Shown here: one piece after another, positions 1 through 64,000 of the stretch
Layout of the letters: every line of letters begins with the position of its first letter
Numbering within the stretch: position 1 is the first letter of the stretch
Source: Bacteriovoracaceae bacterium
GTDB lineage: Bacteria; Bdellovibrionota; Bacteriovoracia; Bacteriovoracales; Bacteriovoracaceae
DNA length: 64,000 nt
Direction of reading: 5' to 3'
Assembly: GCA_029865945.1 (NCBI GenBank)
Contig: JARXAH010000094.1
Span: forward strand, 1 to 64,000
Program-made: the position numbers and the translations under genes
The notes under the pieces: generated by a model
Told to the model about the DNA's origin: nothing
Databases searched by the model: none
Seen by the model: the letters and a program-made list of their open reading frames with translations, nothing else

Positions 1-1082
1 TTTTTAAGCGGCACGGTAATTAAGCGCAAATTTTTCTTTTTTGCAAAAATCGAAATCGCTTCACTACTGAAACTTGGGGCCAAGATCACCTCGAAAAAAT
101 GCTGAGATAACCAATCGGCCAAAGTTTCATCTACAGGAGAACTAAACGCTACAATTCCCCCGAAGGCACTGGTCGCATCACAAGCAAAAGACTCTTTAAG
201 AGCAACGAGCGCATCTGGATGACTAGCGATTCCGCATGGGTTGCCATGCTTAACAATGACCACGTGATTTAATTCCTTAGGCAAATAGGCCGCAAGATCC
301 GACACACACTTGTGCGCCTGATCCATATCTAAAAAATTATTGTAGGATAAATCTTTACCTTGAAGTTGCCTTCGCTCGTAACTACCTTGTGAAAAATGAA
401 AGTTAGCAAAAGTTGAACTCCAACCATTTTGCTGAGGATTCTCCCCGTAGCGCAATTCGGTCGTCTCCCCTGGAATTTGTGGGATCGCATGGATTTCAAA
501 ACGTCGTCCTAATTCCAAGGCAATGGTTTCATCATATTGAGATAAAAGAAAAAAAGCTTTTTGAGCGAGGGATTTTCTAAAATTAAGCGAAACTCCCCCA
601 TGTAGCTCCCACTCAGAAATGAAACGATCATAATCCACTACTTGGGTAAGACAGGCCACATGTTCGAAATTTTTTGCGCTAGCGCGAATCATGGTTGGCC
701 CTCCCACATCAATGAGTTCCACCATTTCTTCAAGGGATAAATTTTGATTTAAATTATAAGTAAAGGGATAAAGATTACAGACAACTAAATCCACGGGTAA
801 AATTCCCAATTCTTCTAGCTCTCTTTCGTCCCCTTCGTGGCCTCTTCGGTAAAGAAGCCCACTTGCCAATTCAAAACTAATGGATTTCATGCGGCCACCA
901 AAGGCCTCCGGTCGTTTCGTTAATGATTCAATGGGAAGATAAGGAATATTATTTTGGGATAATAATTTTGCGGTTCCCCCAGTACTAACAATTTCAACTT
1001 TCTTACTCAAAAGAAATTGGGCGAGCTCAACAATTTGCGATTTATCAGAAACACTTAATAGAGCACGTTTGGGTTGCCACAT
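1..1082 (-). CDS. purH: PurH, AICAR formyltransferase / IMP cyclohydrolase (3' end outside window)
   Basis: Bifunctional enzyme of the last two steps to IMP, acting in the cytoplasm. I translated it from the minus strand. It starts MWQPKRALLSVSDK and about 360 codons are visible before the left edge, against roughly 510 for the family. The N-terminal MGS-like cyclohydrolase half carries STGGT and the GGRMKS region. The start of the transformylase half carries RYGENPQQ, VKHGNPCG and SAFGG. The ATG at 1080-1082 has a TGAGG ribosome-binding site about 7 nt upstream. It lies 21 nt downstream of purQ and is the last visible gene of the minus-strand purine operon. Confidence 0.96.
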   Translation of the reverse strand, partial: MWQPKRALLSVSDKSQIVELAQFLLSKKVEIVSTGGTAKLLSQNNIPYLPIESLTKRPEAFGGRMKSISFELASGLLYRRGHEGDERELEELGILPVDLVVCNLYPFTYNLNQNLSLEEMVELIDVGGPTMIRASAKNFEHVACLTQVVDYDRFISEWELHGGVSLNFRKSLAQKAFFLLSQYDETIALELGRRFEIHAIPQIPGETTELRYGENPQQNGWSSTFANFHFSQGSYERRQLQGKDLSYNNFLDMDQAHKCVSDLAAYLPKELNHVVIVKHGNPCGIASHPDALVALKESFACDATSAFGGIVAFSSPVDETLADWLSQHFFEVILAPSFSSEAISIFAKKKNLRLITVPLK

Positions 1083-1103
1083 AAAAAACCTCAGTGATAA
1101 AAA

Positions 1104-1874
1104 TCATTTATAATCTAGTGCGTTTTCAAATATTTTTTTTAATTGAATGACATTTAATTCCGCGTTCATTTCTAAATTTGGCCTTCCACTCATTTTAACG
1201 GGATGTAAAAACACTTCCAGCGCCGCTTCCGGATGGGGCATCAAACCAAATATTTGTCCTGTTTGATCAATGAGTCCTGCGGCCTTATTTGTTGATCCAT
1301 TAACGTCTTCGCAATAGACAAGCGCCAAGGATGACTCATCGAATGTTTTACTACTATTGGCCACGATATTTCCCTCTTTGTGACGTATTGGCATAAAGAG
1401 TGGGCCACTGGAAATTCCCTTGAGCCATGGCGACTTTTTACCAGCTTCAGTGACCTGGCACCTAACCCAACGATCGCGAAACTCACCGTGGTCATTGGTT
1501 GCCAAGGTGATCCTTCGACTTTGATTTTTATCTTGAGAATTCTCAAAAACACCCAGCTGCATAAGAACTTGAAATCCATTACACACGCCAATAATCAGAC
1601 TTTTTTGCGCTAAAAATTCCGGAAGCAATGCTAAAAAATCTTTCCTAATTTTTTCTGCCAATATTTTTCCACTGCGCAATTCATCGCCGAAAGAAAACCC
1701 GCCAGGAATTCCCAGCACTGAAGCTTGGAGCATGAGCGAGGGCCGCTTAAGAAAATCAGAAATATGCACAAGGGATACGTCTCCTGCGTGATATTCAAAT
1801 GCCCGCTTTAGTTCCGCTTCACAATTGAAACCATCTCCACACAAGACGATCACTTTTTTCGATATTCGGCTCAT
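1104..1874 (-). CDS. purQ: PurQ, FGAM synthase glutaminase subunit
   Basis: Class I glutamine amidotransferase that supplies ammonia to PurL for conversion of FGAR to FGAM. At 256 aa it is near normal size for the free-standing subunit. The nucleophile elbow GVCNGFQ is near residue 98 and the catalytic His-Glu pair lies in LMPHPEA near residue 212. The IPGGFSFGDELRSGK segment is typical of PurQ. Its ATG overlaps the purN-purL stop by 4 nt, so the synthetase and glutaminase subunits are probably translationally coupled. Confidence 0.96.
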   Translation of the reverse strand: MSRISKKVIVLCGDGFNCEAELKRAFEYHAGDVSLVHISDFLKRPSLMLQASVLGIPGGFSFGDELRSGKILAEKIRKDFLALLPEFLAQKSLIIGVCNGFQVLMQLGVFENSQDKNQSRRITLATNDHGEFRDRWVRCQVTEAGKKSPWLKGISSGPLFMPIRHKEGNIVANSSKTFDESSLALVYCEDVNGSTNKAAGLIDQTGQIFGLMPHPEAALEVFLHPVKMSGRPNLEMNAELNVIQLKKIFENALDYK

Positions 1875-4800
1875 AGTCTGCCTCGATATAACGTTTCACA
1901 AGTTTCCAAATTGATGGTGCTTCTTTTATTGATGGTAAGCGAAAAGGGTTTTCCCCCATCAAAAACAACACCTAGTTTTCGTCTAGAATGGATCGGAAAA
2001 TGCGCCTCAAATTCCGCCGCTTTATCCGGACGAACACTCACTAAAATTCTTCCTGGCAATTCGTTGTATAGAAAATTCTTTTCACTTTCATTCTCAATTG
2101 TTTCAATATTGATACTTAACTTAGACCCAAGCAACATCTCAAATAAGGCCACACTCAAACCACCTTCACTCAAATCTGCCGCCCCTTCGACAACGCCACT
2201 TTGGGTGGCCGCAAAAAATTCCCGGTAGAGCTCTAACGTTTTCTTTAACTCCCACTTAAGCTCTGACATTTGCGTCAAACTCGAAATCTCCATTTGGTCT
2301 CGCATGTAGTATCCAAAATAGAAGGAGTATTCGTTGATAGAGTCAAGCAAGTAAAGATGAGATCCGACGCTCGTTTCATTAGTGATGATTTTTCTCACAT
2401 CCGGATGTTTGCCGATGGAAGTGATTAATAAGGTAGGGAGCGCACTAATTTTAACTTTTTTCCCCTCCGCGTTGGCACCGTAAAAATCGTTCTTCATGCT
2501 ATCTTTACCGCTCACAAAAGGCATGCGGTAAGCGAGCGCAATTTTTTGAATTCCTCTTGCAGCGCGAACTAACTGAGCAAGCTTGTGGGGGCCATCTGGA
2601 TTTTTGGAACTCTCGATCGGATCGGGCCAGCAAAAATTATCTACGAGTGCAATCCAATCGGGATTAATTCCGGTGACTACTAAATTTCTCACCGCTTCAT
2701 CGGCCGCCATGAGCGCCATGAGTTCGGTATCCACGTCACTCATTTGAGGACAAAGTCCACTGGCCACACCGACTCCAGAATAACCTTGAGCACCATAAGC
2801 ACCTGGCCACAAAACTCCCGCATGATTGGGAAAGGTTTGATCCATTCCCCCGTAAGGCCTAAGCGCAGACGCCGATTGCACTTCTTGATCGTACTGACGA
2901 ACCCATTTTTCTTTGGAGGCAATGGTAGGGTTATTGAGTAAAAATTCAAAATACTCTTGATGATGATTTAAGATTTTGGGCGCTTCCGATTTGTTCCATC
3001 TTTGAAGCGCTTGTGGCCCATCCCACTTGGCGCTCAGTTGCATTTGCGGAAGGCCTTGATGCAAAAACTGCATTTCGATTTTTCCAACTAAATCTTTATC
3101 AAAATACAATTCTAAAAAACCATTCCTAGTAAATTCACCAACTATGTCGGCGTGAATAGAATATTTTTTCGCTAAATCACTTAAGGCCTCCCAATTTTCT
3201 TTGGGCACAGACAAAGTCAATCGCTCCTGACTTTCGCTCACAAATATTTGCCACGGCCTTAGTCCAGGATACTTGAGCGGAACTTTACTTAAATCAACTT
3301 TCGCTCCTCCCGTTTTTTCGGCCATCTCTCCGATAGAAGAGCTTAGGCCGCCGGCACCATTATCGGTGAGGGAGTTAAAGAGAAGTTGATCGCGTGCGAC
3401 CAACATAAAATCCAACATTTTTTTTTGGGTAAAAGGATCACCAATTTGCACCATACCTAGAGGAGTTTTTTCATCCATCCCCAGAGAACTAGATGTGGCC
3501 CCGTGGATGCCATCAAGTCCAACCGCGCCGCCTACCATGACGATATAATCACCGGCACGATGGCCTTTCGCGTGAGTGGGAATACCTTTTATCTCTTTTG
3601 GCAAAATCCCAACGGAACCGCAATACACAATGGGTTTTCCACAATATTGATCATCAAAATGAATCGCACCGTTGATGGTGGGAATCCCACTTTTATTTCC
3701 TGCATCTTGAATTCCGTGGTGAACGCCTTCAAAAATAGATTTTGGATGATGAAGTCCTTTGGGCAAGTCTCCCTCAAAATCAGGATTACCAAATAAAAGT
3801 ACATCGGTGTTCGCCACCGGTTTTGCTCCAAGGCCTGTGCCCATAATGTCTCGGTGGACTCCAAGTAGGCCGGTGAGTGCACCGCCATAAGGATCGAGGG
3901 CCGAGGGAGAATTGTGCGTTTCAACTTTGATACAAAAATCAAAATCATCATGGAAGCGTACAATTCCCGCATTGTCTTTAAATACCGAAATCGCCCAAGG
4001 AATGGTTTTCCTCAGTTCCTCCGTTGGCGCCTTAATATAAGTTGAGAAGAGGCCATCAACGGTAAATTCTTCTATGCTATCTTGGTAATCGATCTTGGCC
4101 GCAAAAATTTTGTGCTTACAATGTTCACTCCAAGTTTGAGCAAATACTTCCATCTCAATATCGGTGGGATCAATGGGCAGGCCATCGGATCGTCTCTTCG
4201 CTTGGATTTCGGGCGTGTGATAAAAATCTTTTATCACCTTAAGTTCATTCGTACTTAGTGCCCAATGGTTCTCATCAGATATTTTTTGAAAAGTTTCGAG
4301 TTCGTTATTTAAGAGCGCATAAGTTTCATAGAGTTTATCAAAACTCGACGTTTCAATTGCGAAATAATTATGTTTGGAAATTTGTTTAAAAATTTCCGTG
4401 ATCGAAATATTTTTACTTTCAAAAGAGCACTCAATTAAAGGATTAATAATTTCAAAACCCTCGATCAATTTGCCAGAGTGGGCCTCAAATGATTTCCCAG
4501 TCACTAATGACAAAAGATCACAAAAAGAATTGGCGGGATTATCTGTTAACCCTCTTTGAAAATGCACTACCTGTACTTGATTTCGATCAAACGCCTTGGC
4601 AATTTTTTCCCCACCCACTAACAATTCCATATCCACCGTATCAATAATCCGAGCAGCGTAGCTATCCCAGTGAACTTGATCTTCATGTTTAGTTTGATTT
4701 TTTAAGCGCACCCAAAACACCTGGTGCTTTTTTTCGCTTTTATGCTTGAGAAGGAGCGGCGTCCAGTCCAATGATTCACCGGAAATTTTCGATTGAATGA

Positions 4801-5518
4801 TTTCCTTCATAAGGATATTACCATCTTGTTGTTTTATGGGTTGATAATCGGCATTTTCAATTTTCTTTCTTTGAAGGGGCGCGATCGTTCCTGTTTCCAG
4901 CATCGTTTGAAAAATGTCTCCAAACATTTTCCACTCTAACTCTTTTCCGCGGTTGCTAAAATCACTAAGACTCTCATTCATTTTTTTTGGGAACTCTCTT
5001 TGCATGATGATTGGTCCAGTATCCACTCCGCTATCGACAAAGTGAATCGTCACTCCCCCTACTTTCTCTTCCGATTTGAAACATTTTTCATAACTATGAA
5101 GTCCTGGAAATTTTGGCAAAAGGGAAGGATGAATATTAATGACCGATGAGATCCCAGTTAGCTCAGGGTGCGGAAAATGTTGCAAGAAATGACGAGACAA
5201 AATTCTCATGTATCCACAAAGATACACCCACTTAATCTGCCACTCCGTAAAGATACGCAAAATTTCATACTCACTAATTGTCTTGGCCGTGATCACTAAT
5301 CCCATATCTGGAAATCGCTCTTCCATGACTTTAATAAGCGGTGACTCTAAGTTGTTAATCACCACTAAAACAATTTTTACTTTCAAAGGACTTTCTTCGC
5401 CGCGCTCTTGCTGCGACAACTGGCGAGTGAGAAGATTAATGGCATTGGTTCCCGTTCCACTGGCGAGGATGGCAATGTTCGCTGGTTTTTCTATCTTCTC
5501 CATTTTTTCTACTTCCAT
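1871..5518 (-). CDS. purN/purL: PurN-PurL fusion: GAR formyltransferase joined to FGAM synthase
   Basis: A 1215-residue fusion. Residues about 12-225 are PurN (10-formyl-THF-dependent GAR formyltransferase), with GTGTN near the start, catalytic N128 and H130 in INIHPSLLP, and D166 in SGVDTGP. Residues about 262-450 resemble the PurS-like and linker part of long PurL (RGLTDNP). The synthetase follows, with TWSEHCKHK near 462, the ATP-site segments SQERL and GYSGVG, and SGKDSMK. There is no glutaminase domain; PurQ is separate. The fusion joins pathway steps 3 and 4. The start ATG at 5518 uses an AAGG about 8 nt upstream that belongs to the end of the 175-bp repeat. An in-frame ATG at residue 6 is a weaker alternative. 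Confidence 0.94.
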   Translation of the reverse strand: MEVEKMEKIEKPANIAILASGTGTNAINLLTRQLSQQERGEESPLKVKIVLVVINNLESPLIKVMEERFPDMGLVITAKTISEYEILRIFTEWQIKWVYLCGYMRILSRHFLQHFPHPELTGISSVINIHPSLLPKFPGLHSYEKCFKSEEKVGGVTIHFVDSGVDTGPIIMQREFPKKMNESLSDFSNRGKELEWKMFGDIFQTMLETGTIAPLQRKKIENADYQPIKQQDGNILMKEIIQSKISGESLDWTPLLLKHKSEKKHQVFWVRLKNQTKHEDQVHWDSYAARIIDTVDMELLVGGEKIAKAFDRNQVQVVHFQRGLTDNPANSFCDLLSLVTGKSFEAHSGKLIEGFEIINPLIECSFESKNISITEIFKQISKHNYFAIETSSFDKLYETYALLNNELETFQKISDENHWALSTNELKVIKDFYHTPEIQAKRRSDGLPIDPTDIEMEVFAQTWSEHCKHKIFAAKIDYQDSIEEFTVDGLFSTYIKAPTEELRKTIPWAISVFKDNAGIVRFHDDFDFCIKVETHNSPSALDPYGGALTGLLGVHRDIMGTGLGAKPVANTDVLLFGNPDFEGDLPKGLHHPKSIFEGVHHGIQDAGNKSGIPTINGAIHFDDQYCGKPIVYCGSVGILPKEIKGIPTHAKGHRAGDYIVMVGGAVGLDGIHGATSSSLGMDEKTPLGMVQIGDPFTQKKMLDFMLVARDQLLFNSLTDNGAGGLSSSIGEMAEKTGGAKVDLSKVPLKYPGLRPWQIFVSESQERLTLSVPKENWEALSDLAKKYSIHADIVGEFTRNGFLELYFDKDLVGKIEMQFLHQGLPQMQLSAKWDGPQALQRWNKSEAPKILNHHQEYFEFLLNNPTIASKEKWVRQYDQEVQSASALRPYGGMDQTFPNHAGVLWPGAYGAQGYSGVGVASGLCPQMSDVDTELMALMAADEAVRNLVVTGINPDWIALVDNFCWPDPIESSKNPDGPHKLAQLVRAARGIQKIALAYRMPFVSGKDSMKNDFYGANAEGKKVKISALPTLLITSIGKHPDVRKIITNETSVGSHLYLLDSINEYSFYFGYYMRDQMEISSLTQMSELKWELKKTLELYREFFAATQSGVVEGAADLSEGGLSVALFEMLLGSKLSINIETIENESEKNFLYNELPGRILVSVRPDKAAEFEAHFPIHSRRKLGVVFDGGKPFSLTINKRSTINLETCETLYRGRL

Positions 5519-5709
5519 TTTAATAACCTTAGTTCAGTGAAAAACACCAATATCGCATTGATGAAATGGCCTGAATCGGCAAATCCAATGTATGCAAGGA
5601 GCAGAATCGTGACCGACTGAGGCTTGGTGAAAACCAAGCCGCAAGGAAGGGAGCGGTTCTTGCGACGCCGCAGATAGATGGATTTCCCGATTTCAGGTTC
5701 ATTAGACAT
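5509..5709 (-). CDS. Possible 66-aa ORF read through the repeat element
   Basis: Small frame starting MSNEPEIGKS with a good ribosome-binding site (AGGAG, 6-7 nt before the ATG). It overlaps the last bases of purC-purD and also the purN-purL start. Its second half is hydrophobic (TILLLAYIGF, ILVFF) and could span a membrane. In the second repeat copy the same frame is open but has no start codon, because it follows directly after the aceA stop. Differences between the copies are not concentrated at third codon positions. I therefore think the frame is more likely a way to keep ribosomes moving across the element, or fortuitous, than a conserved protein. Confidence 0.25.
   Translation of the reverse strand: MSNEPEIGKSIYLRRRKNRSLPCGLVFTKPQSVTILLLAYIGFADSGHFINAILVFFTELRLLKWK
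5525..5699 (-). repeat. 175-bp dispersed structured repeat, copy A (purine operon)
   Basis: Reads AACCTGAAATCGGG...CTAAGGTT on the minus strand. It aligns without gaps to 25707-25881, with about 145 of 175 positions identical by hand count and a 39-nt identical core at 5611-5649. It starts 3 nt after the purC-purD stop and ends 6 nt before the purN-purL start. An outer helix pairs CCTGAA with TTCAGG, TCGG with CCGA and AAATCCA with TGGATTT. Inside are a GCAAG/CTTGC stem and the perfect hairpin GGCTTGG-TTTTCA-CCAAGCC. The terminal AGGTT contains the ribosome-binding site of purN-purL. No known family was recognised. Confidence 0.85.
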
Positions 5710-8131
5710 GATTTTCTCCTATATCTTTTCGATAATAAGAGCCTTCAAAATCCCAACTTTTAATACCGTCGTAGGCCTTAAATTGGGCGTCCTTTAAATT
5801 ATGAGCGATGGCCGTTACGCCCATTACTCGGCCGCCATCAGTCAAAAGTACCGTTTCATTTTTGGAATTTTTTCCCGCTTTCAAACCTGCAAAAATAGCA
5901 AACCCATTATCCTGATTTCCATCCCACTTATTATCCATAACTTTTTTAACTTCCTTTCCTTTCTCCACAGCTTCACCAAAAACTCCCGGATAACCTTTGG
6001 CCACTTTGACTACGTGGCAAGAAAATAAATTCGCTCTTCGTTTAATCTCTATCGCTTTAAAATGATCTTTCTCTTCATTAGCGAGAGCATGAAGCAACTT
6101 AACAAATGGTCCTTCCATGAGACATAAAAAAGTTTGGGTCTCTGGATCACCTAATCGAACATTATATTCAAGTAACTGAAATCCTTTTTTTTGATCTTGC
6201 ATGAGTCCAAGGAAAAGAAACCCACTGAAAGGAATTTTTTGTGAATCAAGCCCGACCAAAGTAGGCCTTAAAAAGTTAGCTTCAATATTGAAGCGATCAT
6301 CCTCAGACAACCAAGGAACTGGTGAAATCGCTCCCATCCCGCCCGTATTTGGCCCTAAGTCGCCCTCTAAGAGTCTTTTATGATCGCAGGCCTCGCCTAA
6401 ATATTTATACTCACTTCCCATGCAAGCATAAAAAAGTGAGCACTCACGACCAACCCACTTCTCTTCAATGACTAGGCCAGCCTCTTGTCCCTGCATGGGA
6501 TGATTCTTAAGTTCTTCTAAGATATTTTGTACTTCATCAAGAGTATCTAAAACAAAAACACCTTTCCCTTGAGCTGGGCCGCTAAGTTTTATGACATAAC
6601 CTGACCAATCTCGCGGTAAACTCTTTAATTCTGCTAGCGCCTTCTCCACAGATGAAAACTCCACGTATCCTGCGGTAGGAATTTTATGTTTTTCCATAAA
6701 CTGTTTAGAAAATATTTTGGACTCTTCTAGCATTCCTGCTTCTTTACTCGGGGCCACCGTAGGAATTCCTAAGTCCACTAAACTTTGCTTTAGGCCACCA
6801 TAGATATATTGCTCAGGCCCAATGACGCAAAATTCTATAGGAAAATATTTTTTCCAATCACTTATCGTTTCAACATGGACACTACCACCTAAGGAAAAAA
6901 TTCCTTCCACTAATTCCATCCCAGGATTTCCAGGCATGACAAAAATATTTATTTTTTTCTCATCCATTGATTGATCTTGCAGCATTCGAAGCGCCATTCC
7001 ATGCTCTCGTCCCCCACCGCCTATAATGAGTATATTTTTATATTCATCGGGATTTTTCCAAGCATCAATGAGTCTCAATTGATTGCGCAATGTTTGCTGT
7101 ATTTTTTCTAAAGAGGATTTATCTTTATTGGGATCTAAAGCGACAAGGCTTGCTATGCCCTCATACAATCCAACGACCACATCAATGATTTTTTGCGGAA
7201 GCTTTACTGGTGCTTCCTTCAAAATTTCTTGACAATATTTTTTGAAGTCATTACCAGCGACTTCCTTAGATTTTACCAATGCCTCATACCAAGGAGTTTT
7301 GCGGTACATTTGACGAAGTATCTCTTTTGAAACCGAGTGCCCTTCAAAGGTTAATCTCAATTCATCAAGTCCAATAGAATCGACTAAAATAATTTCTCGC
7401 TCGCTCTCACTTCCCTGGCCCTGACCTTGGTCTCCGAAAGCAAACTCTACTTTTCCATCCCAAAGAACAATTCCACGATCAAAAAATACTTGCTTCAATT
7501 TTGAAGCAATCACTCTCACTAAATTCAGTAATTGATTCCACTCTCTCTCACTGCAACCAGATAACTCCTTAGCTTCTTTATCACTTAAGAGTCGATCTTG
7601 TTTTTCTAACTTAGTAGAAAATTCGACAAAAATATTTTCGCCTTCCTCCCACAATTCTCCAGGCCGATACGCCCTCTTAAATCCGGCCAGCTTCCAATTT
7701 TCTTCCACCGCACCCATCCTCGCCGCTAAGGAAGAACCTTCAGGAAGACCAAAGCGAAATAAACATTCAAGCGGAATTAAGGTTTGGGTTGGCCTGGTTT
7801 GATAAAATTCATTTACGCTCATTCCCTTATCTCTTGGCACGTAAATTTTCTTTACGCGCAAGTCATTTTTTCCATCATAAGAAAGAAAATGATGCTTAAC
7901 ACCATCTTCACCTAGATGCTTAAAAAAACTCTCGCCCATCTTGGCCAACGCCGCACCTTTTCCCACTAAGGCATTGGGCATTTCGCCCCAATCAAAAACG
8001 GAGTAACGATCACTGAAGCGAAAAATGAGTTCCTTCTCACCACCAGCATCATGGGGTTGATAAATATCTTTCACCGATCCATTCACGAGCAAAGTATGGG
8101 GATTAATTTTTTGGGTAGGCATAACTTCCAT
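5702..8131 (-). CDS. purC/purD: PurC-PurD fusion: SAICAR synthetase joined to GAR synthetase
   Basis: An 809-residue fusion. Residues about 8-330 are SAICAR synthetase (step 7), with GSVKDIY, RFSDRYSVFDWGEMPN and LVDSIGLDELRL. Residues about 365-809 are GAR synthetase (step 2), with NILIIGGGGREHG, an ATP-grasp GQ-KGV loop, the Glu-rich EEKWVGRE strand and GPNTGGMGA. The ATP-grasp loop reads KLSGPAQGKGV rather than the common KADGLAAGKGV. The start overlaps purF by 29 nt. ATG at 8131 or 8122 (better spaced from GGAAG) are both possible. The two halves act at non-consecutive steps, so the fusion does not simply link neighbouring reactions. Confidence 0.94.
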   Translation of the reverse strand: MEVMPTQKINPHTLLVNGSVKDIYQPHDAGGEKELIFRFSDRYSVFDWGEMPNALVGKGAALAKMGESFFKHLGEDGVKHHFLSYDGKNDLRVKKIYVPRDKGMSVNEFYQTRPTQTLIPLECLFRFGLPEGSSLAARMGAVEENWKLAGFKRAYRPGELWEEGENIFVEFSTKLEKQDRLLSDKEAKELSGCSEREWNQLLNLVRVIASKLKQVFFDRGIVLWDGKVEFAFGDQGQGQGSESEREIILVDSIGLDELRLTFEGHSVSKEILRQMYRKTPWYEALVKSKEVAGNDFKKYCQEILKEAPVKLPQKIIDVVVGLYEGIASLVALDPNKDKSSLEKIQQTLRNQLRLIDAWKNPDEYKNILIIGGGGREHGMALRMLQDQSMDEKKINIFVMPGNPGMELVEGIFSLGGSVHVETISDWKKYFPIEFCVIGPEQYIYGGLKQSLVDLGIPTVAPSKEAGMLEESKIFSKQFMEKHKIPTAGYVEFSSVEKALAELKSLPRDWSGYVIKLSGPAQGKGVFVLDTLDEVQNILEELKNHPMQGQEAGLVIEEKWVGRECSLFYACMGSEYKYLGEACDHKRLLEGDLGPNTGGMGAISPVPWLSEDDRFNIEANFLRPTLVGLDSQKIPFSGFLFLGLMQDQKKGFQLLEYNVRLGDPETQTFLCLMEGPFVKLLHALANEEKDHFKAIEIKRRANLFSCHVVKVAKGYPGVFGEAVEKGKEVKKVMDNKWDGNQDNGFAIFAGLKAGKNSKNETVLLTDGGRVMGVTAIAHNLKDAQFKAYDGIKSWDFEGSYYRKDIGENHV

Positions 8132-9521
8132 CCAAGCAAGCGCGACAATAATTCGCCGTTTTTAGTGATTCACTAATATCGTTAATATCTGTATAGATCA
8201 TATATTTTGCGCCAATACGTTCTGCAATTTGCTCTTCATTGAGTTTAGCGGCCATGAGTTCCTCGTAAGTAGAAAAATCAATGCCGTAATAACAAGGATG
8301 CCTTACCGGAGGACAAGAGCTCGCTAGAGAGACAGACTTCGCTCCTTGGGACAAAAGCATTTGAATAATTTTTTGCGATGTTGTTCCACGGACCACGCTG
8401 TCATCGACAAGTAAAATATTTTTATCTTTCACAATGGATTCCACTACGCTGAACTTTAAATTCACCACCGACTTTCTCGACGTTTGATTATTTTGAATAA
8501 AACTTCGTTGCACGTACCTATTTTTAAGTAGCCCTTCCCGATAAGGTATGTTGATGGTTTCTGCCACACCTAAGGCAGCGGCCCTCGAAGTATCAGGCAC
8601 CGGCATGACCACATCGAATGGAATAGAGTCTGGAAAACGATTTTTAATTTTTTTGCCCAATTGATATCCAAGCTTCACTCGCACATCGTAAACACTTTTT
8701 CCTTCCGCAACTGAATCAGCACTTGAAAAATAAATAAATTCAAACATACAAGGTCTAGGATTTGTGTCTGTTTTTCTCGGTGCCAAAATTTTAGATTTTA
8801 ATTTTCCGTCCTCAGTAATCCAAATTAACTCACCAGGATTTACGTCCCGAATATTTTCAAAACCTAAATACTTAAGAGCACAACTCTCCGAAGCAAACCC
8901 ATAACTCTTCTCCCCATTAAGTTGGGTTCGTTCTCCAAAAACGAGTGGCCTAATGCCATAAATATCACGCACCCCAAAAAGGCCGCTATCTCCGACCATT
9001 CCAACCAAGGCGTATCCACCATCGGCCTTAGCAAACACATTTTCCATGGCATCCACTAATGCACCCCATGCGCGCACCTCTTCCCCTAAGTGTAGGTTTT
9101 GAAACGAAGGCGCCATCAAATGCAAGATCGCTTCCAGGTCGTTATCCGTGGTGAAAGATCGCCGTTGTTGTAATAATTCTTGTTTCAATTTTGAATAGTT
9201 TGAAAGATTGCCATTTTGAACGATCGCCAATCCCACAGGATGAGTGAAAATTAATGGCTGCAAATCTGATTCTTTGACAGAACCCACGGTCGAATATCTT
9301 GCGTGTCCGATACTCATTCTCCCCGATATTTCAGAAGGAGTTACACCTCTAAAAACATCGGCCACTTGACCTAAGGCCTTTTTGCCTAAAAATCTTTTTT
9401 GCTCTTCAGAATAAGAAAGTATTCCCGCCGAATCCTGGCCACGATGCTGCAAAAGGGCCAGGCCTTGCATCACTTCTTGAGAGGCCATGGGAGTACCGAT
9501 AATTCCAACGACTCCACACAT
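8103..9521 (-). CDS. purF: PurF, amidophosphoribosyltransferase
   Basis: First committed step: PRPP plus glutamine to phosphoribosylamine. I place the start at 9521 so that the protein begins MCGVVGII, leaving Cys2 as the N-terminal glutaminase nucleophile. A longer frame begins at 9569 and would add 16 residues, but propeptides do exist in this family. The Ntn glutaminase domain has RGQDSAG, YSTVG and QNGNLSNY. The PRTase domain has ILLVDDSVVRGTT. Cysteines in RPCMFEF, HPCYYGID and CRACLDG match the 4Fe-4S ligands of the Bacillus-type enzyme. It is the first gene of the minus-strand arm and diverges from purK. Confidence 0.95.
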   Translation of the reverse strand: MCGVVGIIGTPMASQEVMQGLALLQHRGQDSAGILSYSEEQKRFLGKKALGQVADVFRGVTPSEISGRMSIGHARYSTVGSVKESDLQPLIFTHPVGLAIVQNGNLSNYSKLKQELLQQRRSFTTDNDLEAILHLMAPSFQNLHLGEEVRAWGALVDAMENVFAKADGGYALVGMVGDSGLFGVRDIYGIRPLVFGERTQLNGEKSYGFASESCALKYLGFENIRDVNPGELIWITEDGKLKSKILAPRKTDTNPRPCMFEFIYFSSADSVAEGKSVYDVRVKLGYQLGKKIKNRFPDSIPFDVVMPVPDTSRAAALGVAETINIPYREGLLKNRYVQRSFIQNNQTSRKSVVNLKFSVVESIVKDKNILLVDDSVVRGTTSQKIIQMLLSQGAKSVSLASSCPPVRHPCYYGIDFSTYEELMAAKLNEEQIAERIGAKYMIYTDINDISESLKTANYCRACLDGSYAYPKN

Positions 9522-9678
9522 AATTTTGTCTCGTTTTGTTTTTTTTATTATGAAAATTGATGACCTCATCCTATCATTCTTTCCTAAGGGCCGTAAGTAA
9601 TTGTTATAGATGATATAATTATTACTGAGATCGTTCGTCGTTCAACTATTTTTGGACAGATAGGATAGAATAGCTTTT
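9522..9678. promoter_or_regulatory. Divergent purF/purK control region
   Basis: AT-rich gap between the two purine arms. Toward purK there is a TATAAT at 9614-9619 without a convincing -35. Toward purF there is TTGAAC (9640-9645, read on minus) followed after 18 nt by TAATTA. Both assignments are by eye. No purine riboswitch or classical PurR operator could be recognised. Confidence 0.4.
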
Positions 9679-10824
9679 ATGATTGGAATATTAGGTGATG
9701 GACAGTTATCGTTGATGCTAGTGGAGGCCGCTTTGTCCCAGGGACAAGACATCGTTGTTGCAGGCGATGATGAGGATTCACCGGTGAGAAGAACTTACCC
9801 CGAATTACATATTTTAGATGATTACCCCAGCTTTTTTGCGAAGGCGCGAGTCGTAACACTAGAGAATGAATTTTATTCGATTCAGCAATTAAGAGCGTGG
9901 CAAAAAAAATATGCCTTCGAACTCATTCCCGATTTAAATAGCTTTGAGGCGATGGCCACCAAAGCGAATCAATTTAAATATTTTCAGAATCTGGGACTGC
10001 CCTTACCTAAGACGGCGGTGCTTCCGCTCTCGGCCGCGCAAAATGAAAATGATCATGAATTAGCGCTATGGATAGAGGCCAATCAATTTACTTTTCCATT
10101 GATGGTGAAAAAATCTTATGGTGGATACGATGGCTACGGAGTTGAGATTGCAAAATCTTGGGAGGATTTAAAATCCACGATTGCCAAATTTGAAGGGTCA
10201 AAATACGAATTAGTATTTCAAGAATTAGTCAACATCAAGCATGAATGCGCTCAATCCATCGTTCTTGATGGCAAAGGGCACGGCATTCTTCTTCCTCTCG
10301 TGCAAACATTCCAGCGAGATGGAATCTGTCACCTGGTTTCCACCGAACATCAATTATCAATGGAAGTGCAAAAACAAATTCAAAACATTTTTGCCAAATT
10401 AAAAAGTAGTACTCTTAAAGGTTTATTTGCCATTGAATTTTTTGTGACCCCTGATGATGTCGTACTCGTCAATGAATCTGCCCCGCGTCCTCATAATTCA
10501 CAACACATAACGACAGATGCCTGCCATAAGTCGCAGTTTGATTACTTAATTGAATTATGTGCTTACAAACCTATCAAAGATGAAACGGTGGTCGCACGTC
10601 CATCTCTCATGGTGAATCTGCTTGGAAAAACTTCCGGTGCAAAATATCAATTAAAAATGCCTGATATCGCTTCTGATTTTTTAGTGTATCCTAAGCTCTA
10701 TAATAAAAAATTATCCCGAGTGGGAAGAAAAATGGGACACGTAAATGTGTTGGCCAATAATCCAACGGCGATTACCAATTTGCTTTCTATTGGGGAAAAA
10801 ATCTTTCGAGAATATGATTTATGA
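9679..10824 (+). CDS. purK: PurK, N5-carboxyaminoimidazole ribonucleotide synthetase
   Basis: ATP-grasp enzyme that carboxylates AIR to N5-CAIR. At 381 aa it is normal size. It opens MIGILGDGQLSLML, the family's nucleotide-binding start (usually GGGQLG). The ATP-grasp part shows MVKKSYGGYDGYGV, FQELV and the metal-binding VNESAPRPHNSQH, a PurK hallmark. It overlaps purE by 4 nt (ATGA), so the two enzymes of step 6 are coupled. The ribosome-binding site is weak (AGGAT about 13 nt upstream). Confidence 0.95.
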   Translation: MIGILGDGQLSLMLVEAALSQGQDIVVAGDDEDSPVRRTYPELHILDDYPSFFAKARVVTLENEFYSIQQLRAWQKKYAFELIPDLNSFEAMATKANQFKYFQNLGLPLPKTAVLPLSAAQNENDHELALWIEANQFTFPLMVKKSYGGYDGYGVEIAKSWEDLKSTIAKFEGSKYELVFQELVNIKHECAQSIVLDGKGHGILLPLVQTFQRDGICHLVSTEHQLSMEVQKQIQNIFAKLKSSTLKGLFAIEFFVTPDDVVLVNESAPRPHNSQHITTDACHKSQFDYLIELCAYKPIKDETVVARPSLMVNLLGKTSGAKYQLKMPDIASDFLVYPKLYNKKLSRVGRKMGHVNVLANNPTAITNLLSIGEKIFREYDL

Positions 10825-11324
10825 GTACGATTTTTATTTCTGTTCACACCCAAGTGGCGATCATCATGGGAAGTGACAGCGATTGGCGAATCATGCGCCA
10901 AGCTTTTGAAGTCTTAGAATCTTTTGAAATTTCTTGTCATAAACAAGTTTTATCAGCTCACCGAACACCTGAAGATTTAAGTTTATTTGCGAAGGCCTGC
11001 GAAGCGGCCAAGGTGAAAGTCATTATTGCCGGTGCTGGCGGCGCGGCCCATTTGCCCGGAATGATGGCGGCCTTCACCATCATTCCCGTGATCGGAGTCC
11101 CCATTAATACCACTTCGCTTCAAGGATTAGACGCACTTTATTCCGTGGTGCAAATGCCTAAAGGAATTCCTGTGGCGACGGTGGCCATCGATCAAGCGAC
11201 GAATGCCGGAATTTTGGCCACTCAAATTTTAGCAAGCTTCGATGAGGAGTTAAAAGAAAAAATTCTTGCCTACCGCCATAAAATGAAGCAAGAATCACGA
11301 GAGAAAACCAAAAACTTAATTTAA
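10821..11324 (+). CDS. purE: PurE, N5-CAIR mutase (class I)
   Basis: Converts N5-CAIR to CAIR. It is 167 aa with the three class I signatures: IMGSDSDW near residue 15, SAHRTP near residue 45 and AGAGGAAHLPGM near residue 70. Pairing with PurK supports the class I (N5-CAIR-using) assignment. The first ten residues before QVAIIMG are a short extension. The start overlaps the purK stop. Confidence 0.96.
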   Translation: MSTIFISVHTQVAIIMGSDSDWRIMRQAFEVLESFEISCHKQVLSAHRTPEDLSLFAKACEAAKVKVIIAGAGGAAHLPGMMAAFTIIPVIGVPINTTSLQGLDALYSVVQMPKGIPVATVAIDQATNAGILATQILASFDEELKEKILAYRHKMKQESREKTKNLI

Positions 11325-11335
11325 AAAATATCCCT

Positions 11336-12625
11336 ATGATTAATCGCTATGAAGTAAAAGACTTAAGTATCCTTTGGGAAGACAAAAATAAATTCTCCCA
11401 GTATTTGAGAGTGGAAATCGCTCTCCTTAAGGCCTTGGAATGGTCAAAAAAAATTCCTACTGGTTGCGCGGCCGCCTTTGAAAAAGTAGAAATTAAACCA
11501 GAGCGCATTGAAGAAATCGAAAAAATCACTCATCACGATGTAATTAGTTTTTGCACGAGTATCACGGAGCAAGTTGATCCTAAGTGGTCTAAGTATTTTC
11601 ACTTTGGGGCGACGTCCTCAGATATCATTGATACGGCACTTTCACTTCAAATTCGCGACTCGCTAGCACTGGTCGTTTCAGATTTGAAGCAAGTCCTCAA
11701 CGAACTAAAAAAGAAAATTGAAACCACAAAACACATTCTTGCCATCGGTAGATCTCATGGAATGCACGGTGAGCCCTTAATTTTTGCGCAAAAATTTTTA
11801 AATTTCTTTCAGGAATTTCAAAGACGACTTGATGATTATGAACGCGCTACCCAATTAGAAATTACAGGCCAACTTTCTGGTGCCGTTGGTAGTTACACCA
11901 TCCTTGGCCCAGAAATAGAGGCCTACGCGCTCAATTTGCTTAAACTCCCCGTGGAGAAAACGAGCTCGCAAGTGATTTCACGCGACCACATTGCAAAAAT
12001 TGTTTCTATTGGCGCACTGACGGCCTCTGCTTTAGAGCGCATGAGTGTGGAACTCAGACAGCTTCATCAATCGGATGTGGGTGAAATTGAGGAAGGTTTT
12101 GCAGCAGGCCAAAAGGGCTCGTCGACCATGCCTCACAAAAAAAATCCCATCGCTGCCGAAAATTTAAGTGGTATTGCTCGCATTATAAAATCTCATATGC
12201 AAGTCGCCTTAGAAAATAATGTGCTTTGGTATGAGCGCGATATTTCTCATTCTAGTGCAGAGCGACTGTTTCTCCCTGATCACTTTGGGCTTCTTTGTTA
12301 CGCTCTAAGACGCATGGCCCGCACGCTGCAAAATTTAGTGATCAAGGAAGAACGTATCGCTTCAAAAGTGAAACAAAACCCGCAAGTTTTATCTAGCTAT
12401 ATTTTACATCAACTCATCTTGACTCAAGATAAAACCAGAGAAGAGCTCTACCAGATCGTTCAAGGTGCCTTCTTTAAAGCGATGGGTAAGGACAATTTCT
12501 TAGAAATTGTGAAGCAAGAGCTGCTCGAGCAAAATATCAACTTAAAAAATCTTGAAATTTCCTGGGATTCTCTTGAGTCCCATTATAAGTCGATGTTTGA
12601 AGAAATTTTAAAGCGCTCACACTAA
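11336..12625 (+). CDS. purB: PurB, adenylosuccinate lyase
   Basis: Fumarase/aspartase superfamily lyase that acts on SAICAR and on adenylosuccinate. At 429 aa it is typical of the short bacterial form. It starts MINRYEVKDLSILW and carries the signature GSSTMPHKKNPI at about residues 262-273, with FGATSSDIIDTA and GRSHGMHGEP earlier. It lies 11 nt after purE and ends the plus-strand purine arm. Confidence 0.96.
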   Translation: MINRYEVKDLSILWEDKNKFSQYLRVEIALLKALEWSKKIPTGCAAAFEKVEIKPERIEEIEKITHHDVISFCTSITEQVDPKWSKYFHFGATSSDIIDTALSLQIRDSLALVVSDLKQVLNELKKKIETTKHILAIGRSHGMHGEPLIFAQKFLNFFQEFQRRLDDYERATQLEITGQLSGAVGSYTILGPEIEAYALNLLKLPVEKTSSQVISRDHIAKIVSIGALTASALERMSVELRQLHQSDVGEIEEGFAAGQKGSSTMPHKKNPIAAENLSGIARIIKSHMQVALENNVLWYERDISHSSAERLFLPDHFGLLCYALRRMARTLQNLVIKEERIASKVKQNPQVLSSYILHQLILTQDKTREELYQIVQGAFFKAMGKDNFLEIVKQELLEQNINLKNLEISWDSLESHYKSMFEEILKRSH

Positions 12626-12679
12626 GCACACCAGACGAACACATTTACCAAAATCTGTTACTGCAACTAAAACTAAAAA

Positions 12680-13486
12680 CTAATAAAAAACTAGATCGAA
12701 AATTACTTTAGTCACCACCCCGCTACCGCTAGCGCCATTCACAGTAACTTGAGCAATTTTAAAATTTGCGACTTTCGTGTTATCTGATTGATAGGATCCT
12801 AAGCCAGCGGCAAATCCATCGCTCTTCGTAGGGTCAATGACTCCACCCAATTTACAAATTGGATTAATATATTTATTTCCCGTACTTGATCTATAGCTGC
12901 AAATAACGGTGTTATCAAAAATTAAATATAATTTTTGTCCATTACCAGCATTTCCACCTGGCCGAATATTGATAACCGCTGGCAACATCACATTACTAAT
13001 TAGTCCTAGCGAAATTCTAGCGTCATACCAACGAGACCCACCTGATCCCCCATTTTTCTTTGTGGCCGTAAATGAAATGTGATCTGAAAATTCTTGAGCG
13101 TTGGCCACTACCTCATGATCTACTCCTACTGTCATCAGTTTTCCTACGCATCCCGCAGGAACGTGTTCGTAGTAATCTTCAAAATCACAATCGTCCTCGT
13201 CTCCACCATGAGTTGGTGAAGGCGAAGGCGTGAAAGATGCGGTAGGAATAAAAGTGGATGTTGCTGTTGCTGTTGGTGTGGGATTTGAGGTAGGAGTTTC
13301 CGTCACCCCCGGTCCAGGAACTATTTCTGTTGGGCCAGGCCCTAAGGCAATCCCCCCTCCTCCAGAATCGGGAGTTGTGGCCTTGATGTAGGCATTATTT
13401 TTTGAACAACCAATCAAAACTCCGATCATAAAAAGAGCACTGATTGCAAAAAATTTCGCCATGATTTTACCCATCCCTAATTTCAT
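12680..13486 (-). CDS. Lipoprotein with Thr/Pro-rich linker, unknown function
   Basis: 268 aa with a type II signal peptide ending LIGC (Cys near residue 27). Met5 and Met9 are alternative starts. The mature protein opens with a glycine patch and then a low-complexity linker of about 45 residues rich in Thr, Pro, Ser and Ala. This is followed by an acidic Cys-containing segment (DEDDCDFEDYYE) and a C-terminal domain of about 150 residues with Gly- and Asn-rich beta-type sequence. The layout suggests a surface-exposed globular domain held off the outer membrane by an extended linker. I do not recognise the domain. The gene is convergent with purB. Confidence 0.75.
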   Translation of the reverse strand: MKLGMGKIMAKFFAISALFMIGVLIGCSKNNAYIKATTPDSGGGGIALGPGPTEIVPGPGVTETPTSNPTPTATATSTFIPTASFTPSPSPTHGGDEDDCDFEDYYEHVPAGCVGKLMTVGVDHEVVANAQEFSDHISFTATKKNGGSGGSRWYDARISLGLISNVMLPAVINIRPGGNAGNGQKLYLIFDNTVICSYRSSTGNKYINPICKLGGVIDPTKSDGFAAGLGSYQSDNTKVANFKIAQVTVNGASGSGVVTKVIFDLVFY

Positions 13487-13524
13487 CGTACCCGGACTTC
13501 CTTGTTCACATCAAGCGACATTAC

Positions 13525-14907
13525 TTACCTGACTTGTCTTGATACTTTAGCAATCACACTGCTATTTGCATCTAGTATTTCAAAAACATAATCTCCCTTC
13601 GGCAAGACTGCATAGAACTCACGCTTATCAAAATCAAAGGGGCCTAGATTTAAGGATTGCCTATCATCAGACTTGATTCTTACTTTCTTTGGAACTCGCT
13701 TCAATTTTGATAATTCCCCTTGAACATCATAAAACCCAGCTCCTTGACGTACTTGTTCCATTAGTTGAATCATAGATTCTTTATTTCTTTGATAGTATCC
13801 TGGAATTTTTGAATAACTTGGATACTTCTCTTGGGATAATTCAATGGTCAACTGAAGATCACCATATTTGAGATAAGACCAATCTTGCATCCCACCTTTA
13901 ACCGCGTACCAATCTGCCCCCTCGGTGATGCCATCTCGAAATTCGGTAGATTGAAACATTTCAGAATTTTTTCTTGCGTATTTTCTAGAAATCTCTTGGA
14001 GAAATTCATCTAGCGGATGTCTCGTTGTCGTATGATCCCAAGGATAATTGACGACCACTGCTCCCCCATGAAAATTGGCAGACAAAGCAAAGTGCCTCGA
14101 TTTTTGAAACTCCATAACCAAGTTGGTCTCTTTCGCAATCGCCTCTGGTCTAAGATAAAAACTTTGCTCAAAGCTTTTCTCCCCAGGTACCGTCAAAGGG
14201 GGAAAATTGCGATTGAGATCGACGCCTATCGCATTAGCTCTTTGCTTAAGAAAAGAGCCGTCCGGGTTCATCGAAGGCATAATAAATAGTTCCGTATTTT
14301 CAATTAAGTTTTTTATCCTCGGTCTACCGGCCACATATTCTTTCGCTAAATCTTCCACTAACATCGTAGTCAATTCACGTCCCACAATTTCATCGCCATG
14401 CATGCTGGAAATATATTTAAATTCTGGTTCTGCTTCATCCACTTCCACGTTATCGGAAATTTTCATCACCCATAGATCCCTTCCTTGGATGGATTTTCCA
14501 ATGGAAAATAATTTTAAAATTTTGGGATACTTAAGCGCCAGTTGCTTTAATTTTTCTTGAAATTTTTCAAAAGAAGGGTATTCGAGTGCTCGCTTAAAAT
14601 TCTTTAATTCCAGTTGTTCTAATTTTTGATGCCTGACTTGCAACTGATCAAGAGTTTTCCCTAAACCCTCTGGGCCATAAATCTCAAATCCATGCTGGCT
14701 GTGATGATCGATAATAAATGATGGCGATTCAGAGAGGGTTTGCGCTACTGAGGGATCACTCGAATGGACGTAATAGGATTCTTCGATAAAAGAGCGGGGA
14801 AATTTCTTGGCCATTTCGGCATTACGGGCAAATCCCGAATAAAGAAATAGAAACTGAAAAACAACTGACAGACCGACGATCCCAACTCTTTTTCCCTGCT
14901 CGCTCAT
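13525..14907 (-). CDS. Secreted M14-family zinc carboxypeptidase
   Basis: Metallocarboxypeptidase, probably exported to the periplasm or outside. I use ATG 14907 because AAAGGAG sits 7 nt upstream; a frame from 14952 lacks such a site. A hydrophobic signal segment covers residues about 8-26. Numbering from this start, zinc ligands His170 and Glu173 lie in HGDE, DLNRNFP supplies substrate-binding Asn/Arg near 232-233, His280 lies in NFHGG, and the catalytic Glu356 lies in TIELS. The last 80 residues look like the beta-sandwich (transthyretin-like) domain that follows many M14 peptidases. Confidence 0.9.
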   Translation of the reverse strand: MSEQGKRVGIVGLSVVFQFLFLYSGFARNAEMAKKFPRSFIEESYYVHSSDPSVAQTLSESPSFIIDHHSQHGFEIYGPEGLGKTLDQLQVRHQKLEQLELKNFKRALEYPSFEKFQEKLKQLALKYPKILKLFSIGKSIQGRDLWVMKISDNVEVDEAEPEFKYISSMHGDEIVGRELTTMLVEDLAKEYVAGRPRIKNLIENTELFIMPSMNPDGSFLKQRANAIGVDLNRNFPPLTVPGEKSFEQSFYLRPEAIAKETNLVMEFQKSRHFALSANFHGGAVVVNYPWDHTTTRHPLDEFLQEISRKYARKNSEMFQSTEFRDGITEGADWYAVKGGMQDWSYLKYGDLQLTIELSQEKYPSYSKIPGYYQRNKESMIQLMEQVRQGAGFYDVQGELSKLKRVPKKVRIKSDDRQSLNLGPFDFDKREFYAVLPKGDYVFEILDANSSVIAKVSRQVR

Positions 14908-15264
14908 GATATCTCCTTTATCATTTTTTAACCAAAATTTGCCACCAACCATCTGAAAGAACGATTGGATGGTAACAATCTTGCGGCCTAGATTTTATCG
15001 CGTCTACGGTGAATTCTTTGTTCTGGTTTCATGTAAGAAAATGTTAATTTTTGATGATAGATGAATATGCAAATACGTACTATAAGGCTTGGCAAGGAAC
15101 CCGATAGCGATTCATTTTTTGGAGCTGCCTTACTTAAGAACTCTTGCCTTGTTCATCCTTAAAAATTTCACCACCACCACCACTCACCAAAATTTTTTCC
15201 CACCAGCTCCATTTTCATTTAACAATTAGTATCCAAGTTCTTCATTCTTGATTTTAATAGGAGG
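14908..15264. other. Intergenic region between divergent genes
   Basis: About 357 bp between the carboxypeptidase and the glycosyltransferase. It holds a run of ACC triplets around 15170-15188 and an inverted GGCAAG/CTTGCC pair (about 15091 and 15144). No gene, tRNA or clear promoter could be assigned. It probably carries both divergent promoters. Confidence 0.5.
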
Positions 15265-16344
15265 GTGAATAAAAACTCTCTTTCTATTTTATGTTTTAGC
15301 CCCTACTTGGGAGGCATGGAGCTCGACTCCCTTAAGCTTGCCAACTTGCTACATGAGGAATTTGCCGTTCGCTTAATTGTTCGCAAGGGCACCAAGCTTC
15401 ATGAGCGGGCGATCTCCCAAACAAGGCCTTACCCAGTTATCGACATTGGTTTTCGAGGAAGTTTTGATCCACGATGCGTTTGGGCGTTAAAAAAAATATG
15501 GAATGACGAGGGCAAGGCAGGGCCTGTAATTTTTCTGGGCGCTTCAGAATTGAAATCAATTTACTTTGGGCTCCAAGAAAATCAAATTTGCGTTGTTCGC
15601 CATGGAACGACAAAGCATCACAGCAAAAAAGATTTTTTTCATCGTTGGCTCTATCAAAAAGTGACTCATCATGTAGCGCTAGGCGAACACTTAAAACAAA
15701 ATGTGTTGCAAATTTTTCCTGGCCCCAAAAAGTGTCATGTCATTAGGCCCTCTACTCTCCTTAACAAAGATTTGAAAAATTTAGAAACTAGTGGCCCTCC
15801 ACGTATTCTCATCTTCGGAAGAGTGATGAAAGAAAAAGGCGTGGAGGATGGCATTCTTGCCTTATCTAAAATTTTAAAGCTGGGCCTCGATTTTAAACTT
15901 ACCATACAAGGGCCATGTGATGATGAGGCCTATCTTGCGATCTTAAAAAACATGACCAAAGAGAATGAATGGGAAGAAAAAATTCAATTTCTCCCAGGGA
16001 CTACGGACGTCGCTTCGGTTTATCAAAATCATGATCTTTTACTTTTTCCTAGCTATGGCGAGGGTTTTCCTAATACATTAGTCGAGGCCCTTTGGAGTGG
16101 TCTCATGCCTATCGTCTATGAGAATACTTGCTTTCCAGAATTTCAAGCTTTAGGTTTTGAGATGGAAATGTCTAAAGATAGAGATGTGAACGACTTAAGC
16201 ATAAAGCTTAAGGACGCGCTTCAAAAATGGAACGAAAAGAAAAAAGAAATTTCTTCACATAATAAAAACTTGGCCCAATTGTTATTTTCACCAGATCGTG
16301 AAAAACAAGAATGGGTAAAATTACTTCAAAATATTAAAGGTTAA
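15265..16344 (+). CDS. Glycosyltransferase family 4-like protein
   Basis: 359 aa with GT-B architecture. The N-terminal Rossmann half opens SILCFSPYLGGME. The C-terminal half begins at RILIFGRVMKEKG and ends with the retaining-GT4 nucleotide-sugar motif LLLFPSYGEGFPNTLVEALW, in which the E-x7-E glutamates are present. The substrate is not predictable. The GTG start is odd: an AGGAGG at 15259-15264 directly abuts it with no spacer, and no better in-frame start exists until Met18. It is followed after 3 nt by an aminotransferase, so the pair may act on one sugar or cell-surface compound. Confidence 0.85.
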   Translation: MNKNSLSILCFSPYLGGMELDSLKLANLLHEEFAVRLIVRKGTKLHERAISQTRPYPVIDIGFRGSFDPRCVWALKKIWNDEGKAGPVIFLGASELKSIYFGLQENQICVVRHGTTKHHSKKDFFHRWLYQKVTHHVALGEHLKQNVLQIFPGPKKCHVIRPSTLLNKDLKNLETSGPPRILIFGRVMKEKGVEDGILALSKILKLGLDFKLTIQGPCDDEAYLAILKNMTKENEWEEKIQFLPGTTDVASVYQNHDLLLFPSYGEGFPNTLVEALWSGLMPIVYENTCFPEFQALGFEMEMSKDRDVNDLSIKLKDALQKWNEKKKEISSHNKNLAQLLFSPDREKQEWVKLLQNIKG

Positions 16345-16347
16345 TTT

Positions 16348-17487
16348 ATGGATTACATAAGAATGCCCATCGAAATTGAGGCCCCAGAAGAAAAAGGTTA
16401 CAGCAACTTAAAGTATAATTTGACCGAGAGTTCCTACCAAGATCAAATCCTGAGCAATCTCTCTATTGAACTCAAAAATTTAGCGCTCTCCTATATTGAT
16501 CACCGAGGAAATCCCAAACTCAGAGAATTAATTCTCAGTTCATCCAAAAAAGCAAAGATCGAAGACGTTCTCATCACGCCGGGTGCGGCAGGTGCATTAT
16601 TTTTTGTGGCCAATGCCCTTCTCGACCCGAGGACTCAAGACGAAATCATTGTTGTTAGCCCTAATTATGGAACCAACCTGATAACGCCAAAAATTTTAGG
16701 CGTAAAATTAAGAGAAATTCACTTAAGTGCAAAAAATCATTTTGCTATCGATTTAGATCTAGTGAAAAATTCCCTCAACTCAAAAACTAAATATGTTTCG
16801 ATCACTAACCCGCACAATCCCACTGGAACCGTAGTTCCAGCGGCCACGATTAGATCTCTTATTGCCTTATGCGAATCCCATAAAATTCCCCTTATTATTG
16901 ATGAAACGTACCGTGATATGATGTATCAAGATGATGGAATTTTTTGGGCCGATGAATCTCCTAACGTTATTACCATTAGTTCCTTATCCAAAACTTATGG
17001 AGTTCCCGGAATTAGAATTGGTTGGTCTATCTGCCGAGATCCCCAATTAAATGAAAAATTTTTGGCCGTGAAAGAGCAAGTCCTCATTTGTAATTCGGTC
17101 GTAGATGAAGAAATTGCAAGACAAGTCTTAGACAAGAAGCAGGAGTTACTGCCGAAAATAAAACTAGATATTGAAAATAGATTTCAGTTGGTAAAAACTT
17201 GGATGAAAGACATGGAGTCCAAAAATTATTTTACTTGGGTTCAACCTGCGGGTGGAGTTGTTTGCTATCCGAAGATGGTCGGCGGAAATGAAGAAGTATG
17301 GAAACAGTTTTATCATACGATTGAATCCAAATATGAAACCTTTGTGGGGCCGGGCCACTGGTTTTATGAAAGTGATCAGCAATTTAGATTGGGCTTTGGG
17401 TGGCCAACCATCGATGAACTAAAGGCCGGTTTAGAAAATTTAAGTAAAGCGAGAGCGGATTTAAAGAAATTATTTGATGCACCTTAG
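16348..17487 (+). CDS. Class I/II PLP-dependent aminotransferase
   Basis: 379 aa fold type I enzyme. Visible motifs are TPGAAGALF (cofactor phosphate site), NPHNPTG near residue 157, DETYRDMMYQ, and SSLSKTYGVPGIRIGW near residue 210 with the Schiff-base Lys. The C-terminal Arg region FRLGFGW is also present. Substrate is unknown. Its start is 3 nt after the glycosyltransferase. Its 3' end overlaps the convergent PLD-family gene by 18 nt. Confidence 0.88.
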   Translation: MDYIRMPIEIEAPEEKGYSNLKYNLTESSYQDQILSNLSIELKNLALSYIDHRGNPKLRELILSSSKKAKIEDVLITPGAAGALFFVANALLDPRTQDEIIVVSPNYGTNLITPKILGVKLREIHLSAKNHFAIDLDLVKNSLNSKTKYVSITNPHNPTGTVVPAATIRSLIALCESHKIPLIIDETYRDMMYQDDGIFWADESPNVITISSLSKTYGVPGIRIGWSICRDPQLNEKFLAVKEQVLICNSVVDEEIARQVLDKKQELLPKIKLDIENRFQLVKTWMKDMESKNYFTWVQPAGGVVCYPKMVGGNEEVWKQFYHTIESKYETFVGPGHWFYESDQQFRLGFGWPTIDELKAGLENLSKARADLKKLFDAP

Positions 17488-18738
17488 GGCGTCATGCCAA
17501 TCGATGGCCGCCGGATGATAAAAATCGCTTTTCAAGATTGAAACTAATTCGCGAACGCTTTTTTTCATCTTGAAAACAACTCCAAATTCACGGTTGTTGT
17601 AAAGGGAATCTTCGGAACCATTGACTGAACCTACCCAGCCAACCTCTTCATCAACTACCAAAGATTTTGCATGAAGATAACCCACGTGGCCTTTAACCAA
17701 AACTTTTTTTGTAAAAAATTTAAGCTCAATTCCACTGGCCTCCATTTGAGGAAATAAAATGGGAAGCCATTCTTGATCGGACTTGGATATAGTTCCAAAA
17801 TGACAAGTATCTTCAAGCATAATATGAACACTGACTCCGCGATTCTTAGCGGCGTCCATTAATGCCTCAATGAGGACACCCTCTCTTAAGTATTGATTAT
17901 TCAGCCAAATACTTTTCTTCGCAGACTTAATCATTTGAATAAGTGGATTGATGGCATAAGGACTCACCGTCAAAGCGTGACTTCCTTTTTTTAAGATACT
18001 TTTTAAGTCATATTTTTGCCCTACAAAATCATGCTCATAAATACTCTTAAGCGTGCGAATCATTTTTCTATTTTTTGTCACGAAGGAAAAATCCCGATTA
18101 CAGGTAGTACTCAAAGACGAACTTTGACAAAAACTTGTGGGATTCCAATTCCCGGTACTTAATAAAACTTTTTGATCATCTTGAATCAGCATTTTCCCGT
18201 GCATGTAGCATTGGTCATTGGGGATGGCACACAATTCTTTTTTATTAAAGTAACGATACACGCCTCCCAAAGAAATAAATTTTGCAACAAACAATTTATC
18301 TTTATTGCAATCTTTGGCCTTCCTATATTTGATAGAGTCTGTTTTTGAATCAATCTTGCTTAAATCTACTTCAGTCGGATCGAGTTCATCACACCCATCC
18401 CCCACGGCCGAGGGATCTTTAATAATTCTCACCTTCACTTTTCTTTTTAAAGAATCGAGAATTTTATTTCTAAAATTCTCATCTTTCATTTCATAAATTT
18501 CTATATCAATTTTTACTTTCGCTTCATCAATTAATTCAAAGACGATGGGCCTTGTCGCATTATCAAAAAATCCTAAATTTTTATCCTGCCGAAAAAAACT
18601 AAAAAGGGGATTCTTAAGTGGCCTTATTCGACCGATTTCTAATGTAGCAAGATCCACGGGTGGTTGAGTTTGGGAATAAGAGTATAGTGGTTGAAGTGTG
18701 GCCGATAAAAGCAAAACAAAAAATAAAAGTTTATGCAT
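17470..18738 (-). CDS. Secreted phospholipase D-family protein
   Basis: I start at ATG 18738, which has AGGA 6-7 nt upstream and gives a clean signal peptide (MHKLLFFVLLLSA). The frame remains open to 18789. Two HKD motifs define the family: HGKMLIQDD near residue 180 and HAKSLVVDE near residue 356, each followed by the usual GS/TGN-type Asn. Such proteins may be phospholipases, cardiolipin synthases or nucleases. The signal peptide and lack of membrane helices favour an exported hydrolase, and in a predatory lineage it could attack prey membranes or DNA (inference). Confidence 0.87.
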   Translation of the reverse strand: MHKLLFFVLLLSATLQPLYSYSQTQPPVDLATLEIGRIRPLKNPLFSFFRQDKNLGFFDNATRPIVFELIDEAKVKIDIEIYEMKDENFRNKILDSLKRKVKVRIIKDPSAVGDGCDELDPTEVDLSKIDSKTDSIKYRKAKDCNKDKLFVAKFISLGGVYRYFNKKELCAIPNDQCYMHGKMLIQDDQKVLLSTGNWNPTSFCQSSSLSTTCNRDFSFVTKNRKMIRTLKSIYEHDFVGQKYDLKSILKKGSHALTVSPYAINPLIQMIKSAKKSIWLNNQYLREGVLIEALMDAAKNRGVSVHIMLEDTCHFGTISKSDQEWLPILFPQMEASGIELKFFTKKVLVKGHVGYLHAKSLVVDEEVGWVGSVNGSEDSLYNNREFGVVFKMKKSVRELVSILKSDFYHPAAIDWHDALRCIK

Positions 18739-18868
18739 AAAATTTCCTAAGTGTTGATAACACACATCCAATCTCAATCTTAAATTCATTTCAACATTCC
18801 TGTAAAATTTTCAAGATCCCTTGCTTCTCTTCACGGTTACGCCTATGAAGCGAACGTTGGAGGAATGT

Positions 18869-19255
18869 GTGAAAAAAATTTTGTTACCTTTAGGACTAGT
18901 AACGGTCATTCTTCTTATTAAACTTAATGCTCAAGAAGATAATCATCACTACGCTTCGGAAGAAATAGAATTGCAAATAAAGCGTTCTGAAGCCGTTGAA
19001 TTGGCCATCACTAATTTTCAATCTGCCCTCAATGTTAACTGCAAAGACCTAAGCAAAAGAATGGAACTTGTCGGTGGAAAAAACGAGAATAACTGCACTA
19101 TTTATCAATATACCTACCCACAAATTTGTGATTCAATGGATAAAGAATTTTTAAAAACATTTGAATTCACTATCTTTATTCAACACAAAGTTTGCGATAA
19201 AGATGACCTCAATGAATTCAAAGTAACTGCCCACAAGGTAACTTCTGACCATTAA
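18869..19255 (+). CDS. Small secreted protein, unknown function
   Basis: I place the start at GTG 18869, where GGAGG lies 5 nt upstream and the product begins MKKILLPLGLVTVILLIKL, a good signal peptide. An upstream TTG at 18821 would bury this signal. The mature part is about 105 residues with four cysteines and no recognised domain. It is followed 5 nt later by a DUF374 gene, so the two are probably co-transcribed. Confidence 0.7.
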   Translation: MKKILLPLGLVTVILLIKLNAQEDNHHYASEEIELQIKRSEAVELAITNFQSALNVNCKDLSKRMELVGGKNENNCTIYQYTYPQICDSMDKEFLKTFEFTIFIQHKVCDKDDLNEFKVTAHKVTSDH

Positions 19256-19260
19256 TTTTT

Positions 19261-19959
19261 ATGATCATCAACCTTCACCTTATTTTGCAGTATCTGTTTT
19301 ATTTTATTATTCGTTCCTACATGTTCACACTGCGCTTTAAAATTATCGAAGAAAACTTTAAAGTCGATGCCGTTTCCCAAAATTCCAAGGGATCTTATAT
19401 TTATGCCCTTTGGCACGGACAAGTTTTTGGCTGCCTACTTGCCCACGCGTGGAAAAGGCCATTTGTAGTCATGGCCTCAAGAAGTAAAGATGGTGACTAT
19501 GCGGCCTTTATTTCTGAAAAGTTGGGGATGATTTGTGTGAGAGCATCCTCTCGAAGAAATGGAGTGGATAAGGGCGGAAAAGAAGGCATTGAGCAGTTCG
19601 TTTCAAAATTGAAAAGTGGATCTGTCGCAGGCATGACTGTTGATGGCCCCAAAGGCCCCAACCAAAAATGCAAACCAGGAGTTGCTATCATCGCTAGCGC
19701 CGCTCAATGTGCCATCTTGCCAGTGAGTGCGGTTTATTCTTCCTTTTGGGAATTTGAGCGTTCCTGGGATAAATTTCGCCTACCCAAACCCTTTTCAAGA
19801 GTCCTCGTCCACTATGGGCCGCCCGTCTCGGCCCCAAAAGATACGACAGAAGAAAGCTTAAGTGAAACTTGCGCTCTGGTGGAAAAACACTTGGCGATCG
19901 CAGAAAAATTGGCGACTAATTACCTTTCAAAAATAAAAAATGGGAATCAATTAACTTAG
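19261..19959 (+). CDS. DUF374 family protein, lysophospholipid acyltransferase-like
   Basis: 232 aa. Characteristic DUF374 motifs are YALWHGQ near residue 48, ASRSKDGD, the TVDGPKGP block near residue 125 followed by CKPGVAIIA, and DKFRLPKPFS near residue 180. The family belongs to the LPLAT superfamily and is thought to act in envelope lipid acylation. An N-terminal hydrophobic stretch (residues 5-22) suggests membrane association. It sits in a run of closely spaced plus-strand genes. Confidence 0.88.
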   Translation: MIINLHLILQYLFYFIIRSYMFTLRFKIIEENFKVDAVSQNSKGSYIYALWHGQVFGCLLAHAWKRPFVVMASRSKDGDYAAFISEKLGMICVRASSRRNGVDKGGKEGIEQFVSKLKSGSVAGMTVDGPKGPNQKCKPGVAIIASAAQCAILPVSAVYSSFWEFERSWDKFRLPKPFSRVLVHYGPPVSAPKDTTEESLSETCALVEKHLAIAEKLATNYLSKIKNGNQLT

Positions 19960-19967
19960 GAGTTATT

Positions 19968-20312
19968 ATGTGGATCGTCGATCGTAGTATCATTATTATT
20001 CAAAAAAAAGCGCCCTTTCTCGATTGGCTAAGAAATTTGCCTGATCCAGATAAAAAGATAACGCTCGAAGAACTTAACGAAAATCCCTCTTGCTATTTAC
20101 TTCCTCCTTTTGAAGAACAAAAAGAGGCAGAAGAGTGTTTAGTAGAAATTTGTGAAGAAATTTTTCGAGAAGAAATGGGGGCATGGCACACTGAGGAAAG
20201 TGACTGGGAAGCGGACCATTCGCTCGCTAATTTTAGAAAATGGTTTGAGTATAAATTTTCACCGATGCCTGTCGACTTAGTGGAAGGCGAAATCGAAAAA
20301 GAAGAGTATTGA
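19968..20312 (+). CDS. Conserved-looking acidic hypothetical protein
   Basis: 114 aa starting MWIVDRS with AGGAG about 6 nt upstream, 8 nt after the DUF374 gene. It is highly acidic (many Glu and Asp) with several Trp and Cys residues, and has no signal peptide or membrane segment, so it is probably cytoplasmic. I do not recognise a domain. Confidence 0.7.
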   Translation: MWIVDRSIIIIQKKAPFLDWLRNLPDPDKKITLEELNENPSCYLLPPFEEQKEAEECLVEICEEIFREEMGAWHTEESDWEADHSLANFRKWFEYKFSPMPVDLVEGEIEKEEY

Positions 20313-20350
20313 TTTCAAACTGAATCGCTGTTCATTTAATATTTTTTAAT

Positions 20351-20382
20351 AGTATATTAGGCGACAAGGTACCTAATATACT
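20351..20382 (+). promoter_or_regulatory. Perfect 11-bp inverted repeat abutting the fic start codon
   Basis: Arms AGTATATTAGG (20351-20361) and CCTAATATACT (20372-20382) are exact complements around a 10-nt spacer, CGACAAGGTA. The right arm ends one base before the fic ATG at 20383. The only Shine-Dalgarno-like bases (AAGG) are in the loop. It could be a repressor operator over the start, or an RNA hairpin controlling translation. Confidence 0.65.
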
Positions 20383-20820
20383 ATGCATCTATCTCAATTA
20401 AAAAAAAACCACTGGATCAAAACCCACGCTGAAATTTTTTCGGCGCCTTCAAAAATACGTACTCACAGAGTCATTTGTAGAACCGATCAACAGAGAACTT
20501 TTCATTTTGCTGAGCCAGAAAAAATTGCGCTATTATTGGAAAGTCTTGAAAAAAAGCTAACATGGAAATCAAGTAATCTTCAAAATATGGCCGACTTGGC
20601 AGACTTACTCGCTACCTTTTGGTTTTTCATGATTTCTATTCATCCTTTTTCCGATGGTAATGGCAGAACGACTCAAAAAATCATCAACCAAATCTTAATG
20701 GAAATGGGCCATAAAGAAATGGATTTTAGTATAATAAAGAAATTTCTTTTTCAATCCTATGAAAATGATTACCCTAAGTTAGTTCAAATTTTTCACTTCG
20801 AACTAAGGAAGACTTCTTGA
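20383..20820 (+). CDS. Fic/DOC-family protein with a deviant Fic motif
   Basis: 145 aa. The Fic loop is HPFSDGNGRTTQ at residues 87-98, and the family consensus ends in Arg where this has Gln98. Catalytic His87 and the phosphate-binding GNGR are intact. Fic proteins transfer AMP or other phosphate-containing groups to protein side chains. No inhibitory (S/T)xxxE(G/N) motif is seen in either terminal part, so an inhibitor, if any, must act in trans. There is no classical antitoxin next to it. Its stop overlaps the TTG start of a trypsin-like protease gene (TTGA). Confidence 0.85.
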   Translation: MHLSQLKKNHWIKTHAEIFSAPSKIRTHRVICRTDQQRTFHFAEPEKIALLLESLEKKLTWKSSNLQNMADLADLLATFWFFMISIHPFSDGNGRTTQKIINQILMEMGHKEMDFSIIKKFLFQSYENDYPKLVQIFHFELRKTS

Positions 20821-21872
20821 AACGAAAATTACTTTCGCCGCTTCTTTTTTTATTTTCTTTTTTGAGCTCTAAGATTTTGGCCTGCGAATCAAACGTTATA
20901 AAAAAAGAAATCGAAAAACTTGATTCAGCAAACCAAAAATATTCCCAAAAAATAGCGAAGCTGTCCCAAGTTTGTCCGGAAATTAAGTGGAATGAAGTCG
21001 ATAAAACCATTAAAGAAGTCTCCGAGCTAAATGAATCTATATTATTGGGGACTGAAGAATTTATTTGGAATAGTAATTTATCCAAAGTCCCTGAATCATT
21101 GGAAAAATGCAGTGATCATGATGTGCATTTTGATAGTTGCCTTGAGAAATTCTTATTAGACGAATACATCCAGCACTCCTATGAAGAAAATAATAGGGTT
21201 TGGATTAATGCCGTAAGAGACGATCAGTTTCAAGATAGAGTGGGCGTCCTAAAATCTCCCATCCAGAACTGTACGGGAACCTTCATCGATAAAAATCATA
21301 TCCTTACCGCCTTTCACTGTGTGGCGAAAGATTATGGACTATATGGGACCTACTCTGAAAATTATGAAAATTTTGTGTATCAACCGAGTGATATCAGTTT
21401 TACTTTTGAAAATGCGCGTTTTCAAAACAAAGTGGAAATAAAATCCATAATGCCCATTCCAAGATATTTTTCTTGGAGCTTAGAGGCCAAATATGATGTG
21501 GCGATTTTAGAAGTAAAAGTTCCCCTTCTAAGCATTTCAAAATTGAAACTACCCCTCGCCGACACTCACCAGATATATAATCTACTTAATCAAAAATTTG
21601 TTTTTTCAGGATTTCCGGCCAGGGTACTTCGCTATCCCACACAGCAACAAAGTAGAAAATTTTTTATTGGTTTTGATAGCAGCGATGGTGAGATCACTTT
21701 TCCCTTAATGGAAAATTTAGAAGGCGCGAGTGGGAGCTTAATTCGCTACTGGGATGGAAAAGAGTGGGCAATTGTGGGAGTATTTAGCGGGACGAGTAAA
21801 TCGAGAAATGTCTCGATAGCTGCCCCTATCTTAAATAGCTTACCCTCCCGCAAATTTCGTTTGAAACCCTAA
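20817..21872 (+). CDS. Secreted trypsin-like (S1/V8) serine protease
   Basis: 351 aa with a signal peptide (MKRKLLSPLLFLFSFLSSKILAC). A TTG start is supported by AAGGAAG about 6 nt upstream and by the 4-nt overlap with fic. Residues about 25-130 form a Cys-containing, partly helical pro-region. The catalytic triad is His167 in TAFHC, Asp227 in KYDVAIL and Ser305 in EGASGS, which resembles glutamyl-endopeptidase/V8-type proteases rather than GDSGGP trypsins. A toxin-like cytoplasmic Fic followed by an exported protease in one unit is unusual. Confidence 0.87.
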   Translation: MKRKLLSPLLFLFSFLSSKILACESNVIKKEIEKLDSANQKYSQKIAKLSQVCPEIKWNEVDKTIKEVSELNESILLGTEEFIWNSNLSKVPESLEKCSDHDVHFDSCLEKFLLDEYIQHSYEENNRVWINAVRDDQFQDRVGVLKSPIQNCTGTFIDKNHILTAFHCVAKDYGLYGTYSENYENFVYQPSDISFTFENARFQNKVEIKSIMPIPRYFSWSLEAKYDVAILEVKVPLLSISKLKLPLADTHQIYNLLNQKFVFSGFPARVLRYPTQQQSRKFFIGFDSSDGEITFPLMENLEGASGSLIRYWDGKEWAIVGVFSGTSKSRNVSIAAPILNSLPSRKFRLKP

Positions 21873-22214
21873 CTTACCCAGGAAGATCTTCAATTTTTCT
21901 CGGTGATCCCCCTGAATTTCGATGGATCCATCCTTAAAAGAACCACCAGTGCCGCAATGATTTTTTAATTTTTTTGTTAAATCTAGGAAATAATTTTCAT
22001 TGCCGGACGGAATATAAAAAATGACAGTCACTAATTTTCCCCCCCGTCCATTTTTTTCCAATCTGATCTTTAAGGTAATGTCTTTCGGAAAAATGGTGCT
22101 TTTCGAGCGGCAAGTGCAGGGATTTTCTTTACACGACTTGCATTTTTTTAATTCCGAGGGATCGTCACTGTAAACTAGCTCATAATCTTTACACAAATTT
22201 TTTAAACTTTTCAT
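21840..22214 (-). CDS. SUI1/YciH-family translation factor-like protein
   Basis: 124 aa. The C-terminal 75 residues match bacterial SUI1 (eIF1-like) proteins: KNGRGGKLVTVI, LKNHCGTGGSFKDG, IEIQGDHREKL and the LGFQTKFAGG end. The N-terminal part has LVYSDDP and a CKSCKENPCTC cluster that could bind zinc, which most YciH proteins I know lack. The 3' end overlaps the protease gene by 33 nt in convergent orientation. Confidence 0.88.
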   Translation of the reverse strand: MKSLKNLCKDYELVYSDDPSELKKCKSCKENPCTCRSKSTIFPKDITLKIRLEKNGRGGKLVTVIFYIPSGNENYFLDLTKKLKNHCGTGGSFKDGSIEIQGDHREKLKIFLGKLGFQTKFAGG

Positions 22215-22289
22215 CCTTATTTCCTAGCAAATTTTTGATGCTTGTTCGACTAATTTTTAAGATTTATTTATATGATCCGATAGGGAGTC

Positions 22290-22697
22290 ATGAAAGCTTT
22301 TGTCTTGTTTTTGTTGTTTCTCGGGTGCTCAACTTTAAAAAAAGAGAAAGTGACCACCGAAATCATTGAGCGAAATCTCTACCGGATCTCCATTGAGGGA
22401 TCATCATGGAATAGTGAATTAGATTTAACAGCGACTCTGGATAAAACCTGTCTGGTTATTGCCCAAATGAATCAGTATGACAGTCATTCGGTACGATCAC
22501 TAAAATTTGATCAGATGAAGCAAAGTGTCCCAATGGCCAGTCGAAAAAATCAACCTTTCCCAGCAAGACGTGAAAATCCTCGTGAGTTTTACGAAAATCA
22601 ATTTTTTTCGAAGCAAATGAATGATTCTTACAATTCATTTGTTGAAGTAGTCTACCCGAGGCTTATTGCTGAGGTCATTTTTCTCCCATTGAAATAG
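22290..22697 (+). CDS. Small lipoprotein, unknown function
   Basis: 135 aa with a type II signal peptide (MKAFVLFLLFLGC). The mature part begins STLKKEKVTTEIIERNLY and has no recognised domain. It diverges from the SUI1 gene over about 75 bp. The ATG is preceded by GGGAG, a good ribosome-binding site. Confidence 0.72.
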   Translation: MKAFVLFLLFLGCSTLKKEKVTTEIIERNLYRISIEGSSWNSELDLTATLDKTCLVIAQMNQYDSHSVRSLKFDQMKQSVPMASRKNQPFPARRENPREFYENQFFSKQMNDSYNSFVEVVYPRLIAEVIFLPLK

Positions 22698-22795
22698 AAT
22701 CCAACAACAGAAACATACATCTCTAACTTTTCTTTTCGATTCACAAAATTCATGGGAACATTTCTCGTACCAAGTCCTCCATCGGAGTCAATTTT

Positions 22796-24424
22796 ATGTC
22801 ACAAAATTTTTCACACTCTCCTCTTCCCGATTCAATTACCAATTCAATTACTGATTCAATTACCGATTCAAAAGTGAATCTTTTATTTCCCGACAAACTA
22901 AATCAGCTAATAGTTCACATGCATCAAACCTTTCAACCGAGAAGAATGCAATTATTAAAAGATAGAGAAAAAAGGCAACAAGAATATGACCAAGGTAAAG
23001 TTCCTACTTTCTTAGATCAGCACTCAGAGGCCGCAAGTGGAACTTGGAAAGTTGCCCCCATTCCTTCAGAATTAAAATGCAGGCGAGTGGAAATTACTGG
23101 CCCAATCAACTCGACAAAAATGGTGATCAACATGCTCTCTCGAAATGAAATGGGGCAGCGTGCTGACATGGCGATGCTAGATTTTGAAGATTCCATGAAG
23201 CCGAGCTGGCCAAATGTTTTAGAAGGGATTCAAAATGCCATCGGTGCAGCCAAGGGCGATTTAACGCTTATCACCCCTCAAAAAACTTATGCGATCGATC
23301 CCAAAGATATGGCCTACCCTATGGTACGAGTTAGAGGCCTACATTTAAATGAATCAAACGCACGTATCAATAATGAAACCATGAGTGCAGGACTTTTTGA
23401 TTTAACGGTTTGTTTTTTTCATACGGCCAAAATTTACCTCTCTCAGAAGCGAACGGCCAAATTTTATATCCCTAAATGTGAGCATCATTTAGAGGCAAGG
23501 TGGTGGAATGACGTCTTTGCTGAATTAGAAAAATCCATCGATGTGCCCCAAGGAACTTTGCGCGCCACTTTCTTAATTGAAACCCTCCCTGCTACTTTTC
23601 AAATGGAAGAGATCCTTTTTGAAACGAAAAATTATATTGCAGGCCTCAACGTGGGAAGATGGGACAAAATTTTTAGCGATATTAAAACTTTAAAAAATCA
23701 TCCTGATCGCGTACTAGCAGACCGAGCGGCCATTACCATGACCACACCATGTATGGAAAATTACGCCAAGCGAGTGATTCATCTTTGTCACAAGCGCGGT
23801 GCTTTTGCCATGGGGGGAATGGCGGCGTTCACTCCAGGAAAAGAAGCGAACCTGAGAATGGAGCAAACCAAAAAAGTGACGACTGATAAGGAGCGTGAAT
23901 TTGCATGGGGACACGATGGGTGCTGGGTTTCTCATCCCTATTTTATTGGGCCGGCGCTTGCGGCGTTTCCAGCAGAAAATCAACTTACCAAAATGTTACC
24001 AGAATTTAATCCGCTCAGTGATCTTCTACCAAGAGGAGAAGGCCCAAAAACGCTCGACGGACTTCGCACCAATGTACGCGTAGGAATTGCTTATCTTCAA
24101 GGATGGAATCAAGACCTGGGCTGCGTAGCTTGGGACAATCTCATGGAAGACTTGGCGACCCTTGAAATTTCTCGCGCTCAAGTTTGGCAGTGGTTGCATC
24201 ACAAAATAAAATTAGATAGCGGTGAAACGGTTAACAAGGAATTATTATCAAAAGTTTTTGAAGAAGAATTAAATAAAATCTTAAATGAGCCTGGCATAAG
24301 TGGCGATTCAACAATGAAACAATTATTTACGAAGGCCAAAATGGAGGCACAAGAAATTTTTCTTCAAAAAGAACTAAAACCTTTTTTATCCATGGAATCA
24401 GATCTCTATCAATCCATAAATTAA
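22796..24424 (+). CDS. aceB: Malate synthase A
   Basis: 542 aa enzyme of the glyoxylate shunt, condensing glyoxylate and acetyl-CoA to malate. Family landmarks are CRRVEITGP, MADFED-type segment MLDFEDSMKPSW, RVRGLHL, IETLPATFQMEEIL, GLNVGRWDKIFS and MGGMAAF. The first 25 residues are an extension built on a 12-bp tandem repeat (DSITNSITDSITDS). GGAG lies 8 nt before the ATG. It is followed 12 nt later by isocitrate lyase, forming a compact aceBA operon. Confidence 0.96.
   Translation: MSQNFSHSPLPDSITNSITDSITDSKVNLLFPDKLNQLIVHMHQTFQPRRMQLLKDREKRQQEYDQGKVPTFLDQHSEAASGTWKVAPIPSELKCRRVEITGPINSTKMVINMLSRNEMGQRADMAMLDFEDSMKPSWPNVLEGIQNAIGAAKGDLTLITPQKTYAIDPKDMAYPMVRVRGLHLNESNARINNETMSAGLFDLTVCFFHTAKIYLSQKRTAKFYIPKCEHHLEARWWNDVFAELEKSIDVPQGTLRATFLIETLPATFQMEEILFETKNYIAGLNVGRWDKIFSDIKTLKNHPDRVLADRAAITMTTPCMENYAKRVIHLCHKRGAFAMGGMAAFTPGKEANLRMEQTKKVTTDKEREFAWGHDGCWVSHPYFIGPALAAFPAENQLTKMLPEFNPLSDLLPRGEGPKTLDGLRTNVRVGIAYLQGWNQDLGCVAWDNLMEDLATLEISRAQVWQWLHHKIKLDSGETVNKELLSKVFEEELNKILNEPGISGDSTMKQLFTKAKMEAQEIFLQKELKPFLSMESDLYQSIN
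22829..22873 (+). repeat. 12-bp tandem repeat inside the aceB 5' end
   Basis: Three full units GATTCAATTACC (second A-, third-position variants) and a partial fourth unit. Translated in frame they give DSITNSITDSITDS. The repeat sits before the conserved enzyme core. Confidence 0.8.
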
Positions 24425-24436
24425 TAGGAGTGTAAC

Positions 24437-25708
24437 ATGCAAGACCGAATTCAAAAGTTAGAAAAAGAATGGAAAGAATCACCTCGCTGGAAAAACATTA
24501 AACGAGATTACAGCGCGGCCGATGTGGTCAAGTTGCAAGGTAATGTGCAAATTGAATACTCTCTTGCGAAGCAGGGAGCTGATCGTTTGTGGAATTTACT
24601 GTCTCAAAAATCTCACATTCATGCCTTAGGAGCGCTCACTGGAAATCAAGCGATGCAACAAGTCCGAGCGGGATTAGAAGCGATTTATTTAAGTGGCTGG
24701 CAAGTGGCGGCCGATGCCAACACGTCAGGAAATATGTATCCCGATCAAAGTTTATATCCCGTGAACAGCGTTCCAGAAGTGGTACGAAAAATTAATCGCG
24801 TCCTTCAACGTGCTGATCAAATTGAATTTATGGAAGGAAAAAATACTTGTCACTGGATGGCACCCATTGTGGCCGACGCCGAAGCGGGATTTGGGGGAAC
24901 GCTCAATGCTTTCGAACTTATGAAAAGTATGATTGAGGCCGGAGCTGCTGGTGTGCATTATGAAGATCAGTTAGCTTCAGAAAAAAAGTGTGGCCACTTA
25001 GGCGGTAAGGTACTCGTTCCTACTTCCCATTTTATTAAGACTCTTCAATCAGCGCGCCTTGCGGCCGATGTGATGGGCGTTTCAAGTTTGATTGTTGCAC
25101 GAACGGATGCAAATGGAGCGAATTTAATTACTTCAGACATTGATGAGCGAGATAAAAAATTTTTCACAGGCACTCGCACACCTGAAGGATTTTACGTGAT
25201 TAAAGGTGGCCTTGATTCTGCAATTGCGCGAGGCCTCGCCTACGCGCCCTATGCGGATCTTGTGTGGTGTGAAACTTCCACTCCCAACTTGGATGAAGCT
25301 GCGACGTTTGCGAAAGCGATCCATGCGAAGTATCCCGGAAAATGGCTTGCTTATAACTGCTCGCCATCATTTAATTGGAAAAAACATTTAGATGATAAAA
25401 CGATTGCGACGTTTCAAAAAGATTTGGCGGCGATGGGTTACAAATTTCAGTTCGTCACCCTCGCAGGATTTCACGCGCTCAATTATAGCATGTATGATTT
25501 GGCGCTTCAGTATAAGACTAAAGGCATGGCCGCTTACTCGAAACTTCAAGAAGAAGAATTTACAGCAGAAAAATCTGGCTACACGGCAACCAAACATCAG
25601 CGCGAAGTGGGGACCGGATATTTTGATTTAGTAAGCACGGTGGTTTCAGGTGGAAATGCTTCGACGCTTGCCTATAAAGAATCTACGGAAAATCATCAAT
25701 TTAACTAA
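24437..25708 (+). CDS. aceA: Isocitrate lyase
   Basis: 423 aa enzyme cleaving isocitrate to succinate and glyoxylate. Catalytic Cys185 lies in KKCGHLGGK, followed by VLVPT. ADTD-type elements appear as [10 protein letters not shown] and VARTDANGA, and the C-terminal part contains NCSPSFNW. The ATG has GGAG about 8 nt upstream. Its TAA stop is immediately followed by the second copy of the 175-bp repeat. Confidence 0.97.
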
Positions 25709-25881
25709 CCTGAGCCCGGGAAATCCGTCGGTCTGCTGTGTCGCAAGAACTGCTCTCTTCCTTGCGGCTTGGTTTTCACCAAGCCTCAGTCGGTCGCACT
25801 TCTGCTCCTTGCATACCTCGGATTTGCCGACTCAGGGTTTTCCAGCAATACAGTTCTGATGTTTTTCACCGAGCTGAGGTT
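25707..25881 (+). repeat. 175-bp dispersed structured repeat, copy B (after aceA)
   Basis: Begins AACCTGAGCCCGGG within the aceA stop codon and ends CTGAGGTT. It is ungapped against copy A, with the identical 39-nt core at 25757-25795. Outer helix: CCTGAG 25709-25714 with CTCAGG 25831-25836, CGG 25717-25719 with CCG 25827-25829, and AAATCCG 25721-25727 with CGGATTT 25819-25825. Inner stems: CGCAAG 25742-25747 with CTTGCG 25761-25766, and GGCTTGG with CCAAGCC (25766-25785). The ends also form an imperfect terminal inverted repeat (TAACCT/AGGTTA). No gene starts directly after it. Confidence 0.85.
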
Positions 25882-26062
25882 AACTAAAATTTATCTCTTT
25901 TTTTAGGGGTGGGAGGAAAACATTTTCACCCCGCCCTCACCTCCCCCCCCCCACCACCAAGAAAATTCCACAAAAATATCTAAAAAATAGACAGTTAAGT
26001 AATTTTAATAGAATCAAGATAAAATCGAACAAAATAGATCCTCTTCTGATAATCTCCATAAC
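25882..26062. other. Intergenic region with G-run and C-run
   Basis: Contains GGGGTGGGAGG near 25907-25917, a complementary CACCCC, and a run of ten consecutive C residues around 25943-25952. The G-rich and C-rich tracts can pair. No coding sequence is seen. The last 60 bases before the next ATG are very AT-rich and probably hold its promoter. Confidence 0.5.
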
Positions 26063-26800
26063 ATGAAAAATATTCTGTCCTTCCTAAAATTTATCCTTTT
26101 TGGGATGTCCTCTTTTTTTCTCTTGGCGCCAAATTACTCAATGGCTTCCGTAATTGATGTTGCATTTTTTCATGTTACCCTAACTCAAGAAATGTATGTT
26201 GAGTTGATAACTCCTGATTTCGAAGATACGGATTCTGATGACTCAGAAAATAATAAACCTCAATTTACGATGAAAAATATTGCGAACGCACTTAATCATC
26301 ATTCAACAGCGTCATCATTTCCCGAACCGGAAAACAAATATCATAATGATAATGAAGATCAAAAAGAAACTTATCCACGCCCCTACAACCGATCTTTGGC
26401 CATTGGTATTTCCTGGTCCATATCCAATGACTTTGGAATTCAACTTTTATGGCAATCGAAAATACGAAAGTCTCAATTTTACTATCTTGCTTCCATCGGC
26501 TTAGATTCCGTTAGTAACTATCAGAACGATCGCTTTTTATCCCCGAGAATTTCCACTGGATTAAAATGGAAAATTCTCTTAGCAAATATCGTGGCCAAGT
26601 ATTATCCCAATTACAGCGCTCCCTTTTTGGCCGGAGAAATAGGATTTTCCGTTCTTCTAGGTAAAAAAAATAGATCTCGCAACGTTTCAGCAAATGCTAC
26701 GGTTGCAAGTAATGTAGTGACTCCCTTTGGAGTCAACTTTGGATTTCCTACTTTTAATTTCGGTGTCATTTACTATTTTAATTACATAAAAAAACAATAA
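26063..26800 (+). CDS. Exported beta-rich protein, possible outer-membrane barrel
   Basis: 245 aa with a signal peptide (about residues 1-28, ending SMAS). An acidic, Asn/Asp/His-rich stretch covers residues about 45-105. The rest has alternating aromatic and polar strands and ends YYFNYIKKQ. Such strand patterns suggest a small outer-membrane beta-barrel, but no family was recognised. It heads a three-gene set of exported proteins spaced 9-17 nt apart. Confidence 0.65.
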   Translation: MKNILSFLKFILFGMSSFFLLAPNYSMASVIDVAFFHVTLTQEMYVELITPDFEDTDSDDSENNKPQFTMKNIANALNHHSTASSFPEPENKYHNDNEDQKETYPRPYNRSLAIGISWSISNDFGIQLLWQSKIRKSQFYYLASIGLDSVSNYQNDRFLSPRISTGLKWKILLANIVAKYYPNYSAPFLAGEIGFSVLLGKKNRSRNVSANATVASNVVTPFGVNFGFPTFNFGVIYYFNYIKKQ

Positions 26801-26817
26801 GTAAAAAGGAATCAATA

Positions 26818-27489
26818 ATGAAATTTCTCATTTTAGTTTCCTTAGTCTTATTATCTTCTTGCTCGAAAGATCAAGATTTAAATTTTCCCACAGTAGGAAG
26901 AACTGAAACTTATAAAATTTTTGAAGGTAATCATGTCGCCGCGCCGTTGGAAGTTTCTCCCATCTATTCTGTGTACGACTTTGCAGTTCGGATAACATTC
27001 AACAAAGCTAAGTATCTTTTAAAAGATGAGAACGGAGCGATTTCAATCGACCAGCAAGACTGGAATAAATTAACGGGATTCTCTGATTGCAACTTTTATG
27101 ATGCCTACACGGGAATGGGTGCCATGGTGGGCTGGAGATGGAATCCCAATCAAAAAAGAATTGAGCTAGCTGCTTATGTTCACAACAATGCGGACAGATC
27201 AAGACATGTGAAAGAATTTAAAAACGTTTACATGAATGAAAACGAGTCCTATGTTTTTCGAATTGTGGCCGATGAAAAACAAAAAAAATATACATATACG
27301 ATTGAAGACCCTGATCTCACTTCTCTATCGGTTAAAGAAAAAATTGTCATGAAAGAGCAAGGCAATATCAACGAGGGAAGAGGTTGCAAAGGAAATCCGA
27401 TTACAGGAAGATTAATTTCTCCATGGTTTGGAGGAACTCAAAGTGCGCCAACAGAAATAGAAATTAAAGTCGAATACCTAAAACTATAA
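26818..27489 (+). CDS. Lipoprotein, unknown function
   Basis: 223 aa with a type II signal peptide (MKFLILVSLVLLSSC). The mature part has several Trp and Tyr residues and looks beta-rich; lectin or concanavalin-like folds are possible but cannot be shown by eye. AAAGGA lies about 7 nt upstream of the ATG. It probably shares a transcript with its neighbours on both sides. Confidence 0.72.
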   Translation: MKFLILVSLVLLSSCSKDQDLNFPTVGRTETYKIFEGNHVAAPLEVSPIYSVYDFAVRITFNKAKYLLKDENGAISIDQQDWNKLTGFSDCNFYDAYTGMGAMVGWRWNPNQKRIELAAYVHNNADRSRHVKEFKNVYMNENESYVFRIVADEKQKKYTYTIEDPDLTSLSVKEKIVMKEQGNINEGRGCKGNPITGRLISPWFGGTQSAPTEIEIKVEYLKL

Positions 27490-27498
27490 AGAAATATT

Positions 27499-27852
27499 AT
27501 GCAAAAAATGATTTTCATTCTTATTGGCATTTTTATAAATATTTTCCTCTCACTTCCGTCCTATAGCATCCAATTAATCAATTATAAAAGCTACCAACTT
27601 GTTGTTCTTAGTGAATTTAAATTTGCTATTTACGAGTGTTCTAAACTAGATGATGTTGATGGGAAAAAATCGGAATGCTTGGGAATCTATTTAAATCAAG
27701 CTACATCATTCTTAGAAATGAATGAAAATAAATTAAATAATATAATATTTAAGAAAATCCAAAACCAACTTAGCACGGCCAAAGAACTCATCGCTTATAA
27801 GGATTGGGACAACTTTGATGTTTTATTAAAAAATTTAAATCTCGATCTTTAA
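27499..27852 (+). CDS. Small exported protein, unknown function
   Basis: 117 aa with a signal peptide (about residues 1-23, ending SYS). The mature part is mostly helical with two cysteines. No domain is recognised. Its ribosome-binding site is weak, and it may depend on coupling to the lipoprotein gene 9 nt upstream. Its 3' end overlaps the convergent E1 gene by 4 nt. Confidence 0.65.
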   Translation: MQKMIFILIGIFINIFLSLPSYSIQLINYKSYQLVVLSEFKFAIYECSKLDDVDGKKSECLGIYLNQATSFLEMNENKLNNIIFKKIQNQLSTAKELIAYKDWDNFDVLLKNLNLDL

Positions 27853-29924
27853 TATTTTAAGAGCTCTACTGCTTTCGCCATTACTTTTTCCGTGTTAGGC
27901 AAAATCGCTCGCTCAAAAATTCTATTGAAGCCTACTGGCGTAAAAGGAGAGCCCACTCGCCACACAGGTGCATCTAAGTATTCAAAGGCGTGTTCATTAA
28001 TGGCCGCCACCACTTCCCCACCGAATCCTCCAAATACCTTATCTTCGTGAACAACGAGAGCGCGGTGACATTGCTTCACGATTGAAACGATGCCATCCAC
28101 ATCCAGGGGCTGTAAACTTCTTAAGTCGAGCACCGCCACCGAGTAGTTGTGATCTGTTTGCAATTTTTCAGCGGCCTCCATACAGTGATGAACAGTATTT
28201 CCAAAGGTAATGAGAACCAAATCCCTTCCCTCGCGGCGAAGTCTCGCTTTCCCAAAGGGAACAAAAAATTCTTCGGGAATAGAAGTCATCGCTTGCTTGG
28301 CATTGTAGAGCGACTTAGGTTCAAGATAAACGGTCACACCTTCACTTCGCATCGCCGTTCGAAGCAGTCCGGCCGCATCATCCGCAAAGGCCGGAGAAAC
28401 AACGCGAATACCAGGAAGTGTGGTCAACGTTCCTTCAATATTTTGAGAGTGATAAAGGCCTCCCCCAATATAGCCACCAGAGGCAAGTCGAATCGTTAAA
28501 TTAGGACAAAAGGCACCATTGCTGCGCCAGTAATCGTGAGAAGTTTCCACCATTTGTTCCATCGCCGGCCAAAAATAATCGGCAAACTCAGCACCTTCCA
28601 CAACGACTCGAATCTTTTTATTAAAACGAGAAAAGCCATTGGCCGTTCCAAGAATGAAATCTTCAGCAATCGGCCCATTAAATACCCGTGCCTTGCCAAA
28701 TTCTTGTTGCATCCCTTTAGTCACATTAAAAATGCCACCCTTCTCTTTGTAGGCCACATCTTGGCCCCAAATATAGGTATCAGGATTGAAACGAAATTCT
28801 TCTTTCAAGGTTCCGTTGATCGCATCGATAAATTTTATCGCTTCGCCGCCTGACGCTGGATCGGTAGGCAAGCCTTCGGGGTATTTTGAACTGACGTAAC
28901 CATTAGGTACAACAAAATCAAAAATGGAAGCTGGATCTGGATCCGCCGCTTGAACCACTTTTTTATGGGCCTCAATCAATTCGTTTTTACACTCCTCATC
29001 AATTTTTGTTAGTTCAGTGGCCGGAATTTTTGCCATCTCCAATAAATATTTTTTGAAGTGCACAATGGGATCAAGCTTGAGCGCCGCTGCCAACTCCGCC
29101 TCATCTCGATACAATTCATGTTTATCAGAATTGGAATGACTGTGCATTCGAACACACATGGCATGCACGATGACGGGTTCCGATTTTTTGATCGCGTGTT
29201 CGCGCGCGGTAAACATGGCATTCATAGAATCAAAAATATCTTTTCCATCGCAGTGAATAATTTTTAAATTTAAAAATCCTGCAAAATTATCGGCGCATTT
29301 CTCATGAGCTGTTTGATCGGATTTAGGAACAGAAATTCCATACCCATTATCTTGCAGCACAAAAATCACCGGAAGTTTTTCGCGACTTGCCCCGTTAATC
29401 GCCTCATAACAATATCCTTCAGAAACTGACGATTCTCCTTGGGAACTAATCGCGACTCCCTTGTGTCCGTAAGTTTTCATCGCTCGTGCCACTCCGACAG
29501 CATGCAAAACATGATTTCCCGTGCAACTAGATACGTTATGAATATTCCATTCTGGTTTAGCAAAATGGTTGGACATATGACGGCCGCCGCTCGCCAAATC
29601 CTCTTTTTTGGAAAGTCCATTTAACAAAATTTCATAGACACTTAAGCCCGCAGAGAGCGCCGTTTGCATATCTCGGTAGTAAGGGAAAAGATGATCCGTT
29701 TGACGATCAAATACCTGACCGATGGCCAGTTGGATTCCATCGTGTCCTGCATAGGGAGCGTGATAGGACCATCCGAGCGCTTGCTTCAAATAATTCGGGG
29801 CGCGATCATCAATCATGCGGCCCAAAACGAGAAGACGATACCAACCGAGAAGAGTTTTTTTATCTGGTTTTTTAGGATCAAAAAATTTTTTACTCGTAAG
29901 GTAAGCGTCTTGAATGGTCGGCAT
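27849..29924 (-). CDS. Fused alpha-beta 2-oxoacid dehydrogenase E1 component
   Basis: 691 aa. Residues about 25-340 are the E1 alpha subunit, with the thiamine-diphosphate motif at 163-193 (GESSVSEG ... QDNGYG) where the first Asp of the usual GDG is Glu, as in branched-chain enzymes. Residues about 358-691 are E1 beta, with GQDVAYKEKGGIFNVTKG, GPIAEDFILG and an HEDKVFGGFGGE end domain. It decarboxylates a 2-oxoacid, most likely branched-chain. No E2 or E3 gene is next to it, so it must pair with subunits encoded elsewhere. Confidence 0.9.
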   Translation of the reverse strand: MPTIQDAYLTSKKFFDPKKPDKKTLLGWYRLLVLGRMIDDRAPNYLKQALGWSYHAPYAGHDGIQLAIGQVFDRQTDHLFPYYRDMQTALSAGLSVYEILLNGLSKKEDLASGGRHMSNHFAKPEWNIHNVSSCTGNHVLHAVGVARAMKTYGHKGVAISSQGESSVSEGYCYEAINGASREKLPVIFVLQDNGYGISVPKSDQTAHEKCADNFAGFLNLKIIHCDGKDIFDSMNAMFTAREHAIKKSEPVIVHAMCVRMHSHSNSDKHELYRDEAELAAALKLDPIVHFKKYLLEMAKIPATELTKIDEECKNELIEAHKKVVQAADPDPASIFDFVVPNGYVSSKYPEGLPTDPASGGEAIKFIDAINGTLKEEFRFNPDTYIWGQDVAYKEKGGIFNVTKGMQQEFGKARVFNGPIAEDFILGTANGFSRFNKKIRVVVEGAEFADYFWPAMEQMVETSHDYWRSNGAFCPNLTIRLASGGYIGGGLYHSQNIEGTLTTLPGIRVVSPAFADDAAGLLRTAMRSEGVTVYLEPKSLYNAKQAMTSIPEEFFVPFGKARLRREGRDLVLITFGNTVHHCMEAAEKLQTDHNYSVAVLDLRSLQPLDVDGIVSIVKQCHRALVVHEDKVFGGFGGEVVAAINEHAFEYLDAPVWRVGSPFTPVGFNRIFERAILPNTEKVMAKAVELLKY

Positions 29925-30017
29925 AATTCCACCTTATTTTTTTTGCAATAAACGACAGTTTAAATTTTAAATGATTTTTGCATTTTCGCTAAGGTTGGAC
30001 TTATTGTCCATCCCTTA

Positions 30018-30051
30018 CTTTGTTTTCATCCTCGTGCGAACATGGTATAAA
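30018..30051 (+). promoter_or_regulatory. Possible promoter of the class III aminotransferase
   Basis: TATAAA at 30046-30051 with a partial -35 (TTTTCA) 17 nt upstream, 32 nt before the ATG at 30084. By eye only. Confidence 0.35.
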
Positions 30052-30083
30052 AAAGCTCGTTTATTTCTATCAAAAGGCCAATC

Positions 30084-31505
30084 ATGTCAACTCAAAAACC
30101 CACCATCTTGAGCATAGCTGGAACTAGGGCACAAAAATTTTTTGATGACCCAAGAATTACTCAAGCGCAACAACTTATTCGCGAGGCCTTGGCCGATCAC
30201 CAAAAAGACATCACCTCCTTGACTCCAGCGAAATCCGAATTGAAAGAAAATTATGAACAAATGATTAAGGAGTTAAGCGCAGGAAGAGGCGGCGCTTTAT
30301 ATTACAATTATATTGGAAGCGGATTTGGACGAGGACCTTTCGTGGAACTTTGTGATGGGTCCTTAAAATACGATTTTATTACAGGTATTGGCGTTCACTA
30401 TTTTGGCCATTCACACCCGGATGTGATTGAGGCAGCGGTTCAAGGCGCCATTGGTAACACAGTTATGCAAGGGCACCTTCAACAAAATTCCAATCAAAAT
30501 GAAATGATACAACTGTTAAGCGAACAAGTACAAAAGAAGGGATCTGCCATCAAGCACGTTTTTCTGACGTCTAGTGGTGCCATGGCCAATGAAAACGCCC
30601 TCAAGTTAGCGTTTCAAAAACGATACCCTGCCAACCGAGTCCTCGCTTTTGAGAGGTCTTTTAGTGGGCGCACGCTCGCGCTCTCATTTATCACGGACAA
30701 GGCCGCTTATCGCGAAGGTTTGCCCCAAGGTTTACAAGTAGATTATTTGCCTTTTTATGACGTTACCAATCACGAAAAAAGTATCAAAGATGCTACCTAC
30801 GCACTCAAAAAATATATAAAGCGCTTTCCAAAGCAGCACGCTTGTATTTTCTTTGAACCCATTCAAGGGGAAGGAGGAAGTTGGGAAGGAAATGAAGAAT
30901 ACTTTAAGGCCTTATTTACGATTGCTAAAGAAAATCACATCTCAATTATCAGTGATGAAGTCCAGGCCTTTGGACGAACCCAAGAATTATTTGCGTTTCA
31001 ATATTATAACTTAGCTCAGTATGTGGACATCGTGACCATTGGAAAAATGAGTCAAGTTTGCGCGACTCTCTTCGCCGAAGATCACAAACCGCGTCCAGGA
31101 CTTCTCAGTCAAACATTTACATCTTCGGGTGTGGCCATCAACACCGGATATAAAATTATTAAATCCTTAGTGGAAGATAATTTCTTAGGGCCAAAGGGAA
31201 AAATTCAAACTTTGGGTGATTACTTTAGGGTGCAATTAAAAAAAATAGAAAGTGAACTTCCCCATCTGATCCAAGGGCCTTACGGAGTGGGAGCGATGGT
31301 GGCGATGACGGTATTCAAAGGGGATGCGGAATTAAATAAAAAATTTTCTTACCGATTATTTGATTTAGGTGTTCTTACTTTTACCGCAGGTGGTGATCCC
31401 ACGCGCGTTCGCTTTCTGATGCCCATTGGCGCTGTAGAAGAAAAAGATATTGATGAGGTCTGTAAAATTGTAAAAGTTGCTCTTCTTAGCGTTAGCGAAA
31501 AATAA
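30084..31505 (+). CDS. Class III aminotransferase, possibly arginine/ornithine catabolism
   Basis: 473 aa PLP fold type I enzyme. Motifs are TSSGAMANENALK, FEPIQGEGG near residue 255, ISDEVQAFGRT with the cofactor Asp, and TIGKMSQVCA with the Schiff-base Lys. It has an N-terminal extension of about 60 residues compared with succinylornithine aminotransferase. The next gene encodes arginine N-succinyltransferase, so an AstC-like role (succinylornithine to glutamate semialdehyde) is the best guess, but the sequence is divergent. Confidence 0.82.
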   Translation: MSTQKPTILSIAGTRAQKFFDDPRITQAQQLIREALADHQKDITSLTPAKSELKENYEQMIKELSAGRGGALYYNYIGSGFGRGPFVELCDGSLKYDFITGIGVHYFGHSHPDVIEAAVQGAIGNTVMQGHLQQNSNQNEMIQLLSEQVQKKGSAIKHVFLTSSGAMANENALKLAFQKRYPANRVLAFERSFSGRTLALSFITDKAAYREGLPQGLQVDYLPFYDVTNHEKSIKDATYALKKYIKRFPKQHACIFFEPIQGEGGSWEGNEEYFKALFTIAKENHISIISDEVQAFGRTQELFAFQYYNLAQYVDIVTIGKMSQVCATLFAEDHKPRPGLLSQTFTSSGVAINTGYKIIKSLVEDNFLGPKGKIQTLGDYFRVQLKKIESELPHLIQGPYGVGAMVAMTVFKGDAELNKKFSYRLFDLGVLTFTAGGDPTRVRFLMPIGAVEEKDIDEVCKIVKVALLSVSEK

Positions 31506-31524
31506 ATCAGCGAGAAATAAGTGT

Positions 31525-32577
31525 ATGTTGGTTTTGCGTCCGATAGAACTCAACGATTTAAATCCCTTGATGGATTTACTCGCCGACGCAGGCCACGGCC
31601 TCACTTCACTTCCCCGTGATCTTGCCATTTTAGAAAAACGCATTCGAATGAGCATTGCTAGTTTTGCTGACCCTCTTCATCAAGGCCCTAACGGGGAAGT
31701 CTATTTATTTGTCATGGAAGATTTAAATAGTGGCGAGCTTGCAGGTGTTTGCGGGATCATCTCCAAGATTGGTGGTTTTGAGCCTTATTATTTTTATGAA
31801 TTAAAAGAATCTATTCACGAATCCAAAATGCTCAAGCTCAAGCAAACCATTCACGCCCTTCATTTTTATAAAACTCATAGTGGCCCAGCAGAAATTTGTA
31901 GTATTTTTTTATCTCCCAAATTTCGAAACAGTCAAAATGGACGATTTTTATCTCTCTCGAGATTTCTCTTTATTGCTGAATATCGCAACCGCTTCGAGCA
32001 TCACATCATTGCAGAAATGCGAGGTATGGTGGATGAAAATGGTTACTCACCTTTTTATGCGGCCGTCGGGCAAAAATTTTTTCACATTCCTTTTACTGAA
32101 GCAGATAAGTTATCCATGGTGAATAAATCTTACGTGGAAGATATGCTTCCTAAAGAACCCATCGTGGTGGAGCTACTTCCCAGTGATGCTCAGTATGTGA
32201 TTGGCCGTGTTCATCCGCAAACTGAGCCAGCGTTAAAAATTTTGCAATACGAAGGATTTCAGCGCACCAATTTATTAGGAATTTTTGAACCTGGCCCTAT
32301 TGTGAAAGCAGAGCTTGATGAATTACGTTCCGTAAAAGATTCCAAAAAAATGGTGATTGAAGATATCGTCAATGATGAAGAGGAAGATTTTAAAAATCAT
32401 CACCCTCATGACCCACTTCGTGACATGTATATTATTAGTAATGCAAAAAGTGAAAAATACAAATGTTGCTTAGGAAAAATAAAAATCGTAAATCAAAAAG
32501 TTATTATATCGCTAGAGAGTGCCACATCACTTCGAGTTAAGGTGGGTGATAGCGTTCGTTTTGTGAGCCTAAAGTAA
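31525..32577 (+). CDS. astA: Arginine N-succinyltransferase
   Basis: About 350 aa from ATG 31525 (MLVLRPIELND). An upstream frame from 31477 overlaps the aminotransferase and is less likely. Family landmarks are GHGLTSLPRD, the CSIFLSPKFRNSQNGRFLS block and the EMRGMVDENGYSPFY segment. It transfers succinyl from succinyl-CoA to arginine, the first step of the AST pathway. AstB, AstD and AstE are not in the window. Confidence 0.88.
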   Translation: MLVLRPIELNDLNPLMDLLADAGHGLTSLPRDLAILEKRIRMSIASFADPLHQGPNGEVYLFVMEDLNSGELAGVCGIISKIGGFEPYYFYELKESIHESKMLKLKQTIHALHFYKTHSGPAEICSIFLSPKFRNSQNGRFLSLSRFLFIAEYRNRFEHHIIAEMRGMVDENGYSPFYAAVGQKFFHIPFTEADKLSMVNKSYVEDMLPKEPIVVELLPSDAQYVIGRVHPQTEPALKILQYEGFQRTNLLGIFEPGPIVKAELDELRSVKDSKKMVIEDIVNDEEEDFKNHHPHDPLRDMYIISNAKSEKYKCCLGKIKIVNQKVIISLESATSLRVKVGDSVRFVSLK

Positions 32578-32879
32578 GTCTAGAGTAAGTCTAAAATAAT
32601 TTTTGATTCAAATTCCTATATTCTTGCACCAAGAAAATTATTGTAAATTTTTCAACGCTAAATGTTATTTTTCGTCTCAATTTCAACATTTTGCGTAGAC
32701 TTCTAGAGCGCATCGAATCAAAATCCGTGTAATCCTTACGTTAACGCAGTCTGTTGTGTGAAGGAATTTCTTACGTCTCTAACAATTACTAAGAATAAAT
32801 TCTATCTTCCGCATGTTTTTTACTGATTCGAATTTACAAGGTTAATTTTTAAATTTTTATATTTCGCTAGGAGTATTTT
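32578..32879. other. Intergenic region, AT-rich
   Basis: About 300 bp. It begins with two near-copies of GTAAGTCTA (32574-32596) spanning the astA stop. No gene, hairpin terminator or RNA was recognised. The GGAG before 32880 is the ribosome-binding site of the next gene. Confidence 0.5.
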
Positions 32880-34607
32880 GTGAAACATTTTATTTATTCG
32901 TGTTTGGTATCCAAACGAAAGGTTCTTGTTTATTTTTCTTTTCTTTTAATCCCATTTTATTTTGCATGGAGTTTCAGCAACACCACAGGCATGTTTCCTC
33001 GTTATTCTGTTGAGAATTTGAATATCGATTTCGTGAAGATTCCTGATGAGTATTCCTACCTAAATCAAAAAGCTGGTCTTTATCTTCACAAGCGAGGAAA
33101 TATTTCCTTTTTCTTGAAATATAAAAAGACCGCGGGGCGCGATTCTGAAATATTTAATCAAGATAATATTAACTTTAAATACTTTATTCTCACAAGAGAC
33201 GACGGTTTTGACATATCGCAAATTCGATATTCTTCACCACATTCAACAGAAAATGTTTTTCCTTGGAAGGAATTTGATTTGAGATGGCATGGGGAAACTT
33301 CTAAAGGAATGATGCTGGATAATAAATTTACTGGTTACTTAGATTTAGATACGGCCCTTGCTGAATCACCTTACTTATCGACAAGAAATCTTTTAGTAAT
33401 ATCTATTGAGGGACTAAATAATGCTAGGCCATTATTATTCGCTGCTCCGATCAACATGTTAAGAAACATGACCGACACGATTGAACTAGTCGAAGAGGAA
33501 GAGAGAGAAGATATTCTTAATATCCTAAATAAAAAGGTTAGCAAAAAAAATCTTGAGTATTATGAAAAATCCATTTTTAATTTCACGAAAGATTATAAAA
33601 ATTTTTGGAAGAAAATTGGCCATCAAACTTATGAACTAACAAATAGTTATTTTAATAATCTTGCCCTTGGCGTTACTACCAATGATTTTGCTAACTATCA
33701 TTCCCTTCCGGCCTACGATGTCTATAAAAAATTATGTATCCTATTTTATCCCTACGGAGAAAAAAAATCTATTTGTGAAGGAAATCCAACGAGTATTATA
33801 GATATCAGTCGTTTTGATTTAATTTACAAAATTTATAATAACTCGGATAAAAAATTTCCAAAAATCAATCCCACGATTAATAGTGGAGTTCTTTCTAATG
33901 CCTCTGGAAAAACAGTCGAGACCAATCACTCGATCATTAATTTAACTTCCTTTTATGCAAATTTGACAGGAGGTCTTACTGGTCAAGTAGGAGTTGCCGG
34001 GCCAGCAAATTCTAGTAATTTGGGTGGTAGTGCATCTCTCTCTGGCGGTGTGGGACTTTCGTATAATTATTTAGATAACGATCTCAACTACCAAACCGAG
34101 TATGAGAACACGGAAATTCTTAGGAAGTCAGAGATCGAATATAATGAGATTAAAGCAAATTTTAATGCCGACGTTGTTAGTTGCTTTGCCATAAGATCCA
34201 TTCCTTATACTAAAACGGGTCGAATGGTAGTTACTGCCTCCACTGCTCCCACCATGTATCGAGGAAATGATATTAATTTAGATACGAAAATCGTTTATCT
34301 ATTTTGTTTGCCCAAAAAATTAAACACCATGGTTTCGGAAAAATATTTTTACTTAAAAGAAAAAAGATCTCCGACAGATGACCAACTTTGGGGAAGCAAC
34401 ATGAGCAACATGGGAACCATCGCAGCTTTTAGAGGCCCAGGAATTTTTAATAAATATCTGGAAATTGCAAGGTTTCGAACAGTGAAATGGAAAACCAACG
34501 TGACAGCTGCAGATTACGCCCAAGAATTGTCAAATTTGCTTGGTCTGGGGCAAGGTAACGAATTTTATAAATTTTATCACTACCCGGGAGTTTTAAAGCG
34601 ATACTAA
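32880..34607 (+). CDS. Large exported orphan protein with a glycine/serine-rich patch
   Basis: 575 aa with a GTG start and AGGAG 6 nt upstream. A hydrophobic segment at residues about 13-32 is a signal peptide or anchor. The body is Asn/Lys/Tyr-rich and not recognised. Residues about 355-400 form a Gly, Ser and Asn-rich stretch with alternating small and polar residues (TGGLTGQVGVAGPA, LGGSASLSGGVGLSYNY), the kind of sequence seen in beta-hairpins that insert in membranes. It stands alone between intergenic gaps. Secreted effector or adhesin are possible roles. Confidence 0.75.
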   Translation: MKHFIYSCLVSKRKVLVYFSFLLIPFYFAWSFSNTTGMFPRYSVENLNIDFVKIPDEYSYLNQKAGLYLHKRGNISFFLKYKKTAGRDSEIFNQDNINFKYFILTRDDGFDISQIRYSSPHSTENVFPWKEFDLRWHGETSKGMMLDNKFTGYLDLDTALAESPYLSTRNLLVISIEGLNNARPLLFAAPINMLRNMTDTIELVEEEEREDILNILNKKVSKKNLEYYEKSIFNFTKDYKNFWKKIGHQTYELTNSYFNNLALGVTTNDFANYHSLPAYDVYKKLCILFYPYGEKKSICEGNPTSIIDISRFDLIYKIYNNSDKKFPKINPTINSGVLSNASGKTVETNHSIINLTSFYANLTGGLTGQVGVAGPANSSNLGGSASLSGGVGLSYNYLDNDLNYQTEYENTEILRKSEIEYNEIKANFNADVVSCFAIRSIPYTKTGRMVVTASTAPTMYRGNDINLDTKIVYLFCLPKKLNTMVSEKYFYLKEKRSPTDDQLWGSNMSNMGTIAAFRGPGIFNKYLEIARFRTVKWKTNVTAADYAQELSNLLGLGQGNEFYKFYHYPGVLKRY

Positions 34608-34610
34608 TTT

Positions 34611-34642
34611 TCAAAAGTTCAAAAGTTCAAAAGTTCAAAAGT
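34611..34642 (+). repeat. Four tandem copies of TCAAAAGT
   Basis: Four exact 8-bp units lie between the convergent ends of the secreted orphan and the PAS-like gene. It is not a hairpin and is too short for a CRISPR. Confidence 0.85.
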
Positions 34643-34650
34643 TTCAATAA

Positions 34651-37077
34651 TTAAACGTAGGGCAAGTGAGGAGGAGAATCTTTCTCTTCTTCATTGGCCC
34701 CTTTTAAATAATTTTCTTCTTGCTGATGACTCATGAGCAAGTGCTCTACTCCCGCCAAACACTGATTCATATTTTGAGATTGCATAAATAAACTTTTTAT
34801 CACATCAGCAAATTTTTCTTCTTCCAATGAAGATTCATTTCGCAAACGATCAATTTCTTTTTCAAGTCGCTGTCCATCTTCTTGCACTTTTGTGACGGCC
34901 ACAATGTCATCTGATTGCTCTAGGCCAAGTTTCTTTAAATCATCGATGAGTAAATTTAATTTGGAGAAGAAAGTATCACACTGGATAAAAAGTTTCTCAT
35001 CGTTCGTAAAATAATCTTGAATCTTATTGACATCTTTAACAACAGGATCGAGGGAGACACCCGCGTTTTTGACAACATATTTTTCCAACGTCTGCTGAGC
35101 ATATTTAATAAATTTTGAATGATAATTTTTTGCGTGCATCAAATGATCGCGGTGCTCTTTAATCGATTGTTTGAGCGGAACAAGGAGGGCCGCGGCCTGA
35201 ACTACGCGAAATAATTCTTCTTTCACTTTGCGGTGCAAGGAAAATAGTTGCTGATAATTTTGGGATACTATTTTCATAGAATATAAAGAATCTCTACTTC
35301 TCTCCCCTATTTGAGAGCTCCACTGACACAAACTTAGTAAATGATCTTTGCTAGCGATTAAAGTTTTTGCTTTATTTTTATTGAGAGCTTTAAGTTCTCT
35401 CGAAGATTTTTCTAATTTTTCAATTAAAACAAATTTTTCTTGCAGCGATAAATCGGCCAGATGAATTTCTTCAACCAGCTGACTCCACTTAAATTCAAAT
35501 TTCTTATAGACTTCTGCAAAGAGTGCGTGAATTGGGCCGATATCTCCTATCTCGTATTCGCGCAAGCTACTTGCCTCAAATTTTGGCCCGTACTGTTCAT
35601 CTAGCATCGCCTCTAGTGTACGACGAACTGGATTAACAATGGATTTGGTTTGGATACTAATGGTCTCCTCTAGTGTCATAAGAGGATAGAAAAATAACAA
35701 GCACTGGGATTTTTCTAGATAATTAACTGGGCATACGAACATTTGATAAGACTTGGATTCAAGTGACTTAAAGGGCTTGATTTGTACTTGGTAAATTCCA
35801 TGATTTTTTGTTGATAGTGATTCTGATACTGGATCGTTGGATCCAATGTTGGTCATGTTGACTAAAAAATCCCAACTCAATCTTTCTTTCGATAATGTTT
35901 CTTCATCAATTTCCCACTGCTCAATAAAGAGGCGATTAAACCATTTAACTTGCTTACTCTCCTCGACGAGGATGCTAGCAAAAGGAATTCCCTCTTGAAA
36001 AATATTTCCAAAATTAATTCGCTTCTGAAGATAGTCACTTATGTTCATGAGAGTTGAGCGAAAATTAGGGTTGTGTTCTTGAAGTTCTGATTGATCATTT
36101 TTTAAAACAGCGCGATCAAATACATGTAAATAATGTTGTTCTTGAATTTTCATTTGGGATCTTTTCCAATAATTTTCAAATAGAAAATACCCAAATAAAG
36201 CAACCACCGAAAAGGACAAAACGAGAAGTGGAAAAAAGAAGGGACTTATCGAAGATCCTTTTGTTGATCCACTTGCGCTGGCAAAATTAGGACTTACTTT
36301 AGCTTGATTAAATTTTTCATTTTTTAAGATACTTGTAACCGCGGCCACATAGTCGGCCTGGGAGTTCACAACCGAATAGTACTTATCAAGCAAAGGTGAG
36401 TAGTTGGACCAGAGATCTTTAAGGGGTTTAAGTCGTCCAAGAAGAACGTTTTTATTTTCCTCTTTCATCTGTGAAGTTTGAATCAGTTCAACCATCTGCT
36501 CCATGTCTTTAGAATTAAGCCCGATAATCTGAGTGTAATTTTTTTGCTGCAAAATAACTTTGGAGCGCAAATTGAAGCGCTCTACAATTTTTTTTAGATT
36601 AGGCCAATTATTTTGTCCAATAAACGAAAATAGTCCTTCACTCTCTTTAGAGATTTTTTGATAGAAGGCCTCCTTATCGGAAGAAATATTCGTTTTAACA
36701 AGGATGGTTAATGCATCTAATTTACTTCGAAGCAGTGACAATTCATTATTTTCTAATTGGGGGCCTAAAATTTTTAAATCATTTTCAAAAAGTCTAATTT
36801 GATCTTGGGATAAAATCTTAAAATCTTGTTCTTGGGCATATCTATTTTTAAGATTGCGAATATCAAAATTATTGGTTGATTGATCCAACGCCGCCGCAGA
36901 AGTCTTAGCGGGCGATTTAGTAAAAAAATGCAGCCACTCCACTTCTTCCAGGTAGACGCGGCCTAAATAGCCTAGAGTCACCAAGAGGAGACCAGAAATC
37001 ATCATCAAGAAATAATGCTGAGATTCAAAATTTTTTGGAAAAAGTTTTTTCACTAACGATTGATTGTTTGTTTCCAA
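34651..37077 (-). CDS. Membrane PAS-like, coiled-coil signalling protein at the end of the motility operon
   Basis: 808 aa. TM1 is at residues about 22-39, an extracytoplasmic helical region runs from 40 to 280, and TM2 is at 280-301. The cytoplasmic part has a PAS-like segment (about 355-470, with SILVEESKQVKWFNRLF), followed by a long coiled coil to the C-terminus. There is no histidine-kinase, GGDEF or clear MCP signalling-tip sequence. The layout resembles a chemoreceptor or sensor without an output domain. Its place after fliA suggests a role in motility control. Confidence 0.65.
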   Translation of the reverse strand: METNNQSLVKKLFPKNFESQHYFLMMISGLLLVTLGYLGRVYLEEVEWLHFFTKSPAKTSAAALDQSTNNFDIRNLKNRYAQEQDFKILSQDQIRLFENDLKILGPQLENNELSLLRSKLDALTILVKTNISSDKEAFYQKISKESEGLFSFIGQNNWPNLKKIVERFNLRSKVILQQKNYTQIIGLNSKDMEQMVELIQTSQMKEENKNVLLGRLKPLKDLWSNYSPLLDKYYSVVNSQADYVAAVTSILKNEKFNQAKVSPNFASASGSTKGSSISPFFFPLLVLSFSVVALFGYFLFENYWKRSQMKIQEQHYLHVFDRAVLKNDQSELQEHNPNFRSTLMNISDYLQKRINFGNIFQEGIPFASILVEESKQVKWFNRLFIEQWEIDEETLSKERLSWDFLVNMTNIGSNDPVSESLSTKNHGIYQVQIKPFKSLESKSYQMFVCPVNYLEKSQCLLFFYPLMTLEETISIQTKSIVNPVRRTLEAMLDEQYGPKFEASSLREYEIGDIGPIHALFAEVYKKFEFKWSQLVEEIHLADLSLQEKFVLIEKLEKSSRELKALNKNKAKTLIASKDHLLSLCQWSSQIGERSRDSLYSMKIVSQNYQQLFSLHRKVKEELFRVVQAAALLVPLKQSIKEHRDHLMHAKNYHSKFIKYAQQTLEKYVVKNAGVSLDPVVKDVNKIQDYFTNDEKLFIQCDTFFSKLNLLIDDLKKLGLEQSDDIVAVTKVQEDGQRLEKEIDRLRNESSLEEEKFADVIKSLFMQSQNMNQCLAGVEHLLMSHQQEENYLKGANEEEKDSPPHLPYV

Positions 37078-37126
37078 TTTTTAACCTCAATAACAAGTAT
37101 ATAGTTAGTTAAGTATAGTACTTATA

Positions 37127-37153
37127 TTATCGAGTATGTGGTGAGATTAAAAA
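37127..37153 (-). promoter_or_regulatory. Weak sigma-28-like promoter candidate before the PAS-like gene
   Basis: On the minus strand CTCGATAA (37127-37134) matches 6 of 8 bases of the flagellar -10 GCCGATAA. The T-rich segment 11 nt upstream is only a poor match to TAAAGTTT. It lies in the 131-bp gap after fliA. Confidence 0.25.
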
Positions 37154-37208
37154 AGAAGAAAAAAGAGTACTTGAGTGTTTTTGTTTTATTTAATTTTAGG
37201 AGCACGTT

Positions 37209-37994
37209 TCAAATTTGAAGATCTTCTTGCGTTTCAAATTCCTTACGTAGTCTCGCCCTGAGACGCAAAATAGCTTGTGTATGAAGTTGGGATACGCGGG
37301 ATTCAGTGACTTCGAGGACAGTTCCTATTTCTTTTAAATTTAAATCTTCATAGTAGTAAAGGGAAAGCACTAATTTCTGCTTCTCAGGTAGCGACATGAT
37401 GCCGTCTTTTAGCAGCTCTTGAACATTTTTAAAATTGACGGCCGCAAAAGGATTGAGTCCTCGCCTATCTTCGAGTAAATTTCCTAAAAGTTTTTTATCC
37501 CCGTTCTTCATAATATTGAGGTCATCAATATTGAGGAGACTTATGGATTGCGCCTGGCCAACTAGGTCATGAAATTCTTGGAGATTCATTCCCATATGCT
37601 TACACATTTCATCATCCGTGGCAGGACGGCCAAGATCTCGCTCTAATTGCACATACATTCTTTCCACTAATTTTGCTTTTTCTCGCACCGATCTTGGAAC
37701 CCAATCTTGGGCACGAAGTTCATCTAGGATCGCCCCTCTGATTCTGAATTCCGCATAAGTTTTAAATTTATTGTCACGGCCTGGATCGAACTTATCGATG
37801 GCATCCATGAGGCCGATGACACCGCAAGAAATAAGATCATCGAGCTCCACGTTCGCTGGAAGTCTGGAAGCTATTTTTTGAGCAATAAATTTTACGAGGG
37901 GTGCATACTCAACAATAATTTGATCTTTCAGTTGTTGATTAATTTTGCAACGATAGTCTTTTAATTTTCGTAATTTTTGAGTGATAGAAGACAT
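37209..37994 (-). CDS. fliA: FliA, flagellar sigma factor sigma-28
   Basis: 261 aa FliA/WhiG-family sigma factor that directs transcription of late flagellar genes. Region 2 includes VELDDLISCGVIGLMDAIDKFD and KFKTYAEFRIRGAILDELR. Region 3 begins DWVPRSVR. Region 4 ends with LKEIGTVLEVTESRVSQLHTQA, the -35 binding helix-turn-helix. Its start overlaps the flhG stop (TAATG). Confidence 0.95.
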   Translation of the reverse strand: MSSITQKLRKLKDYRCKINQQLKDQIIVEYAPLVKFIAQKIASRLPANVELDDLISCGVIGLMDAIDKFDPGRDNKFKTYAEFRIRGAILDELRAQDWVPRSVREKAKLVERMYVQLERDLGRPATDDEMCKHMGMNLQEFHDLVGQAQSISLLNIDDLNIMKNGDKKLLGNLLEDRRGLNPFAAVNFKNVQELLKDGIMSLPEKQKLVLSLYYYEDLNLKEIGTVLEVTESRVSQLHTQAILRLRARLRKEFETQEDLQI

Positions 37995-38809
37995 TAAATT
38001 TCCCCCAAATCGAAATCACGTTCTACTTGTTTTAATGGCAGTTCCATTTTTTTGCTACCCACAATTCCGTGGTAACTCACAGAGTTTCTCTCTATGTATT
38101 CGACCATATTTTGGGAAATATTTAAGAAAAATTCTTCAAAGGAACTTCTTTCCTCTTTGTCATCCAAATGGGGAACGCTGCCAAAAAAATGCAAGGTTTC
38201 TTGGGTAAATTTTTCCGCAACCCCTGTTAAAACTTTTTTAACTCGGTTAACTTGTTCATAATTGTCATAATCATTGATGATAAAACTAAAATGTTTATTG
38301 CCATAAAATTCGAGCAAGATTTTAAATAAGGAGTACCCATCCGTCATCGAAGAGGCCTCTGGGCGAAAAACAATTAATCGCAAGTCGGCAATACTCATGA
38401 GGTTACACTGCTCTTTGATGAGGCCAGACCCCGTATCCAAAATAATGTAGTCGTAATTTTGCTGCGCTTCTGACAGTAAATCGACGATGCGTGTTTGCAA
38501 TCGATATTCGCCCAAAAAAACTTCTTTGTTTCCATTACAAGTGGAAATAAAATCTAAGTTCCCTGTTTTATGAATGAGCGTTTTCCAGTCAGCAAGTCCT
38601 TGTAGATATTTTACAAAATCATCATTGATGGATTGGCCTAAATTGATCGCACAGTTGGCCAAATTGTAGTCGAGATCAAGGAGTAATGTTTTTTTTCCAG
38701 AATCGGCCATGGTTTTGGCCAGGTGGATGGAGGTGAAGGTTTTTCCAACTCCGCCCTTGCCAGAACATACACTGATAATTTTGGCGTTCGAAGTTTTTCC
38801 ATGAAACAT
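37994..38809 (-). CDS. flhG: FlhG (FleN/YlxH), MinD-like flagellar number regulator
   Basis: 271 aa ParA/MinD-family ATPase. The deviant Walker A is SGKGGVGKT near residue 16, LLLDLDYNLANCAINLG is the switch region, and LDTGSG is Walker B. FlhG limits flagellar number and works with FlhF to set flagellar position. It is located directly after flhF and before fliA, as in polar flagellates. Confidence 0.93.
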   Translation of the reverse strand: MFHGKTSNAKIISVCSGKGGVGKTFTSIHLAKTMADSGKKTLLLDLDYNLANCAINLGQSINDDFVKYLQGLADWKTLIHKTGNLDFISTCNGNKEVFLGEYRLQTRIVDLLSEAQQNYDYIILDTGSGLIKEQCNLMSIADLRLIVFRPEASSMTDGYSLFKILLEFYGNKHFSFIINDYDNYEQVNRVKKVLTGVAEKFTQETLHFFGSVPHLDDKEERSSFEEFFLNISQNMVEYIERNSVSYHGIVGSKKMELPLKQVERDFDLGEI

Positions 38810-38868
38810 AAAGACTTCCTGTCTTATTTCAAAAATGAAATTTTAAAAGTGAATGTAAATTTGAACCA

Positions 38869-40362
38869 TCATGAATTCATTTCATTTAATCCAAATATTT
38901 TCTTTACTAAAAAATTAGGGTCTGCTGCTTTCCAATCTTGGGGAATTTTTCTTCCCGTACTTAAAACAAAGAGCGGTCGATCATACTGGACAATCGTACT
39001 GTATAAGTTTCCAAGTCCCATGGAACTATCGGTGTGAGTGATGGCCACCCCATCGATCCATGGACGATATCGTTGCATCATTTTTTTCCCAATAATTTCT
39101 TGATGAAGGGCACTCAAGACTAAGACGACTTCAATTTTTTGATGTGATCTTCTTAAGGATTGAATCAGGTTAATCACTTCTTCTGGCCGATCTTGTGGTA
39201 CTTTCAGATCAATAAAAATATCACCTGAGGCATCACTCTTAGTAAGATCACGAAGGGAGGTAATTAATTCTGTAATTTTTTTATAACTTTTAATATCGGC
39301 CCGAAGGAGTTTTGAGGCCAAAGAATCATGGGAGTCAAAAGATTCCTCACTCTCTAATCTTAAAATCGTAGGTCTGTTGGCCATGCTAGATAATTTATAA
39401 ATGAGGGATGATTGGCCACTACTATACTCACTAATAAAAATAGTGATATTGGCCCCACTCTCCGTCTGATTGGATCCATTTCTTATTTGAAAATTGAGGG
39501 GGCGACAAACAATTTTTTTCTCGAGTTCTTTCATGACGAGATCATAAATTTGATCTTCATCAATAGAAGCTAAGTTATCAAATTCATATTCTACTTTTTT
39601 ACAAAGATCATTGATGAGAGGATAAGAAAAATCAAAAACTTTTAAGTTGTGTTGCAAAGACTTAATTTTATCAGATAAAACAAATTCTTCTTGCTCAGAA
39701 TTTGAATTTCTTTGCTCTTCTCTATTCTCTTGAATCATGAGTGAAAGTTCATGCAATTTTCGTCTCAAATCTTCGATTTCATTTTGCTGCCCAGAATATC
39801 TTTTCTGCAAATTTTGAAGTTCTGGAGAATTCATTGTGTTCATTCCAGACCACTCTCTCTCAGAACTTAAAGATGGACTTTGAATTTGTGGAATTTCCGT
39901 TCGCTCGCTTCGTTCATTGACTTTTTTTCCACGAACCACTTCGCTTTGACTTAAAAAATTTTCCAATTCCTCATTTAAATCTGCAGAATTTTGAAGAGAA
40001 GCACTTTGCGCAGGTGATCTCAATTCCTCTGTTCGGCCTTCTCCTATGCGGTTGACCATTTGTTTTGGAGTTTTATTGATTCCCAATTTCCCATAGGAAT
40101 TCAAGGTCGATTCAATATTTTTGGAGCTCGATTGATATAATTTTGTTTTTTGATCTTGATTGAGAAGCGAATCTAATTTCTTTTTCTTTTCGTAATCTTC
40201 TTCCGAAATGGCGGCGGTGATTTCAAATTTTCGCCCCTTAAAGGCGCCCTTAATTCCTTTAAATTCTTCGGTCTTAAGGATGATGGCGTCAGGCCCCAAT
40301 TCTAGCTTGATCGCCTTAAGTACTTCATCCATGGAATCCGCTTCATATTTTCTTACATGCAT
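38869..40362 (-). CDS. flhF: FlhF-like protein with degenerate GTPase motifs
   Basis: 497 aa. The N-terminal basic domain is typical: MHVRKYEADSMDEVLKAIKLELGPDAIIL. A linker follows, then the N domain (about 230-285) and the G domain. Where FlhF normally has the P-loop GPTGVGKTT, residues about 309-319 read FISEYSSGQSS with no Gly-Lys-Thr. The usual DTAGR position reads FIDLKVP (about 383-389), and TKLDE reads THTDSS (442-447). The closing LSTGRKIPQDW is retained. Nucleotide binding is probably lost. The start lies 1 nt after flhA. Confidence 0.88.
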   Translation of the reverse strand: MHVRKYEADSMDEVLKAIKLELGPDAIILKTEEFKGIKGAFKGRKFEITAAISEEDYEKKKKLDSLLNQDQKTKLYQSSSKNIESTLNSYGKLGINKTPKQMVNRIGEGRTEELRSPAQSASLQNSADLNEELENFLSQSEVVRGKKVNERSERTEIPQIQSPSLSSEREWSGMNTMNSPELQNLQKRYSGQQNEIEDLRRKLHELSLMIQENREEQRNSNSEQEEFVLSDKIKSLQHNLKVFDFSYPLINDLCKKVEYEFDNLASIDEDQIYDLVMKELEKKIVCRPLNFQIRNGSNQTESGANITIFISEYSSGQSSLIYKLSSMANRPTILRLESEESFDSHDSLASKLLRADIKSYKKITELITSLRDLTKSDASGDIFIDLKVPQDRPEEVINLIQSLRRSHQKIEVVLVLSALHQEIIGKKMMQRYRPWIDGVAITHTDSSMGLGNLYSTIVQYDRPLFVLSTGRKIPQDWKAADPNFLVKKIFGLNEMNS

Positions 40363-40363
40363 A

Positions 40364-42439
40364 CTATAACCTCACCGTTCCGAGCGATCTTATATTCGCT
40401 TCGGGCCCTATTTCGTTATGACTGACGACTGTTAAATTGGGAATAAATTTTTCCGTCAATTTTTTTAAATGCCTGCGCACAAAAGGAGAACATAAGACCA
40501 CCATCTTTTCTCCCGCTTGCGTCGACTCTTCAATTTTTTCATGGAGGCCTGCTAATAAGTTTTGCGTGGTCTTAGCGTCAATGTTCAATACAAGTCCTTG
40601 TTCTGTTTGATTAATATTATTTACTAAATATTCTTCCAGATTCCGATCTAATGTGAATAGGGGAATATCGCCCTTATCACTTTTTAAACGCTCAGTGATG
40701 GAACGATAGAGTGCTTGTCGGGTAAATTCAGTCAGCGCATCTGCGTCTTTTGTAGAAATTCCGTTTTCTGCAAGCGCTTCAAGAATGGTACGCAAATCTC
40801 TAACAGAAACATTTTCTTTTAATAAATTGCGAATGACTTTAAGCACGACACTTAAAGAAAGAATATCGGGAATCAAGTCAGTCACCACTTTTGGGTATTC
40901 CACTTTAAAATTATCTAAGAGTCGCACTAACTCCTGACGACCAAAGAGATCCGCAAGATTGACTCGCAATACTTCCGTTATGTGAGTGGCCATAATAGTC
41001 GACAGATCCACAACAGTATATCCATTGTACATAGCATCTTCTTTTTGACTCTCGGTAATCCAAACCGCAGGTAAACCAAAAACAGGTTCTGTTGTTTGAA
41101 TCCCATCTATTCGTTCAATGATGGTTCCTGGATCCATCGCCATAAAATGATCCGACATCAATTCACCTTTCGCGACTTCGATGCCTTTAATTTTTATGCT
41201 ATAACCTCCGGCCTTTAATTCCAAATTATCTCTGATGCGCACACTAGGAAGAATGACTCCCCAATCGATGGCAAATTGTTTTCTAATCTGACTAATGCGC
41301 TCAAGCAAATCGCCGCCGCCTTTGCCGTCCACTGTTCCGACTAGGCCATAACCCACTTCTAATTCTACTAATTCCACATTGAGTAAAGTTTCCAATGAAT
41401 CCGAAGTTTTTGTTTTTTGTTGCTCCACTTTGAGTAAATCATTTTTCTCTTTATCAAATTGTTTATTTTCTAATTTGTAGGCAACGAATCCAAGAATTCC
41501 GGCCATCGTAATAAAAATAAAGGAGGGAAATCCAGGAATGATGGCAAAGAGAAATAATATAAAGGAAACAACGTAGAGAACTTTGGGATTGAAGGCAAAC
41601 TGATCAGAAATTTGTTTACCTAACGAAGTGTCCGCATTATTTCTTGTAATTAAAATACCTGCGGCCGTAGCAATAATAATCGCAGGAATTTGTGCCACAA
41701 GTCCCTCACCTACGGTGAGCAAGGTAAAGATAGAAGCGGCCTTAGATAATTCCATACCATGTTGAGTGATCCCAATAACAATACCACCCACAATGTTGAC
41801 AGCAGTAATAATGATACCTGCAATGGCATCACCGCGAACAAACTTAGACGCACCATCCATAGATCCATAAAAATCTGCTTCACGTGCAATATTTTCCCGT
41901 CGTCTTTTCGCTTCTTTTTCATCGATGAGACCTGCATTTAAATCCGCATCAATCGCCATTTGCTTACCTGGCATGGCATCTAACGTAAACCTTGCCGCAA
42001 CTTCCGCGACTCGGCCGGCACCTTTGGTAATTACGATAAAGTTAATAATGACGAGGATTAAAAAGACGATAATCCCTACAGCATAATTTCCCCCGAGCAC
42101 GAATTCTCCAATGGAGTGAATGATTTTTCCTGCCGCATTGGTTCCATCTCCCGCTCCGTGTCCTAAAATCATTCGCGTGGACGCCACGTTGAGTGCCAAG
42201 CGAAAGAGAGTAACGACGAGGAGAACAGAGGGAAATGTGGAAAAATCTAGTGGCGTCTTTGCATATACTGAAAGCATGAGCATCAAAAATGAAATGGTGA
42301 AAACTAAGGACAAGAAAAAATCCATAAAGAATGGAGCGAGAGGAACGATCATTAACCCCAAGACAAAGATGAGGACGATCGTCACGATGAGATCTGAATT
42401 TCGCATCATCGAATTAATGCGGCCTAAGAAACTTTCCAT
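40364..42439 (-). CDS. flhA: FlhA, flagellar export gate protein
   Basis: 691 aa. It has eight predicted membrane segments in the first 320 residues, including the family signature around LDAMPGKQMAIDADLNAG, then a large cytoplasmic domain (about 340-691) that docks export substrates. Length is normal. The start overlaps flhB by 16 nt. Confidence 0.97.
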   Translation of the reverse strand: MESFLGRINSMMRNSDLIVTIVLIFVLGLMIVPLAPFFMDFFLSLVFTISFLMLMLSVYAKTPLDFSTFPSVLLVVTLFRLALNVASTRMILGHGAGDGTNAAGKIIHSIGEFVLGGNYAVGIIVFLILVIINFIVITKGAGRVAEVAARFTLDAMPGKQMAIDADLNAGLIDEKEAKRRRENIAREADFYGSMDGASKFVRGDAIAGIIITAVNIVGGIVIGITQHGMELSKAASIFTLLTVGEGLVAQIPAIIIATAAGILITRNNADTSLGKQISDQFAFNPKVLYVVSFILFLFAIIPGFPSFIFITMAGILGFVAYKLENKQFDKEKNDLLKVEQQKTKTSDSLETLLNVELVELEVGYGLVGTVDGKGGGDLLERISQIRKQFAIDWGVILPSVRIRDNLELKAGGYSIKIKGIEVAKGELMSDHFMAMDPGTIIERIDGIQTTEPVFGLPAVWITESQKEDAMYNGYTVVDLSTIMATHITEVLRVNLADLFGRQELVRLLDNFKVEYPKVVTDLIPDILSLSVVLKVIRNLLKENVSVRDLRTILEALAENGISTKDADALTEFTRQALYRSITERLKSDKGDIPLFTLDRNLEEYLVNNINQTEQGLVLNIDAKTTQNLLAGLHEKIEESTQAGEKMVVLCSPFVRRHLKKLTEKFIPNLTVVSHNEIGPEANIRSLGTVRL

Positions 42440-43509
42440 GTCGCTCGCTTTTTAAGTTTATAAACAAAGGCCAAAACTTCTGCTACTGCTTTATATAAAT
42501 CCCGGGGCACACTCTCCCCTACCTTAACAGTGCTATACAAAGTTCGTGCCAACATCACATTCTCCACAAGTGGGATATCATTCTTCTTAGCAATCTCTCG
42601 AATTTGAAACGCTAGATGATCTGCGCCCTTGGCAATCACAATGGGGGCCACCATGGAGTCGCGATTATATTTTAAGGCCACACTAAAATGTGTCGGATTT
42701 GTAACGACCACATCGGCCTTGGGTAAATCTTTCATCATTCTTTTTTTGGCCATTTCCCGTTGTACAGATTTTATACGACTTCGAATTTCAGGACTCCCTT
42801 CGCGCTCCTTTAATTCCTCTTTCATTTCGTGCTTACTCATCTTCATTCGTTGTAAATACGCCCACTTCTCGTAAGTAAAATCTATCAACGCGATGATAAC
42901 GAGGGTAATGAGCACTCCGACAAACAATCGAAAGACGATCGCTTTCATAAAAATGAGGGATGAACTTATTTCAGAGTTGATCATTCCGTTAAGTTGAAAG
43001 ACTGACTTGTTAAGCACCATGTAAGTCACGCCAAATACGAGGACAAACTTTATGAGTCCTTTAAAAAATTCGAAAAGTGATTTCGAGGAAAAAATTCTTC
43101 CAAACCCAGTTTGAGGATTAATTCGTTCCAGTTTCATGGAAATTAAATCTGGAGCATAAACGACACCAATCTGCATCACTTGGGACAAAAAGGACACAAT
43201 CATTACAATTAAAAAAAGTGGCGAAATTATTTTCAAGAAGGAATAAATGACTTCATTCATAAAAGTGATAATTTCTTTTTGCTGATAAACCGTATCTAAA
43301 TTCAAGGCAAGAATTCTCTCTGTCATTGACCAAATTTCATCAAGCATAAAGGTACCGGCAAACATAAGTGTTCCCACCGCGGCACCCACGATCATGATTC
43401 CACTTAAGTCTTTCGAAGAGACAACATCACCTTTTTCTTTAGATTTCTCTAAACGATATTGGGATGGGTCTTCGGTCTTGTCTTGGTTGTCTTGATCTTC
43501 TCCGGCCAT
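42424..43509 (-). CDS. flhB: FlhB, flagellar export switch protein
   Basis: 361 aa. Residues 4-12 carry the usual acidic DQDNQDKTEDP start, with four membrane segments between about 35 and 210. The autocleavage site NPTH is at residues 271-274, followed by the conserved cytoplasmic domain ending VYKLK. FlhB controls the switch from rod/hook to filament export. Confidence 0.97.
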   Translation of the reverse strand: MAGEDQDNQDKTEDPSQYRLEKSKEKGDVVSSKDLSGIMIVGAAVGTLMFAGTFMLDEIWSMTERILALNLDTVYQQKEIITFMNEVIYSFLKIISPLFLIVMIVSFLSQVMQIGVVYAPDLISMKLERINPQTGFGRIFSSKSLFEFFKGLIKFVLVFGVTYMVLNKSVFQLNGMINSEISSSLIFMKAIVFRLFVGVLITLVIIALIDFTYEKWAYLQRMKMSKHEMKEELKEREGSPEIRSRIKSVQREMAKKRMMKDLPKADVVVTNPTHFSVALKYNRDSMVAPIVIAKGADHLAFQIREIAKKNDIPLVENVMLARTLYSTVKVGESVPRDLYKAVAEVLAFVYKLKKRATWKVS

Positions 43510-43534
43510 TTTTCCTCTAAAATTTTAAATAGAA

Positions 43535-44314
43535 CTATTGGTTTAAAATCTGAAACCATTTCGCCATGTAATCCGTATAATATTTTCCGCCCATCGTAAT
43601 CATCTCTGAGCTGGCCACCATGAGCACAATAAATCCGGCCAAGATATTTACCGAAAAACTCACCGCAATAATATTTAATTGCGGAACAAATCTTCCGACA
43701 ACGCCTAAGACTAAGTTAAGTAAAATGTTAATAAAAATAATAGGACTTGCGAGCATGAGGGCAAGTAAAAATAAATCTTTAAAAAAATCTAAAAAGAAAT
43801 CCATGGATAAAGTTAAGTGCGATGCCGATTGCCAAGAAAGTGAAGAGAAGGAAAGAAAAATTCCTTTGAGCATCGGCAACATAACGCCCGCAGAAAAAGT
43901 TGTCATGAGTAACGCCCACTTCAATAATTTTTCAATCGGGCCTACTTGCACCATACTGGTAGGATCGAAGAGCGCCACTGAACCTAACCCCATTTGCTGA
44001 GACGCGAGCGTTCCTGCGGCCATAATGGTAATGGTAATATTTTTCACAAGGTAACCAATCAGTAGTCCGGTGAGTGCATAATAGACGGTCAATATAATCA
44101 TATGATTTTCACCCACAAGCTTCATATCGCTCACGACATAAGGACTCACGTGTGGAAAAAATGTATAAGTGATGATTAAACTACTTAAGATTTTAATAAT
44201 CATAGGAATGGCCACATCTTCCCAAAGGGGAAGTTGAAAAATAATCGTTAGCACTCTGGAAAAAGAAATCCAAAAGGCCATGAGCTGAATATTATCTACT
44301 ATTTCAATTCTCAT
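43535..44314 (-). CDS. fliR: FliR, flagellar export gate protein
   Basis: About 259 aa from ATG 44314 (MRIEIVDNIQLMAFW), which overlaps the fliQ stop as TAATG. A longer frame to 44386 lies inside fliQ and is unlikely. It has about six membrane segments, a GLLIGYL segment and LLALMLASPI. It forms the FliPQR export channel with its upstream neighbours. Confidence 0.94.
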   Translation of the reverse strand: MRIEIVDNIQLMAFWISFSRVLTIIFQLPLWEDVAIPMIIKILSSLIITYTFFPHVSPYVVSDMKLVGENHMIILTVYYALTGLLIGYLVKNITITIMAAGTLASQQMGLGSVALFDPTSMVQVGPIEKLLKWALLMTTFSAGVMLPMLKGIFLSFSSLSWQSASHLTLSMDFFLDFFKDLFLLALMLASPIIFINILLNLVLGVVGRFVPQLNIIAVSFSVNILAGFIVLMVASSEMITMGGKYYTDYMAKWFQILNQ

Positions 44315-44586
44315 TACTGCAACACCACCTGGGGAATTTCGAGATAAAGTGTTCTCGTAAAATCCATCATCGTTTGCAAAATCCAAGGCCCTGCTAAAAT
44401 CATCACTAAAAAAATCGCTACAATTTTTGGAATAATGGCAATGGTCTGCTCGTTAATTTGCGTTAATGCTTGAAAAAGGGAAATAGAAAAACCCACCACG
44501 AGAGCTCCCCCCAACATGGGAGCAGAGAGCATCATGGCCACTCTTATCGCTTGACTTGAAATGTCTAAAACGTAATCTGCTGTCAT
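44314..44586 (-). CDS. fliQ: FliQ, flagellar export gate protein
   Basis: 90 aa with two membrane helices (about 14-38 and 50-75) and the typical ALTQINEQT and IPKIVAI segments between and within them. Size and position between fliP and fliR are standard. Confidence 0.96.
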   Translation of the reverse strand: MTADYVLDISSQAIRVAMMLSAPMLGGALVVGFSISLFQALTQINEQTIAIIPKIVAIFLVMILAGPWILQTMMDFTRTLYLEIPQVVLQ

Positions 44587-44620
44587 TTCGTTTAACCTTT
44601 ATTTCTTTAACCCTGCTTTC

Positions 44621-45295
44621 CTATACGACAAAAGATTTCAATAATGATCCGATCACTAATTGCCATCCATCCACGAGAATAAAGAGCAATATTTTAAAAG
44701 GCATAGAAATTAAAACGGGAGGCAACATCATCATCCCCATGGCCATCAAAACGGAAGCAACCACCATATCTAAAATCAAGAAAGGAATATAAAGTAAGAA
44801 TCCAATTTGAAACGCCGTCTTTAATTCCGAAATAATAAATGAGGGAATGAGATAAAACGTTGGAACTTCCTCTATCGTGTTGGGATAGGGTTTATTCGTC
44901 ACATCAAAAAATAATTGAATATCACTTTTCCTTGTTTGCTTGGACATAAACGCGCGAAGACTTGTCTCCATTCCCTCGAGTGCCTGAATACTAGTTTTTT
45001 GTTTTTCCATGTAGGGCCTAAGAGAATTTTGATAAATATCTTGCCCCGTGGGATACATCACAAAACTCGCAAGAAATAAGGCAAGTCCAATGAGCAATTG
45101 GTTGGGCGGCATATTTTGTGTACCCATCGCTTGTCTTAAAAAACTTAAGACCACTAAAATTCTCGTAAACGCCGTACACATTACCAAGATAGACGGCGCA
45201 AGGGTGAGCACAGTAAATAACAACAAGAGTTGCATGGTATCGACTAAGTCGGCACCACCACCCCCAAGTTGAATATTTACGCCAGGCAAATTCAT
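44621..45295 (-). CDS. fliP: FliP, flagellar export gate protein
   Basis: 224 aa with family signatures SFLRQAMGTQNMPPNQLLIGLALFL, FLLYIPFLILDMVVAS and MGMMMLPP. FliP forms the pentameric core of the gate. The start overlaps the fliO stop by 4 nt. Confidence 0.97.
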   Translation of the reverse strand: MNLPGVNIQLGGGGADLVDTMQLLLLFTVLTLAPSILVMCTAFTRILVVLSFLRQAMGTQNMPPNQLLIGLALFLASFVMYPTGQDIYQNSLRPYMEKQKTSIQALEGMETSLRAFMSKQTRKSDIQLFFDVTNKPYPNTIEEVPTFYLIPSFIISELKTAFQIGFLLYIPFLILDMVVASVLMAMGMMMLPPVLISMPFKILLFILVDGWQLVIGSLLKSFVV

Positions 45296-46401
45296 TGAAA
45301 GGCCTTTAAATCTTGAATTCGGCCCTTAATGAGTGAGGTTAAAGAAGAAGTTTTTTTGGGTTTATTATTTATTTTTGTCTTTGCTAATTCATAAATTTTT
45401 TCAGGGTCTTTCAAGATAACTTGTTGATCCAAATCCTCTCTCAAGGAATTTCTTGAAATGCTTGTGTCGAAATTATCACCGGCAATATTTTTTTCTTGCT
45501 GCTTCAAAACTGAAGCTAAATTTTCAACATCGCATAAAAATTCTACACCTGTCTCATGGGCCGCAAGGAGAACCACTTGATCGTGTGCCCTAACTAACAA
45601 GAGTTGTCTTTTGGGGCCGAGGTAGGTGGTATTGAGAACTTCCACTACTTGCGTGCTATTTAAAAAATTTAATTTATTTTTTCCACTAATGAGTCTTTTA
45701 AAAAATTTCGCTCCAAAAATGATAAAGATAATGAAAGCCGCTAAAAATAAAACAATCTTAATGATGTAACCTTGCATGCTTCCAAAATTAAAAGATGGTA
45801 CCTTTGCCTGGGATTTAGTTTCGGATGTAAACATCGTCACTTTTGGCTTCTCAACTTTTTCAAAAACTTTTGTTTTTTCTACTTTAGATCCGAGATCCAC
45901 TTCATTTTTTTTTGGCACTATGATTTCAGGATTATCGTTTTTATTGCTGGAACTCATTAAGTAAGAAAGACTTTGCTGAGTTTTAATTTTTTTAGATCCC
46001 GCAGTCTTAACTTGATTAATTGTGTAGATGAGCTGTAACTCATTTCCATTGAGCTTAAATTCATACTCACTTGCCGGCCCCGCGCTCCCAATCGCTTGAC
46101 AATTATTGAGCTGCTCGCAATTCCACTCCACCAGCAAATGATCGCCCTTACTCGAAAAAGACATCCCTTCAGATTCCTTCGCGACTACTTTAGAATTGGG
46201 AATATTGATCGAATAATTATTTCCCTCTCTCTTATAAGTGGGACGTTCTTGCAATAAGCCAGCAAATTTAAGGGTAATGGTTTCTTTTTGACCAACGGTT
46301 TTTCGTTTCAAATTCAACAATTCTAATTCTTTTGAAAAAAGATTTCCGGAAAATAAAATTTGCATGAAAAGAAAAAAATAAAAAAATTTCTTTATCATCA
46401 T
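45292..46401 (-). CDS. fliO: FliO-like flagellar biosynthesis protein with long exported N-terminus
   Basis: 369 aa, much longer than enterobacterial FliO (about 120). It has a signal peptide (residues 1-23) and an AMIN-like beta-rich region (about 25-130). A Lys/Ser-rich linker and a membrane helix at 212-231 follow. The FliO core then shows LNSTQVVEVLNTTYLGPKRQLLLVRAHDQ. FliO assists assembly of FliP. Position between fliN and fliP supports the call. Confidence 0.88.
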   Translation of the reverse strand: MMIKKFFYFFLFMQILFSGNLFSKELELLNLKRKTVGQKETITLKFAGLLQERPTYKREGNNYSINIPNSKVVAKESEGMSFSSKGDHLLVEWNCEQLNNCQAIGSAGPASEYEFKLNGNELQLIYTINQVKTAGSKKIKTQQSLSYLMSSSNKNDNPEIIVPKKNEVDLGSKVEKTKVFEKVEKPKVTMFTSETKSQAKVPSFNFGSMQGYIIKIVLFLAAFIIFIIFGAKFFKRLISGKNKLNFLNSTQVVEVLNTTYLGPKRQLLLVRAHDQVVLLAAHETGVEFLCDVENLASVLKQQEKNIAGDNFDTSISRNSLREDLDQQVILKDPEKIYELAKTKINNKPKKTSSLTSLIKGRIQDLKAFQ

Positions 46402-46412
46402 ATAGTCAACCT

Positions 46413-46808
46413 CTACTTTAACGTCTCAATTCGTTCTACTGGACTGACGATATCGGTAAGACGAATTCCAAATTTCTCTCCCACCGTCACTACCTCGCCC
46501 CGAGCAATCATTTTTCCATTCACATAAACTTCTAGTGGCTCACCCGCAAGCTTGTCTAATTCAATCACTGATCCCTGAGCGATCTGCAGTAAATCTCTAA
46601 TCACAACTTTTGATCTTCCCAGTTCCACCGCAACTTTAAGAGGGATGTCCAAGATAAAATCTAAGTTCTGAACTTTCATCTTGTTGAGAGCTTTATCCCC
46701 CGCTTGAATTTCGTCAGAAAGTTCCGTTAATTTTTTTACGGCCTTTTCATCGATTTTTTCCATTTTTCTTGTTTCTGCTCCTGAACTTGAACCTGATGTT
46801 GAATTCAT
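46413..46808 (-). CDS. fliN: FliN, flagellar motor switch protein
   Basis: 131 aa. The C-terminal SpoA domain (about 50-131) shows LDIPLKVAVELGRSK, LLQIAQGSVIELDK, PLEVYVNGKMIARGEVV and FGIRLTDIV. The N-terminal 45 residues are a charged helical extension. FliN and FliM form the C-ring. The start overlaps fliM by 4 nt. Confidence 0.96.
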   Translation of the reverse strand: MNSTSGSSSGAETRKMEKIDEKAVKKLTELSDEIQAGDKALNKMKVQNLDFILDIPLKVAVELGRSKVVIRDLLQIAQGSVIELDKLAGEPLEVYVNGKMIARGEVVTVGEKFGIRLTDIVSPVERIETLK

Positions 46809-47893
46809 CTCGATGACTCCTCTATTCTGCGCGTTACTTGTACTGCTTTACTGCCTTTATAAATTCCTAGTAATCCTTTCAATTTTGGAACTTCTTCAAT
46901 TTCCACATTGAGCTCACCTGAAATTTCTTGATTGAGGGGAATGATGTCTCCCACTTGCAAGCTCAACATGTCTGCAATAGAAATGTCGGCCTCTCCCAAT
47001 TTCACGATGGCGGTTGTTGGTGCACTTTTGATGTGATGGGTGAGAGTACTGGCCCAAACCGTGTCCACTACTTCACTATCCGTTTGAAATGTACTACTTA
47101 ATTTTTGCTTGATCGGCTCAATGGTCGAATAAGGAAGGACGATCATCACCGTACCTGAGGCCGATTCAAACTCTATCTCATAAGTAGTATTTAAGATTAC
47201 TTCTGAGGGAGGAACAATCCCGACAAACTGAGGATTGATTTCAGCTCGCACATACTGAATGTCTAATTTTTGAATCGGTGCCCACGCTTCTTCTAAATCA
47301 CGAATCGTTAAATCCATGATTCGTTTCATGAATGTTAATTCAATTTTGGTAAATTCTTTTCCGTCTATTTTTGTGAAAGGGCGATCTTTACCGCCAAAAA
47401 AAGAATCGATAAAGGCGTAAGCAAGTTTTGATTCAATCACCAAAAGTGCTGGGCCCCGCAATTCATTGAAGCGCAAAACACAAAGACATGTGGGAATAGG
47501 AAGAGTCGTCAAGAGCTCCCCAAATTTACTCATGTCTCGGTTAATCACGTTTACGGAAGTTGTTTTTCTTAAGAGAGAAGATAAGGAAACTCGGTAAGAG
47601 CGAGTAAAACGATCGTTGATCAAATCCATCATCGGCATACGGCCGCGAATAATTCGATCTTGATTGGTGATGTCGTAGGTTTGTACGTTATCACCAACCG
47701 TCTCTTGTACGATGATGTTATCAGAAGATTTTCCGAAGGGATTTTCGGCGGCGACGTTAGTTACTTTACCTACATTTGCACCTGGAGCGGATTTGGCCGC
47801 GGCACCACCACCAGAATCACTACTGGAACTTCCCGTATCATTTACGGCATTTAATAAGGCATCAATTTCGTCTTGGCTCAATACTTGATTCAT
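46805..47893 (-). CDS. fliM: FliM, flagellar motor switch protein
   Basis: 362 aa. The N-terminal LSQDEIDALLNAV is the CheY-P binding motif. A Ser/Gly/Ala-rich linker follows (about 15-60). The middle domain is CheC-like, and a C-terminal SpoA domain ends the protein (LNVEIEEVPKLKGLLG). A functional CheY-binding motif implies chemotactic switching. Confidence 0.96.
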   Translation of the reverse strand: MNQVLSQDEIDALLNAVNDTGSSSSDSGGGAAAKSAPGANVGKVTNVAAENPFGKSSDNIIVQETVGDNVQTYDITNQDRIIRGRMPMMDLINDRFTRSYRVSLSSLLRKTTSVNVINRDMSKFGELLTTLPIPTCLCVLRFNELRGPALLVIESKLAYAFIDSFFGGKDRPFTKIDGKEFTKIELTFMKRIMDLTIRDLEEAWAPIQKLDIQYVRAEINPQFVGIVPPSEVILNTTYEIEFESASGTVMIVLPYSTIEPIKQKLSSTFQTDSEVVDTVWASTLTHHIKSAPTTAIVKLGEADISIADMLSLQVGDIIPLNQEISGELNVEIEEVPKLKGLLGIYKGSKAVQVTRRIEESSR

Positions 47894-47946
47894 AGATCCC
47901 CCTTCCTAGGAGAACAAAAAACAGTTAAAAAAATAAAAAAAAAAAT

Positions 47947-48501
47947 TTAATTTATGTGAAACCCCACGTAATAAACATCTAACACTTTTCCGGTCATCAA
48001 ATAGGAATTGATGGAAGTTTTAATCTCTTCTTTTAAATAGAGTTTCCCTTCTCGTTTCAATAAGTCATCGGCGCGCTTGGAGTTGATAATACTGATGATG
48101 GAATCTCTCATTTGTGGTTTACGCGCTTCAAGTTCTTCCTTTGATAAATCCTTATCAAACTTAATAACGGTATTTAGCTTCAAGTAACGTCTTGGGCCAT
48201 CACCTTGCGCTAGATTTACGGTGAATGGTTCTAGCCCAATCATTTGACCGTCGGTGGCCGTGGCCTCATGTTTCGTTTTTGATTCGTCCTTACCGCCATG
48301 ATCTTCAACTGCTGCGACTTCTTGTTTTACTAAATCAACGATACTTGGTTTTTGAGATTCTTTTTTAACAAAGGAAAATAAAAAAAAGGAAACGGCCACT
48401 AGGCCAAGTGAGTTGATAAGAAGTGCCACTAAGACAATGGGACTTGTGGAGGCACCACTTTTATTTCCTGAAGCTGCGGCTTCTTTTTCATTGTCGGCCA
48501 T
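47947..48501 (-). CDS. fliL: FliL, flagellar basal body-associated protein
   Basis: 184 aa with one membrane helix (about 22-44) after a short polar N-terminus and an acidic linker. The C-terminal stomatin-like domain shows PFTVNLA, RRYLKLNTVIKF and the TSINSYLMTGKVLDVYYVGFHIN end. FliL sits around the stators. It is the first gene of the motility operon. Confidence 0.94.
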   Translation of the reverse strand: MADNEKEAAASGNKSGASTSPIVLVALLINSLGLVAVSFFLFSFVKKESQKPSIVDLVKQEVAAVEDHGGKDESKTKHEATATDGQMIGLEPFTVNLAQGDGPRRYLKLNTVIKFDKDLSKEELEARKPQMRDSIISIINSKRADDLLKREGKLYLKEEIKTSINSYLMTGKVLDVYYVGFHIN

Positions 48502-48553
48502 TTGACATCCCCTTCATCCGTGATAGGAAAATTAGTCTGCTATACCCAATATT

Positions 48554-48583
48554 ATTATAGATTGATCCGAAGATTTGAAGCAA
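48554..48583 (-). promoter_or_regulatory. Sigma-70-type promoter candidate for the flagellar operon
   Basis: On the minus strand TTGCTT (48578-48583), an 18-nt spacer and a perfect TATAAT (48554-48559). It lies about 53 bp before the fliL ATG. By eye only. Confidence 0.5.
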
Positions 48584-48762
48584 CACAAGTTGCCATGAAT
48601 GAAAAATTAACCAGTTAGTGATCATTAATTAGGCAGATTTTACCTCGGCAAATTCTTCTCACTAATCATTCCCTAACATTTAACAAGGCCAATGAATAAA
48701 AATAGAATTAATCATCGGCCATTATTATACAAATTCAGTTTTAATATTTCGGTTGGATCAAA

Positions 48763-49206
48763 TTAGTCACAAGTAATCGAAGACTTGGTCACCGTTTCGC
48801 AGATATAATCGACAGGCAAAACTGTTTTATCATCAGTCAACCCGATGATATTATTTTGAAACGCAGCACCACTCTCATTTTGAAATATGACTCGCCTAAA
48901 ATTTATCGTCTTAACAGTCAAAGTTCCTTCTTTCCAATCAACTTCTTTGCAATTAGTAGTCTGAGTTTCTTCTATGAAAACTTTTTTAACTTCTGTAACG
49001 ACAAAATTTTTGATGACTTTCTTTTCAAACACGACGCTACTATCAGCATTTATCTTTTTTGCAGTGACTGTCAATCGGCGCTCTCCGTCTCTAGTTGCAT
49101 ATTGCACTGTTGCGTCCGCATTAGAACAATTAGAATGCGTTCTCGCTTCTGCTCCAAAGGCAAATCCGATGTTCAAGATCAAAAAACTTAAAGCTAAAAA
49201 CTTCAT
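48763..49206 (-). CDS. Small exported protein, unknown function
   Basis: I start at ATG 49206, with AGGAG 7 nt upstream; this gives a signal peptide (MKFLALSFLILNIGFAFGAEA). A longer frame to 49251 lacks a site. The mature part is about 125 residues, beta-rich with four cysteines that could form two disulfides. No family is recognised. It follows the PLP enzyme by 23 nt and may be its operon partner. Confidence 0.68.
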   Translation of the reverse strand: MKFLALSFLILNIGFAFGAEARTHSNCSNADATVQYATRDGERRLTVTAKKINADSSVVFEKKVIKNFVVTEVKKVFIEETQTTNCKEVDWKEGTLTVKTINFRRVIFQNESGAAFQNNIIGLTDDKTVLPVDYICETVTKSSITCD

Positions 49207-49229
49207 AAAAACTCCTATAATTAATAATG

Positions 49230-50024
49230 TTACCTTGCTACGTTCCACCAAAAAGCGCCCTCACAAGCGTAGCTTTCTAGGTAGCTAAATAATTTTGCAT
49301 CGTAGTATTTATTAGAAGGAATTGGAAGTTCTCTGAGACAAGGATCATGAAATTTTTGTTTGCATTCATAATAAATTACGTCCTTATCACTTAAAATCGA
49401 CTCAATCCTTTTATCAGAATTTGGCAACACATTCACATTTACCCCATGAATGTTCACCTCCTTCCCTAACACTTCTTTAAACACATTTAATAAAGTGCCA
49501 CTGCCAATCGGTAGCCAGAGCTCCTTTATGTCATAATGCTTAACGACGACCTTCCATTGCCTACCAATTTCATGGGCCAGCAATTTTTTAAATTCTGGAT
49601 CATTAAAACCTAAAGGTATTACCTTACAATGACTACTTTGGTCTCCATAGATCATCGAATAAATACTTGCTTGTGATAAATTGTCACACAAGATTATTTT
49701 TGCCCCATACTTTTCTGCTAACTTTGAAAATTCATGGATCTGATTTTTCTCAGTGTCCCTTTCACAAAACAAAGTGCATTCTACTTCTAAAAGCTCGCAG
49801 CTATATGCAAGTGCAACCTGGGCAAAACCCGAGAAGGGACTTGCATAAATAAAATGCTTAACTCCCTGCTGGATCAAATTATTAATATAGGGCACAGCAG
49901 CTCTCTGCTTCGTGCCTCCAATTAATAAATCATCACGCACAGAATAAATCGTCTTATTATTTATCTGTAATTTGCTAATAATTAATTCTGGTGAATAGTC
50001 CAAGGCAACAGTGTTCATCGACAT
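49230..50024 (-). CDS. Fold type II PLP-dependent enzyme (ACC deaminase / D-cysteine desulfhydrase-like)
   Basis: 264 aa. RDDLLIGGTKQRA near residue 30 corresponds to the Schiff-base Lys region of the ACC-deaminase group, and LPIGSGTLLN near residue 172 to the phosphate-binding loop. It is shorter than typical members (about 330), with a reduced C-terminus. The reaction cannot be told from sequence. The start overlaps the next gene's stop (TAATG). Confidence 0.7.
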   Translation of the reverse strand: MSMNTVALDYSPELIISKLQINNKTIYSVRDDLLIGGTKQRAAVPYINNLIQQGVKHFIYASPFSGFAQVALAYSCELLEVECTLFCERDTEKNQIHEFSKLAEKYGAKIILCDNLSQASIYSMIYGDQSSHCKVIPLGFNDPEFKKLLAHEIGRQWKVVVKHYDIKELWLPIGSGTLLNVFKEVLGKEVNIHGVNVNVLPNSDKRIESILSDKDVIYYECKQKFHDPCLRELPIPSNKYYDAKLFSYLESYACEGAFWWNVAR

Positions 50025-50428
50025 TACTCATCAATCACAACGATGTGCCAGATGCCGCCCAAGTTATCACCTTTGATATCGCCTGGTTTTTGATCATTCG
50101 CGAAAAAATAGAGGGGTTGATTCTCTAAGGAAATTTGTTTTTTCCCGTCTGGTCTCAATGTAATCTTAAATGGTGCAGGCACTTGATCTTGTATTGTTTC
50201 AATCGCAGGCCATACTTTGGCACATCCATCAAAACAAGTCGAAATGCCGGTCGTATCATTGTCAAAAGTATACAAAGTTAAACCGGTTTTTGAGGCCACA
50301 ATTTTTCTTCCATCTTTTAAAACTTGAACCTTTAAGTCCGAAGATTGAGCAATCGCATCGATAATTTCCCCAGCCTGAGCAAATTGCGTTAAAACAATTA
50401 AGGTCATGAGTAAAACTAATTTTTTCAA
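50024..50428 (-). CDS. Exported repeat protein of the 'secreted repeat of unknown function' type
   Basis: 134 aa with a signal peptide ending AQAG. Two copies of the family's pattern are seen: GLTLYTFDNDT...CFDGCAKVWP and QPLYFFANDQKPGD...GGIWHIV. Members are often lipoproteins; this one has no lipobox Cys. It is the first gene of a small operon that diverges from a LysR regulator. Confidence 0.82.
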   Translation of the reverse strand: MKKLVLLMTLIVLTQFAQAGEIIDAIAQSSDLKVQVLKDGRKIVASKTGLTLYTFDNDTTGISTCFDGCAKVWPAIETIQDQVPAPFKITLRPDGKKQISLENQPLYFFANDQKPGDIKGDNLGGIWHIVVIDE

Positions 50429-50552
50429 AGTATCTCCTTTGTTAAGTTTTCACTAAGGATAATTCCCTAGTGCGTTTCAAGGAAGATACATTTGATTAAC
50501 CATTCTTTGAAGGATATAAATATCATATCTGCCATTCATAAAAGGAATACCG

Positions 50553-51371
50553 ATGAGGCCTTTCAAACAGAACTACGAATATTTTTTACTTCTATGCCAA
50601 TATTTGAACATATCTTCTGCCGCCCAAGAGGCCGGAATCCAGCAAGCAGGACTATCCAAGGCATTACGGGCGCTAGAAGAAGAATTTAAAAAACCCCTTT
50701 TTTTTCGTACCCACCGCGGCCTGCAACTAACAAGTTACGGTGAAACTTTTCGATCTCTGTTAATCAAGACCATGATCCACTGGGACTCATCCTTAGAAAA
50801 TGAGATGTCAAAATTTTCGGAAGTCCTCGGCACCTTTACCATTGGCATTCACAAATCAGTCGCGATTAATATATTGGCCAATTTCTTTCCTTCTCTCAAT
50901 AATGACTTCCCTGATTTAAAATTAAAATTGGAATTAAAAAAATCATCGGAAGTGACCAAGTCAATCATTGACTATCAAATGGATTTTGGAATCGTTGCCA
51001 ATCCTATTCAACATCCGGACTTAATTATTAGTAAATTGCAAAAAGAGTTTATCGCTTGCTGGGAAAACAAAAAAAATGATCATCAAAAAATTCTCTACTA
51101 CAATCCAGAAATGATAGAGATTGCCCAAATGATAAAAAAATATAAAGGCCATAAACATATTGAAATTAGTGATTATGAAGTGATTGGATCGATGATGCAA
51201 AAAGCGAATGGCGTATGCTTACTACCCAATACAGTCGCCGAGCGTTATCATTTGATTCAAGTGGGAAAGGCCCTTTCTCAGGTGGAAATTTGTTTAATCT
51301 ATCGCTACGATAGTTTAAAAACGAAAGCTTTCAAAGAAATTGCAAGAAGAATACAATCAAGCTTTCCTTAA
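50553..51371 (+). CDS. LysR-family transcriptional regulator
   Basis: 272 aa. The N-terminal winged helix-turn-helix shows NISSAAQEAGIQQAGLSKALRALEEEF and FFRTHRGLQLTSYG. The effector-binding domain follows and is slightly short. AAGGA lies 7 nt before the ATG. By the usual LysR arrangement it probably controls the divergent operon starting at 50428 through the 124-bp gap. Confidence 0.9.
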   Translation: MRPFKQNYEYFLLLCQYLNISSAAQEAGIQQAGLSKALRALEEEFKKPLFFRTHRGLQLTSYGETFRSLLIKTMIHWDSSLENEMSKFSEVLGTFTIGIHKSVAINILANFFPSLNNDFPDLKLKLELKKSSEVTKSIIDYQMDFGIVANPIQHPDLIISKLQKEFIACWENKKNDHQKILYYNPEMIEIAQMIKKYKGHKHIEISDYEVIGSMMQKANGVCLLPNTVAERYHLIQVGKALSQVEICLIYRYDSLKTKAFKEIARRIQSSFP

Positions 51372-51377
51372 AAATAA

Positions 51378-51404
51378 AAAACCCTCTGACGAGCAGAGGG
51401 TTTT
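51378..51404. terminator. Bidirectional intrinsic terminator between LysR and HU genes
   Basis: Perfect 11-bp stem AAAACCCTCTG / CAGAGGGTTTT with a 5-nt loop ACGAG. A/T runs lie on both sides, so it can stop transcripts from both convergent genes. Confidence 0.92.
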
Positions 51405-51434
51405 AATTAAACGTCTAAAAAATGAAACGTCATC

Positions 51435-51454
51435 ATTTGATCAAAAGATCAAAT
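51435..51454 (-). terminator. Hairpin at the HU gene stop codon
   Basis: Perfect 8-bp stem ATTTGATC / GATCAAAT with an AAAA loop, starting at the last base of the HU stop. AT-rich and without a T-run; it may protect the mRNA 3' end or assist the stronger terminator 30 bp further on. Confidence 0.5.
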
Positions 51455-51732
51455 TAGAGCATTTCTTTCCAAGCCTTACCTGGTTTAAATTTTGGCAATG
51501 TACGTGCCTTAATTTTGATTTTTGCACCAGTAGCTGGGTTGATTCCCATACGAGCACTTCTCTTAACGCGAGTAAATGTTCCGAAACCAACGAGAGAAAC
51601 ATCGTCACCTTTCTTAATTGTTTTCTTAATTGTATCCATGAAACAATTTAAGAAACCTTCGCAATCTTTCTTTGAAAAATTTGCTAGGCTTTTGTTTGTT
51701 AAGATCTGCTCTACGAGTTCTTTTCTGTTCAT
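51454..51732 (-). CDS. hup: HU/IHF-family DNA-binding protein
   Basis: 92 aa nucleoid protein. It has the helical start MNRKELVEQIL, the FGTFTRVKRSARMGINPATG beta-arm with the Pro that intercalates in DNA, and the end FKPGKAWKE. A strong ribosome-binding site (AAGGAAGGAG) suggests high expression. HU versus IHF cannot be separated by eye. Confidence 0.95.
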   Translation of the reverse strand: MNRKELVEQILTNKSLANFSKKDCEGFLNCFMDTIKKTIKKGDDVSLVGFGTFTRVKRSARMGINPATGAKIKIKARTLPKFKPGKAWKEML

Positions 51733-51818
51733 GAAGTCACTCCTTCCTTAAAGGGTTAGTAAATAAATAATCCATTAGTAATATGGTTCCTTAAAAATTC
51801 TACAATGACAAACTATTT

Positions 51819-52607
51819 TTATATTTTCAATTTTCCGCGTTTCACTAATTCGTCAACCAATCCGGTGAAATGTTCAACCGGATAAGCACCTTTCACTGGA
51901 ATACCATTAATAATAAATCCTGGTGTGCCTTGAAAACCATATTTCCCTGCTTCTGCTTCATCATCTTTGATACGTTTAATCACCGCTTCAGAATTGACAT
52001 CTTTTGCTAATTTACCCATATCGGCACCCACAGATTTCGCCGCTTCTTTTAAGAAGGCCTCACCATTTTCTAATTTCTTTTGTTCATCATAGATTTTGTC
52101 ATGAAACTTGAAAGCTTTCTCAGCACTCTGCAATCGAATAGCTTCGTAATATTGAGAGGTAATCATGGCCTGCGGGTGAAAACTCAAGGGAAGGTGCTTG
52201 TAAACGAAACGAATTTTATCTTTATATTTTTCTAATAAACTAATCACCGTTTTATAACCTCTACTACAGTAAGGGCACTGAAAATCGGAATATTCAACAA
52301 GTGTAATCACACCGTCTTTAGATCCGCGGTAAGATTCATCGGCCCTTAAAACAGGAGTGAGAGGATTACTAAACGATGCTTCTAATTGTTTTTTTTCTTC
52401 ATCGTCACGTTTTTTTTCTTCCCCTTCTTGAGCTTTTTTTACTGCTTTGTTGAGGGATTCTAAAATCGCCGAGGGATTTTTTTCAATCGCTTCGGTCAAA
52501 ATATCTGGATTGTCGGCCAGCATCTTTTTTAGACTATCTTTGCTTGTACAACTTGCCACTAATCCGATCAAAAGAACCATTAGCAATTTACTTAATTTTA
52601 CGCCCAC
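51819..52607 (-). CDS. DsbA-like thioredoxin-fold lipoprotein
   Basis: 262 aa with a lipobox LVASC (Cys20). A charged coiled-coil stretch covers residues about 30-78. The thioredoxin fold with active site CPYC (111-114) and cis-Pro in GTPGF follows, with a helical insertion between. It probably forms or isomerises disulfides in the periplasm while held in a membrane. Confidence 0.9.
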   Translation of the reverse strand: MGVKLSKLLMVLLIGLVASCTSKDSLKKMLADNPDILTEAIEKNPSAILESLNKAVKKAQEGEEKKRDDEEKKQLEASFSNPLTPVLRADESYRGSKDGVITLVEYSDFQCPYCSRGYKTVISLLEKYKDKIRFVYKHLPLSFHPQAMITSQYYEAIRLQSAEKAFKFHDKIYDEQKKLENGEAFLKEAAKSVGADMGKLAKDVNSEAVIKRIKDDEAEAGKYGFQGTPGFIINGIPVKGAYPVEHFTGLVDELVKRGKLKI

Positions 52608-52714
52608 AAAATTCTCCTTATGTTAAATCCATTAAAGTTCACTCAATGTGACTAAGTGTTATTTCATCTACAGTAATATAATGGTAATGAAAAAAGATAA
52701 CTAATTCAATAAAA

Positions 52715-53680
52715 TCAAGATAACTTAGGCGGAGGCGTCTCTCTCGATGATTCACTTTGCTCAAGCTCAACTTCCATTTTCTCGAGATAGTAATTGATTT
52801 TTTTCGTTTGGTCTCTCACGAAAGAATAACCCAGCAAGTGAACACGAGCTTTACGGTTACCTTTGATGAAAGAGCGAAAGGTAGAAAAAACGCCAAAAGC
52901 AGCTCCTGAAATTCTCGAATACATAAAAACAGAGATAATGAAATTTCCGGCTATAGAAACAAAAATTAATGGATAGATGATTCCATGGAATACTTCTTCT
53001 TGCTTAATGATAAAATTAACCGCACTCACATCTTTGAGGTCTTTATAGGTCATGACAAATTCAATAACGGAATTAAAAAGTGTGGAATTAAATAGGACCA
53101 TGATATACGAAGAAATTCCAAGAATAAAAATCATCATCAAGGTAAATTGTAAAAAAAAGTTTAAATCTAGAGGTGGAGAATGCATTTTTGAAAAAGATTT
53201 GGGTATGTATTCATTATCAAGAATTTTCTTCTTTGTTCGTGCTTGACTAATATTTCCAAAAAAAAATTCACTAAACCTAGACAAGAATTGAAAGTCTACA
53301 AAAGATTTATATTCAAATTCAAGACTTGGCGTCTCTAAGGAGTTTTCACAAAAAGTGGCCAAGCGCTTAAAAGGTAAAATTAATAATTCCGAAATGATCC
53401 CTCCAGCAAAAAATATGACAATGCCGATAGCAAATACGATCATGAGAAGAATACTGGAATCACCTATCAAAAAATCGTAAAAGGCCTCGGGAAATCCTGG
53501 AAATTGCTTGCCATAGATAGACTCAAAGTAGGTCACGTTGATCTTTAATAAAATCCACTGATAGTAAACGACAACACTGATGATAGCGTAGTAAGTACCG
53601 GCCAATGCTAGTCCATTCTTTAACTTAAAGCGTGATAATTCACTGGTAAAAAAGTGTTTTGAAAAATTTGTTAAATTCAC
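52715..53680 (-). CDS. Polytopic membrane protein, unknown function
   Basis: 321 aa with about four membrane segments (near residues 27-47, 73-98, 175-200 and 235-262) and a Ser/Glu/Pro-rich C-terminal tail. The helix pairs are separated by a charged cytoplasmic loop of about 70 residues, so the protein looks like two similar halves (TM-TM-loop twice). No family is recognised. Confidence 0.7.
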   Translation of the reverse strand: MNLTNFSKHFFTSELSRFKLKNGLALAGTYYAIISVVVYYQWILLKINVTYFESIYGKQFPGFPEAFYDFLIGDSSILLMIVFAIGIVIFFAGGIISELLILPFKRLATFCENSLETPSLEFEYKSFVDFQFLSRFSEFFFGNISQARTKKKILDNEYIPKSFSKMHSPPLDLNFFLQFTLMMIFILGISSYIMVLFNSTLFNSVIEFVMTYKDLKDVSAVNFIIKQEEVFHGIIYPLIFVSIAGNFIISVFMYSRISGAAFGVFSTFRSFIKGNRKARVHLLGYSFVRDQTKKINYYLEKMEVELEQSESSRETPPPKLS

Positions 53681-53727
53681 GTCATTATGCCTTTCTAACT
53701 TTATTTTAATGAAAAATTAACTCTAAG

Positions 53728-53952
53728 TTAGTTTAACACATGAAAAATTTTTCGGTTATCTTTTCCGCAATCTAAACATCTTGATGTTTCTTGAACAATC
53801 AAACTTTTAAAATCGCTCAAATGACTCAACAATAATTTAGCACCGCAACATGAGCAATGATTCATGCGCTCCAGAGCTTTTTCAGCTGGACCAGAGCAGT
53901 CAGTAAAAATTTCATTTACTTGATACGTTTGGTAGTCTGACTTTAGTGACAT
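53728..53952 (-). CDS. Small zinc-ribbon protein
   Basis: 74 aa from ATG 53952, where GGGGAGGAG lies 5 nt upstream; a frame from 53991 is less likely. CSCCGAKL and CLDCGK form a CxxC...CxxC pair that could bind one zinc. It is cytoplasmic with unknown function. It diverges from the UDG-like gene. Confidence 0.65.
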   Translation of the reverse strand: MSLKSDYQTYQVNEIFTDCSGPAEKALERMNHCSCCGAKLLLSHLSDFKSLIVQETSRCLDCGKDNRKIFHVLN

Positions 53953-54084
53953 GCGCTCTCCTCCCCGTGGCAACCTATTCAACGGCAACAAAGCTAATAT
54001 CGGGAGTGTCAGAATTTAATGAATAAAAAAATTTTACTAGGCCATATCTACCTTGTGATAAATCTGACAGAATTAGGCAAGATT

Positions 54085-54714
54085 ATGAAAACAAATTATC
54101 TCAATGCACTTCTTCCTGGCTGGCAGCTTCTTAACCCTCCAAAGGAAATAAAACACAATATTTTAAAAACTAATACAAATGCGTCGGCCGCAGCAGCTTC
54201 AGCAGCTTCCGTATCAGACGGACCTACTTTTTATTTTCTTCACCTCTTAGAGGAGGATTTGGCACCTATCATACAAATAATTGAAAAAATTCCCTCTTAT
54301 TTAAGCATTCCCGCCCAAGAAATCTTAGAAAAAATTATTTTTCAACTTACCAAAGATTTGAAAACTTTCATTGAGGTTAAACACATCGTTGTTTCCTCTC
54401 AGCTTAAAGAATTATTTTCTCCCGAAACTGACAAAGTAATACCCCAATTTAATATTCGAGATGTGCTCTTTCCCATGGGAACACAAGCGACAAAAATACT
54501 CATTAAGGATTCTCAACCACTCCACCTCATTCACTCATCACTCAAAACCACTATGACTGAGTACAACTCTCAGGAAATAACCTTAAATATAGTTCCCCTC
54601 TTTCACCCTGAAATGCTAACCATCAACACGTCTCTAAAACGACCAACGTGGGAATCCCTAAAGCATACAATTCCACTTTTAGTGGAACTTGTGACAAATG
54701 CTAGGCCATTATAG
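54085..54714 (+). CDS. Uracil-DNA-glycosylase-like protein, probably inactive remnant
   Basis: About 209 aa from Met at 54085 (AGG about 8 nt upstream); a frame from 54019 is also open. The C-terminal LFHPEM...SLKRPTWESLK matches the end motif of family 4 UDG proteins (HPS...LKR-TW-DL). The usual N-terminal GExPG/EDxxGxPFVG active-site and the Fe-S cysteines are absent. An Ala-rich stretch (ASAAAASAA) follows residue 30. It may be a structural or non-catalytic member. Confidence 0.5.
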   Translation: MKTNYLNALLPGWQLLNPPKEIKHNILKTNTNASAAAASAASVSDGPTFYFLHLLEEDLAPIIQIIEKIPSYLSIPAQEILEKIIFQLTKDLKTFIEVKHIVVSSQLKELFSPETDKVIPQFNIRDVLFPMGTQATKILIKDSQPLHLIHSSLKTTMTEYNSQEITLNIVPLFHPEMLTINTSLKRPTWESLKHTIPLLVELVTNARPL

Positions 54715-54785
54715 AATAAAGAAGGATAGAGAACGATAGAGAAAGTCTTGAACAGGAAGTTCAAGAATTGAAGAAGGATGACAGG

Positions 54786-55985
54786 ATGTCTCAGTTTCCA
54801 TTACCTCAGATCAATAGACTCCTCTTTTCATTAATGGCATTTGTCGCATTATTTTTCCCCCCTTTTTCTTACGGAGCAATTCCTAAAATAGAAGTACTTA
54901 TTGGTAAATCTATTCCTCAGATTGTCATCAAAGGAGAAAATCTCACGAAGACCTACTTTGCCCCTCACCAAATTAATAGCGAACATGAAGTTTCTTCCCC
55001 AAAAAAAGAATCAAAAACCTATCCAGGAAAAAACACACTGGTGCTTAATTGCGAAACTAGTCTTAAAGAAAAATGGTCAAAAGGAATTTTAGTTGCCGAG
55101 CTCTCTTCCACATCTGGAGTGATTGAATGGAAAAATGAAATTTTCAAAGGAGATTTAAATGTTATTCGCCAACCCGATAAAAAATCTTGCCACTTAGTAC
55201 AAGCACTCTCTTTAGAGCACTACATAAGTACATTGCTCGGAAAAGAGATGAATCGCAATTGGCCCATCGAGGCCCTCAAGGCGCAAGCGGTTGCTGCCAG
55301 AAGTTACGCGCTTCATAAAATGCGCCTTCGCAAACAAAAAAATTCTGATCAAACTTATTATGATCTTGAGAGTTCTGAAAAAGATCAGGTAAATGGAAGC
55401 TTGTCAGATATTAACTCTAACACCATCAAAGCAACATCTCTCACCGAGGGAGAAGTTTTGCTTAACGACCAAAAAAAATTAGATCCCGTCTTTTACCATG
55501 CACAATGCGGGGGAAAAACTTTATTGCCACAGGATGTATGGCATGAAAAAGTTGCCAATTATAAAAAAGTAAAATGCTCTTTTTGCCAAACCACCACCGA
55601 AGGAATTTGGAAGCGGGATCTTTCCCTTCCTTTTTTTCTTGGGGCCATCAAGCAAAAATCCCGAAAGCTTGTTAAGATTGATGATAAATCTAAGTACTCT
55701 GAAAAATTGCGACTTTATTTTTCAGACGGAATGTTGGAAATGGAGAAAGAGGAATTTCGAAGACTGTTTGGAAAAAGTTTAATAAGATCAAATCGATTTT
55801 CTGTCACCTTTAACCATCAGCGAATTTTCATCCAAGGCCAAGGATTAGGTCATGGAGTTGGTCTTTGTCAGTTAGGAGCATTAGATCTTGCTAAAAAAGG
55901 ACTCAACTATAAACAGATTCTTAAGTACTACTATCCGAGTTACGAACTCTCGAAAATCTATGGAAAATCTTTCGATCAAATGTAG
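54786..55985 (+). CDS. SpoIID/LytB-domain protein
   Basis: 399 aa from ATG 54786 (AAGGA upstream). The signal peptide runs to about FSYGA. The SpoIID domain shows the ISTLLGKEMNRNWPIEALKAQAVAARSYA block near residue 150 and closes with GHGVGLCQLGALDLAKKGLNYKQILKYYYP. SpoIID proteins are lytic transglycosylases that cut glycan strands stripped of stem peptides. The next gene encodes the amidase that strips them, overlapping by 26 nt. Confidence 0.92.
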   Translation: MSQFPLPQINRLLFSLMAFVALFFPPFSYGAIPKIEVLIGKSIPQIVIKGENLTKTYFAPHQINSEHEVSSPKKESKTYPGKNTLVLNCETSLKEKWSKGILVAELSSTSGVIEWKNEIFKGDLNVIRQPDKKSCHLVQALSLEHYISTLLGKEMNRNWPIEALKAQAVAARSYALHKMRLRKQKNSDQTYYDLESSEKDQVNGSLSDINSNTIKATSLTEGEVLLNDQKKLDPVFYHAQCGGKTLLPQDVWHEKVANYKKVKCSFCQTTTEGIWKRDLSLPFFLGAIKQKSRKLVKIDDKSKYSEKLRLYFSDGMLEMEKEEFRRLFGKSLIRSNRFSVTFNHQRIFIQGQGLGHGVGLCQLGALDLAKKGLNYKQILKYYYPSYELSKIYGKSFDQM

Positions 55986-56787
55986 AATCTTTTTTTTTAT
56001 CCTCTCTCTCTTTTTTCCATCGTTGTTATTTGGCCAAACGATCTTGATTGATCCTGGACACGGGGGCAATGATTTAGGGGCCGTCACCAAATTTACTAGG
56101 AAGCTCGATAAAAAAAATTCCAGAATTGAAACCATCTACGAAAAAGATCTTTCCCTCAAATTGGCCCTCCTAGTCAAAGAAAGATTAAGTCCCCTTTTTA
56201 TGGTTTACTTAACTCGAACCGAAGACTACCCAGTTGGTCTTCACGATCGGGCCCTCATGGCAGAAAAAATAAAGGCCGACATTTTTCTCTCCATTCATTT
56301 TAATAGTTCCACAGAAAAAGAAGCATCGGGGATTGAAACGTTTTACTTAGATAACCATCAAGATAAAGCGGTAAAAAAAGTTGAGGTGGTAGAGAATGTG
56401 GGAATTGAGTCGGGCAAGGAAGAAGATCTCGTGAATCATATACTTATTGATCTCGCAATTAAAATGACTTCGTCGAGTTCTAAAAAACTTGCGGCGATGA
56501 TTCATGGGCAATCATTCAAATATATCAAAAAAAAATATGCTATTAAAAATCGGGGATTCAAACCTGGACTACTCTATGTTCTTGCACTCTCAAAACGACC
56601 AGGTGTGTTAATTGAAGCTGGCTTTATCAGTAACCCAAAGGAATTGGGACTGCTTAAACAAGAAAATTATTTGGAAACTTATGCGTCGGGAATTGCGGAA
56701 GGTGTAAAACTGTATTTCCAAGAAAATTTAACAAAGAGTAGGTCTGAGATTCCTAAAAAACGTGGCCAAAAAATGAAATCTCATTGA
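55960..56787 (+). CDS. N-acetylmuramoyl-L-alanine amidase (Amidase_3)
   Basis: 275 aa from ATG 55960, with a signal peptide (IFFFILSLFFPSLLFG). No clear ribosome-binding site is seen, so translation may be coupled to the SpoIID gene. Zinc-site motifs are IDPGHGG, the Glu in YEKDLSLKLA, His in SIHFNSS and catalytic Glu in LIEAGFISN. There is a short inserted region after DNHQDKA. The C-terminus is Lys-rich. It cleaves stem peptides from peptidoglycan. Confidence 0.92.
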   Translation: MENLSIKCRIFFFILSLFFPSLLFGQTILIDPGHGGNDLGAVTKFTRKLDKKNSRIETIYEKDLSLKLALLVKERLSPLFMVYLTRTEDYPVGLHDRALMAEKIKADIFLSIHFNSSTEKEASGIETFYLDNHQDKAVKKVEVVENVGIESGKEEDLVNHILIDLAIKMTSSSSKKLAAMIHGQSFKYIKKKYAIKNRGFKPGLLYVLALSKRPGVLIEAGFISNPKELGLLKQENYLETYASGIAEGVKLYFQENLTKSRSEIPKKRGQKMKSH

Positions 56788-56814
56788 GATCGCCGAGATT
56801 CCATCTTTTGGCCA
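56763..56814 (-). terminator. Long hairpin terminator overlapping the amidase stop
   Basis: Arms 56763-56782 and 56795-56814 are complementary at 18 of 20 positions around a 12-nt loop. Read on the minus strand the stem is followed after two bases by TTTTTT, so it is a good terminator for the minus-strand lipoprotein gene. It lies within the 3' end of the convergent amidase gene. Confidence 0.75.
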
Positions 56815-56860
56815 GGTTAACAGAAGAACACGAAGCTTTCACATATTTTTTCAATTTTTT

Positions 56861-57544
56861 TTATCTGGTACAAAATCCACCAATTGGGCCTAACGTTAAA
56901 TCGATGGTAGAAAACGAGAGAGGGAGTGCATTTCCATTAGGTGACTGAGTATTGCCACCAACCTGAAATTTAAAGTTTAAAGCTGCCACTTGAGCAAAGG
57001 CACAAGTGTTCACACTCGTATCATAAATGACACGCGGACGATTATCATTAAAGACCGGAAGCAAAGTTCCGCCAGTAAAAGAATTATTATTAATCGATAC
57101 ATTCGAGTAAGGATCATAAGTAGAAAGACCACACATGAAAAATACTAAATTTAATCTCGTACCAAGGTCTTGTGCCACCACAATACTATTTTGATAAACT
57201 TGATTATTAAAATAAGGATTATTTCTTTGGGTGGTTTGAAAATCGAAACCACCGATTGCTGTCGTGACAGCAGTAAGCTCTGTATTAATTGCCTGATTGG
57301 TTAAACTAGTTGCTCCCGTCTGAGTATCAACCACCCACGAGGATGCCGAGTGAGGTACCCCACCAGGACATGGCCGCTCTTGTAAAATGCGAGTTACCAT
57401 TTGCCCAAAAGGCCCACCGCCATTGATGGCGGAAATGAGTGAGAGATTGCTATCCTGATTGACCGTTCTTCGGCCACATCCTGAAAGAATCATTAGTGAA
57501 ACGACAAGCGCCCACTGAATAATTGTTTTACATTTGTTCTTCAT
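56861..57544 (-). CDS. Lipoprotein, unknown function
   Basis: 227 aa with a type II signal peptide ending LSGC (Cys23). The mature protein is rich in Asn, Thr, Ser and Gly with five further cysteines, and looks beta-rich and extracellular. No domain is recognised. GGAG about 9 nt before the ATG supports the start. Confidence 0.75.
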   Translation of the reverse strand: MKNKCKTIIQWALVVSLMILSGCGRRTVNQDSNLSLISAINGGGPFGQMVTRILQERPCPGGVPHSASSWVVDTQTGATSLTNQAINTELTAVTTAIGGFDFQTTQRNNPYFNNQVYQNSIVVAQDLGTRLNLVFFMCGLSTYDPYSNVSINNNSFTGGTLLPVFNDNRPRVIYDTSVNTCAFAQVAALNFKFQVGGNTQSPNGNALPLSFSTIDLTLGPIGGFCTR

Positions 57545-57696
57545 ACACTTTCTCCTGTTGCCAAGATACTATGCAGATAACATGCCAAATCGTTTCAATA
57601 GTGAATGGGTGTAACTCATTGAATTCAAGAGATAAAGAAAAATTTACATGGGCGAGATCGTCTAATTTTTTATCAGTGTGTAAAAATTGATGCAAA

Positions 57697-59370
57697 TTAT
57701 TTAAACAAGCGGTCTTGCTCTTTCTTATGGTGCAGCTTTCTTGAAAACCGGTGCGCTTCATCTCTCATTCTAGAGAGAAGCCACCACAAAGACCTATATT
57801 GACTGGCCTCAACCGTTTGACTTGGCCCCAACACGATACGCTCTTCTTTTGAATATTTTTGACTTGGCTTTGCTAAGGCAATTAAAGGAACATTTATCTT
57901 CATCTCTTGCAAGACTTGCTTAAAAACTCTCCACTGAGGCAATCCCCCATCGACCACGACCACATCGGGCAATAACTTATCTTCCAATCTTCGCTCAAAT
58001 ACTTCTCTTAGCATCGCAAAATCATTATTGCCTTCTTTGCGCGTCTTTAAATGATAGTAGCGATACTGATCTGGTCGCAATTCTCCCGAGTGAGAAACAA
58101 TCTTTGAAGCGGTCGGTGAATCTCCTTGCCACACGGCCACATCGTAGCATTCCACAAAGCTGGGAACATTTTCTAATTTCAACAGTTGCTGCAATTCGGT
58201 CAAGGAACCTTCTTGTTTTAAGCGCAAATGATTTTTTAACTTCGCCTGCTCTTCACCAAACGTTTCTACCACTTTCAACAATTTTACGTAATTTTTTCCT
58301 TTCTTTTTTATTTCTATTTTTTTTTGAAATTTAGCAAACCACCATTGCTGAATAATCTCGTGGTCAACTGTTTCATCAGGTATAACCATAACGGAAGGAA
58401 GATCAAATTCTTTTGTTTCATAATAACGAATAAGCAAATCTCTTTTCTTTTCTGAAAACTCATCAACATCATCAGAACCAACCACTTCTTGGTGGAGAGA
58501 TTTTCCTCCGATCAAGACTCCGTGCCTGATAGTATAAACCGACATCGTTAAATAATTTTCCGTCGTCGTAAATGCCATAAGATCACAATTAGTATTTTCG
58601 TTAGGCAATTCAACTTTTTGCGATTGATGAAATTTTTGAAATTCTATTATATCTAACCAGCAATCGCGCAAAATGCTGGCCCTTTCAAATTTTTCGTCCC
58701 TGGCTGACTCCTGCATTTGATTTTCTAAGTAATCGGGCAGATCCTTGCCATATCCAGGATTGGAAAAAAATTTTTCAATTAATTTAATTTTTACATTATA
58801 ATCGACAATCGTTTCATAACCGACACACGGAGCAGAGCACTGATCCATCTGATAAAGTAAACAAGGATGACTCCTTCCTTTAAAATTAGCGGAAGAACAA
58901 TCTCTTAATTGCATTCCTTTAATTAAGGAAATTAGAAGCTTTCTCAAGGCGTGCCCATCAGGAAATGGGCCAAAAATTTTGATGACTTTTTTTCTCTTTG
59001 GCTTGCGAGTATATTCAACCAGTGGAAAGTCTTCTCCATAATCGATTTGCACGTAGGGATAACTTTTATCGTCCTTCAGCCGAATGTTATACTTAGGTAA
59101 GTATTTTTTAATGAGATTATTTTCTAAAACAAAGGATTCCACCTCATTGGTAGTTAAAATAAATTCCATTTTTTCTATGCGAACGACAAGGGATTGGGTT
59201 TTTGGTGAGTGCGAATCAAAACCCCGAAAGTAGGATTGCGTGCGATTTCGCAGGTTTTTTGCCTTCCCAATGTAGAGAATCACACCTTGAAAATCTTTGA
59301 ACAAATAACAACCAGATGAGGTAGGTAAATTTTTCGCTTCTAAGAGCAAACTTTCTAATCGATCATTCAT
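57697..59370 (-). CDS. uvrC: UvrC, excinuclease subunit C, without C-terminal HhH domain
   Basis: About 557 aa from ATG 59370 (a TTG 18 nt upstream is possible). The GIY-YIG domain is at residues about 10-90 (SGCYLFKD, ILYIGKAKNLRNR). A UVR-type helical region lies near 200-230. The RNase H-like domain has VVVVDGGLPQWRVF and RDEAHRFSRKLH. UvrC normally continues about 50 residues into a helix-hairpin-helix domain; here it stops within 15 residues of RDEAHRF. The following bases in other frames do not encode an HhH motif. Confidence 0.93.
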   Translation of the reverse strand: MNDRLESLLLEAKNLPTSSGCYLFKDFQGVILYIGKAKNLRNRTQSYFRGFDSHSPKTQSLVVRIEKMEFILTTNEVESFVLENNLIKKYLPKYNIRLKDDKSYPYVQIDYGEDFPLVEYTRKPKRKKVIKIFGPFPDGHALRKLLISLIKGMQLRDCSSANFKGRSHPCLLYQMDQCSAPCVGYETIVDYNVKIKLIEKFFSNPGYGKDLPDYLENQMQESARDEKFERASILRDCWLDIIEFQKFHQSQKVELPNENTNCDLMAFTTTENYLTMSVYTIRHGVLIGGKSLHQEVVGSDDVDEFSEKKRDLLIRYYETKEFDLPSVMVIPDETVDHEIIQQWWFAKFQKKIEIKKKGKNYVKLLKVVETFGEEQAKLKNHLRLKQEGSLTELQQLLKLENVPSFVECYDVAVWQGDSPTASKIVSHSGELRPDQYRYYHLKTRKEGNNDFAMLREVFERRLEDKLLPDVVVVDGGLPQWRVFKQVLQEMKINVPLIALAKPSQKYSKEERIVLGPSQTVEASQYRSLWWLLSRMRDEAHRFSRKLHHKKEQDRLFK

Positions 59371-59581
59371 AAACCCATCTCTGGCCAAGAGTTACTTTAC
59401 CTTAGGCGCAAATTCCTGTATATTATAGATATTGGCAGTTATTTTCTTTTTCTGAAATTTTTGCTACCGAAATATCTTTTGATGACGTCCCTAATTTCTG
59501 CCTATGTCTTTATACATTTATTATTTATTTTAACTAACAAAATAAAACTTAACAAAATTTTGTCCGTGGAGTTGTTTGTTT

Positions 59582-60022
59582 ATGCAAAGTCAATCATTGG
59601 GAGCTGGTAAGGAAGTTTTGTGCATGTGCGGAAAATGTAATTTGAAGCTTGCCCACCTCATCGTAACCATGAAAAATCCAAAAACACCTGGTCGTGTTCA
59701 GTGTAAAACTTGCCAATCCACGCACTTATTTAAGGATGTAACCATGACCACTACAAGTAATATCAATCGCAAAAGAACTTTAACTTCAAAAAAATCCACC
59801 AAAAAAGATACTAGATCCAATGAGGAAATTTGGAGTTCCGCGATCAGTAATTCTAAAACGAGCAGTAGCGTTCGTCCCTATTCGATTACCGAAAACTTTA
59901 TTGTCGGTGACATTATTGAGCATTTAAATTTCGGCAAAGGAATTGTGCAAAATATTGTCACTAAAGAAAAAATTGAAGTTGTGTTTCAAGATAATGTGAA
60001 AACATTAGTTCACAATAAATAA
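59582..60022 (+). CDS. Zinc-ribbon protein with C-terminal CarD-like segment
   Basis: 146 aa from ATG 59582 (GGAG 10 nt upstream); an in-frame TTG at 59576 is possible. The N-terminus has CMCGKC and CKTC, a probable zinc ribbon. A Lys/Ser/Thr-rich disordered linker runs from about 55 to 105. The end, FIVGDIIEHLNFGKGIVQNI...VVFQDNVKTLVHNK, resembles the small Tudor/CarD-like barrel I associate with deltaproteobacterial proteins of this layout. It may bind RNA polymerase or nucleic acid (inference). Confidence 0.72.
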   Translation: MQSQSLGAGKEVLCMCGKCNLKLAHLIVTMKNPKTPGRVQCKTCQSTHLFKDVTMTTTSNINRKRTLTSKKSTKKDTRSNEEIWSSAISNSKTSSSVRPYSITENFIVGDIIEHLNFGKGIVQNIVTKEKIEVVFQDNVKTLVHNK

Positions 60023-60037
60023 TTCACACGAATCATT

Positions 60038-61654
60038 TCAACAGTTAATCCCAACCTGACCTCCACTCGGACAAGAATATTGCTGGTTTTGTTGGTAACC
60101 TGATTGCCCATAAGAATAAGACGGTAGTCCACCTGGAAGTTGATTGGTATTAAATCCATTTTGAAAAAATTGATTTTGCTGATTAAAATTATTGCCACCG
60201 ATTGTCCTTCCTGGAGGGAAGGATCTTTGAATAGATACGTCTTGAGCTGATACACCCCATGGATTAAATTGTCCGTTTCCAAAACCATTAAAGTTATTGA
60301 AAGGCTGATTGACTCCATAGGGATTAAAACCTTGCTGTCCAAAGGGATTAAACCCGGCCGATGCACCGTAAGGATTGTATCCGAATGGATTTCCTACTCC
60401 CGCATTAGCATTAAGATAAAATCCATTGGCGCCATTCGCCCAACTTCCTGGTTGCGGGCCAATAAAATTGTTGTGTCCGTTTTGAGCAAAAAATTGGCCA
60501 TTGTTTACATTATTAAAAGTATTTAGTGGAAAATTTGGATTTAAATTTGTCTGTAAATTCCCCCCCCCATTGACGGCGAGGATTCCATTTAAGCCATAAC
60601 CAAATCCGATGCCTGGATTGTTAAATCCCGAAAAACCATTTAAGGCATTGCCTTGGCAATTGGGAGCAGGAATAGTTTCTCCAGCGTTGGCCTTATATCC
60701 AGAATAGGTTTCATAAAGTTTTCGGCAATTATCAAGGCCCAATTTATTTGTGTAAACACCGGCCGCGACTGGAACACCCACTTCTACCACTTTTCCTAAA
60801 AAGTCCCAAAATTTTCCACTTCTCCTGCGACCAGTTCTTTCACAGTCTTCACAATATTCTTCGCCGCTACCACCATATCGCCCCCCGTATCTTCGGTCTG
60901 CTCGTCTATCTCGGCGCCTTTCTCTGCGAGATTTTTTACGTGGAACATACTCATCATCCATTCCGGGATCACACCAAGAGCCCGCTCCATTTGCACAATC
61001 AGGTTGCTCGTTACATCGAGTACATACAAAGGTCCGCCCACTGTGCCCGCATGACCCACCCATATCTAAATTGGCCAAACAACTCACTTTTTTAAATCTC
61101 TCAAAACATCGTCTACATTTTCTCCAGCGACCACCAAAAAGCCCTTTTCCTTTGCTCAAATACTTTCCGCATACATCAGCGCATGGGCCGCAATTTCCAA
61201 AGCACATACCAGATGTAGCAATATCAACCGTGGTGGTACCTCCACAATTACCTTCGCCACCATCGCAGTTGTTATCATTGTGATGGTTATTGTTGTTGTT
61301 ACCATTACCATCATCCTCGGTGAAAATTTGATCAGCAGTCTTACAGACAACCTTAGTTTGTACTAAGTCGCTTCCTCCGCTCGCTTTCGCACCATTCTTG
61401 GTCCCTTCCTTACAGGTCCAAGTATAGGTGACACAACTTTGTCCATCTTTCTTTTGATCATCGTCTGTCACAGGGGTGGCATCTATGAATTCAGGCTCTA
61501 TCCCGTTCTTACAAACATTTTTCATATAGCGAAATCGTTCCCTTGCCATCTGCTCATCTGAATAGCCAGCAAGGACTTTAGAGGTACTTATCAAAAAAAG
61601 TCCCACGCCAAGAAAATAATAAATAAATTTTTTGATCGCCATGCTTCGCCCCAT
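60038..61654 (-). CDS. Secreted Cys-rich, Asn/Gly/Phe-repeat protein
   Basis: 538 aa from ATG 61654, with AGGAG 7 nt upstream, then a signal peptide ending KVLAG. The first half has many CxxC-type cysteines (GMCFGNCGPCADVC, CRRCFERF, CTRC), an Asn/His/Asp-rich tract, and an Arg-rich block (SRRERRRDRRADRR) before YGGRYGG. The second half is Asn, Gly, Phe, Tyr and Gln-rich, with repeated NPFG/NPYG/NPWG units. A short hydrophobic helix (VEVGVPVAAGVYT) separates the halves. This is probably a disulfide-rich surface or extracellular structural protein. No family is recognised. Confidence 0.78.
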   Translation of the reverse strand: MGRSMAIKKFIYYFLGVGLFLISTSKVLAGYSDEQMARERFRYMKNVCKNGIEPEFIDATPVTDDDQKKDGQSCVTYTWTCKEGTKNGAKASGGSDLVQTKVVCKTADQIFTEDDGNGNNNNNHHNDNNCDGGEGNCGGTTTVDIATSGMCFGNCGPCADVCGKYLSKGKGLFGGRWRKCRRCFERFKKVSCLANLDMGGSCGHSGRTFVCTRCNEQPDCANGAGSWCDPGMDDEYVPRKKSRRERRRDRRADRRYGGRYGGSGEEYCEDCERTGRRRSGKFWDFLGKVVEVGVPVAAGVYTNKLGLDNCRKLYETYSGYKANAGETIPAPNCQGNALNGFSGFNNPGIGFGYGLNGILAVNGGGNLQTNLNPNFPLNTFNNVNNGQFFAQNGHNNFIGPQPGSWANGANGFYLNANAGVGNPFGYNPYGASAGFNPFGQQGFNPYGVNQPFNNFNGFGNGQFNPWGVSAQDVSIQRSFPPGRTIGGNNFNQQNQFFQNGFNTNQLPGGLPSYSYGQSGYQQNQQYSCPSGGQVGINC

Positions 61655-61719
61655 ATATAAACTCCTAGGCATCTCACTCACTTCTCGCCACAATGAAATA
61701 AAAACTTGAGGAGTCAACC

Positions 61720-62337
61720 ATGCTTACCTCTGCACCATCAGATATGCATAATTTTCCCTGGCAACGAATAACTGAGTGGTCAACATTGGTATTGTTTTTA
61801 TTATTCCTCTTTTATGCTGCTAAAAAGATTCTTCAGGAAAAAACATCCTTCGTGCAAGATTCCGTCCTATGTGACTGGAATCAACTTTTCCTACAAATTG
61901 CAAAATGGTGGACTCCTCTCATCCAAAATAAAGAGGAAATGAAATTTTATCGCAGCGATACTCACTATGATTGGGAAGCGCAATTTATTCTTATCAAAGA
62001 AAATATTCATCAATTTTCAAAGCTAGAAGATTATTTTTTACACTGGATCGATGATCAAAAATTACTATTCGATGAACATGAATCGATCCTCTCGATTCAA
62101 GCGACCGATTTGTTTCAAGATCAAGCGTTAACTGAACATATTGGTGAGTTTTTGCGCATGGAAGGAACTGCTACTAAAAATCAGATAGAACGACTCTACG
62201 TAGATATCGTGTTGCTTCGCTTGAAAAATGAAACGAAAATTTATAGATTTACCAGTATTAGCTCGGTACTTAATGGTTCACTAGAAGGACCATTCTTTGA
62301 AGAAACCTTAAAATTAGCAAAATGGAAAAATGAATAA
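61720..62337 (+). CDS. Single-pass membrane protein, unknown function
   Basis: 205 aa with one membrane helix (about 20-37) and a cytoplasmic helical domain rich in Trp, Phe and acidic residues. GAGGAG lies 6-7 nt before the ATG. It diverges from the Cys-rich secreted protein over about 65 bp. No domain is recognised. Confidence 0.7.
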   Translation: MLTSAPSDMHNFPWQRITEWSTLVLFLLFLFYAAKKILQEKTSFVQDSVLCDWNQLFLQIAKWWTPLIQNKEEMKFYRSDTHYDWEAQFILIKENIHQFSKLEDYFLHWIDDQKLLFDEHESILSIQATDLFQDQALTEHIGEFLRMEGTATKNQIERLYVDIVLLRLKNETKIYRFTSISSVLNGSLEGPFFEETLKLAKWKNE

Positions 62338-62348
62338 CTTTATAGGGA

Positions 62349-62792
62349 TTAGTTTTTCTTCGAAGAAAAAGATTTAAAAGAATGAACCAAGAAATCTACT
62401 AGCTCCATGTCAGTGGCGTATACTTCTTCGATGAGAGGGTGATCAAGTAAAAAATCTTTAATTTTAAGCGCTATATTGTGGAGAGATTCTGTTAAGTATA
62501 ATCCTGCAATGGATTCACCGGAAAAACCCTTAATAATTTCTTTTCTCGCGTGGTTATACATTTCGGTTTCTGTCACATCGGCAGCGAGATCTTCCCCAAA
62601 TTTATCTTGAACCTCTTCTATCGCCTGGTCTTTAATGTCGTCTTCCGTGGAAAAACAAACATTCAGTTCGGTGGCCAAGATTTCGATAATCTCTACCCGC
62701 TTGTCCACACCGTACTCAACAATCCCTGCTTCTTGCAATTGATTGAGCATGTGATTCGCCATGTGCTTAAGTGTATCAAAATTTGTTTTCAT
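62349..62792 (-). CDS. DUF507 family protein
   Basis: 147 aa, acidic and helical, cytoplasmic. The LNQLQEAGIVEYGVDKRVEIIEILATEL opening and the two-repeat pattern resemble DUF507 proteins, whose function is unknown. It ends with a Ser/Lys tail. It is convergent with the membrane protein gene (11-nt gap). Confidence 0.72.
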   Translation of the reverse strand: MKTNFDTLKHMANHMLNQLQEAGIVEYGVDKRVEIIEILATELNVCFSTEDDIKDQAIEEVQDKFGEDLAADVTETEMYNHARKEIIKGFSGESIAGLYLTESLHNIALKIKDFLLDHPLIEEVYATDMELVDFLVHSFKSFSSKKN

Positions 62793-62876
62793 GAATATCC
62801 TTAACTAGTTCTAATAAAAGGATAACGAATTACTTAAGTTATCACAAGTAAATTACCCGAAAAGATGATTTTTTTT

Positions 62877-64000
62877 TTAATTATTTTTTTTGCCCATTTT
62901 TCCTCCCATTTTTTTTATCAATTTTGAGAGGAATAAAAGTTCATGGCCTCGCTTAAAGAGAATCACTTCCAAAAGAAAATATCCCAATAATCCCACGAGT
63001 AATAAGAGAAAAATTTTCCCCACCAATATAAAATTCATGAGCAGCCTAAACAAGGAAAAAAAGAGAAAAAGAAATCCCACCAACAACATCAAAGTAACCC
63101 GTTCTCGTCTTGTAAAAAACATTCGCCTAGGAAAAAGTTGCCTAGGTAAAAAACAAAAAAGACTAATCGAGTTGACTGCAATTGAAATCGAAGAGGACCA
63201 GGCCAAAAAAGAAAAACCAAAAAGCTTTACGAAGAAAGTAGCAAAAAGAATATTTATCAATATTGAAACGACCGCAATGACCAAAGCGAGCTTTTGCTTT
63301 TCTAATGTATAAAAAACGGGGAGCAAAATTTTATGAATTCCATAAAAAGGTAATCCAAAACTATAAGCAAAAAGAGCTTGGGCGCACATCGTAGTATCCA
63401 GTGCCGAAAATTGTCCCCTTTGAAATAACACTTCAATTGGCCAATCAGGGAAAACCACTAAAAAAGTAAAAGGCAGCAACATAAAACACAAAGAAAGAAA
63501 AAGGGAATGAGTCAAAATTTCAGACGCCCGTACATAATTTTTCTCCTTCCATTTCTCCGAAAAGAAAACCTGGTTCCCCGTGCCGATTGATACGCCGATA
63601 ACTCCTAAAGGCAATTGAAAAATCCGAAAAGAATAAGACAACCACGAAACGGCACCGACACCTGAGGAGGTCGCTAGTATGGTGTTAATAAGAATATTGA
63701 TTTGAGACGCAGCAAATCCCACCAATCCTGGAATGAGCTGAGTAAAAACTTTTTTTACCTCCGGGCCCCAGATTTTTTTAGGGGGCATAAGCGAATAACC
63801 CAATTTCCAGAGGCCGGGCAATTGAATCGCAAGTTGAAAAAATCCCCCTAGTAACACCCCAACCGCTAGAGATTGAATTCCTGGATTACCTTTGATCGCA
63901 GCAAATAGCACAACTAAAATCGAAGAAATATTAAAAAGTACGGGAGAAAATGAGGGAAGAAAAAAAACTTTGTGCGTATTGAGCACGGCCATGACTACGG
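62877..64000 (-). CDS. murJ: MurJ lipid II flippase (5' end outside window)
   Basis: About 374 codons are visible, with the frame open through the right edge (the first visible codons, GTA GTC ATG, are internal), against a family length near 520. Around ten membrane segments are seen. MurJ features are the LPSFSPVLFN segment, GVLLGGFFQLAIQLP, QLPLGVIGVSIGT and LFQRGQFSALDT. It flips the peptidoglycan precursor across the inner membrane. The C-terminal tail is Lys-rich. Confidence 0.94.
   Translation of the reverse strand, partial: VVMAVLNTHKVFFLPSFSPVLFNISSILVVLFAAIKGNPGIQSLAVGVLLGGFFQLAIQLPGLWKLGYSLMPPKKIWGPEVKKVFTQLIPGLVGFAASQINILINTILATSSGVGAVSWLSYSFRIFQLPLGVIGVSIGTGNQVFFSEKWKEKNYVRASEILTHSLFLSLCFMLLPFTFLVVFPDWPIEVLFQRGQFSALDTTMCAQALFAYSFGLPFYGIHKILLPVFYTLEKQKLALVIAVVSILINILFATFFVKLFGFSFLAWSSSISIAVNSISLFCFLPRQLFPRRMFFTRRERVTLMLLVGFLFLFFSLFRLLMNFILVGKIFLLLLVGLLGYFLLEVILFKRGHELLFLSKLIKKMGGKMGKKNN

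Follow-up and report, generated by a model that had tools for sequence, protein, structure and literature searches.

FlhF marks the site at which the flagellum is assembled. Mutants disagree between species on how much of its function needs GTP, and the locus described here raises this question in a natural setting: what has become of an FlhF in which the GTP-binding motifs can no longer be recognized? The window (the whole stretch of DNA that was analysed, 64,000 nucleotides of a contig from a Bacteriovoracaceae bacterium) carries flhF among other flagellar genes, and a first-pass annotation had proposed that its product lost the P-loop and other G motifs while the N-terminal domain and the place in the operon were kept. 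The features needed to follow the argument are these, by position in the window:

40364 to 42439, minus strand: flhA, directly 5' of flhF (list of open reading frames; identity by sequence recognition)
38869 to 40362, minus strand: flhF, predicted to encode a pseudo-GTPase of 497 amino acids (open reading frame and translation; profile matches to 2px0, 8r9r and 9en1)
40183 to 40362, minus strand: FliG-interaction domain (FID) of FlhF, residues 1-60, the most conserved part of the protein (conservation profile, omega 0.028, 9en1 match)
38872 to 39681, minus strand: NG domain of FlhF, residues 228-497, SRP-type fold kept (AlphaFold2 pLDDT, Foldseek)
39406 to 39432, minus strand: former G1 or P-loop, residues 311-319, SEYSSGQSS in place of GPTGVGKTT (alignment)
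39196 to 39210, minus strand: former G3, residues 385-389, DTAGR replaced by DLKVP, which retains just the Walker B Asp (alignment)
39025 to 39039, minus strand: former G4, residues 442-446, THTDS in place of TKLDE, with Asp kept and Lys lost (alignment)
37994 to 38809, minus strand: flhG, a MinD-type ATPase gene directly 3' of flhF (KGGVGKT intact; lacking the DQAxxLR helix and a C-terminal tail of the FFWxxLLG type)
37209 to 37994, minus strand: fliA (sigma-28), directly 3' of flhG (list of open reading frames; identity by sequence recognition)

The open reading frames of the window give the order flhA-flhF-flhG-fliA, all on the minus strand, and the operon place of flhF is thereby kept; flhG also lies directly 3' of flhF in about 100 relatives among the loci examined. 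An open reading frame of 808 amino acids (34651 to 37077, minus strand) follows fliA and adjoins the flagellar operon.

To evaluate the fold of the protein, a model was calculated with AlphaFold2 from the window protein and 63 relatives, and compared with solved structures using Foldseek. Model confidence (pLDDT) exceeded 85 for most of the FID and NG domains, and was mostly about 85-96 within NG. The best Foldseek match was 8r9r, a GDP-bound FlhF, with a TM-score of 0.80 by target length; another FlhF, 2px3, ranked third, and other SRP GTPases scored close behind. When a profile of the class was compared with solved structures, the FlhF 2px0 came first, and the solved FlhF FID 9en1 was also matched, at positions 3-56. 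The prediction thus indicates that an SRP-type NG fold is kept, and the conservation of residues 1-60 bears out the earlier statement that the N-terminal domain of FlhF is retained. TIGR03499, the NCBIfam equivalog model for the FlhF flagellar GTPase, covered window residues 1-294 with 57.5 bits against a cut-off of 174.15, and PF00448 matched at residues 391-490 only. The protein has the features of an FlhF orthologue (the N-terminal FID, an SRP-type NG fold closest to FlhF, and the flhA-flhF-flhG order); the features of an FlhF GTPase, a TIGR03499 score above the cut-off and intact G1-G5 motifs, were not found. By descent it is therefore an FlhF, and by definition it is not an FlhF GTPase, because the defining features that were tested are missing.

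The motifs themselves were compared by aligning 110 in-group rows, of which 109 were readable, with 49 outgroup rows that stood for 48 genomes of the phylum, one being represented twice. The in-group was read as the class Bacteriovoracia (one family code, 48 genera, 129 genomes), whose members are mostly predatory. SEYSSGQSS, DLKVP and THTDS all sat in the G columns of canonical FlhF, so the replacements reported for the window were real, and the loss was class-wide. The P-loop Lys was replaced by Gln in all 109 readable Bacteriovoracia rows, as against Lys in 49 of 49 outgroup rows, and the first P-loop Gly had become Ser in 107 of the 109. The G2 motif (DT.[KR].GA..Q), which the first-pass annotation did not list, was erased, and nearly every in-group row has a gap of three residues there. 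At G3 the Asp was kept and the T-A-G-R after it replaced, and at G4 the Asp was kept in 109/109 rows and the Lys in 2/109, with replacement in the remaining 107. The G5 Gly was present in every in-group row that covered its column (108/108). The claim that the P-loop and other G motifs are lost consequently stands for G1, G2 and G3, but G4 is half lost and G5 kept, and the window FlhF still has a Ser/Thr after the P-loop Gln, the Walker B residue D385, D445 of G4 and G470 of G5. That the window FlhF would be unable to hydrolyse GTP is well supported by these changes, and judging from the same loss of motifs, normal GTP binding is probably absent from FlhF throughout the class.

Several trivial explanations were rejected. 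A P-loop that is intact in a shifted position, or misaligned, was ruled out, since every G column lines up with its counterpart in canonical FlhFs. A frameshift, sequencing error or pseudogene confined to a single draft was ruled out by the repetition of the loss in 109 genomes at an omega of about 0.03. A second, canonical flhF was also looked for and ruled out: PF00448 matched only Ffh and the window flhF in the window's genome, and no FlhF above the TIGR03499 cut-off was present in any of the 129 class genomes, whereas 131 other genomes of the phylum pass. FtsY was not found in the window's draft genome, which is 96% complete and yielded Ffh only; since FtsY is present in relatives, a gap in the assembly is the probable reason.

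The class-wide loss of catalytic motifs could also mean that flhF is decaying toward loss and that FlhG alone places the flagellum, as the first-pass annotation had suggested in proposing that the cell might rely on FlhG alone. The in-group formed one clade with support of 100 on a very long stem of 3.35 changes per column, in a quick, unrooted tree that was built without the G1, G3 and G4 columns and in which the window's own row is long. Such a stem would fit decay, as would the 10 of 129 class genomes in which no homologue was matched, although these are for the most part incomplete drafts. Against this, a homologue was found in the other 119 genomes, the Gln is invariant in all readable members and the operon place is conserved. 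Pairwise dN/dS of flhF was 0.02-0.11, similar to that of its ATPase partner FlhG, and values pooled from 13 pairs were lowest in the FID (0.028) and G (0.033), followed by N (0.043) and the linker (0.102). Constraint on the G domain is therefore similar in strength to that on the FliG-binding domain. Decay, largely refuted by omega values of 0.03-0.04 for N and G, is extremely improbable. Reliance on FlhG alone is not supported either, since strong purifying selection in both the FID and the G domain indicates that FlhF is still needed. Because the G domain is under such selection, the sequences indicate that FlhF of the class is a conserved pseudo-GTPase and not a decaying gene.

What selection maintains in the former active site bears on another explanation, in which the pocket has been repurposed and is not empty, so that another ligand, or a guanine nucleotide held without hydrolysis, still controls FlhF. 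Gly-Gln of the P-loop, the Asp residues of Walker B and G4, and Thr-Gly of G5 ranked with the most highly conserved NG columns in the class, and the mean conservation of six such pocket positions lay well above that of other NG positions (permutation p 0.00017, for a set chosen post hoc). New motifs specific to the class, HSExYNRK and [ST]H[LV]DxC, were fixed in most of its members. Since several pocket residues are so highly conserved, another ligand may still bind in the FlhF pocket. However, Lys is missing from the P-loop and G4, Arg/Lys and Gln from G2, and Gly from G3; the window's divergent FlhF has neither the Cys typical of the class nor YN in HSExYN; and the conservation could also stem from constraints of the fold or from a protein interface. 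We regard a repurposed pocket as rather unlikely.

The partner protein has changed too. In canonical FlhG, an N-terminal DQAxxLR helix stimulates FlhF and a C-terminal tail binds the membrane (PMC12826062). DQAxxLR was absent from the window FlhG and from all in-group FlhGs examined. At its place, a motif of the W-L-x-S type was present in 99 of 110 in-group loci, and a conserved N-terminal [DE]WLxS[FQH] was seen in most Bacteriovoracia FlhGs (e.g., L021, L027 and L154); the window FlhG has neither DQAxxLR nor this motif. The FFWxxLLG-type tail of outgroup FlhGs was likewise absent from the in-group C-termini inspected. The deviant Walker A sequence KGGVGKT is intact in the window FlhG, and Walker A was intact in 99/99 aligned in-group FlhGs, a set that had been selected for Walker A. 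Because FlhG of the class is without the activating helix and the membrane tail but has kept its ATPase, control by nucleotide has probably shifted to FlhG. The suggestion that the mechanism differs from that of canonical FlhF is to this extent supported, in that the helix is gone and the ATPase core remains, with the amendment that the FlhF pocket may be repurposed and not simply lost. The FlhG of one locus beside a pseudo-GTPase FlhF (L128, genome G103) reads TAGSPGSGKT for SGKGGVGKT and thus lacks even the Lys that marks a deviant Walker A.

SRP GTPases act in pairs, and the pseudo-NG domain might then serve as the catalytically dead half of a heterodimer with an active SRP-type GTPase (FtsY or Ffh) or with FlhG. 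Strong matches of the Ffh/FtsY type occur in nearly every relative, and the new [DE]WLxS of class FlhG could be read in the same sense, but the composite site of known SRP GTPase dimers requires GTP from both halves, and we found no direct evidence for such a pair. We consider this arrangement improbable.

Other lineages of the phylum show different combinations of the same losses. Bdellovibrionia-like families (f2-f12) resemble Bacteriovoracia in having an FlhG without DQAxxLR and an FlhF with relaxed G3 and G4 (e.g., DFTGL, TGLDE); unlike Bacteriovoracia, their FlhF keeps the P-loop GK[ST] fully and their FlhG keeps the C-terminal FFWxxxxG tail. In six such loci (L085, L086, L088, L092, L094 and L101), GK[ST] was kept beside DFTGL, TGLDE or EMPST. 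These FlhFs represent a possible intermediate state, and since FlhG lacks DQAxxLR while FlhF keeps GK[ST], the comparison suggests, as an order of events still unproven, that the activator helix was lost before the P-loop. One FlhF of family f2 (L093, genome G129) has GPASQGKTT, but DTASN and THLDLC, motifs that are partly common to Bacteriovoracia, and may also be an intermediate.

The reverse case was found in families f23, f24 and f26, in which a canonical FlhF is followed by an open reading frame that starts with DQAxxLR and has no GKGGxGK Walker A. It was present in at least 11 genomes (G318, G319, G327, G336, G337, G338, G339, G340, G350, G354 and G355), with 8-46 bases between FlhF and FlhG where this was measurable. 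The FlhG is 62 residues long in G354 (the helix and a short tail), 128 in G327 and about 180-190 in G338-G340. Two of the 11, G318 and G319, keep a GAGKS-like sequence, and their FlhG may still bind nucleotide. Loci with a DQAxxLR FlhG and no GKGGxGK were L294 (genome G354), L065, L068, L069, L071, L072, L079, L082, L083, L091, L109 and L279. By their motifs, the FlhF and FlhG NTPases are thus altered reciprocally within one phylum. A bolder reading is that the FlhF-FlhG switch was dismantled in opposite ways: the Bacteriovoracia pocket (G-Q-[ST], D, D and T-G, with the new His/Cys/Tyr/Asn motifs) would sense a different ligand and FlhG would keep ATP control only, and in the other lineage FlhG would at the extreme be little more than an activating helix and a C-terminal tail. 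We hold this to be a speculative proposal with the odds against it.

The reading we favor, and think probable, is that Bacteriovoracia FlhF is an orthologue that became a pseudo-GTPase a single time, in the class ancestor, and is now a constitutive adaptor timed by FlhG. The FID would hold FliG, and hence FliF, the pseudo-NG domain would dock on a polar or membrane partner with no GTP on/off step, and the control of timing and number would come from the FlhG ATP cycle and from protein levels, replacing GTP hydrolysis. The simplest reading of the data would thus have FlhF as a nucleotide-independent tether, with the FlhG ATP cycle as the remaining switch. In Shewanella, FliG binding resides in the FID, which spans the first 44 residues, and the NG domain interacts with HubP whatever the nucleotide (PMC11236974), so both tethering contacts would be possible without GTP. 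In Pseudomonas, GTP makes the FlhF-FliG interaction stronger and more stable, and polar position is maintained through the GTPase domain (PMC12713375), so the loss of GTP would have to be compensated. FliG is present in the window's genome. Short stand-alone open reading frames (∼140-160 amino acids) that match only the middle and C-terminal part of FliG (∼195-335) were also seen, for example in the window's genome (G000, C88:19497-19790), and in many relatives, often several per genome. The polar landmark FipA (PF10975) had no match in the class members searched, and the FimV core profile (TIGR03505) had none anywhere searched, in the class or beyond.

Cells of Bacteriovorax stolpii and Bacteriovorax starrii carry one sheathed flagellum, which is polar (PMC7175336). 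A class that includes species described with one polar flagellum, and that appears to have dropped the GTPase and kept FlhF, amounts to a natural experiment, in which tethering and GTP switching would be separable. That FlhG has lost DQAxxLR is consistent with the view that the helix is there to drive the FlhF GTPase, and Bacteriovoracia offer a comparison set for the GTP-dependent steps of flagellar placement and counting. A literature search with limited coverage of subscription journals returned no report of a degenerate or pseudo-GTPase FlhF, or of FlhF in Bacteriovorax or Bdellovibrionota.

Compared with known systems, the window FlhF shares the FID-linker-NG order and the NG fold with the FlhFs of B. 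subtilis (2PX0/2PX3) and S. putrefaciens (8R9R, FID 9EN1), and shares sequence descent and an operon position beside flhA and flhG with canonical FlhF. It differs from canonical FlhF in having no P-loop Lys, G2 motif, G3 GR or G4 Lys, and in a partner FlhG without the activating helix. The pseudoGTPase domains of p190RhoGAP are eukaryotic Ras-like domains. Like the window FlhF, they keep the GTPase fold, have lost catalytic motifs and are retained as domains (PMC5593906); unlike them, the window FlhF is bacterial and of the SRP/SIMIBI type, and its activator has been lost too.
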